This document shows positions 1 to 29,821 of a stretch of DNA of 29,821 nucleotides, piece after piece. Positions within the stretch are counted from its first letter, which is position 1; every line of letters starts with the position of its first letter. The translations under genes were made by a program, and so were the position numbers. The notes under the pieces are model-generated. The model was given only the letters and a program-made list of their open reading frames with translations, was not told the DNA's origin and did no database searches. Source of the stretch: a virus; the IMG/VR virus record IMGVR_UViG_3300026253_000005, positions 1-29,821 of that record, one strand, 5' to 3'.

Positions 1-92
1 GGATCAAGCTGGCGGACCCGGCGCTCTTAATGCAGGAAGCTGGCGGACTGGATCTTACTCAGCTCAAGCAGCTGGCGGAAAGCAAGCGCTGA
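1..92 (+). CDS. C-terminal end of an unidentified protein (partial)
   Basis: An open frame enters from the left edge and ends at TGA 90-92, giving a 29-residue tail (first complete codon at position 3). The visible end is hydrophilic with a helical look (LDLTQLKQLAESKR). The stop overlaps the next start in a TGATG junction, so the two genes are probably translationally coupled. In many tailed phages a small terminase or a DNA-binding protein lies just before the terminase large subunit, but 29 residues cannot show this. No function is assigned. Confidence 0.7.
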   Translation, partial: IKLADPALLMQEAGGLDLTQLKQLAESKR

Positions 93-301
93 TGCCGCGC
101 GTTTGCAAGACCAAGGTCGTGATCGAAACGCGTATGCCGGACGGCGGCTGGGTCGAGTTGCCGGAAACCAAACGCGAAAACTTCAAGACCATTCCTGAAG
201 CCGAGCTGTATGTGAAGAGTTGTCTCGGCGCCAACATGGTCTGGCGCATTGCCAAGGTGACCGGCGAATATTATATCAAGCAGTTTTTAGTTAAACGATG
301 A
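92..301 (+). CDS. Small hypothetical phage protein (69 aa)
   Basis: This is a 69-residue basic protein whose ATG overlaps the stop of the preceding gene by one base. The order of residues suggests a small beta-beta-alpha-beta-beta fold: a DGGW strand turn near residues 17-20, a helix with TIPEAELYVKS at about 33-43, then two strands ending in YYIKQFLVKR. The next gene has a similar layout (DG turn, LLTEADKWVRE helix, two strands), so the two may be distant paralogues. There is no signal peptide, membrane segment or catalytic motif. The function is unknown; its place before the terminator and TerL suggests an accessory packaging or early-head role, which is inference. Confidence 0.75.
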   Translation: MPRVCKTKVVIETRMPDGGWVELPETKRENFKTIPEAELYVKSCLGANMVWRIAKVTGEYYIKQFLVKR

Positions 302-315
302 ACGCAAAATACTAC

Positions 316-321
316 AAGGAG
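316..321 (+). promoter_or_regulatory. Ribosome binding site that decides the start of the 102-aa gene
   Basis: AAGGAG lies at 316-321. An ATG at 323 would be only 1 nt away, whereas the in-frame ATG at 329 is 7 nt away. The second ATG is therefore the likelier start. Confidence 0.7.
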
Positions 322-328
322 TATGATC

Positions 329-637
329 ATGAGCGAAAATACGACCGGATTTCCCGGCGAAGAGCCTGTCAAGACCGAGAACCCGGAACAAGTGCCTACT
401 ACCTCGGAAGCGGGGTGCTCGGCCGAGGTCAGCGACGAGGCGGCCAAATGGGCAGTAGCTGAAGTGAACAAGGAAGATGGATCACTGGCAATTATCAAGA
501 TGGGCTTCCGCCTGCTGACTGAAGCCGACAAATGGGTGCGCGAAAACATCGTCAGCGGCAACGTGCTGGTACCGGTCCGGTTGGGCACGCCGAAGATGCT
601 GGTCGTGACCAGTACGCTAAAGGATGCGGAACTTTGA
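329..637 (+). CDS. Small hypothetical protein (102 aa)
   Basis: I chose the ATG at 329 over the in-frame ATG at 323 because of Shine-Dalgarno spacing. The first 35 residues are acidic, Pro/Thr/Glu-rich and probably disordered (NTTGFPGEEPVKTENPEQVP). From about residue 40 a compact domain follows with an EDGS turn, the helix LLTEADKWVRE and two strands (VLVPVRL, KMLVV). This resembles the core of the 69-aa protein upstream. No enzymatic motif or membrane segment is seen. It is the last gene before the 669-700 terminator, so it closes a transcription unit that ends just ahead of terL. The function is unknown. Confidence 0.75.
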   Translation: MSENTTGFPGEEPVKTENPEQVPTTSEAGCSAEVSDEAAKWAVAEVNKEDGSLAIIKMGFRLLTEADKWVRENIVSGNVLVPVRLGTPKMLVVTSTLKDAEL

Positions 638-668
638 TCATTTGACACACCATAGTCGGTGCGATATT

Positions 669-700
669 AGATCGGTCTTTAAATAGGCCGGTCTTTTTTT
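669..700 (+). terminator. Rho-independent terminator upstream of terL
   Basis: The arms 669-678 (AGATCGGTCT) and 685-694 (AGGCCGGTCT) pair over 10 bp, including two G-T wobbles, around a 6-nt loop (TTAAAT). The 3' arm runs directly into a T tract ending at 700. This is a textbook intrinsic terminator. It lies 21 nt before the terL start, with no room for a promoter between them. Confidence 0.8.
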
Positions 701-721
701 GGCCCCACGGGAGGAGTACCG

Positions 722-2263
722 ATGGCATTACCACGAGTCGCAGCATCTAGTGAGAAGATCGAAATCCGCGATTATGCGGCGGAACCCACTGCTAAATTAT
801 TCCATGCCGACAACAGCGATGTGCGCGGTATTATGGGTCCGGTCGGATCCGGCAAGACGGTGGCTTGCTGTATGGAAGCCTGGCGCAGGATCATTGATCA
901 GCCACCCGGTCTCGATAATGTACGGCGTTCGCGCTGGGCCTTTATTCGTAATACCTACGGGGAGCTGCTGTCGACGACCATGAAGACTTGGCAGGACTGG
1001 GTGCCGGAAGAGCTGTGCAACATTCGCATGTCAGCTCCGATAACTGGCAAGCTCAACTTCTGGCTGCCGGACAAGACACGGGTGCAGGCCGAGATTATCT
1101 TTCTGGCGGTCGACCGGCCCGAGGATACCCGCAAGCTGAAGTCCCTCGAGCTGACCGGCGTCTTCCTGAACGAAGCATCGGAACTGAACGAGGAGGTGCG
1201 CACGGTGGCCTTTTCACGCACCGGCCGCTATCCGGCGGTCATTGCCGGCCAGAAGGGTCAGAAATACTGGACCGGCATGATCATGGATACCAACCCGCCG
1301 CCGGATGACCACTGGTGGTACGAACTGGCCGAGAACAAAAAGCCGATCAATCATACCTTCTATCGCCAGCCTCCCGCTATTCTACCGGTCTTCCCCAAGG
1401 ATCCGGCCGACGGCATTCGCTATGTGGCTAACACCGGTCAGGTTAAGGGCATCCCGGCGGCCGAGAACGTCCAGTGGCATCCTTTGGGTTATGATTATTG
1501 GTTGCGTCAGACCCACGGTTGCGACCCCGAATGGGCCAAGGTTTACCTGATGGGCGAATATGGTTCGATCGTGCGCGGCCGGCCGGTATACCCGGAATAT
1601 ACGGATGCAGCACATTTCTCGCGGGAACCCATTGATGCTTATCGAGGTCTTCCCCTGATCATTGGCTGGGACTTTGGCTTAACGCCGGCTTGCGCCTTTG
1701 TGCAGGTCACCCCGAAGGGTACGGTCCAGGTGATCGATGAATGTGTCTCGGAGGATATGGAGCTGCGGCGCTTTGTCGAAGAAGTGGTCGGGCCCAAGAT
1801 TCGAACCAAGTATGCTGGCATTCCGCTTATCTCGGTCGGTGACCCGGCAGGCGATGCGCGGTCGCAGACGGACGGCCGGACTTGCATGAATATACTGGCC
1901 GAGTGCGGCATCCAAACGGTTCCGGCTTCGACTAATAATCCGATTGCACGACGTGATGCGGTGAAGTTTTATCTGACCCGCATGGTCGAAGGGCGTCCGG
2001 CGTTTGTGATCGGGCCAAATTGCGTGGTGTTGCGCAAGGCTTTTCAAGGCGAGTATCAGTTTCGCCAAATGCAGACCGGCGGCGTCTATGGACGGAAACG
2101 CTATCACGAGGTTGCGGATAAGAACTTTTTCTCCCATGTCTCCGATGCTTTGCAATATGCTTTCGTACAGATACGCGACGGCTTGCAGCCTGCAGAGTCC
2201 CCGTTACTGACGGACCGTAGTAGGCGGAACGTAGTAACCAGTGATATAGGTGCATGGATTTGA
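722..2263 (+). CDS. terL: Terminase large subunit (packaging ATPase and nuclease)
   Basis: This is the DNA-packaging motor that docks on the portal, translocates DNA with ATP and cuts the concatemer. At 513 aa it has the usual family length. The ATPase half has a Walker A at residues 39-46 (GPVGSGKT), a Walker B-like strand at 146-151 (GVFLNE, Asn in place of the usual Asp before the catalytic Glu) and a coupling-motif-like stretch at 185-192 (GMIMDTNP). The nuclease half shows the expected RNase H-fold acidic triad: D317 in GWDFG, D374 in VGDPAG and D475 in HVSDALQYA. A strong GGGAGGAG precedes the start. The gene heads the head module and is followed by the portal. The assignment is secure; the packaging strategy (cos, pac or terminal repeats) cannot be read from this sequence. 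Confidence 0.97.
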   Translation: MALPRVAASSEKIEIRDYAAEPTAKLFHADNSDVRGIMGPVGSGKTVACCMEAWRRIIDQPPGLDNVRRSRWAFIRNTYGELLSTTMKTWQDWVPEELCNIRMSAPITGKLNFWLPDKTRVQAEIIFLAVDRPEDTRKLKSLELTGVFLNEASELNEEVRTVAFSRTGRYPAVIAGQKGQKYWTGMIMDTNPPPDDHWWYELAENKKPINHTFYRQPPAILPVFPKDPADGIRYVANTGQVKGIPAAENVQWHPLGYDYWLRQTHGCDPEWAKVYLMGEYGSIVRGRPVYPEYTDAAHFSREPIDAYRGLPLIIGWDFGLTPACAFVQVTPKGTVQVIDECVSEDMELRRFVEEVVGPKIRTKYAGIPLISVGDPAGDARSQTDGRTCMNILAECGIQTVPASTNNPIARRDAVKFYLTRMVEGRPAFVIGPNCVVLRKAFQGEYQFRQMQTGGVYGRKRYHEVADKNFFSHVSDALQYAFVQIRDGLQPAESPLLTDRSRRNVVTSDIGAWI

Positions 2264-2296
2264 CAGTTATCGGTTATGTGATATTAGGATTGATTA

Positions 2297-4618
2297 ATGG
2301 AAGACGAGACTCACTACAAAGATACTGGCGTTGGCCTCTCGGGTAAACCTGTTGAAGGTACACCCGTAGGTGACGGTTCGAACGGACTGCTTCATGTCGC
2401 TTCGGTGGCTCAGATCGAAGCCGCTCAAAAGGACGCGGAAGAAATAGCCGCCCGCGCTATGCAGCAAGACGACCGGCCGATGCTCAAGAATATTGAACGC
2501 TATCTCGGCAACGTCTTCGAAGACTGCCGCGCTTTCAAAGAAGACGAGACCGACACGCAGAAGCTAATGCTCGACTCGCTCAACCGCCGCAACGCCAAAT
2601 ACGATGCTGAGAAGAACGCGAAGATCGCGGCCATCAACTCGAGCGATGTCTTTCTCGGCGTGACCGGCGTCAAGTGCCGCGCCTTTGAATCCTGGGTGCA
2701 TGACATTTACATGAATGCCAAACGCAAGCGGACCTGGGATCTCAAGCCAACCCCGATTGCCACCATCCCACCTGAAGATTCGCGCAATATTACCAAGACG
2801 GTGATGGAAGCCTATGAATATGCCCAGAACCAGGGCGCGGAAATGTCCGAAGTCGATGCCTATCAGATGGCGTCCGATATGCGGGCTGACATTATCAAGG
2901 CCGATTACGAGCTGGCTGGCGAACGCGCCGAGAATATGTCGCGCAAGATTCACGATCAGCTGACCGAAGGCGGTTGGGTCAAGGCCTTCTCTGATTGCAT
3001 CATGGATATTTCCTCCTCCAAAGCCGGCATCCTGAAAGGCCCGGTCGTGCGGCGACGCAAGATCCGCTCCGGCTGGACCGAAGACAAGAACGGCAACTCC
3101 GTGCCCAAGATCGAAATGGCCGAGATCATGACGGTGGAGCGCGTCTCACCGTTGGATTTCTTTCCCGGCCGCGCCAACGAGACCGTCAATGATGGCCCGG
3201 TCTGCGAACGCCTGACCATTTCCAGATCCTCGCTGGTAGAAAACCGCGAAGAGCCCGGCTATATCCAAAAGAACATTGAGCATATAGCCATGCACAGCAC
3301 TTTCCCGACCCAGACGCCATCCACCTTGCAATCAGAGCGAGACTTGGCCGAAGGGCGCGACACGCAGACTCCTTCATCTTCGTCAGGCCCTTCTCTCCCG
3401 GCCATCGAAATCTGGTGCAAGTGTCTGGGTCGGGACCTTATTGATTTTGGCATTATCAAGGACAACGACGGCAAGAAGCTGGACCCGTTGCTTGATTATG
3501 ACATCAACGCTATGACCATTGACGGGCTGATAGTCTACATCACGCTCAACGAAGACGAACTGGGTCGCCGGCCGTATTCCGTTTACGGATATGCCAAGGA
3601 GATCGGGGGATTCTGGTTCATGGGTATTCCTGAGCTGATTACCAGCGAACAGGATATTATTAATGCAGCCGCCCGCTCAATGGTCAACAATCTCGGCATC
3701 GCCTCCGGTCCGCAGGTCATCATCAATGATGTTAACCGCTTCCCGCCCGGTGAGGATATTACCTCGATGCACCCTTGGAAGATCTGGCAGGGCACCAACA
3801 TGGGCAGCTCGAATGCGCCGCTGGTGACCTTCTTCCAGCCGGATTCTCGTTCGGCCGAAATGCTGTCGGTCATCCGCGAAGCAACCCGCATTACGGACAG
3901 CACCCTCGAAATGCCGAGTTACAGCTATGGCAACGACAAGGTGTCTGGAGCCGGCCGCACCGCTTCGGGCTTATCCATGCTGATGGGTTCCTCCAATCGA
4001 GGCCTCAAACGGATCCTGCTGGGCATCGACCGCTATATCTTCCAGACGGTGGTCGAGCGCATGTATGACTGGAACATGAAGCATCTGGAAGACCAGTCGA
4101 TCAAGGGCGATATGAACTTCATCTCGGAAGGCATCGTCTCGCTGATCATGCGTGAGCAGCTGGCCGACCGCCGCATGGGCTTGCTGCAGGCCACCAACAA
4201 CGAATTTGATATGAAGATCCTCGGACTCGACGGCCGCGCCAAGATTCTCGGCGATGCGATCGAGGTGCTCGAATCGGACTATGACGACATTAAGCCGAGC
4301 GAAGAAAAGATTCAGCGACTGATTCAGGAGGAAACGATGCTACAGCAGCAACGGATCCAGAAGAACCAGATCGAGATCGAACGCGAGCAAGCCCTGATCG
4401 AACGCGAAGCCGCTGTCGAAATGGAGAAGATTGATCTCGAACGCCAGAAACTGATGCTCGAAGTGCAGAAAGTGGAACGGGTCGACAAGACCGCCAATCG
4501 CGAACTCGACATCCGGGCCTCCAAGCAGAGCCAGGGCATGATCGAGAAGATCTTTGAAGCCGATGCCGCCAAACAACAAGAGGTCGATCCCAATGGTCCC
4601 CCGCCCAACCAAGCGTGA
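2297..4618 (+). CDS. Portal (head-tail connector) protein, long podovirus-like form
   Basis: This would form the dodecameric ring at the capsid vertex through which DNA is packaged and ejected. It directly follows terL and is 773 aa, close to the long portals of P22- and N4-type podoviruses. The central part has portal-like features: FWFMGIPELITSEQDIINAA, and the block SGAGRTASGLSMLMG near residue 550, which is typical of the loop and helix region of such portals. From about residue 665 to 755 the chain is an extended Glu/Gln/Lys/Arg coiled coil (EIEREQALIEREAAVEMEK), likely a barrel-like extension into the capsid as in P22; that role is inference. A weak AGGA precedes the start. The last 26 bases overlap the next gene. 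Confidence 0.9.
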   Translation: MEDETHYKDTGVGLSGKPVEGTPVGDGSNGLLHVASVAQIEAAQKDAEEIAARAMQQDDRPMLKNIERYLGNVFEDCRAFKEDETDTQKLMLDSLNRRNAKYDAEKNAKIAAINSSDVFLGVTGVKCRAFESWVHDIYMNAKRKRTWDLKPTPIATIPPEDSRNITKTVMEAYEYAQNQGAEMSEVDAYQMASDMRADIIKADYELAGERAENMSRKIHDQLTEGGWVKAFSDCIMDISSSKAGILKGPVVRRRKIRSGWTEDKNGNSVPKIEMAEIMTVERVSPLDFFPGRANETVNDGPVCERLTISRSSLVENREEPGYIQKNIEHIAMHSTFPTQTPSTLQSERDLAEGRDTQTPSSSSGPSLPAIEIWCKCLGRDLIDFGIIKDNDGKKLDPLLDYDINAMTIDGLIVYITLNEDELGRRPYSVYGYAKEIGGFWFMGIPELITSEQDIINAAARSMVNNLGIASGPQVIINDVNRFPPGEDITSMHPWKIWQGTNMGSSNAPLVTFFQPDSRSAEMLSVIREATRITDSTLEMPSYSYGNDKVSGAGRTASGLSMLMGSSNRGLKRILLGIDRYIFQTVVERMYDWNMKHLEDQSIKGDMNFISEGIVSLIMREQLADRRMGLLQATNNEFDMKILGLDGRAKILGDAIEVLESDYDDIKPSEEKIQRLIQEETMLQQQRIQKNQIEIEREQALIEREAAVEMEKIDLERQKLMLEVQKVERVDKTANRELDIRASKQSQGMIEKIFEADAAKQQEVDPNGPPPNQA

Positions 4619-4820
4619 ACTCGAATCCATCAAGATGCTGGCCCAACAGGGTGAGCTCTTTAGGGAACTGGTCGGATGGATCGAGCGCTCGCTGGATGAA
4701 ACCCGCGAAGCAAATGACACCCTGGCGATTGATAAGGTCCAGCTGGGCCAGGGCCGGGCGCAGGCCCTAAGCGCCCAAGTAAAGATTTTAAGGGGATTCG
4801 TAAATACGAACTCCAACTAA
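4593..4820 (+). CDS. Small hypothetical protein between portal and scaffold (75 aa)
   Basis: The ATG at 4593 is chosen because AAGAGG at 4578-4583 sits 9 nt upstream; an ATG 39 nt earlier has no such site. The gene overlaps the portal 3' end. The product is a helical, charged 75-aa protein (KRELESIKMLAQQGELFREL at residues 7-26) with no membrane segment or signal peptide. Small helical proteins at this position occur in several phages, but I do not recognise a family. A role as head-assembly accessory is only positional inference. Confidence 0.7.
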   Translation: MVPRPTKRELESIKMLAQQGELFRELVGWIERSLDETREANDTLAIDKVQLGQGRAQALSAQVKILRGFVNTNSN

Positions 4821-4825
4821 AAGGG

Positions 4826-4869
4826 ATTCCGTTCGACGGCCCCTTGAACCGTGCATTCCGTTCGACGGC
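4826..4869 (+). repeat. Pair of 15-bp direct repeats before the scaffold gene
   Basis: ATTCCGTTCGACGGC occurs at 4826-4840 and again at 4855-4869, start to start 29 nt. Each copy contains CCGT-TCG-ACGG, which can form a tiny 4-bp stem. They fill most of the 70-nt gap between the 75-aa gene and the scaffold gene. No promoter hexamers are evident. They may be a regulatory or protein-binding site, or simply a small duplication. Confidence 0.6.
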
Positions 4870-4890
4870 GCACAAAAGAGGAAAAGTAAC

Positions 4891-5886
4891 ATGGTACCAG
4901 AAGCAGTCAGAAAGCAGGCCGAGGAAGCTGATAAGGCGCTCGATACACTTATCCAAGTACAGGATGAGAGTGCGGAGCAACCCGTCAATCCCGAAACCGC
5001 TGAGGCTATTCAGGCAAACATGGAAACGCAGCCAGGTCGCCAGCCTGCGCAGGACGAAGCTATCCAAGCAGAGTCAACCACGATAGAGGTTGATCCCGCC
5101 CAGGCGCTTCAGAATGAGCTGGATCTGGAAAGGCAGCGGAACCGTACATTGCAGGGAAGAATTGATTCGCAGTTGGCCAAGGCCCACGGCGAGAATCGTG
5201 AACTCAAGACTCAGGTTAAAGACCTTGAAGGGCGAATGGACGAATTGGCGAAAGCCGACCGGCCGCCTGGCTATCTCCGGCATATCACCGAAGAGGAAGC
5301 CGAAGGACTTGGCGATGATGTCTTGGATATCCAGAACCGAATCATCAAGGGCACACTCGAAGAAGCGCTCGAAGATGGTGACCTCAAAGATTATGTGAAT
5401 GACCTGGTGCAGCAAAGCATGGAGGCCCAAGTGGTCGATCGCGCCCCTGCGCCAGTGAATGAAGACCTCTTTTGGCAGTCCGTTGAACGGCACTACCCTG
5501 GAGCGAGACAGATTAATGAGTCCGACCAAAATTGGTTTGGTTTCCTGGGACAACACGACCCTGACAGCGGTTTAAAGAATCGCGATGTTGGTGTGCAGGC
5601 AATTGATACGAGCGACGTTGTTTCGCTGGTGGATCTGCTCAATCGCTATCGTCCGATCCAACAAGACCAACATGTTGTAGAGCCAAAGCCCGTGGCCGTG
5701 AAGCCCGAGCGAGGCGGTGCACAGCAAATCGAAACTAGTCCGGCAAAACCGAGCTTCACCAGAAGCAATGTTGAGCGGTTCTATAACGACGTTGCGCGAA
5801 ACCGCTTCCCCGGGACAAAGGAAGAAGCGACGGCTCTAGAGACTGAAATTATGGAAGCCGCCCAGGAGGGACGCATTACAGAGTAG
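4891..5886 (+). CDS. Scaffold-like capsid assembly protein
   Basis: This is an acidic 331-aa protein directly upstream of the capsid gene, the normal place for a scaffolding protein that nucleates procapsid assembly and is then expelled or degraded. Residues 1-70 are Gln/Glu-rich and probably disordered. Residues 71-122 form a coiled coil (LQNELDLERQRNRTLQGRID). Residues about 125-190 are Asp/Glu-rich. The C-terminal part is Pro/Gln/Lys-rich and ends in a helical segment (FYNDVARNRFPGTKEEATAL), where scaffolds usually bind coat protein. No protease motif is visible. The start follows AAGAGG. The assignment rests on position, charge and coiled coil, not on a recognised family signature. Confidence 0.75.
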   Translation: MVPEAVRKQAEEADKALDTLIQVQDESAEQPVNPETAEAIQANMETQPGRQPAQDEAIQAESTTIEVDPAQALQNELDLERQRNRTLQGRIDSQLAKAHGENRELKTQVKDLEGRMDELAKADRPPGYLRHITEEEAEGLGDDVLDIQNRIIKGTLEEALEDGDLKDYVNDLVQQSMEAQVVDRAPAPVNEDLFWQSVERHYPGARQINESDQNWFGFLGQHDPDSGLKNRDVGVQAIDTSDVVSLVDLLNRYRPIQQDQHVVEPKPVAVKPERGGAQQIETSPAKPSFTRSNVERFYNDVARNRFPGTKEEATALETEIMEAAQEGRITE

Positions 5887-5930
5887 TGCACTCAGGGCTG
5901 TTCCAAGCTAACTAAATCTGGAGAAATACA

Positions 5931-6875
5931 ATGGCAAAATATGATTACGCCACCACGTCGCCGAATGCAATGGCTGACTTTAACGGGACCATGAATTACA
6001 TCCCGACGCTGTACGCCGGCAAATTACTGATTAAGTTCTACGAATCGTCCGTGCTGGGTGAAATCACCAACACTGACTACGAAGGCTTGATTCGCGATCA
6101 GGGCGACACCGTCATTATCCGCAGCGTACCGACGCTGACGATCAGTGACCACAGCAAGGGCATGACTCTCAGCAACGAGAAGCCCGCTTCGGTGTCTACC
6201 ATGCTGGAGATCAACAAGGGAAAATACTGGTCCTTCGTGACCGACGACGTTGATGCCAAGCAGACCGACGTAAAGAATTTCGTCGAAGAGTGGACCAAGG
6301 ACGCGGCTTATCAGCTCCGTAATGTGATCGAGCAGTCGGTCCTGCAGTCGATTGGCGATGATTGTCATGCAGGCAATACGGGAGCTACCGCTGGTGTTCA
6401 GAGCGGCTCGTATGACCTCGGCGAGGCCGGCGCGGCGGTCACGCTGAGCAAAGGCACTGTCATCGACACCCTCATTGACTGCGGTACCGTGCTCGATGAG
6501 CAGAACCTGCCCGACGAAGGTCGTTTCTTCCTGGTTCCGCCGGCCATTTGCGGTCTGATCAAGAAGTCCGATCTGGCCGATGCCAGCATTAGCGGCGACA
6601 GCACTTCGATTGCCCGCAACGGCAAAATCGGAATGATCGATCGCTTCACGGTCTTCAAGACCGGTAACCTGCAGCAGGAGGTCCCGACCACCGATGGTGG
6701 CGCTTGGACCTGTTTGTTCGGCACCAAGGTGGCAACTACGTTTGCGACCCAGCTGATCAAGAACAAGGTGCTGGATAACCCGGACGGGTTTGGCATGTTG
6801 CATCGCGGACTGCAAGTCTTCGGCTTCAAGGTTGTAAAACCCGAAGCACTCGGAGTCCTCTACGCTAACATTTAG
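5931..6875 (+). CDS. Major capsid protein (probable HK97 fold)
   Basis: This 314-aa protein has the right size and position (after portal and scaffold) for the shell protein. The N-terminus (NAMADFNGTMNYIPTLYAGK) and the following ITNTDYEGLIRDQGDTVII stretch resemble coat proteins of podovirus and siphovirus families, with an alpha/beta composition consistent with the HK97 fold. The C-terminus ends with the strand-rich VFGFKVVKPEALGVLYANI, as in many coat proteins whose last segment packs in the P-domain. No cleavable propeptide is obvious. The start follows a GGAG 9 nt upstream. A hairpin just after the stop may punctuate the transcript. The fold is inferred, not proved. Confidence 0.85.
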   Translation: MAKYDYATTSPNAMADFNGTMNYIPTLYAGKLLIKFYESSVLGEITNTDYEGLIRDQGDTVIIRSVPTLTISDHSKGMTLSNEKPASVSTMLEINKGKYWSFVTDDVDAKQTDVKNFVEEWTKDAAYQLRNVIEQSVLQSIGDDCHAGNTGATAGVQSGSYDLGEAGAAVTLSKGTVIDTLIDCGTVLDEQNLPDEGRFFLVPPAICGLIKKSDLADASISGDSTSIARNGKIGMIDRFTVFKTGNLQQEVPTTDGGAWTCLFGTKVATTFATQLIKNKVLDNPDGFGMLHRGLQVFGFKVVKPEALGVLYANI

Positions 6876-6894
6876 AATGCATAGTTGAATAATT

Positions 6895-6918
6895 GAGGGG
6901 GCCCCGGAAGGGGTCCTC
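6895..6918 (+). terminator. Hairpin after the capsid gene, possible terminator or processing site
   Basis: An outer stem GAGG/CCTC and a G-T pair enclose a 2-nt bulge and an inner CCCC/GGGG stem closed by a GGAA tetraloop of the stable GNRA type. The 3' side continues CTTCTCACCTTTCC, pyrimidine-rich but without a clean T run. It is 19 nt after the capsid stop. It could be a weak terminator, an mRNA-stabilising hairpin or both, separating abundant capsid message from the next genes. Confidence 0.55.
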
Positions 6919-6960
6919 TTCTCACCTTTCCTGTTCATCTTCAAAGACAGAGGTCTATCC

Positions 6961-7299
6961 ATGAAGAAAACTCTTATATGCGCCGCCCTCCTGGTCGGCA
7001 TCACTGTGTTGGCAGCAACCGTTACGTCCGGCTTCGGCAAGAAGGTCCTTGCAGACTCTACGCCAACGATCCTGACCGTCGGCAATCGACCCAACGCCCA
7101 TGCCGAATTTCTGCACGTTACCGTCACACGCGGCGAAGTCCGGCTTATGATCAACACGCCGACCGCTGAGTTTGTTTCCACCAATGCCTTGGTAGTTACT
7201 GCTGGTTTCCCACAAACTTTCTGGACCGGTGGGGATATTCGTTTCATTAGCTATGCGACCGAGTCAGGCACCGCTGACGTAATCTTTAACCTTCAGTAG
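6961..7299 (+). CDS. Exported small protein with Sec signal peptide (112 aa)
   Basis: The N-terminus is a clear signal peptide: MKK, then a hydrophobic core TLICAALLVGITVLAATV, with possible AxA-like cleavage near residues 16-19 or after VLA at about 31. The mature part is short and beta-rich (EFLHVTVTRGEVRLMI, TADVIFNL), like a single beta-sandwich module. It opens a run of seven exported products lying between the capsid gene and the fibre genes. A size near 90 residues and an Ig- or decoration-like composition would fit a capsid-decorating protein, except that such proteins are not normally exported. I do not recognise a family. A moderate AGAGG precedes the start. Confidence 0.75.
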   Translation: MKKTLICAALLVGITVLAATVTSGFGKKVLADSTPTILTVGNRPNAHAEFLHVTVTRGEVRLMINTPTAEFVSTNALVVTAGFPQTFWTGGDIRFISYATESGTADVIFNLQ

Positions 7300-7301
7300 C
7301 C

Positions 7302-9545
7302 ATGAACCGGATCGTGCCCATTCTATTGCTGGTGGCGGGAACAGCTCTGGCTGTGCCCCCCAAGAGTGTCATCTTCAAGAAGGCTTTATTTAACCCGCCG
7401 CGTATTGGAATGACCCAGTGGCTAACGGGCGGCACGACGGATGGCCTGACGCTGCCGGATTACATCGGTACCTTCTCGGCTCCGGTCATTGGCGATGTGC
7501 AGTGTTATGACTTTGATGGCGTCTATGACAATATCCGCTCCAGCGAGACGATCAATACAGACCCGATCAAGCAAAACCTTGATATGACGTTTGTCTTTAA
7601 TCCGGCCAACATCACTGGCAACAAGGTGATTGGTGGTCTTGGTAAAGATCCATGGGGTGGGCTCGGGTCTCTGATCTGGTTATCAGGCAGTAATCTTAGA
7701 TTATCTATGGAGGCGGATAATGATAGCAACTCCACCTTCCACATCGTGTCCACCTCTACCAACGTCTCTGCCGGGGTATGGTATACGGTTCGAGTGACCT
7801 ACGATGGAACGACCGCGCAGGTGTGGCTGGGCGATACTCTGGTACTAACCGACAATACAACTTGGTCTGGCGATCTTAAACTTTCTACCACGCAATGGTT
7901 CACAGTGGGCTCGGGGATTGATCACATTCACAATCACACACACTACCCCTTCGCGGGGAAGATCGCCTACGCCTCGATCAAGTATGGCCCGACCTATGTT
8001 TGCCAAGAGGGCTCCGGCGACATCGCCTATGACACCACCAGTGGCGGCAACCACGGTATAATTACGGTAAGTGCAAATGGCCTTGATACGTTCCACAGCA
8101 GCTCTGACGGTATCCCGAGCTGGAACCGCCAGAAGGGCTTTAGCGGGATGGCCTTGCTGGAAGACAATCTGGTCAACACCCGAGGGATCGTGTCGACCTA
8201 CAAGACCACCCAAACGATAGACGTTACGATCGAGGGTGTCTGGGACTCGGATAATGTAACCGCGTCTCTCGATTCGGCTGCAGGCGTGTTTGCGACGGAT
8301 TCTGGTTATTATTCGACAGGCGCTGTTACCATGCGTCGCGCCACCGCCGCCCCTTACGAAGGCCTGCGTCTCTCGATTTTTCCGATTGATCAAGCCCACT
8401 TCTCCGGCATCTATAGCACTCTGCCCGTCTTTGATGATGGCTATCACAAAATACAACTTCGGGTTGAGGGGAATCGAGTGCGGTTGTGGGTGGATGATGT
8501 GCTTGATGTTGATTACACCCATACAAATTTCCCCACCAACGCGACCTATGATTCGAAAAAAATCACTGTCAACTCCGTGAATACCAGCACCGGCAATCAG
8601 GCTTGCAAGGGCAAGCTGGCGCGCATCAAGTATATTGATGATAATTATGAAGCCGAATATCTGGCCATCAACATTGACTATGTAACGGGGCTTTGGCCGC
8701 AACAAGCGGGTGGCAACTTTACAGATCTTCAGTTCCGGCGTCGGGATGCATCAGGCAACATTACCGAAGTGGCCCCCAAAAGCCTGCGCATCCCCGCCCG
8801 TGAGCATGACGAGCTTTTAGGCGCTCTGATAGTTAATCCAGAGTTCGAGAGCTGGACCGATGCCACGACTCCCGCAAACTGGCAGAAAATAGGAATCACC
8901 TCTGAGGATAGCGTATCTCAAGTAGCCGATGGCCTTCGTTTCCAGATAAAGCAAGGTAATGCCGGACGACTCGGTGCCTCTAGTGGGTTCGGCAACATTA
9001 GAATGATCAAGAATCACACCTATCGGTTTCGGGTTGATCTGGTCTCGGTGACTTCAGGCAAGTTGTCTCTGCGGATTGATGGATCAAATCAATTCCTTAA
9101 TGAGGGCGATGTCGATGTTTATGATGACACCTTCACCGCCGCCAATAATGGCACTATGAATATCTGGCGCGGCGATCCCTCGGTGGATACAGACTTCACC
9201 ATTGCCTCCATTCAGGTCTGGGATCTCGGCATCTGCTCACCCTTGTGCGGCACCCCGGATAATGCCAATGCGATCGGCGGACCGATCAGCAGCCCGGCCG
9301 GCTTCTTCGACAACAGTAGCGGCACCAGCACCAGGCAAACCGATACAGCCTTTACGAGCGACCCCTTCTGGTCCTCTGGCGGCGTCTTGATTAACAAGAA
9401 TGCAGCTGACTTTGCCTTGTTGCCTAATACCAGTGCCACCCATAGCTCCTACACTCCGACCGGCCGCCGCATCAAGCATGTCCTGCAATACGACAACACA
9501 CAGGCCAACGATCTGACTGACCTTTACCTGGAGATTATGAAATGA
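7302..9545 (+). CDS. Exported two-LamG adhesin with carbohydrate-binding-like module
   Basis: The 747-aa product starts with a strong signal peptide (MNRIVPILLLVAGTALA, cleavage likely at residue 17). Two concanavalin/LamG-like jelly-roll domains follow at about residues 60-263 and 296-456. Typical marks are VWYTVRVTYDGTTAQVWLGD, the EGSGDIAYDTTSGGNHG turn and LRVEGNRVRLWVDDVLDVDY. Residues about 513-641 form a module like bacterial carbohydrate-binding beta-sandwiches (NPEFESWTDATTPANW; FTAANNGTMNIWRGD). It is closely related to a module in the 1500-aa fibre downstream. LamG domains in phages are usually fibre or decoration parts that bind glycans or host protein. The start is 2 nt after the preceding stop with no clear Shine-Dalgarno site, suggesting coupling. 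The substrate is unknown. Confidence 0.85.
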   Translation: MNRIVPILLLVAGTALAVPPKSVIFKKALFNPPRIGMTQWLTGGTTDGLTLPDYIGTFSAPVIGDVQCYDFDGVYDNIRSSETINTDPIKQNLDMTFVFNPANITGNKVIGGLGKDPWGGLGSLIWLSGSNLRLSMEADNDSNSTFHIVSTSTNVSAGVWYTVRVTYDGTTAQVWLGDTLVLTDNTTWSGDLKLSTTQWFTVGSGIDHIHNHTHYPFAGKIAYASIKYGPTYVCQEGSGDIAYDTTSGGNHGIITVSANGLDTFHSSSDGIPSWNRQKGFSGMALLEDNLVNTRGIVSTYKTTQTIDVTIEGVWDSDNVTASLDSAAGVFATDSGYYSTGAVTMRRATAAPYEGLRLSIFPIDQAHFSGIYSTLPVFDDGYHKIQLRVEGNRVRLWVDDVLDVDYTHTNFPTNATYDSKKITVNSVNTSTGNQACKGKLARIKYIDDNYEAEYLAINIDYVTGLWPQQAGGNFTDLQFRRRDASGNITEVAPKSLRIPAREHDELLGALIVNPEFESWTDATTPANWQKIGITSEDSVSQVADGLRFQIKQGNAGRLGASSGFGNIRMIKNHTYRFRVDLVSVTSGKLSLRIDGSNQFLNEGDVDVYDDTFTAANNGTMNIWRGDPSVDTDFTIASIQVWDLGICSPLCGTPDNANAIGGPISSPAGFFDNSSGTSTRQTDTAFTSDPFWSSGGVLINKNAADFALLPNTSATHSSYTPTGRRIKHVLQYDNTQANDLTDLYLEIMK
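8838..9223 (+). repeat. Carbohydrate-binding-like module, copy 1 (shared with the long fibre)
   Basis: This segment encodes a roughly 129-aa module whose partner copy lies at 17680-18072. Blocks are nearly identical in DNA, for example the 32 bases beginning CCAGAGTTCGAGAGCTGGAC and the stretch around TCGGTGACTTC/GGCAAGTTGTCTCTGCG. Other parts have diverged, so this looks like a dispersed domain duplication followed by divergence or partial gene conversion. Confidence 0.85.
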
Positions 9546-10003
9546 GCAAATGGATCGCCTTTATCATGCTGATTGCCACCAGTTCATTTGGGCAGGCCGC
9601 CTACGATGGTCGCTTCGAAGCGGGTCGCCACGCCAACGGTGCGCTGTACTGGTGGATCGAATGCCCGGTTGCTGTGCTGACCAACGAGATTCCGGTTGAA
9701 GCCAAGTGGGCCACCCGCACCGAACCAGCGCCCGACGGCAGCACCAACACGGTTCAGGTCGCCAAGACCCTCGATGAATATGTGCTGAAGAAAGATCTCA
9801 GCCTGGACGGTACCACCGTCATGATCTTGCTAGCCGCGATGGAACGCCCGACGGTGCGCAACCGGCCGGTCAATGAAGCCGACCTGACGGCCTGGGAATA
9901 CTACCTGACCCCCTTCGGCTACGCTCAGACCAACTGGTTCACCACGCCCGTCTGGCGCAGCAAGGTCGCCTCACCAGCATATTTAGAAGGGATAACGCAA
10001 TGA
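9542..10003 (+). CDS. Exported hypothetical protein with signal peptide (153 aa)
   Basis: Its ATG overlaps the stop of the adhesin gene in ATGA, and GGAG lies 7 nt upstream. Residues 1-20 form a signal peptide (MSKWIAFIMLIATSSFGQAA, cleavage near QA/AY). The mature protein is about 133 aa with several Trp and Tyr (GALYWWIE, TAWEYYLTPFGYAQTNWFTT) and a central acidic helix (KTLDEYVLKKDLSLDGTTVM). The VAKTLDEYVLKKD phrase resembles the peptide that links shaft repeats in some phage fibres, but this is weak. The tight coupling to the adhesin suggests a joint role. No family is recognised. Confidence 0.75.
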   Translation: MSKWIAFIMLIATSSFGQAAYDGRFEAGRHANGALYWWIECPVAVLTNEIPVEAKWATRTEPAPDGSTNTVQVAKTLDEYVLKKDLSLDGTTVMILLAAMERPTVRNRPVNEADLTAWEYYLTPFGYAQTNWFTTPVWRSKVASPAYLEGITQ

Positions 10004-10341
10004 GCCAGTATTCTTATTCACAGACCATGTTCGAGGATAAGCTCCTTCCATCCGGCGAGACGGCCGAATCTGCCATCATCGATGTCAATGCCATCCGTCC
10101 GCTGGGACACTTTGCTTCCCAGATCAAGGTGACCGGCAGCGGTTCAGTAACGATCGAGCTGTACCTTTCAATCAACGGCACCGACTTCGCCCTCTACGAT
10201 ACGCTGTGGGAAGATCAGGCCTTCACAGTCTCTAAGATCCGCAATCATTCTTTTGCGGTCTGCACCAAATTTAAGGTCAAGGCAACCGAGACTAGCGGAG
10301 CCCAGAATGCCACCGTTTCGCTTTGGATCGGGGTCCAATAA
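10000..10341 (+). CDS. Small beta-sandwich protein, possible decoration or fibre-associated (113 aa)
   Basis: The ATG overlaps the preceding stop (ATGA) and follows GAAGGG. Unlike its neighbours the product has no signal peptide. The sequence is strand-rich with alternating hydrophobic residues (SQIKVTGSGSVTIELYLSIN, then TVSLWIGV at the end), like a small beta-sandwich with an NGTDFALYD turn. Similar 110-aa proteins are found among phage structural genes, possibly decorating capsid or tail. It sits between two exported products in a coupled operon, so it could also be a cytoplasmic partner. The function is inferred from fold type only. Confidence 0.7.
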   Translation: MSQYSYSQTMFEDKLLPSGETAESAIIDVNAIRPLGHFASQIKVTGSGSVTIELYLSINGTDFALYDTLWEDQAFTVSKIRNHSFAVCTKFKVKATETSGAQNATVSLWIGVQ

Positions 10342-11195
10342 TGAAGATCGCGGATGCAGCCATCGTCTCTTTGCTCTTGTTCAGTAGCTTAATGCCCGTA
10401 CAGGCCCAGTGGGGCACGGTTAAGGTCAAAGGAAACGTAGAGGATGGCAATATAGCAGTCTGGACCCAAAGCGGTCAGCTGAAGGATTCTGGCATCAAGG
10501 CTGACACCATCGCTGCCAAGTATCCAGTCTTTAACGTTCCTCTGGATGGCGGTTCCTACACTGAGGTGGAGCTAAAGTGTTCTACCAACAACTTTGCCCC
10601 AACTCACTACCATTGGACAGGCGCAGGGGTGTTTGATCTCGTCAGAGTAGCTGACCTGAATGGGCGATCTCGTTGGGCCTATAATGAGAGCGGGCCGGGC
10701 GATGGTGCTTGGGTTGAATGGAACGGCACGACTTGGGTTTACACCATGCACTCCAACGGGACTATCCAGTGGCAGTTTGAAAACGTCAGCGGCTACTTTC
10801 CGCAAAGATCATTTCAGTCTATCGACGGCATTGACGTAAGCGCTCGGGGCAGCATCGACTATTATTATGACTCGTTCGTGATCCCACCAGCGGGGCACGC
10901 TGCCGAATCCTTTTACGACTACAATGCCCGGCTGTACTACGCCCGTACCGGGGGGATTATGCCGTCGCGCTCGCATCAACTACTGACCGGCGTCCTGTCC
11001 TCCATTTCCAGCACGGTCAAGTTTGTGACGATCTGGCCAGACGTGGATGCCTTCCCGTGGATGACCCCGGACAACCCCAATCTTACTTGGTCCTTTAGCC
11101 GTCGCCATCCAGTGACCGGGGCCGAATCGAATAGCCAAAGTGAAGAGGTGCTGTGGCACCCGATTGAGCCGATCTGGAAATCATACCGTAAATAG
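10341..11195 (+). CDS. Exported fibre-like protein (284 aa)
   Basis: The start at 10341 shares its A with the stop of the upstream gene (TAATG). Residues 1-22 are a signal peptide ending MPVQA/Q. Immediately after it, residues 33-58 carry the phrase GNIAVWTQSGQLKDSGIKAD, typical of the N-terminal or shaft part of phage tail fibres, where a ...DGQLKDSGI... linker is common. The rest is rich in Tyr, Trp and Gly (IDYYYDSFVIPP, FYDYNARLYYARTGG) and resembles a beta-rich tip. A fibre-type sequence behind a secretion signal is unusual, because fibres are normally assembled in the cytoplasm. I see no chaperone domain or enzyme motif. Confidence 0.8.
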   Translation: MKIADAAIVSLLLFSSLMPVQAQWGTVKVKGNVEDGNIAVWTQSGQLKDSGIKADTIAAKYPVFNVPLDGGSYTEVELKCSTNNFAPTHYHWTGAGVFDLVRVADLNGRSRWAYNESGPGDGAWVEWNGTTWVYTMHSNGTIQWQFENVSGYFPQRSFQSIDGIDVSARGSIDYYYDSFVIPPAGHAAESFYDYNARLYYARTGGIMPSRSHQLLTGVLSSISSTVKFVTIWPDVDAFPWMTPDNPNLTWSFSRRHPVTGAESNSQSEEVLWHPIEPIWKSYRK

Positions 11196-11205
11196 GAGAC
11201 AGAGA

Positions 11206-11721
11206 ATGAAGAAAACAATAACCCTACTGGCCGCACTACTTGTTGTGGGAATGACGCAGGCCGAAACCGTCGGTGAAACCTTTCGCGCCTTGATGGCCGC
11301 TGAATCGTATGCCGAGGCCCAAGTTGTGGCCGATGCCAACGGACTGACCGCTGCTTCTTTCCGCGCCCGCTGGGAGCAGGACGAAAGCGCCGCGAATGCG
11401 TTTGCTGAAGTCCTGTTGAACGAGGAAGTCACGCCGCACTATTGCTCTCTGATCGCTGCTTACATGAATAGCAACCGCTACTTCCTGAACCCAACTGAAG
11501 TGCAAGCGACTTGGTTGCTGAAAGGGCTATCCGCAGCGAAAGGGGCTCCGACAGCCAAGGCGCGCTCGGCACAAATGTTCACAAGAGGCTGCCGCAAATA
11601 CTACACCGCCGAACAGTTGCGGGTGATCTATCGGGATCTGGAATACCGCTACAAGCCGGTCTTCACCACCTCCGCCCCCGCCGGCAAATGGACGCTTTAC
11701 GTCACCTCCCTCACTGACTAG
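11206..11721 (+). CDS. Exported helical protein with signal peptide (171 aa)
   Basis: The ATG at 11206 follows TAGGAGACAGAGA. A classical signal peptide (MKKTITLLAALLVVGMTQA, cleavage before ETV) leads into an alpha-helical, charged mature domain (FRALMAAESYAEAQVVADAN; VLLNEEVTPHYCSLIAAYMN) with two Cys, which could be oxidised outside the cytoplasm. It has no lysozyme or amidase motif, so it is not a recognisable endolysin. The gene is 9 nt before the next exported gene. The function is unknown. Confidence 0.75.
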   Translation: MKKTITLLAALLVVGMTQAETVGETFRALMAAESYAEAQVVADANGLTAASFRARWEQDESAANAFAEVLLNEEVTPHYCSLIAAYMNSNRYFLNPTEVQATWLLKGLSAAKGAPTAKARSAQMFTRGCRKYYTAEQLRVIYRDLEYRYKPVFTTSAPAGKWTLYVTSLTD

Positions 11722-11730
11722 GAGATTGCC

Positions 11731-12099
11731 ATGTTGAAACTCATTCCTATGATCCTTGCCCTGACAGCCCTTCAGGCGGTCGCAGAGTCCTCCGAGACGA
11801 TTGTCGCCTACAAGACCCTCTCGATCTACGACGGACAGCAGGAGTCTGCCCAGGTCCATCTGACCCGCCGCATGGCCCACATCCAGAAGATCATCCTCGC
11901 CAACGATGCATTGAAGCGCAGTTCCTATGTGGGACAAGAAATGTTTGGGATCCACAAGCTGTTCAACCAGGCGAAATATGTGGAGGCCGCAATGGCGCTG
12001 GACGAAACCGAACGGCGGCTCCGACAGTATAAGCTGTGGATCGAATCCGATACCACGATCCATCTAAGTATCGAGGACGTAGTACCCGCAACCAACTAG
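11731..12099 (+). CDS. Exported helical protein with signal peptide (122 aa)
   Basis: AGGAG lies 7 nt before the ATG. Residues 1-18 form a signal peptide (MLKLIPMILALTALQAVA, cleavage before ESS). The mature part is a charged helical protein of about 104 residues (MFGIHKLFNQAKYVEAAMAL; DETERRLRQYKLWIES), possibly a helical hairpin or coiled coil. Periplasmic coiled coils occur in spanins, but here there is no membrane anchor after cleavage. It lies just upstream of a membrane protein and a lipoprotein, so an envelope role is plausible. No family is recognised. Confidence 0.75.
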   Translation: MLKLIPMILALTALQAVAESSETIVAYKTLSIYDGQQESAQVHLTRRMAHIQKIILANDALKRSSYVGQEMFGIHKLFNQAKYVEAAMALDETERRLRQYKLWIESDTTIHLSIEDVVPATN

Positions 12100-12110
12100 C
12101 AGAGGTAGCC

Positions 12111-12386
12111 ATGAACGAAAGACAATACGGCGAATTAATTATACGAATGGATGTCAAGCTGAAGGATATCCATCGCTGGTGCTACGGCAACGGGGTGACA
12201 GGCGCGGCTGAACGGCTGACCGTCCTCGAACAAGATGTGTCGCATATCACCCGCGCCCGCCACTGGCCCAATTATGTCTCGGCCCTGTGCTGCATCGCGG
12301 CGGTTGTTATGTCCATCCACTATGGGAATATCCAAATAGAGCAGACCCGCGACATGATTGCGGCAGAGCTACAGTCGAATGACTAG
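12111..12386 (+). CDS. Single-pass membrane protein, XhlA/holin-partner-like (91 aa)
   Basis: Residues 1-50 are charged and helical (RMDVKLKDIHRW; AERLTVLEQDVSHITRAR), followed by one membrane helix at about 54-72 (YVSALCCIAAVVMSIHYG) and a short hydrophilic tail. This order, a coiled-coil-like N-terminus and then a transmembrane helix preceded by Arg/His-Trp, is like XhlA/haemolysin-type phage membrane proteins encoded beside holins. Length also fits. The 3' end overlaps the lipoprotein gene by 8 nt. A lysis role is likely but not proved, since no endolysin is visible in the window. Confidence 0.7.
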   Translation: MNERQYGELIIRMDVKLKDIHRWCYGNGVTGAAERLTVLEQDVSHITRARHWPNYVSALCCIAAVVMSIHYGNIQIEQTRDMIAAELQSND

Positions 12387-12630
12387 ACTGGTCCCCATCC
12401 TATTACTGCTCTGCCTGACCGGCTGTGCGACCCGCTTTGAGACGATGACATGGCTGGGTACGAGTCCTGACGAACCGATCAAGCGCACGGTGGTGAAGCA
12501 TTCGTGGTGGCTGGGGCTGCCGGCTCTGGCCCCGATGGAAGTAACCTTGAGCGACGGCGACTTTACCATCGAAACCAAAGCGATCGGGCTTCCCTCGCTC
12601 GACGTAGGAACCCTCTTCAGGGACGACTAA
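12379..12630 (+). CDS. Small lipoprotein (83 aa), possible outer spanin-type component
   Basis: The N-terminus MTRLVPILLLLCLTGCATRF is a lipoprotein signal with the lipobox L13-T14-G15-C16; Cys16 would be lipidated. The mature part is about 68 aa, with no Pro-rich Rz1-type region. It carries a GLPALAPMEVTL segment and ends in LFRDD. Its start lies inside the end of the upstream membrane-protein gene, an arrangement recalling overlapping lysis genes. It could be an outer-membrane spanin-like protein or a surface or superinfection-exclusion lipoprotein (short lipoproteins do this in several phages). The sequence alone does not decide. Confidence 0.8.
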   Translation: MTRLVPILLLLCLTGCATRFETMTWLGTSPDEPIKRTVVKHSWWLGLPALAPMEVTLSDGDFTIETKAIGLPSLDVGTLFRDD

Positions 12631-12746
12631 TGGATGCGCCTGCTGCCAGCGTTATTTGTACCGGGATGATTTGCTTGACGCTGATCGCCCTCGCGCTGAT
12701 CGCCAAGGTGCGAGTAAAGACCACAACAGACGTGGAGGTTGGATAA
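12630..12746 (+). CDS. Tiny single-pass membrane peptide (38 aa)
   Basis: The ATG at 12630 shares its A with the stop of the lipoprotein gene and follows AGGGA at 6 nt spacing. The 38 residues are essentially one membrane helix (residues about 8-25, VICTGMICLTLIALALIA) followed by a basic then acidic tail (KVRVKTTTDVEVG). Such peptides can be pinholins or antiholin-like regulators, and the neighbours are membrane and lipoprotein genes. With no homology information, the holin idea is a guess. Stop-start overlaps on both sides support that it is translated. Confidence 0.6.
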   Translation: MDAPAASVICTGMICLTLIALALIAKVRVKTTTDVEVG

Positions 12747-12883
12747 TGAACATCAATGAAGAGCTACAACGATTAAGAGAAGACAATGAGTTATTGCATG
12801 ATGCCATCCACCGGCTCGTCCATGACACCACCGCTAAACTGGCCGCCAAGGATGCCACCATTAAGGAGCTTCAAGATGGGTAA
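12746..12883 (+). CDS. Short coiled-coil peptide (45 aa)
   Basis: A GGAGG at 12734-12738 lies 7 nt before the ATG at 12746, which overlaps the previous stop. The product is almost entirely a heptad-like helix (NEELQRLREDNELLHDAIHR), with no membrane segment. Small coiled-coil peptides in phages can be assembly chaperones or dimerising regulators. It overlaps the next start by 8 nt, so it belongs to the same coupled cassette. The function is unknown. Confidence 0.6.
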   Translation: MNINEELQRLREDNELLHDAIHRLVHDTTAKLAAKDATIKELQDG

Positions 12884-13271
12884 GAATCTGAAGCACAAGT
12901 ATCTGTGCCCCAAGAAGATCGTTTATCGCTCGGGCCGGTACGGCAAGAGGGTGACAGTCCCGGAAAATTACTTGTCCGACGGGGCCACCGGCGCTTCCGA
13001 TATCTGGAGTGCCTCTTGGTGGGTTCATGACGTGCTGTGCGATACGGGCCAATGGGACGACGGAACTCGTTGCACCAACTGGCAAGCCAGCCGCGTCTGC
13101 TCTGACATCCTCCTAAGCGAAGGCCGCTGGGTCCGGGCCTATCCGTGGCTGATCTGCACCTTTATCTTTGGCGGGGGACAGGCCCGAAAGAACGGCATGG
13201 TGCGGCTCAAAACGGAACCCATCAGTTTGCCACCAAAGCCAGCAACCGTTATCAAGAAGACTGAGCACTGA
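12876..13271 (+). CDS. DUF1353-like phage protein (131 aa)
   Basis: AAGGAG precedes the ATG at 12876. The product has the hallmarks of the DUF1353 family of phage proteins: a strand followed by the SDGAT motif (residues 34-38; family DGAS-like), then a helix with V-H51-D52, and a later helix with ASRVCSDILLSEG (D77) in a hydrophobic context. The family function is not established; its members occur in phage structural or lysis regions. The HD pair and second Asp are the conserved residues I can see. The C-terminus is basic and Pro-rich. The match is by eye from motif order and should be confirmed by a profile search. Confidence 0.7.
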   Translation: MGKNLKHKYLCPKKIVYRSGRYGKRVTVPENYLSDGATGASDIWSASWWVHDVLCDTGQWDDGTRCTNWQASRVCSDILLSEGRWVRAYPWLICTFIFGGGQARKNGMVRLKTEPISLPPKPATVIKKTEH

Positions 13272-13311
13272 GCATGTGCCGGGTGGTGCATCGCATCAGG
13301 CCGAGCGAAAC

Positions 13312-13317
13312 AAGGAG
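13312..13317 (+). promoter_or_regulatory. Ribosome binding site that decides the start of the SAP-like gene
   Basis: AAGGAG at 13312-13317 abuts an ATG at 13318 (no spacing) but lies 6 nt before the in-frame ATG at 13324. The second ATG is the functional start by spacing. Confidence 0.65.
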
Positions 13318-13323
13318 ATGAAT

Positions 13324-13644
13324 ATGACACCGAAGTATGTACGAAAGAAAGACAGCGCCCGCGTTCTGACTGCCACCGACGGACGGTTGAACCGCAACGA
13401 TATGTTTGCCTGCGACAAGCAGGGACGCTTTCTCAATACGCAGGAGTTTCACCTGCCCCAACCTGGCGATACCGCGCGGGAGCTGGCTGAGACCGATAAG
13501 GATTTCAAGGAGCTGCGCGAGCGGGCCCGTTCATTGAAGGTGCGCGGCTGGAACAATGCCAAGCCGAAGACGCTGGAAAAGAAGATTAAGGAAGCCGAGG
13601 CCAAGTTGGCAGAATCCGACGAAACCGACGCCACCGGGGAATAA
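13324..13644 (+). CDS. Small protein with C-terminal SAP/Rho-N-like helix-extended-helix motif (106 aa)
   Basis: The start is set at 13324 by Shine-Dalgarno spacing. Residues 1-55 are basic and then neutral without clear structure. Residues about 62-95 read FKELRERARSLKVRGWNNAK followed by PKTLEKKIKEAEAKL, a pattern like the short SAP/Rho-N/HeH nucleic-acid-binding motif (helix, turn with a Gly-aromatic, helix). Such motifs at the ends of phage head proteins are thought to contact DNA or assist packaging. It lies just upstream of an adaptor gene, consistent with a head-completion role. The motif call is moderate; the function is inferred. Confidence 0.65.
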   Translation: MTPKYVRKKDSARVLTATDGRLNRNDMFACDKQGRFLNTQEFHLPQPGDTARELAETDKDFKELRERARSLKVRGWNNAKPKTLEKKIKEAEAKLAESDETDATGE

Positions 13645-13654
13645 GGAGCTCTTA

Positions 13655-14587
13655 ATGCCGATCAAAGCAAGCAACCTGGTCAGACTCATTCGTGGGATGA
13701 TCATTGATAAAGAAGATGGCACTGCCCCGCTCAAGTTTACCGAGCGGGAAGTGGTCGATGCGATCAACGTAGCGAAGCATGACTTGTTCGCACGTCGGCC
13801 GGATGCTTTCTCTGTATCGGCATTAACCCTTACCGAGCCATCCAACATCAAGAGCGCCCGTATCAGCCTTTCGTTCCTGTACGGCGATACGACGGTCAAC
13901 TTTAGCCGCCCGATGTCTAATCTCAGCTCATCATTATCCAGCATTGGAAGCATCGAAATGGACCTGAATGCGGATGATGCAAACGGCACCGTCCTTTATA
14001 TGGGTCTCGAGGACAACACGGACTACACCAGTATCTGCATCGAGATGGGTCGATTGGTGGCCTATGTGGTCAGCAGTGCCGCAGCAGAGACCGTAAAGGT
14101 TACAGTCGATTCGAGGTTTGCCGCCACCGGCTGGTCAACCATCAGCCTGGCCCTTAGCGGCGGAACGCTTACACTTTCCGATGGACGAGGCGGGTCCGGC
14201 TCAGAGGAGTATAGTGGAGATCTGATTTCAAGTGCTTCGACGCCCAACCTGGGTTACTCCAGTATAGCAGGTGCCACCCGGTATTTCGGGGGCGCTATCG
14301 CTAATTTCAAAATCAAGGACACGATTGGCGATGGGCTGGTCTCAATTGCCTTCAATGAAGGTGTGGGTTCCCTGGTGCTGGATACGGTTACCGGCGAAAC
14401 GGCCAATGTCTATTACGGGCCTTCAGCTGAGGTCTGGAACCAAGATGACACCATCGATGCCTCCCCCTGGGCCGAGTATCCGCTGACCCTGATGGCGACT
14501 TCGATCCTGCTGGCCCAGCAATCAAAGGATGCGTACTACCGCAAGGCGGCCGACCTGAACTTCAATAAATACTTAGGGAGCATTTAA
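13655..14587 (+). CDS. Head-tail adaptor-like protein apparently split by a LamG-like domain (310 aa)
   Basis: AAGGAG precedes the ATG at 13655. Residues 1-64 resemble the N-terminal part of podovirus adaptor proteins (LVRLIRGMIIDKEDG...KFTEREVVDAINVAKHDLF, ARRPDAF). The last 45 residues resemble the C-terminal helix of the same class (YPLTLMATSILLAQQSKDAY, then YRKAADLNFNKYL). Between them, residues about 65-258 form a strand-rich domain with LamG features (ICIEMGRLVAYVV, WSTISLALSGGTLTLSD, FNEGVGSLVLDTVTGE). An insertion of a glycan-binding-type domain in an adaptor is unusual. The alternative is a fibre-anchoring protein with two helical caps. The TAATG junction couples it to the 1500-aa fibre gene downstream. 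Confidence 0.7.
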   Translation: MPIKASNLVRLIRGMIIDKEDGTAPLKFTEREVVDAINVAKHDLFARRPDAFSVSALTLTEPSNIKSARISLSFLYGDTTVNFSRPMSNLSSSLSSIGSIEMDLNADDANGTVLYMGLEDNTDYTSICIEMGRLVAYVVSSAAAETVKVTVDSRFAATGWSTISLALSGGTLTLSDGRGGSGSEEYSGDLISSASTPNLGYSSIAGATRYFGGAIANFKIKDTIGDGLVSIAFNEGVGSLVLDTVTGETANVYYGPSAEVWNQDDTIDASPWAEYPLTLMATSILLAQQSKDAYYRKAADLNFNKYLGSI

Positions 14588-17500
14588 TGGCTTACGAAAA
14601 CGCAAAGCGCATTCTGCGGAATGCCGAGATGCGAATCGCGCAGAGCGCCGAGGGCATCTACGACGAAGATATCGTGATCGGCTTCTGGGAAAACATTGAA
14701 GCCCGTTATATCGATGAATGCATCCGTTGGATGAACGAAGAGGGCAACCGGGTTGTGACCGGTCCTTCGAGCTTCTCCGATGTCGAGTTTACCGACGACC
14801 TGTATCATACCCATGCCTACTATTCCGAAGAGAACCAGCGGCTGTACCGGCTGTTCGTGCGCAATCCGATTATCTCCGACGCCCACGGGCTGGAAACGAC
14901 CAAGTGGAAGATTGCCAGCGGCCAGACCTACACCAATGGACAAAGCACACTGTCCTTGGCGATGTATAATGTCAGTCCGGAACATGCGCTGGCCCTGCAG
15001 ACAGCTCCGCTGGAAGAAATCTATACCGATGAAATCTACCTGCTGACCGGTGTCTTGCTGGATGGCGAATGGACCAGCCGGGCCCGCAAAGCGACGGTCT
15101 CCGAGAAGTCGGGTCTGTATACGATTCACTGGGCGCTGACCCGCTCGCTATCCAACGAGTTCGGTTTTATATACAGGGATGGTCTCTCGGTAATCACCGA
15201 GCTCTCAGTCGTTGACGCCTCCGAAACCCTACTGGAGGAGTTCCTCGACAAGACCTATCTAGATTCTGAAGGTAACTGGTACCATTCCGCTAACGGAACG
15301 ACCTACACCAAGCTCAATGGTAATGATGTAACGGGCGAGGCGGTCGCCTTTCCTGCCGCAGGCGCTTACAAGATTTCTGAATCAATTCCGGGCCGGCTGA
15401 TTAAAGCCAGCTCTCGTTTTGATGAACGCGAAAAGAACTGGAACCTGCAGCTCGAAGTGACCCATCGGTTATCGATCGAATCAGGATTCTTTTACAAGAG
15501 CGGCAATAACGAAACAACGATGCGGATCGTCAAGAGGGATTGCTCTCTAGAGGAGAAGGACCGTTTCTTTAACCACTACTGGTTCGATTCGAGCGGCAAC
15601 TGGTACGAGGAGGATCCTAACGATCTTGGCTTTTATAACAGAGTAAGCGGCAATGCAGTAGCGCCTAATGTTTCCATACCTGCTGATGCCGAGAAACTAA
15701 CTGTGCACGTTCCGGGTCGGATGGTGCAGGTTAAGACGGAGATCGATGCCAAGAGGCGCTCCTCGGGCGGAACTTGGGAAATTGAAGCCTATATCGTATT
15801 TAGCTCAAGCGACGGCACGCTGTCGCGCTTGGACGGCAATACCCGCATCGAAGTAGCGTCCAGCAAGGACAAGACACTTTACACAGAGAAGGGCTCCGGG
15901 CTTACCGAGACGGAATTGACCACCATTCGCAGCTACTATGATGGCCCCGCCGAAAGAGGCACACTTCAGCAACTAGAGGTGAAGCGCAACGACAACGGGA
16001 CCTTTGATTTTGTCGGCACCACTTCGACGAGAGATTCCGATGGCATATTGTCGCGCTTGGACGGCAATGATCGCCTTGAAGTAGCAACCAGTAAAGATCA
16101 GACACTCTACACCGAGAAAGGCTTCGGCTTAGACGAAGCGGAGCTGACGACCATCCGCTCCTACTACGAGGCCGCCGCTCCGGCCGGCACCATTCAGCAA
16201 CTGGAGGTGAGTCGTAATGAGGATGGCACCTTTGATTTCGTGGGTACAGTTGCCACCCGAAACTCCGATGATACGTTGACACGTTCCGGCACCAACGGCC
16301 ACATCGAAGTGGCATCGAGCAAAGACAGAACGGTCTACACCGAGAAAGGTTTTGGTTTAACCGAAGCGGAGCTAGAAACCTTCCGCGCCTACTATGAGAC
16401 CGCCGCTCCAGTCGGCACGCTCCAGCAGTTTGAAGTCCAGCGCAACGAAGACGGCACCTTTGATTTTGTCGGCACGGTTTCGACGAGGGGTTCCGACGGT
16501 ACGTTGTCTCGCTTGGATGGCAATACCCGCATTCAGGTGGCATCGAGCAAGGACAAGACACTTTACATCGAAAAGGGTTTCGGCTTAGACGAGGGGGAGC
16601 TAACAACCCTTCGCGCCTTCTATGACGGCCCGGCCCAAGCAGGCACACTCCAGCAACTGGAAGTCAAACGTAACGACGACGGGACCTTCGATTTTGTAGG
16701 TACGGTTTCGACCCGCAACTCCGACGAGACGCTGACACGTTCGAGCACCAATGGTCGCCTCGAAGTGGGGGCCAGCAAAGACACAACGGTCTATACCGAG
16801 AAGGGCTTTGGCTTAGACGAGGGGGAGTTACAAACCTTCCGCGATTTCTACGACGATCCGGCCCAGGTAGGCACGCTCCAGCAGTTGGAGGTGAGCCGTA
16901 ATGAGGACGGTACTTTCGACTTTGTAGGCACCGTTTCAACGAGGGGTTACGATGGCACATTGTCGCGTTTGGATGGTAATGATCGTATCCAAGTGGCATC
17001 CGGCAAGGATAAGACAACGTATACCGAAAAGGGGTTTGGGGTAACCGAGACGGAACTGACCACTATCCGCGACCTCTACGACGCCCCCGCTGAAAGAGGC
17101 ACCATTCAGCAACTAGAGGTGCGGCGCAACGAAGACGGAACCTTTGACTTTGTGGGAACGGTTTCGACGAGAGATTCTGACCAGACGCTGACACGGATGG
17201 ACCTCACCATCGGCGGCAGCGAAATAGCGTCCAGCAGGGACAAGACGGTCTATACCGAGAAAGGCTTTGGTTTAGACGAAGCGGAACTGGCCGCTATTCG
17301 TACCTTCTACGGCGCCACGGCCGTTGAAGGCGTGACCCAGCAGTTTGAAGTCCGGCGTAACGAGGACGGAACCTTCGATTTTGTTGGCACAAGAAGCACA
17401 AGAAACGCCAACTATACGCTGTCGCGTATGTCTGGTAACAGCCGAATTCAAGTGGCGACCAGTAAGAATAATACGCTCTACACCGAGAAAGGTTTTGGAG

Positions 17501-19089
17501 TGCCGGAGACATCGCTAACGGCGATTCGTAACCTCTACGATGATCCGGCCCCAGCCGGCACGCTCCAACAACTAGAAGTCGAACGCAATGAAGACGGTAC
17601 TTTCGATTTTATGGGTACCACTTCGACGAGAGATTCCGATGGTACGCTGTCGCGTTTAAACCCCACCTTGGTAGGCGATCCAGAGTTCGAGAGCTGGACC
17701 GATGCCACGACGCCGGCGAACTGGAGTAAAAACAGCTTCGCTGGTAATGACAGCGTAACTGAGGTTGCTAATGGAATTCGCTTTCAGATTGAACAAGGCA
17801 ATAATGGCCAGTTGAAAGCACGATCCGACTTCGGCGAAGGAAATATTGAACTAATCGCCGGGCATGAATATAAGTACCGCGCTGATCTGGCCTCGGTGAC
17901 TTCGGGCAAGTTGTCTCTGCGAATCAACGGGAGTGGACAGTTCCTTAATGAAAGCGTTGCGGGTGTTTATGAAGGCACCTTCACCGCCGCCTATAGTGGC
18001 GCTTTAACCATCTGGCGCGGTGACAGCGCCGCCGCTACGGACCTCACCATTGCCTCGGTTCAAGTCTGGGATATTGTCAATACCCGCATTCAAGTGGCAT
18101 CGAGCAAAAACAGGACAACGTATACCGAGAAAGGCTTTGGGGTGTCGGAAGAGGAACTGGATATAATCCGCGCCTTCTACGATGATCCGGCCCCGGCAGG
18201 CACCTTCCGCAAGCTGGAAGTGGACCTTAATGAAGATGGCACCTTTGATTTTGTCGGCATAGTGACTTCGGTAGCTGGCTTCGCTCACACTCTGACGCTG
18301 GGGTTGAAAAAGTTTTATATTGGCCGAGGCATGGAGAAGCCCGCCACCAGTGATCCCTCCGCCGATACCGCCCTTTATCACATCCTGTCCATTCCGAACG
18401 ACCGCAAGGTTTCCGGCCGGGTGCGGCCCGATGAGAACGACACATGGGCCTGGGACATTGAGGAACAGTTGCCGGTGGAGGTGGCAGGCGGCGGCACAAA
18501 TTCCGGCGATTCGCTGGTCACGTTTGGCCTGCAAGACCGTGAAACGGTGCAGTTGTGGGAATACCGGGGCCAGACCGCTTTACCCAATGGAGGGAGTTCC
18601 GATCTGGGGGCGTTCGCGTCGGACGGTAAGAGCGTTACCGTGGTGCGCTACAGCAACATTGGTTTGGACGAGGCTTCGCTGACCTATCGCTGGACCAAGA
18701 TCGAGACCACCTACAGTGCGCCGACTGGCCTTTTTTACAACGGCGGCAAGGCCATCAGGGAAGACGACAGCCGCATTATGTGGTCAAATGGCTCCCATCA
18801 AGCCTACGGGAGTTTCAGCTCTTATCGCGCCTTTACGCTGGATCGCCATCGGACAGTGCGGAGCCTGCAATCGCTTGAGTTTTTCGTGCGCCATCCAGAG
18901 AACAGCGACATCGCCGAGCACACCGCAATCGGCATCGCGACATATGCTGATGTTGAGCAACGCATCGTGAAGCTCGGCGAATATTTGTATGCCCTCATCC
19001 AAACGACCGTCACGAAGGAAACTTGGGCATCCGGCTCCATCAATAGTTTCGCGGTGAGTGGTCTGAATAATAATCAAGCGAGCCTATGA
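14587..19089 (+). CDS. Giant repeat-containing tail fibre or stalk protein (1500 aa)
   Basis: Residues 1-170 are a mixed N-terminal domain, probably the attachment part. Residues about 170-407 hold two divergent, longer versions of a beta-unit (GNWYHSANGTTY; GNWYEEDPNDLG; IPGRLIKA; VPGRMVQV). Residues 408-1230 carry nine tandem units of 76 aa with core phrases YTEKGFGL..EL, GTLQQLEV and NEDGTFDFVGT. A 139-aa carbohydrate-binding-like module interrupts the ninth unit (residues 1026-1164). Residues about 1232-1500 form a C-terminal domain with Trp/Tyr-rich strands. There is no signal peptide. Regular strand repeats of this kind suit an extended stalk that carries a receptor-binding head. Its start overlaps the adaptor stop, consistent with attachment at the connector. 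The family is unrecognised. Confidence 0.8.
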   Translation: MAYENAKRILRNAEMRIAQSAEGIYDEDIVIGFWENIEARYIDECIRWMNEEGNRVVTGPSSFSDVEFTDDLYHTHAYYSEENQRLYRLFVRNPIISDAHGLETTKWKIASGQTYTNGQSTLSLAMYNVSPEHALALQTAPLEEIYTDEIYLLTGVLLDGEWTSRARKATVSEKSGLYTIHWALTRSLSNEFGFIYRDGLSVITELSVVDASETLLEEFLDKTYLDSEGNWYHSANGTTYTKLNGNDVTGEAVAFPAAGAYKISESIPGRLIKASSRFDEREKNWNLQLEVTHRLSIESGFFYKSGNNETTMRIVKRDCSLEEKDRFFNHYWFDSSGNWYEEDPNDLGFYNRVSGNAVAPNVSIPADAEKLTVHVPGRMVQVKTEIDAKRRSSGGTWEIEAYIVFSSSDGTLSRLDGNTRIEVASSKDKTLYTEKGSGLTETELTTIRSYYDGPAERGTLQQLEVKRNDNGTFDFVGTTSTRDSDGILSRLDGNDRLEVATSKDQTLYTEKGFGLDEAELTTIRSYYEAAAPAGTIQQLEVSRNEDGTFDFVGTVATRNSDDTLTRSGTNGHIEVASSKDRTVYTEKGFGLTEAELETFRAYYETAAPVGTLQQFEVQRNEDGTFDFVGTVSTRGSDGTLSRLDGNTRIQVASSKDKTLYIEKGFGLDEGELTTLRAFYDGPAQAGTLQQLEVKRNDDGTFDFVGTVSTRNSDETLTRSSTNGRLEVGASKDTTVYTEKGFGLDEGELQTFRDFYDDPAQVGTLQQLEVSRNEDGTFDFVGTVSTRGYDGTLSRLDGNDRIQVASGKDKTTYTEKGFGVTETELTTIRDLYDAPAERGTIQQLEVRRNEDGTFDFVGTVSTRDSDQTLTRMDLTIGGSEIASSRDKTVYTEKGFGLDEAELAAIRTFYGATAVEGVTQQFEVRRNEDGTFDFVGTRSTRNANYTLSRMSGNSRIQVATSKNNTLYTEKGFGVPETSLTAIRNLYDDPAPAGTLQQLEVERNEDGTFDFMGTTSTRDSDGTLSRLNPTLVGDPEFESWTDATTPANWSKNSFAGNDSVTEVANGIRFQIEQGNNGQLKARSDFGEGNIELIAGHEYKYRADLASVTSGKLSLRINGSGQFLNESVAGVYEGTFTAAYSGALTIWRGDSAAATDLTIASVQVWDIVNTRIQVASSKNRTTYTEKGFGVSEEELDIIRAFYDDPAPAGTFRKLEVDLNEDGTFDFVGIVTSVAGFAHTLTLGLKKFYIGRGMEKPATSDPSADTALYHILSIPNDRKVSGRVRPDENDTWAWDIEEQLPVEVAGGGTNSGDSLVTFGLQDRETVQLWEYRGQTALPNGGSSDLGAFASDGKSVTVVRYSNIGLDEASLTYRWTKIETTYSAPTGLFYNGGKAIREDDSRIMWSNGSHQAYGSFSSYRAFTLDRHRTVRSLQSLEFFVRHPENSDIAEHTAIGIATYADVEQRIVKLGEYLYALIQTTVTKETWASGSINSFAVSGLNNNQASL
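15808..18276 (+). repeat. Nine tandem 228-bp coding repeats
   Basis: Unit boundaries by the SDGTLSR/TRSTNG phrase: 15808, 16036, 16264, 16492, 16720, 16948, 17176 (this unit is 231 bp), 17407, and 17635 (unit nine, split by an insert). Each unit is 76 codons. Two subtypes alternate at units 2-6: TLSRLDGN (units 2, 4, 6) and TLTRS.TNG (units 3, 5). This indicates expansion partly by two-unit steps. Units stay in frame and are conserved at protein level but diverged in DNA. Confidence 0.9.
17662..18078 (+). repeat. Carbohydrate-binding-like module inserted in repeat nine (copy 2)
   Basis: The 139-codon insert lies between SDGTLSRLN and NTRIQVASSK, which are contiguous in the other units. The core 17680-18072 matches 8838-9223 in the exported adhesin, with NPEFESW/DPEFESWTDATTPANW, SVTSGKLSLRI.GS.QFLNE and FTAA..G...IWRGD. 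The insertion is precise and keeps the frame. Confidence 0.9.
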
Positions 19090-19110
19090 TAACCCCGGCG
19101 AGAACGCATC

Positions 19111-19884
19111 ATGCTAGATGATGACCTGAACGAAAATGAATTGGGGCAGAACGACTGGAAGGACCCCCGTTTGGTTCGTCCCAGCCAAGATATCGAAGAG
19201 GAGCGTGGATCGCAAGAATCGGATGCGACGACCCGGCTTGTCGGCGGCGGCGTTCGCATTCAGCGGCGGGGCGGAGAGATGGTTGGAGCCTCCATCAAGG
19301 GCGCGGTGCGCTTCGGCGGACAGATCCTCACGAAAAAGCAGTTGCGCGGTTCCGCCGCCTACAAGGCGCTGGACAAGAAAGAACGCAAAGCAATCGACCA
19401 GCAGTTAAAGCAAGGCGTTCAGCTTACGGAAAAGGAGAGGTCCAATCTCCTGACCGAAGACGGAGAGTTCAAAAAGGGTTCCGACAAGAACCTCGATGCC
19501 GTCGCTGATTCTCTGAATCGCGCAACCGCCAAGGACGAGCTGGTGGAGCGGATGAAGCAAAAGGTGACGGAGTTTCAGGCGGCGACGGCACCCGCGCTGG
19601 ACGGCTCCGGCAAGTCCGTTGCTGAGAAGCTGAAGGAGGCACTGGATAAGGCGAACGACGGCGCACTGGAGGATGCGGTTCCCGTTTTGACCATGGGCGA
19701 GGTGATGTCGGCCATCGAAGAGGCGCTGAATCAATTAGCAGCTTCGATATCGGCGACTGCACTCCCCGCTCTGCCGGCTGACGGCGACTGGGTGCTGGTG
19801 GGGAATAATGCCGGCCAGCTTGAGTGGATGGACTATCTTGATTTCGTGGATGAGCTGGAGTTGGACTGGGAGGCGGCGCAGTAA
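19111..19884 (+). CDS. Fibre-associated or tail protein, acidic and helical (257 aa)
   Basis: The first 45 residues are acidic (LDDDLNENELGQNDW) with a disordered look. Residues 46-75 are a Gly/Arg-rich strand region (VGGGVRIQRRGGEMVGASIK). The middle is helical and charged. Residues about 195-215 form a helix (VMSAIEEALNQLAASIS), followed by LPALPADGDWVLVGNNAGQL-EW (218-239), a phrase typical of phage fibre proteins just before the tip or trimerisation region. No enzyme motif is present. The start has only a weak GGCGAG. It is coupled by TAATG to the aromatic-rich protein downstream. A joint role as a short fibre or tail-tip assembly is inference. Confidence 0.7.
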   Translation: MLDDDLNENELGQNDWKDPRLVRPSQDIEEERGSQESDATTRLVGGGVRIQRRGGEMVGASIKGAVRFGGQILTKKQLRGSAAYKALDKKERKAIDQQLKQGVQLTEKERSNLLTEDGEFKKGSDKNLDAVADSLNRATAKDELVERMKQKVTEFQAATAPALDGSGKSVAEKLKEALDKANDGALEDAVPVLTMGEVMSAIEEALNQLAASISATALPALPADGDWVLVGNNAGQLEWMDYLDFVDELELDWEAAQ

Positions 19885-20837
19885 TGCCTAGTACAATTCC
19901 AAAGGCGGTAAAAAACGCGGCAGGCGGGGATGCGTTACTTTCGCGCAACGATGTCTTTAATGAGGTCATGCGGCGCGGGGCACAGATTGTTGAGGAGTCG
20001 GACAGCGGTCTCCCCGGCCCGGACGTTAAATCCTTGCTGGTACTGGCGAAAGGCGTTCTGACCGGGGAAAGCTTTGAGTGGTGGCAGTGGCTGGACGTGG
20101 TTGATGATCTAGGAAAGACGGGCTACATCTGGAAGTTCCCGAATAACGACGCGGGATCGGTCCTCCTCCTGCACTATCCCCAGACTTCCCATGAAAAAAA
20201 GCAAACAACGAAGCACATCTTCTATGCCCTTTATATCACTGCGTTTACTACTCATCAGCAGGCCCATTGGACACCCATCGAAAGGCAGCAATACTTTCCC
20301 GGTCATAACCTGCCGGGCACGACGACTTGGTATGGAGAGTACTACCCCGGCGCTTATGTCCCTCCGTCGACTTATACTTGGATGGATACCATCTTGGTAG
20401 TAGAGGCTTGGAATTATAATCCCGGCCAGAGTATTATCATAGACTTTGAATACCAATTCGAATGGATGTGGTATCAAACAACATACGTCGAAAAATTTGT
20501 CTACCTTAACATAGATCAAGCAGGCCTTGCCCCCCGTCCCTTTTTTCGTGCGGACAATTATTACAACGGCACCGTGTCGGCGGTGGGCTTCAAAAAGAAA
20601 TATACCGATATCTATCTGTGGACAGGTCTCGAGTATACCGTCTGGACGAATGGATCGGGCGGGTGGGGGTCGTCATCCTCGCCTTCGGGGTACTACACGG
20701 CAGTCTGGAAATGGGAAAGTACGTCCATCACCGTGCAGTTCCATGTCCCGACCGCCAGTAACGAGCTGGCCGTGCAAGGGAACTGGGGCACGCATACGGA
20801 CACGCCCTCATGGGCCACCAACATGAGATATAATTAA
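19884..20837 (+). CDS. Aromatic-rich tail-tip or fibre protein (317 aa)
   Basis: The ATG overlaps the previous stop and GGGAGG sits about 10 nt before it. Of 317 residues I count 23 Tyr and 17 Trp, concentrated in residues about 95-290 (TTTWYGEYYPGAYVPPSTYT; EYQFEWMWYQTTYVEK). The N-terminus (1-60) is a helical linker and the end is Asn/Gly-rich (ELAVQGNWGTHTDTPSWATN). The composition is that of a beta-rich carbohydrate-binding tip, where stacked aromatics grip sugar rings. There is no signal peptide. It immediately precedes the sulfotransferase gene, so it is one candidate substrate. The family is unrecognised. Confidence 0.7.
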   Translation: MPSTIPKAVKNAAGGDALLSRNDVFNEVMRRGAQIVEESDSGLPGPDVKSLLVLAKGVLTGESFEWWQWLDVVDDLGKTGYIWKFPNNDAGSVLLLHYPQTSHEKKQTTKHIFYALYITAFTTHQQAHWTPIERQQYFPGHNLPGTTTWYGEYYPGAYVPPSTYTWMDTILVVEAWNYNPGQSIIIDFEYQFEWMWYQTTYVEKFVYLNIDQAGLAPRPFFRADNYYNGTVSAVGFKKKYTDIYLWTGLEYTVWTNGSGGWGSSSSPSGYYTAVWKWESTSITVQFHVPTASNELAVQGNWGTHTDTPSWATNMRYN

Positions 20838-20861
20838 AAAAAACTAGAGCAGGAGAAGAAA

Positions 20862-21662
20862 ATGGATACGGAAAAAAGAATGGTAACGAGCGAGATTGAG
20901 GCGCTGGACAAGATGATCTTTGTGGGGACCTGTCCCCGGTCGGGATCGAGTATGATCTGTGGCGTCTTAGAACGGTGTGGAGCCTTCAGCGGCATTACCA
21001 ACGGGGCCACGGCGGCCAATGAGCGCGGACAGTATGAGAACGGGCAGATGAATGCGGCGCTGTTCGGTTCGGCGTTTGAGGCAACGGGCGCGGGGGGCAA
21101 CATTCGCGTCCTGCGCACTCTGCAAGATGCGGGGGCCCTACCGCGTATTGATTATATCGAAGCGCGGATCACGATGCTGATGCGCAATCAGGGCTACACC
21201 TCCGGCGCGGCCTACTTCAAGGGCGGCAACTTTCTGTATTTCTTTGATCAGATCATCGATCAAATGCCGGATGCGCCGTGGGTACTGCCGGTGCGTGACA
21301 AGAAGGAAATCCGACGCTCCATGCGCCGGGTTGGCATGGCTCAGACCGACGAGGAAAGGGATTTGCTGATCGATGCCTACCGGGCCTGCTACGACTTGAT
21401 CGAGGCAAAGGCGAAGGAGGTCTACCTGATCGACACCAACAAAGTGAAGGACGGCGACTTTACGCAGATCAAAGCCGCTGTCGAGGCGATGGGCATGATA
21501 TGGAACCAGGAAGAGGTCGAGGAATGGATCGACCCTGAACTGTGGGGCCGAGGTGCGGAGGATTTCCCGACCGGATTTGGCCCCACTTCGGACCGGCAAG
21601 AGCGCAGGGACGGCCGAGCGCAGAGACGCCGCCAGCGTGGGCGGCCGCAGAGCCGCACCTAA
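20862..21662 (+). CDS. PAPS-dependent sulfotransferase-like protein
   Basis: Residues 18-32 carry the 5'-phosphosulfate loop: FVGTCPRSGSSM, with P25-R26-S27-G28-S29-S30. Residues 145-153 (RDKKEIRRS) match the 3'-phosphate-binding pattern R-x3-[DE]-x3-S. Between them, ERGQYEN (55-61) resembles the N-x-x-G-x-x-E-[DN] region of bacterial sulfotransferase-like proteins; Glu59 could be the base. There is no His anywhere in the protein, so a His-based mechanism is excluded. It would move sulfate from PAPS to a hydroxyl on a glycan, tyrosine or lipid; the acceptor is unknown. The last 24 residues are Arg-rich and may be a frame artefact, since the +1 frame continues with a Gly/Ala/Pro tail to 21717. 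AGGAG precedes the start. It lies between fibre and adaptor genes. Confidence 0.8.
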   Translation: MDTEKRMVTSEIEALDKMIFVGTCPRSGSSMICGVLERCGAFSGITNGATAANERGQYENGQMNAALFGSAFEATGAGGNIRVLRTLQDAGALPRIDYIEARITMLMRNQGYTSGAAYFKGGNFLYFFDQIIDQMPDAPWVLPVRDKKEIRRSMRRVGMAQTDEERDLLIDAYRACYDLIEAKAKEVYLIDTNKVKDGDFTQIKAAVEAMGMIWNQEEVEEWIDPELWGRGAEDFPTGFGPTSDRQERRDGRAQRRRQRGRPQSRT

Positions 21663-21836
21663 AGTAAGCGCACCGGCAGGTGGAGCAATTGGAAATGCCA
21701 ACCCGCCTGCTGAGTAGCGGAGCTCCGACCCAAACAAAGACCGGGATTTGGGCTTACATTTGACGTAAAACATACAATTCATCACATAAGACAAGCCGAG
21801 AGCAGCTCGCTTGCTGACTAACGCTGGAGACTTGAA
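21663..21836 (+). promoter_or_regulatory. Largest intergenic gap: AT-rich, weak promoter-like and hairpin-like elements
   Basis: A small hairpin CCCAAA (21729-21734)/TTTGGG (21747-21752) with a 12-nt loop is followed by an AT-rich stretch. TTGACG at 21760-21765 resembles a -35 element, but the best -10-like hexamers are badly spaced: CATAAG with 19 nt and TACAAT with only 7 nt. A Shine-Dalgarno GGAG lies before the next start. This may be a promoter for the right-end virion genes in a host with other sigma preferences. The first part may also encode an out-of-frame tail of the sulfotransferase. Confidence 0.3.
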
Positions 21837-22496
21837 ATGGGAATAAAATCAGACGCCAAGGCGTTCGCCATCCTGGGCATTGGCAAGGGCGGACAAATCT
21901 CGCCCGCGCTACTCGATGAATATGCCAACATGGGCATGCGCCGCTTTTACCTGGAGTCGCTGACGCTCAGGCTGCCGGTCTACATCAGCGAGGTAGTGGA
22001 TCAAGCCGAGTACGACCTACCGAGTCCGGCTATCAGTCCGCTGTCACCCGACTGTGCTTTGATCAGTCTAAGCCGCATTACCTATTCCAATCCATCGACG
22101 CCCTCTTACCAGGACATTGTATCCCGCGTTCCAATCAGTCCGGCCTCTTTCTCCATCAAGGCCACCGATGAACACGCGCTGGCTGAATGGAAATTGCGAT
22201 TGCTACAGAAGCCTTCTCAGAGCCGCGTTAGCTCACTGGAGCTTATCCAGGCGTATTCCTCGACATCAGACGATTATGTACCGGTTTGGGTGCTCGGCGA
22301 TGCGAGAGAGGCCGTTATGGCCTTTGTTCGCTATATGCTCTTTTCAGAACCCGGCAAGCCCTGGACCGCCCCCGAAGCAGCTTCATCTGAGATGGGCAAG
22401 TTTATGGCGCATGTCGGACGAGCCCGCATTGCAGCTGACCGCGACTTTATCAAGAAGGACCTGACCGCAAGTCCTCGTATTAAATTTACCCTGTAA
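21837..22496 (+). CDS. Adaptor-like virion protein (219 aa)
   Basis: GGAG lies 9 nt before the ATG. The product has the layout of podovirus head-tail adaptor proteins: an N-terminal helical part (FAILGIGKGGQISPALLDEY), a beta-rich middle (VVDQAEYDLPSPAISPLSPD and ISLSRITYS), and a C-terminal helical part (AREAVMAFVRYMLFSEPGKP...AEASSEMGKFMAHVGRAR-like). The C-terminal helices resemble the end of adaptors that dock on portal clip regions. It is the second adaptor-type protein in the window, the other being at 13655. No membrane segment or signal is present. The assignment is by overall pattern and needs a structure-level check. Confidence 0.6.
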   Translation: MGIKSDAKAFAILGIGKGGQISPALLDEYANMGMRRFYLESLTLRLPVYISEVVDQAEYDLPSPAISPLSPDCALISLSRITYSNPSTPSYQDIVSRVPISPASFSIKATDEHALAEWKLRLLQKPSQSRVSSLELIQAYSSTSDDYVPVWVLGDAREAVMAFVRYMLFSEPGKPWTAPEAASSEMGKFMAHVGRARIAADRDFIKKDLTASPRIKFTL

Positions 22497-22513
22497 GGAA
22501 TAGGAGAATAATT

Positions 22514-22738
22514 ATGTCACACTTTGAATCCAACGGTTCTCTTTTCGGAAGGGAGCGGGCGATCAGAAATAAAGCAGCAGAGTTGGAGCGAAAATTCAAA
22601 GGACCTGGCAAGGCGGAGGGGATAGATGATTTTGTTGATGTGAACATCAGCCCATCCCTTCGCAGGACCTCCGGCAATAACGCTTCCGTCATCGAAGCTC
22701 GCAGTTACCAGCTCGAACGCCAACGGAGAACTTCATGA
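22514..22738 (+). CDS. Small hypothetical protein (74 aa)
   Basis: GGAATAGGAGAA before the ATG gives a good ribosome site. The product is a charged 74-aa protein (GRERAIRNKAAELERKFKGP) with a FVDVNISPSLRRT stretch and a basic C-terminus. Its stop overlaps the next ATG by ATGA. It lacks membrane segments and signal peptides. It could be a small structural or chaperone protein for the 819-aa product downstream. No family is recognised. Confidence 0.7.
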   Translation: MSHFESNGSLFGRERAIRNKAAELERKFKGPGKAEGIDDFVDVNISPSLRRTSGNNASVIEARSYQLERQRRTS

Positions 22739-25194
22739 GCACTTTTAAAAGTATTCTATCAGCAGCGACAGCAGGATCTGGCGACGAAGATCTCCAGGGA
22801 CTTCCGTACAGCTTTGCGGGCGGTTACGTTCAGGAGCCAGAGCCACAGCCACAGCCGGAGTTAGTGGGCGGGTCAGGCGGCGGGGGATCCGGACTACCTG
22901 ACCAAGAACTAGCGGAAATTAGCGGCCTGTCATCCCAAATGATACGCGATGATTTTTTCGCAAACTTCGGCGAGGATGCGGCTGGACTCCCTGAATCCGC
23001 AGAACCTGCCAGAGATCGAACAAAAGGGATCCCCTCTGTTCGTGGCGGCGGATGGGGCATGGCCGGCGGGTTCCTGGCTACCGGCCCGATCAGAACCGGC
23101 GATCTTGGATCCAGACAAGAGGCCTCTGCGGCCGCCAGCGCTTCCTTGGATCAGATGCAAGAGTTCGATAGACAGCGGCCGCTTCGACATGAGGATCTCT
23201 CCAGAGATGGGAAGGTGGTAGCTACCTTCAATCCTAAGACAAATTCCCGGCTTACCACAGATGAGAATGGCCTCATGAGCCTCACTAATAAAGAGGGCCG
23301 ACTAGTAGCTACCGGAGGTCCATCGGACAATTGGAAACCTAAGGAGCTTCAAAAAGACTTCATGGAGAGGCGTGCCGAAAAAGCCCGGCTCTTAGCAGAA
23401 GAAACACAAAGGGCCGAGATCTTGGGCATCAGCGTCGAGGATATGCGATCGGGAGAGAGGACCTATGCTAACAATCAGGGTTTGAAAATTCGTAAACGCT
23501 ATGACTCGCTGGTGAGCAATGCCATGGGACTAGCGGGATCCGGCGGAGCGGACGAGCCAGAGCAAAAAGGACCATCGTATGGGGATGTCCGGGCTACCCT
23601 TCAGCAGGCTGCCGGCAAATCAGGCTACTTATTTTCCGGTGATAAGGCCGGTAAAAAAGCTGCTTCGACAATTATTGATTCCCTTGGCCAGTTCGGCATT
23701 GTTGACATGAGCGAATCCGGTTCGTCACAGCTAAACTCCATTTACCAGAACCTGGCATCCGGGAGTCCCCAAGAGCGCCGTGAAGCCCGCAATGATCTTG
23801 AAAACCTCATGAAAGCCGAGAGCGTATGGAAGCTTGCAAGAGACAGCGAGGAAGGTCGGATAACTCTTGATACCAAGCAACAGAAAGCTGTTAACGATTT
23901 AAAGGCAGAGCAGCACCGGGCTGTTCGGATGCAAATCGAACAAGGAGAGGCTTCCCCTAAAGTAGTGGCCAAATACCTCGCTACCAGCGACAGAGCTGCT
24001 CAACTGGAAGCGTTGACTCCCAGGGCTCGCATTGAAGCTCTGAGAGCCGAGAGGCTGAGCATACAAACAGGCGTCAATATTGTCGGAACACAAATCAAGG
24101 AATCGAGAAAATATATTGAAGAGCTGGAAGACGCTGCCGGCCGTGAAGAAATGGGCAACCCCGAATTGGTTATTTATAATGAGGCGAAGAAGGCGCTGAA
24201 GGAACAGCTTGCTCGGCTAGAGACATTAGGGAAGCAATACACCCTCGTTAATTCTGGCAAAAAACCAGGCAATCTATCGTCCGGTAGCCTGGAGGCTACG
24301 ATCAAGAACGCCGAAAAGGGCGAAGTAGATACAGCGTCTTCTTTTGCCCGCATAAACGAGCTTAGTAAAAAGCGCACCTGGACCAAAGGAGAGGAGGCCG
24401 AGCTACAAGGCATCGTTTCCAGCCTATACTCTATCAGCCAAGCGGGCGGCGGTTCACAGTCGAAGAAAGACTTCGAGAGTTTCCTGAACGAGGGGGTTCG
24501 GGCCAGCCGGCCGGAGCCCGAGGACTCCGCTAGCACCGACAAACCCGAGGGTGCGAATCTGGATAAAGAGACTGCTGCCGGAACCGCGCAGTCCGCCAGC
24601 GAAGAAAGCAACTCATCCTTGTCTCCGATAAATCAGGAAAAACGAGAGCTAGAGGGAAAAATTCAAGAAATTAATGAAAGAGGGGCCACCGACCAATCAG
24701 GCAATCTCCATATCGTAAACGAGGACGACAAAAAACAAATTGCCTTACTGGAGCAACAGCATCGTGACCTGGAGCAAGAGCAGAGACAGCTGGATAATAA
24801 CAGACAATCAAGCTTCAATTTTTATGACAAGAAGGTCAAGCAGCTCGAAGGCAATAATAATTTAAGTGCCAGACAGAAGAACCAACTAGCGGCCGCTATA
24901 AAGGGCCGCGACAAATATGCCCCTGATGCCGTCAGCACTAACCCTCGAGCCCGCGCCAACGCCAATAGCTCTAACCCTCTGAGCGATTCGGGCCTCAGCT
25001 ATCCGCTTCCCCCGCCGTCATGGGTAGGCACCCGAAGCCAGTCGGATACAAACGCCGCATGGAGCAATAAGCGCACTAACGATCGAATCAGGAAGCTCCA
25101 AGAAAAAGAAGGTGAGTTAAGCAAAAGAGATCAGAGACGACTAAGGGAACTGCTGGAGAAACAAAAGAAGGCCAACCCCAAAAAATCCAAATAG
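22735..25194 (+). CDS. Large probable internal virion protein with coiled coils (819 aa)
   Basis: Coupled to the 74-aa gene by ATGA. Residues about 34-54 form a Pro/Glu and Gly linker (EPEPQPQPELVGGSGGGGSG). Residues about 60-200 are Gly-rich and flexible. Long charged helices follow, with coiled-coil stretches near residues 380-510 (QQKAVNDLKAEQHRAVRMQI; IEALRAERLSIQT) and near 635-700 (QIALLEQQHRDLEQEQRQLD). The C-terminus is Lys-rich (ELLEKQKKANPKKSK). No enzymatic motif or membrane segment is seen. Large helical proteins just before a giant terminal protein in podoviruses are commonly ejected internal proteins or core components; that is the likeliest role here. The family is unrecognised. 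Confidence 0.7.
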   Translation: MSTFKSILSAATAGSGDEDLQGLPYSFAGGYVQEPEPQPQPELVGGSGGGGSGLPDQELAEISGLSSQMIRDDFFANFGEDAAGLPESAEPARDRTKGIPSVRGGGWGMAGGFLATGPIRTGDLGSRQEASAAASASLDQMQEFDRQRPLRHEDLSRDGKVVATFNPKTNSRLTTDENGLMSLTNKEGRLVATGGPSDNWKPKELQKDFMERRAEKARLLAEETQRAEILGISVEDMRSGERTYANNQGLKIRKRYDSLVSNAMGLAGSGGADEPEQKGPSYGDVRATLQQAAGKSGYLFSGDKAGKKAASTIIDSLGQFGIVDMSESGSSQLNSIYQNLASGSPQERREARNDLENLMKAESVWKLARDSEEGRITLDTKQQKAVNDLKAEQHRAVRMQIEQGEASPKVVAKYLATSDRAAQLEALTPRARIEALRAERLSIQTGVNIVGTQIKESRKYIEELEDAAGREEMGNPELVIYNEAKKALKEQLARLETLGKQYTLVNSGKKPGNLSSGSLEATIKNAEKGEVDTASSFARINELSKKRTWTKGEEAELQGIVSSLYSISQAGGGSQSKKDFESFLNEGVRASRPEPEDSASTDKPEGANLDKETAAGTAQSASEESNSSLSPINQEKRELEGKIQEINERGATDQSGNLHIVNEDDKKQIALLEQQHRDLEQEQRQLDNNRQSSFNFYDKKVKQLEGNNNLSARQKNQLAAAIKGRDKYAPDAVSTNPRARANANSSNPLSDSGLSYPLPPPSWVGTRSQSDTNAAWSNKRTNDRIRKLQEKEGELSKRDQRRLRELLEKQKKANPKKSK

Positions 25195-25203
25195 GAATAA
25201 CAC

Positions 25204-28200
25204 ATGATATATGACGAATTTGCTGCCCCACTCGAAGACGGCGCAGTTGACAGTTACGACGGCGGTATCTCTGGCCTGAGCGGCCTCTTTGGAGAAAGCG
25301 CCCCTGCCGAAGAAGCTTACGAGCCAGATAGCGATCTTGAATCCTTCGGTGCCATGTATCTTGCGATGCAGGATCTTGAAAAAGAGACACTTGATTTACG
25401 CCGCGACTTTTCCTCCCAGTACAATACCAAGCTAAGCGACGACGAGCAGAGCGCCTATACCGGCTGGCTCGGACTGCTTGATAAGGAAGACACCGACCTC
25501 AACGAAAGCGAATACGACCTGCCTGGTCTTTTCAAGTTGTACGGTGGAGCGCTTCCAGAGGACGCTCAGGGCCTTGAGGAGTTCAAGAAGCCCAATCATC
25601 CCACCTTCAGTGAACAATCCCGTTATCACGGCACAGACGGCTATTACGGCGGTCGCTTTGATCACGGTCGCTTTACCGTCGGCCAGAGCAACCTCTATTC
25701 CAGAGAAGAGCTCGAGGATTACTTCGATGCCAACCAGCAAGGCGGGGCCCTTGTTGATGAGCGCGGCGGCCAGACGGACTCGCTGGTTCGCAACCTGAAA
25801 GACGAGCAGGGCAACTCACGCATCTACAGCAATATTCAAGCTGCTGGGATTGCCGAGCGGAGGGGCGAGCGCGGCGCGGGGGAAGTCTTCATTAACAAGA
25901 TCAATCCCGAGGAAGGCAATGTCATCGGCCGGGCTGCGGCCGGCTATCTAAGTGGCGAGATTACAGCTAGTCTCACTACCAAGATGATTGCTGGGTTTGC
26001 CGCTCAAGGAGCAACACGAGGCGCACTCGGAGGAGCCTGGGGCGTTGCCATTGGCGCGGTTGCCGGTATCGTTGCCGGTATCGGGATGCATCAGGCGGCA
26101 GTCTGGTGGTCCAATAAGGACGAGCGAGATATCCGTGAAGACATCATGGAACTGACCGCTGACGAGTTTGAATCGGATGCGAAACGCGAAGCAACCGAAG
26201 CGCGGGTGGCAGACTGGTACAACGAAAAGAATATTGAGAAGTACCGTTCGGACACCACGCTCGGCTACATTACCGGCGGGGTACTCGAGACCATCGCTTA
26301 CGGCGCAGAGTTCATGGCCGGTAGCGGAGCCATTCGCGGCATCGGGAGTGGTCTGGCCAAGGTCGGCAGTAACTCGATCGGCGCTGCCATGAAGAAGGGC
26401 GGCAAGGAAGGTATCGAAGATATCACTGAGCGGCTCGCAAAGGGCGGAGCCACCGCTGGCGGGGATGTAGTCGAGCACGGATCGGTCGCGATTACTAAAA
26501 GTCAGGCCAAGACTATCCTGAAGAATGCGGCCTTCCAACAGAACGGGCAGCCCGGCGTGGCCCGCTCTAAGATCATCGGCGACATGATGAGCAAGGCCTT
26601 CATTAAAAACGTCAAGACATTGGTCGAAAACAAAGGACGCCGACTGGGATTCTCCGGCGGGTCTACCCTGCTCTACCAGCAACCGCGCATCTATTCCGAG
26701 CTCAGGCAGGACCAGCTCGAGAGTGTCCGCTTCGATGCCGACGGCAACATTGAGTTTGATGATGCAGTCTTTGCCCCCGGCTCGGTGGCCCGCAAGGAAG
26801 CGTCTGCAGCCGTTTCGATTTCGATTGAAATGTTCGGCTTCGGGGCCGCCAAGCGTCTGATTAAATTGACCGGTATCCAAAAGTTCATGGCTCCGGCGGT
26901 CGAAGCGCTGATGAGTTCCAAGGGCGTCAAGTTGGCCGGCCTCAAGGGCATGAAGAACGCGATAGATGACTTCTTCAAAAACACCGTTGTCGGCAAGTCG
27001 CTGATGGGCCGCACCCAATTAATGAAGCACCTGCAAAGCAAGGCAGCACTGGGTGGCATCGGCGAGGAGTGGGCGGAAGAGTGGATTGAAATGGCCACAC
27101 TGGCCGCGACCGGTCTCGACAAGGAGGATCGCGAGAAGCAGGGCCTGAGCTATGCAGAGAACCTGGTCGATAAGGTTTTCTTCCCGATAACCAATCCGAA
27201 GGAAGCCTTGATGACGCTGGCGATTGTCGGCGTGATTCCAATGGGCGCAGCCGGTGTCTCGGCCATGCGCGGTGAAGTGCCACAGGAAGAGCGTGAAAAG
27301 CTGTATGCGGAGTTTAAGAAGGCGGCAGATTTCCGCACCGGCCGGATCGGCATGGTCAAGGAAGACCTGGAGACGCTTGATAATGCCATCCATGATTTCT
27401 ATTCCCGAGAAACAGCGAGCAAGGGCACTTCCGTTGTAAAGCGCGGCATGTTGAAGCTGCTGTTTGGTAGTACGAGTACCAAAGAGGCCCTATCGAGGGA
27501 AGCGCTGGGTCAGGGTTTCCGCGACACCCTTGAGCAAATCGACAAACGCGCCAAAGAACTAGCCCCCAAGATGGAAGCTGAGGTCACCAGTGATGTGGTG
27601 GTCAACAAAGCGATTCGCGAAGTCATCAGCGAGCGCATGATCGGCCGCGTCTATGAAACGATCGGAGCCCGCGATACGCTCGAGCAATCCATTCGTGACG
27701 GCCTGCTGACGCCGCTTGCCCGAGGGGCGCATGGCGGGGTTCCTGTGATGCCGACCAAGCTCAACAGTGGCCAGACGGTCTATGCGCGGGTGCTGGATAT
27801 CTCGGTTGAAAACCTGGCCAAGCTAGAGGCCAAACCGGAATACAAGGAAATGCTCGAGACGGTACCGCTATCGGTCACCGGCAACTATGAGCAGATCAAA
27901 GACTATCAGCAAAAGAACACCAAGGCGCTTAATACAGCGCCCTTCAAAGCCATCAACAAGGCCCTTGAAGGCGGCGATGAAAAGAAGATCGAGGTAGCCA
28001 TCAGTCAAGCGGTCGAGGTGCTTCGGACCCAGATGAGGGTTACGGCTAAATCGCATGTAGTAGGTTACGAGGGCCAAAGGGCAATAACCGGCGGCGGCGC
28101 AGCCTTCGAAAAGAACCTGCGGGAATCCGCCAAGCAGCTGGCCATTGAGCTGGCTGCCAATCCCAGTATCGAGATTAAGTCTGCTCCTATGGCTATCGCG

Positions 28201-29821
28201 AAGGGAAGCGCTGAGGAGGCTAAAAGGTTGGGCCGCTCTGATGCCGGTGCCTACGTCATCGAGGCCTACAACCTCAGCTACAATAATAAGAAGCAAAACG
28301 TCCTGGTGCTGACCCCGAACTTTGCCCAAGGGTCTGGTTCACGGCTCATCAATGAAGAAGCCATCGAGATCAGCGCCAAGCGAAAGAGCGGCGGCGTAGG
28401 ACTGAATGCCCGTGCCAATAAAGCACTGGCGGATGTACGCGAGAATCTCGATAGCATAGCCATGGCGCAACCGCCGGTGGACGCCAGCCCGAAAGAGCTG
28501 GAGAATTTCGAGAAAAAGAAAATAGCTGCCCAGGCCCTGCTGGATCGCATCGGCGTTGAGTCCTCCGGCAATGACCAGGTGGAGTTCGAACACTTCATTG
28601 CCATGACCCAGGCGTTGGATGAAGATATCAGCAGCTCAGCCGTGGGCCCTGGAACCCCGCAGGGTGCCTTCCGCGATGCCTTTGAGTTCTTAGACAGTTC
28701 AACCCGTGAACAGGCCCTGGCGGCCATCAGTAGCGCCTACCAGCCTGCTGTGGCTAACCGCTACTGGGATAAGTTCAAGAAGAGTGAGCAGCGCAGCGTG
28801 CGCGACATCGCTGACCGAGAGAAAAAGGAGAAGGTCCAGCAGCGCAAGGCAGTCGAAGAGAAGAAGGCTCAGGAACGTAAGGCAGCCGAAGAAGAGAAGG
28901 TCAAGGAAGAGCGTGCCGGCAAGGTTGCAGTCGAGAGCTACATCGAGGCCCCGGGCAATGATGTCGAAAAGAAGGCGACCGCGATTGAGAAGATCCGCGA
29001 ACGGCTCAAGGGCAACAAGGTCAAAGGCTCTGATGCGCAGTCGCTGGCGAACATGATCCTCGAATCCCTCGAAAAGAGACGCGGCGGCAAGAAGACCCAC
29101 CGCAAGCTAAAGGACGAGCTGAAGGAACTACACCGCCTTGATCCGGACCTGACCTATTCCGTTGCTCACATCGAAGACGTGAACGATCCAGAGATCGAAG
29201 ACAATGTCTCCGGCGAAGAGGGCATACAACGCGACAAGGATGCACTCGAAAAAGCCATGGGGCTAAGCCTGGTGGAGCGTATGGTCGAGAAGCTCGGCAT
29301 GCGGCGTGGGATGCAAATGTTCTGGCATATCGGCAAGCAGGACTTCTTCCAGCAGGCAACCGAGAACGAAGAAGCCTGGAAAGCCTTCCTCCAGCAGGGG
29401 GACGAAGGGAACTTCCTGGAACGCACCGTGCGCGAGTTGAGCCAGCAGGTCAGCGAAGACGGCACCACCAGCCGCATTTCCTTCAATGACATCTATGCCG
29501 CGCGGGTCTACCGCCAGTCGCTGCATATGTACCGCTTCATTAAGCTCAAGGAGTTGGGCGCTGAAGGCTCGATCGTAGATTCGAACTTCTTCGACTCGTT
29601 CCAGTTTATGCTCGGCAATGCCCGGGCACTGCTCGAAAACGAAACCCAGAAGAAAAGCATGCTGGAGTGGGCGCTGACCGCCCGCACTATGTCGACCGAA
29701 GAGCAGTATGACTTCATTGGTTATCTGGTTGGCCTGCCCGGCGGGGTCATCCGTGATGCCGATGCGCGGGTCCGCAACAAGAAGATCCTGGATCTGGTCT
29801 TTCGCGATACCTTTTACTATC
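25204..29821 (+). CDS. Giant internal virion/ejection protein (at least 1539 aa, runs off the window)
   Basis: The frame opens at ATG 25204 (AGGA upstream) and stays open to the right edge. Residues about 100-145 contain YDLPGLFKLYGG and FKKPNHPTFSEQSRYHG, a phrase I know from giant phage virion proteins, with a Lys-Pro-Asn-His-Pro-Thr-Phe-Ser core. Residues about 247-302 are Gly/Ala-rich and hydrophobic (RGALGGAWGVAIGAVAGIVA) and could insert in a membrane during ejection. Near residue 610-625, LGGIGEEWAEEWIEM is followed by a second hydrophobic segment (MTLAIVGVIPMGAAGV). Residues about 1200-1240 are a Lys/Glu coiled coil. The rest is mixed helical. No transglycosylase, protease or RNA-polymerase signature is visible in the part present. 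This fits an ejection or polyvalent cargo protein; the ending is unknown. Confidence 0.8.
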   Translation, partial: MIYDEFAAPLEDGAVDSYDGGISGLSGLFGESAPAEEAYEPDSDLESFGAMYLAMQDLEKETLDLRRDFSSQYNTKLSDDEQSAYTGWLGLLDKEDTDLNESEYDLPGLFKLYGGALPEDAQGLEEFKKPNHPTFSEQSRYHGTDGYYGGRFDHGRFTVGQSNLYSREELEDYFDANQQGGALVDERGGQTDSLVRNLKDEQGNSRIYSNIQAAGIAERRGERGAGEVFINKINPEEGNVIGRAAAGYLSGEITASLTTKMIAGFAAQGATRGALGGAWGVAIGAVAGIVAGIGMHQAAVWWSNKDERDIREDIMELTADEFESDAKREATEARVADWYNEKNIEKYRSDTTLGYITGGVLETIAYGAEFMAGSGAIRGIGSGLAKVGSNSIGAAMKKGGKEGIEDITERLAKGGATAGGDVVEHGSVAITKSQAKTILKNAAFQQNGQPGVARSKIIGDMMSKAFIKNVKTLVENKGRRLGFSGGSTLLYQQPRIYSELRQDQLESVRFDADGNIEFDDAVFAPGSVARKEASAAVSISIEMFGFGAAKRLIKLTGIQKFMAPAVEALMSSKGVKLAGLKGMKNAIDDFFKNTVVGKSLMGRTQLMKHLQSKAALGGIGEEWAEEWIEMATLAATGLDKEDREKQGLSYAENLVDKVFFPITNPKEALMTLAIVGVIPMGAAGVSAMRGEVPQEEREKLYAEFKKAADFRTGRIGMVKEDLETLDNAIHDFYSRETASKGTSVVKRGMLKLLFGSTSTKEALSREALGQGFRDTLEQIDKRAKELAPKMEAEVTSDVVVNKAIREVISERMIGRVYETIGARDTLEQSIRDGLLTPLARGAHGGVPVMPTKLNSGQTVYARVLDISVENLAKLEAKPEYKEMLETVPLSVTGNYEQIKDYQQKNTKALNTAPFKAINKALEGGDEKKIEVAISQAVEVLRTQMRVTAKSHVVGYEGQRAITGGGAAFEKNLRESAKQLAIELAANPSIEIKSAPMAIAKGSAEEAKRLGRSDAGAYVIEAYNLSYNNKKQNVLVLTPNFAQGSGSRLINEEAIEISAKRKSGGVGLNARANKALADVRENLDSIAMAQPPVDASPKELENFEKKKIAAQALLDRIGVESSGNDQVEFEHFIAMTQALDEDISSSAVGPGTPQGAFRDAFEFLDSSTREQALAAISSAYQPAVANRYWDKFKKSEQRSVRDIADREKKEKVQQRKAVEEKKAQERKAAEEEKVKEERAGKVAVESYIEAPGNDVEKKATAIEKIRERLKGNKVKGSDAQSLANMILESLEKRRGGKKTHRKLKDELKELHRLDPDLTYSVAHIEDVNDPEIEDNVSGEEGIQRDKDALEKAMGLSLVERMVEKLGMRRGMQMFWHIGKQDFFQQATENEEAWKAFLQQGDEGNFLERTVRELSQQVSEDGTTSRISFNDIYAARVYRQSLHMYRFIKLKELGAEGSIVDSNFFDSFQFMLGNARALLENETQKKSMLEWALTARTMSTEEQYDFIGYLVGLPGGVIRDADARVRNKKILDLVFRDTFYY

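Follow-up and report, generated by a model that had tools for sequence, protein, structure and literature searches.

The window analysed here is one entire uncultured-virus record of 29,821 bases. The terminase is encoded at 722-2263, and it shows 36-42% identity to the terminases of Pasteurella phage Pmp11, Burkholderia phage BcepC6B and Cronobacter phage Ss1. Further along the record lie the following genes, with a block of small exported-looking proteins in the interval between capsid and fibre:

2297-4618: probable portal protein, a role taken from gene order and architecture
4891-5886: probable scaffold, a role likewise taken from gene order and architecture
5931-6875: major capsid protein, by a match to PHROG 267
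14587-19089, plus strand: fibre-like virion protein of 1500 aa, with a conserved N-terminal part of 300 aa, nine 76-aa units and a C-terminal region

Position and architecture point to a fibre role and a virion location for the last of these products. Its N-terminal part gave no PHROG match and was not identified as Dit, MTP or NPS, and a comparison of the N-terminus with PDB sequences returned chance matches only. The fibre was absent from the phage collection searched, and a pattern search with its repeats gave no relatives. A GH3_C Pfam match to the fibre was rejected, as no single stretch passes alone and the match sits in the repeat array.

The nine 76-aa units run from 15811 onwards. They are spaced at 228 nt, with one step of 231 nt, and the last spacing rises to 642 nt because unit 9 carries an insert. 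The parts of the array are:

15811-17637, plus strand: fibre units 1-8, uninterrupted, the turn of unit 7 being one residue longer
17638-17655, plus strand: left part of unit 9, DGTLSR, after which comes a Leu codon that belongs both to the unit and to the insert junction
17656-18075, plus strand: inserted segment of 420 nt (about 140 codons), which keeps the frame and stands in place of the Asp-Gly turn of unit 9
17677-18072, plus strand: module core, fibre copy, 132 aa
18076-18267, plus strand: right part of unit 9

The eight uninterrupted units read DGTLSRLDGN-TRIEVASSKDKTLYTEKGFG..., and in unit 9 about 140 foreign residues separate DGTLSRL from NTRIQVASSK. Written across both junctions (slashes), unit 9 reads ...GATGGTACGCTGTCGCGTTTA / AACCCCACC...GATATTGTC / AATACCCGCATTCAAGTGGC.... 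The left flank carries on from unit 8 as the other units do, and the right flank equals unit 4 (AATACCCGCATTCAGGTGGC) with one mismatch over 20 nt. The DNA lost at the site consists of the Asp-Gly codons only, and the frame is kept. An earlier note on this DNA had proposed that a module splits phrases contiguous in the other repeats without breaking the frame, and this is what is found; the bounds given there, 17662-18078, are right to within one or two codons, the left edge at 17656 being itself uncertain by one codon. As for the array, the units at 15811-17637 largely alternate between two types, SRLDGN and TRSGTNG-like, which suggests duplication as 152-aa pairs. The longer turn of unit 7 (MDLTIGGSE) is located at the same place as the insertion site of unit 9.

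Relatives were gathered by searches with the terminase and the fibre N-terminus. The first ~300 residues of the fibre are common to six related records (G003, G006, G007, G008, G017 and G018; 36-45% identity). The middles of these fibres differ greatly, and the total lengths are about 540-550 aa in G006, G007 and G008, 1531 aa in G018, 2246 aa in G017 and 2507 aa in G003. The last unit can be recognised by the FYIG...DPSAD domain after it, and in G003 and G017 the orthologous last unit is found without the insert. The insertion site is empty, therefore, in the eight sibling units and in two relatives, and a whole domain sits in a loop of the putative virion protein that its orthologues leave unoccupied. 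Profile searches found no copy of the module in the related records. Searches of IMG/VR, GTDB contigs, phages and plasmids, including a degenerate motif search of the viral contigs, likewise turned up no third copy; the matches to Streptococcus satellite phages from the phage search (E 0.3-6) were rejected as chance.

A second copy of the module is, nevertheless, present in the same genome:

7302-9545, plus strand: exported-looking adhesin of 747 aa, its signal-peptide-like N-terminus read by eye
8835-9224, plus strand: module core, adhesin copy, 130 aa

In the adhesin, a LamG-like domain recognised by Pfam (about residues 120-222) is followed by a second jelly-roll-like region and then by the twin module, whose core is a little longer than the 8838-9223 first described. 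Of 130 aligned residues, the twins have 84 in common (65%, E 1e-53). Their DNA is 69.7% identical, with a dN of 0.28 and a dS of about 0.94, and the middle third is saturated at synonymous sites. A blastp comparison of the two whole proteins at E<=0.01 gave a single match (adhesin 481-642, fibre 1015-1163). As the module is the only significant match between fibre and adhesin, and its insertion site is empty elsewhere, the proposed domain shuffling between a fibre and an exported protein is supported. The pair also has both hallmarks of phage domain mosaicism, that is, a homologous fragment common to two proteins and remainders that are unrelated. An assembly artefact joining two metagenome loci comes to mind with this uncultured-virus record; it is most improbable, as the copies are only 70% identical and share no block longer than 34 nt, and as both junctions are in frame.

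The insertion of whole domains is not confined to the fibre of this record. The protein encoded just upstream is built in the same manner, and another domain is found in the fibres of two relatives:

13655-14587, plus strand: adaptor-like protein, its role taken from gene order and architecture, with a LamG-like domain between two conserved parts
about 13853-14449, plus strand: LamG-like insert of ~200 aa in the adaptor-like protein
L031:14326-14649 and L055:7575-7892: copies of a ~105-aa domain in G017 and G018

The site in the adaptor-like protein is empty in G003, G017 and G018, where both conserved parts are adjacent and the proteins measure 115-125 aa. An insert is also present in G006, G007 and G008, and it is LamG-like by Pfam in the one member tested. 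It was also observed that the adaptor-like homologue of G006 (L034:9434-10468, minus strand) has its own diverged LamG insert. The ~105-aa domain (LTITGSASSATGVYKLNPTLSRYER...) is different from the module; in both G017 and G018 it breaks up a fibre repeat, and its two copies are 70% identical. At the matching place, G003 has a longer segment. Its position is the third repeat in the G017 fibre and the first in that of G018. Hopping between repeat numbers was considered for this offset and set aside, since the neighbouring repeats also align; a change in repeat number is probably the simpler explanation. The adaptor inserts and the ~105-aa domain taken together indicate that this phage group is generally in the habit of taking up whole domains in the loops of its virion-type proteins. 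The neighbouring LamG insertion suggests that such loops are general landing sites for attachment modules in this uncultured group.

The age of the twins can be approached through the codons that they share. The identical residues are encoded by the same codon in 53 of 84 cases, while 34.1 are expected from the codon usage of the phage. The excess means that synonymous sites are not fully randomised, and thus the common ancestor is not very old. It is unevenly spread: 12 same-codon pairs against 7.0 expected in codons 0-15, 9 against 9.5 (chance level) in codons 16-60, 14 against 7.7 in codons 61-91, and 18 against 9.9 in codons 92-129. The longest block of identical DNA lies at the start of the alignment:

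8836-8869 and 17678-17711, plus strand: 34-nt block identical between the twins in the DNA alignment

The near-identical blocks amid diverged stretches that were described earlier are, therefore, real at the DNA level. By shuffling of codon columns, the 34-nt run has p=0.0014 and the overall clustering of identity has p=0.0003. Such blocks would be expected under ongoing gene conversion, in which they are recently copied between the two loci and fibre and adhesin act as mutually templating receptor-binding cassettes. The same-codon use, at chance in codons 16-60 and well above it on both sides, agrees with this. However, the patchiness of synonymous choice alone gives only p=0.12 for the best segment (corrected for segment choice) and p=0.13 for the longest run, and the flanking blocks retain synonymous differences, so that no patch looks fresh except possibly the 34-nt one. 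Moreover, the conserved DNA blocks are the protein-conserved ones, and protein selection explains part of the pattern. Since the identical blocks fall on protein-conserved stretches, gene conversion is possible rather than demonstrated on these alignments, and as an account of the pair it is unlikely. Of the earlier suggestion that the twins are ‘convertible’, the clustering of DNA blocks stands as suggestive, and the synonymous codons taken alone do not bear it out.

A somewhat better, though still doubtful, alternative is that two related modules were acquired independently from outside, with no exchange within this genome. The 65% protein identity and the saturated central third are in line with it, and the independent arrival of domains, LamG among them, is clear in this phage group. 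In addition, the GC3 of both modules (0.55-0.57) is below that of the flanking coding sequence (0.61-0.73). Against this, no donor or third relative was found in the collections searched, and the shared 34-nt exact block with the same-codon excess argues for a fairly close common source.

The repeat array provides a yardstick for the age of the module. The date obtained in this way is a relative one, and NG86 estimates become rough close to saturation. Pairs of fibre units have a dS of 0.92-3.4 (median 1.75), with 11 of 36 pairs saturated. The dS of the twins, about 0.94, is near the bottom of this range, much like that of the closest unit pair. Their same-codon rate is 0.61, against a mean of 0.49 for the unit pairs. 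By these two measures, most of the repeat array had probably diverged before the module spread. The shuffling had been called ‘recent’, which holds in this relative sense, close as the twins are to the closest unit pairs; in an absolute sense it is not supported, with dS at about 0.94 and the centre saturated.

What kind of module was inserted is seen less directly. No Pfam family was found up to E 1 for either copy, no relevant family was found in NCBIfam, a sequence search of the PDB gave chance matches only, and the matches among PHROGs were weak (E about 0.02). AlphaFold, run on a two-row alignment, predicted an all-beta module at low confidence (pLDDT 49). The PDB neighbours found for this low-confidence model by Foldseek are mostly CBM4, CBM16 and similar jelly rolls (best E 7e-3), with the CBM4/CBM16-type entries 3p6b, 2zey and 4qpw among the best. 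VIA-align gave a Z of 6.8, with an rmsd of 3.0-3.1 over 105-106 residues, for the CBM4-type entries 1gu3 and 1ulo, and a Z below 8 may mean merely a common arrangement. Receptor-binding domains of unrelated proteins score as well as CBMs against the model; it thus favours a jelly-roll type and gives no firm indication of the ligand. Unlike the CBM4/16-type structures, the module matches no sequence family, its identity to them is only about 9-19%, and no ligand residues are assigned in it. It looks like a CBM4/16-type jelly roll and is not filed as a member of a CBM family. Accordingly, the earlier label ‘carbohydrate-binding-like’ agrees with the neighbours of the low-confidence model and finds no counterpart in Pfam or NCBIfam. 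A model of units 8-9 with the insert was set aside, being too poor (pLDDT 44) to place the module on the shaft.

The copies differ at 13 of 51 residues in the predicted strands and at 33 of 79 outside them, the strands being those of the low-confidence model. Divergence of the surface loops, to which ligands may bind, would give such a pattern. It had been proposed that both products recognise the same ligand. This does not follow, as 35% of the residues differ, mostly outside the predicted strands.

The nearest known parallel is offered by lactococcal siphophages, in which CBMs occur as ‘evolved’ Dit, MTP extensions and neck passage structures (PMC6669499, PMC9692632). Some of the CBM-like modules of lactococcal phages have been shown to bind the host (PMC6669499). 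The likeness lies in compact beta-sandwich CBM-like modules that one phage carries on several different virion proteins, either inserted in their loops or attached to them (PMC6669499, PMC9692632). The differences are that the carriers there are siphophage Dit, major tail and neck proteins, whereas here the carrier is one unit of a tandem-repeat fibre; that the terminase here resembles those of phages such as BcepC6B; and that the two copies here share DNA blocks, with one partner that looks Sec-exported. It may be argued that the module acts in the fibre as a structural spacer or a folding element and has no binding role, as the aromatic positions conserved between the copies are largely core-like on sequence inspection. 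This is quite unlikely, given that only one of nine units carries the module, that the other copy is in a LamG-containing exported-looking protein, and that the lactococcal phages offer a precedent for decoration (PMC6669499, PMC9692632).

The reading that we prefer, with a probability of roughly 0.72, is that a CBM-type attachment module was inserted in the fibre after the array had formed, with a homologous copy in the adhesin. The insert, which sits in frame at the turn of a single fibre unit, would be a self-contained, all-beta, CBM-type jelly roll of about 132 aa. The second copy lies at the C-terminal side of the LamG-containing exported-looking protein of the same phage. Both copies would go back to one ancestor, through duplication or through a second acquisition from a close source, after array formation. 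They would then have diverged, the best-conserved stretches being held perhaps by function or by occasional recombination. The fibre units may be a beta scaffold in which whole domains are tolerated at the turns, and the module would thus project sideways from the shaft. Displayed in this manner, it may contribute to adsorption through weak or auxiliary, low-affinity contact with a surface or glycan, beside primary receptor binding, in the manner of the CBM decorations of lactococcal phages (PMC6669499, PMC9692632). The adhesin copy may do likewise on whatever particle or surface the adhesin occupies.

A bolder proposal is that the secreted adhesin, carrying the binding module of the fibre, occupies the surface ligand of the virion fibre and masks receptors against superinfection or the loss of progeny to debris, with recombination keeping the specificities matched. 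It is improbable as matters stand. Should the exported and fibre copies prove to have one ligand in common, the masking of receptors by a phage protein released from the cell could be tested directly.

The module pair is a well-resolved example of known phage domain mosaicism (PMC10684548) combined with CBM-type decoration, and as such a fairly ordinary re-use of a module. As in the cases of Smug et al. (2023, PMC10684548), a fragment is common to two otherwise unrelated proteins in a receptor-binding context; here, in contrast, both proteins are in one genome and the fragment is nested in a tandem repeat. The less usual feature is this nesting inside one unit of the array, combined with the presence of the module in an exported-looking product of the same genome as well. 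The pair provides a clean case of domain insertion into a tandem-repeat fibre, dated by its neighbours; the site is empty in relatives, and the genome has a homologous copy elsewhere. Tandem repeats of the BACON domain in crAssphage likewise make up a repetitive array in a phage protein, and the array is reported to be an evolutionary hotspot (PMC6949934). There, BACON is itself the repeat, whereas here the CBM-like module interrupts different beta repeats.

The exported-looking block between capsid and fibre deserves a mention of its own. At 6961-12630, around seven plus-strand ORFs, mostly consecutive, have signal-peptide-like or lipobox N-termini when read by eye; they start at 6961, 7302, 9542, about 10341, about 11203, 11731 and about 12376. 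The corresponding stretch of G003, G006, G017 and G018, read in the same way, has at most one such ORF each.

Follow-up and report, generated by a model that had tools for sequence, protein, structure and literature searches.

A divergent sulfotransferase-fold protein encoded among the structural genes of an uncultured podovirus-like phage

Earlier work has counted phage-encoded sulfotransferases among the auxiliary metabolic genes (PMC8290583, PMC10829341). An excerpt of another report places them in HMO-2011-type contigs of OM43 phages and in cyanophage S-SRM01 and calls their function unclear (PMC10580990). Phage sulfotransferases are therefore known, and a fixed place for them in the structural module appears to be undescribed in the open-licence papers searched, among which we found no account of a sulfotransferase lying within a structural module. 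The present work deals with such a gene in a 29.8-kb IMG/VR record, a fragment analysed at its full length and referred to here as the window. The terminase, podovirus-type portal and capsid genes of the window are related to those of HMO-2011-type and rhizobium podophages. The gene product, P0001, is compared with its relatives in sequence, predicted structure and genomic setting, and the features discussed are collected in Table 1.

Table 1. Features of the window, with positions counted from its first nucleotide
Feature	Position	Strand	Basis
Gene just upstream of P0001, candidate substrate	19884..20837	+	7.3% Tyr; no family match
Sulfotransferase-fold protein P0001	20862..21662	+	266 aa; profile, alignment, model, Foldseek
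Beta-1 and 5'-phosphosulfate-binding (5'-PSB) loop, residues 18-30, MIFVGTCPRSGSS	20913..20951	+	sequence motif, invariance, model
N53-x2-G56-x2-E59-N60 motif with proposed catalytic base Glu59	21018..21041	+	invariance in 58 sequences
Lys120	21219..21221	+	invariant; HMMER-aligned with conserved Lys of TPST
3'-phosphate-binding (3'-PB) motif R145...S153	21294..21320	+	invariance, model
Arg-rich C-terminal extension, residues 234-266	21561..21659	+	mostly or entirely absent from relatives; low confidence
Downstream gene, likely adaptor or virion structural protein	21837..22496	+	phrog_437; position conserved in syntenic relatives

P0001 and its family

The open reading frame of P0001 runs from an ATG at 20862 to a stop at 21662, and a Shine-Dalgarno-like AGGAG lying 5' of the ATG is a plausible ribosome-binding site. 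A preliminary description, made from the sequence alone, had read the product as a sulfotransferase because of the motifs PRSGSS at residues 25-30 and R145-x3-E149-x3-S153, and had pointed to a complete lack of histidine. All three observations are accurate: P25-R-S-G-S-S30 and R145-D-K-K-E149-I-R-R-S153 are present and the protein contains no His. This reading was ahead of automatic annotation, since curated single libraries give P0001 only a weak signal. Pfam families Sulfotransfer_4 (E=0.034) and Sulfotransfer_3 (PF13469, E=0.17) both score under their cut-offs, the latter with 12.6 against a curated 27 bits; the PHROG search of P0001 returned nothing informative and that of NCBIfam zero matches. 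The C-terminal extension is occupied in 32 of 57 aligned relatives at residue 235, in 2/57 at residue 250 and in 0/57 at residue 260, and is modelled with a pLDDT of 45-72. Between 21502 and 21717 the +1 frame stays open beyond the end of P0001 and finishes in a Pro/Ala-rich stretch. A frameshift near the end of the gene, genuine or assembly-derived, is possible and would lie outside the conserved domain.

Direct searches of viral contigs, phage records and bacterial genomes with P0001 yielded zero homologues, as did searches with PF13469 and P0001 of 50 contigs whose capsid is related to that of the window. Homologues were reached through a motif alignment followed by iteration. A consensus-letter query was used solely to locate a sequence, L082, which then seeded the motif search. 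This record (OQ572406.1, 'Pseudomonas phage Y4', unverified) was rejected as a phage carrier, being similar to a bacterial glycan locus; one end of it holds a glycosyltransferase gene, a sulfotransferase-like gene and an APS-kinase-like open reading frame. The N-terminal motifs of P0001 aligned with a bacterial-type sulfotransferase retrieved two phage proteins, L108 and L109 (51% and 38% identity over 45-48 aligned residues), and with a three-sequence alignment 232 related proteins were then detected in viral contigs, of which 80 were collected. An alignment-based scan of bacterial genomes, run with two short patterns only, gave zero confirmed relatives. The final profile consists of 91 matches in IMG/VR viral contigs; P0001 belonged to the first seed, so that the iteration started there, and the final model is made of other proteins only. 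It recovers P0001 over residues 18-228 with E=2e-48 (150 bits).

Sulfotransfer_3 is matched by 57 of the 58 family members (E up to 0.1; best 1.2e-10), with members such as those from contigs L144 and L174 above its curated cut-off, and the matches of a profile search of the PDB are the tyrosylprotein sulfotransferases (TPSTs) TPST1/2 (E 2e-5). In the tree, P0001 groups with the phage head-tail family, apart from bacterial-type and other phage sulfotransferases (100/99 branch). It falls outside the 57-member core clade and neighbours second-copy paralogues, on a long branch that makes its exact placement unsure. P0001 also deviates at two near-invariant family sites, where K69 is replaced by Gly and R144 by Val. 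Because of these substitutions and of the long branch outside the core clade, its substrate may differ from that of the other members.

PAPS-binding site and predicted fold

In the alignment of 58 sequences, the invariant residues comprise R26, S27, G28 and S30 of the 5'-PSB loop, N53, G56, E59 and N60, K120, the pair R145 and S153 placed eight residues apart, and a few structural positions. The same alignment served as AlphaFold input for the final model (pLDDT 84.2, pTM 0.80), which replaced an uninformative single-sequence prediction (pLDDT 37). In this model the loop R26-S-G-S-S is preceded by a strand (17-21) with a helix (27-38) next, and the 3'-PB motif has a strand (140-144) and a helix (147-157) in its surroundings. 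In the HMMER alignment, R26, K120, R145 and S153 fall on the corresponding residues of TPST1; Glu59 sits between the aligned blocks, and we therefore only infer its equivalence with the TPST1 glutamate. A glutamate acts as the catalytic base in TPSTs and in some heparan-sulfate sulfotransferases (PMC9372746, PMC11625862). This known usage, together with an invariance of 58/58, lends support to Glu59 as the putative base, the most likely one in the earlier proposal.

A structure search had been suggested in the preliminary description as a check, and the P0001 model does match the sulfotransferase fold with TPSTs on top. In the Foldseek comparison with the PDB, the first thirteen matches are TPSTs (E 2.7e-6 to 1.6e-4), the top ones with PAP bound (prob 1.00), at modest TM-scores of 0.46-0.54. 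Other sulfotransferases and, weakly, P-loop nucleotide kinases rank below them. The best match in a viral-structure library shares 29% identity with P0001 (E=4.5e-14, TM 0.74/0.83) and is followed by several annotated viral sulfotransferases. Adenylate and dephospho-CoA kinases figure among the lower-ranked fold matches, and these, with the loss of two near-invariant residues, would suit either a small-molecule kinase of the P-loop type or an inactivated sulfotransferase-like protein. Such an identity is highly improbable, as the Walker A signature GK[ST] is absent from P0001, its PAPS-site residues are all retained and the matching sequence families are sulfotransferases. The match to a profile free of P0001, the invariance of the PAPS-site residues and the TPST fold matches concur: about as firmly as sequence and modelling allow, P0001 is a real, divergent sulfotransferase, with a well supported predicted fold and PAPS site.

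Genomic setting

All structural genes considered in the window lie on the + strand, and the order of the genes starting at 13556 and 14587, the sulfotransferase slot and the genes starting at 21837 and 25204 is kept in relatives L083-L090 and L107 where these are covered. This co-directional and conserved arrangement upholds in outline the earlier statement that the enzyme lies among tail genes. The more specific labels given to its neighbours, 'fibre/tip' and 'adaptor', are weakly supported: the upstream gene matches no family, and the downstream product corresponds to phrog_437 ('virion structural protein') at E=0.01, with homologues in L083, L087, L089 and L107. Elsewhere in the window, positions 14587-19089 encode a 1500-aa protein made mostly of repeats of one unit; it has a domain in common (phmmer about 4e-51) with a 747-aa protein (7302-9545) that starts in the manner of a signal peptide and matches Laminin_G.

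The content of the slot differs among these relatives. L107 carries two genes there, one for a GT2 protein and one for a fusion in which a GlcNAc-transferase domain (PF11397, E=1.6e-49) is followed at the C-terminus by Sulfotransfer_2 (24.6 bits against a cut-off of 22), both domains exceeding their cut-offs. In L083 and L087 the slot encodes a GT2 protein with a C-terminal domain that is similar to sulfotransferases in motifs only. The C-terminal part of the slot GT2 proteins (L083, L087 and the first gene of L107) was discarded as a sulfotransferase, profile comparison assigning it a probability of 0.3%, and no solved relative of it was found. No enzyme was recognised in the slot of L089. 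In the lineage of the window the slot tends to favour glycan-modifying enzymes, yet it is variable.

The main family occupies a nearly fixed position. In uncultured siphovirus-like contigs, its gene has the major capsid gene on one side and the head-tail connector genes on the other, and a connector gene is found at +1 or +2 of the sulfotransferase in 48 of the 54 loci with parsed neighbours. The gene run of these 54 loci is mostly on the + strand; the major capsid gene stands upstream where the contig extends that far, and downstream of the connector come genes for the neck, the head-tail connector, the major tail protein, a chaperone and the tape measure. In a reverse test, loci were collected by their head-tail connector gene and the family was found upstream in 64/67. 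By contig name, 17 of these 67 already belonged to the sulfotransferase-selected set, which leaves about 47/50, some of the collected loci being near-duplicates; since the connector seeds came from gene-bearing viruses, the test measures constancy within the group and not among all tailed phages. The enzyme is also better conserved than its neighbours: its pairwise identities have a median of 51% and a minimum of 39% and are higher than those of the capsid (median 46%), the connectors (33-37%) and the tail protein. In two cultured capsid relatives, Brevundimonas phage MaInes and Halorubrum phage Hardycor1, the capsid and connector genes follow this order and no enzyme cassette is annotated. 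In a related contig, L103, an open reading frame (4895-5812) just upstream of the capsid gene resembles by eye a LAGLIDADG-like homing endonuclease. P0001 itself is off the position between capsid and siphovirus connector: the window is podovirus-like, and the gene precedes the possible adaptor gene at 21837, distant from the capsid gene.

Genes for sugar metabolism and putative PAPS synthesis accompany several family members. Upstream of the L174 member are genes for a zinc dehydrogenase, a split transketolase, a short-chain dehydrogenase and a methyltransferase/GT9-like protein, with an FkbM methyltransferase just under cut-off, and L144 encodes glycosyltransferases of the GT2 and GT7N types as well as radical SAM proteins; the number of sugar genes is approximate, some of the profiles, such as MT_GT9, being loose. 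The split transketolase lies inside structural clusters, in the capsid-to-connector interval (L174, 3443-4731), and its halves also occur in L124, L130 and L180. In L144, positions 4157-6166 encode a radical-SAM-type protein that has a SPASM domain and, from a Pfam match under cut-off, apparently an intein splicing domain as well. An APS-kinase-like gene adjoins the sulfotransferase in 14 loci, as detected by a profile of ten such genes. These ten small genes (L134, L124, L130, L153, L160, L162, L168, L175, L187 and L191) all score above the Pfam cut-off (E 3e-13 to 8e-19); their length falls short of that of standard APS kinases, and they score well under NCBIfam cut-offs (two tested). As putative PAPS makers, judged from their sequences, they still tie the sulfotransferase family to PAPS. 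The window itself shows neither a recognised glycosyltransferase nor a recognised APS kinase.

Proposed role and comparison with known systems

P0001 is probably a late PAPS-dependent sulfotransferase that acts on a virion protein or on its glycan. Encoded inside the virion structural block, it would presumably be made late together with it. PAPS would be held by the 5'-PSB loop (R26-SGSS) and the 3'-PB residues R145 and S153, Glu59 would deprotonate the acceptor hydroxyl, and Arg26 and Lys120 would stabilise the transferred sulfate, by analogy with TPSTs. The acceptor is most probably either a structural protein of the phage or, the likelier of the two, a sugar carried by that protein, and the resulting sulfated decoration of the particle might serve adsorption, shielding or stability. 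We infer the activity, substrate, late expression and purpose of P0001, and with moderate confidence take modification of the virion, probably through a glycan, as the interpretation that best fits the context. The divergence of P0001, the modest TM-scores to TPSTs, the lack of a recognised glycosyltransferase or APS kinase in the window, itself a fragment, and the different content of the slot in syntenic relatives weigh against it. The preliminary description had listed a virion fibre, exported adhesins and host glycans as possible targets; genome context favours a virion protein or its glycan over the other two. Modification of the particle is also preferred to auxiliary metabolism because of the fixed place in the structural module, the strong conservation and the neighbouring sugar and PAPS-making-like genes.

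One form of virion modification, the sulfation of protein tyrosines, for instance in the product of 19884-20837, deserves separate consideration. TPST1/2 are the closest solved relatives of P0001 by both profile and fold, the putative Glu and Lys catalytic pattern agrees with theirs, and the upstream product is the most Tyr-rich among the window proteins tested. Sulfotransfer_3 is broad, however, and a TPST top match therefore tells little about the acceptor; the upstream product has just three acidic-Tyr pairs and no homologue detected in the syntenic relatives searched, and sugar genes adjoin family members in other phages. We regard tyrosine sulfation as unlikely.

Phage enzymes that convert the serotype of their host are established, and bacterial glycan loci, to judge from L082, also combine glycosyltransferase, sulfotransferase and APS kinase genes. 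P0001 could accordingly act in the infected cell on a glycan or lipid of the host surface, for example to block superinfection or alter adsorption, and leave the virion as it is. The family is nevertheless bound to the structural module, whose orientation it shares, and the sequence of P0001 has no evident membrane anchor or signal peptide; a host target seems to us as improbable as the tyrosines.

Virion sulfation by P0001 may belong to a wider phenomenon, which we propose tentatively and with less assurance than the role of P0001 itself. Among uncultured tailed phages, a large group may build sulfated virions by means of a sulfotransferase that is a core head-tail gene, better conserved than the capsid protein, in partnership with phage sugar genes and sometimes with an APS kinase feeding it PAPS, a divergent form having spread to podovirus-like phages including that of the window. 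If this is true, many environmental phages would have a sulfated surface, which bears on their adsorption, charge, stability and recognition.

Among known systems, Sulfotransfer_3 (PF13469) has both PAPS motifs, the fold and the length in common with the family. TPST1 and TPST2 (3ap1, 5wrj) are the best profile and fold match, and their conserved Lys and, as a putative base, a Glu also occur in P0001, which differs from them by an identity of about 14-19% and by lacking a Golgi membrane anchor. The sulfotransferases of HMO-2011-type OM43 phages and S-SRM01, as they appear in the excerpt cited above (PMC10580990), and that of S-SCSM1 (BFVD) are likewise phage-encoded and of Sulfotransfer_3 type; that excerpt does not connect them with a constant position among the structural genes, and the S-SCSM1 protein matches the P0001 fold at E=3e-4 only. 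The L107 fusion occupies the equivalent slot in the gene order of the window, with a sulfotransferase that belongs to another family and is joined to a glycosyltransferase.
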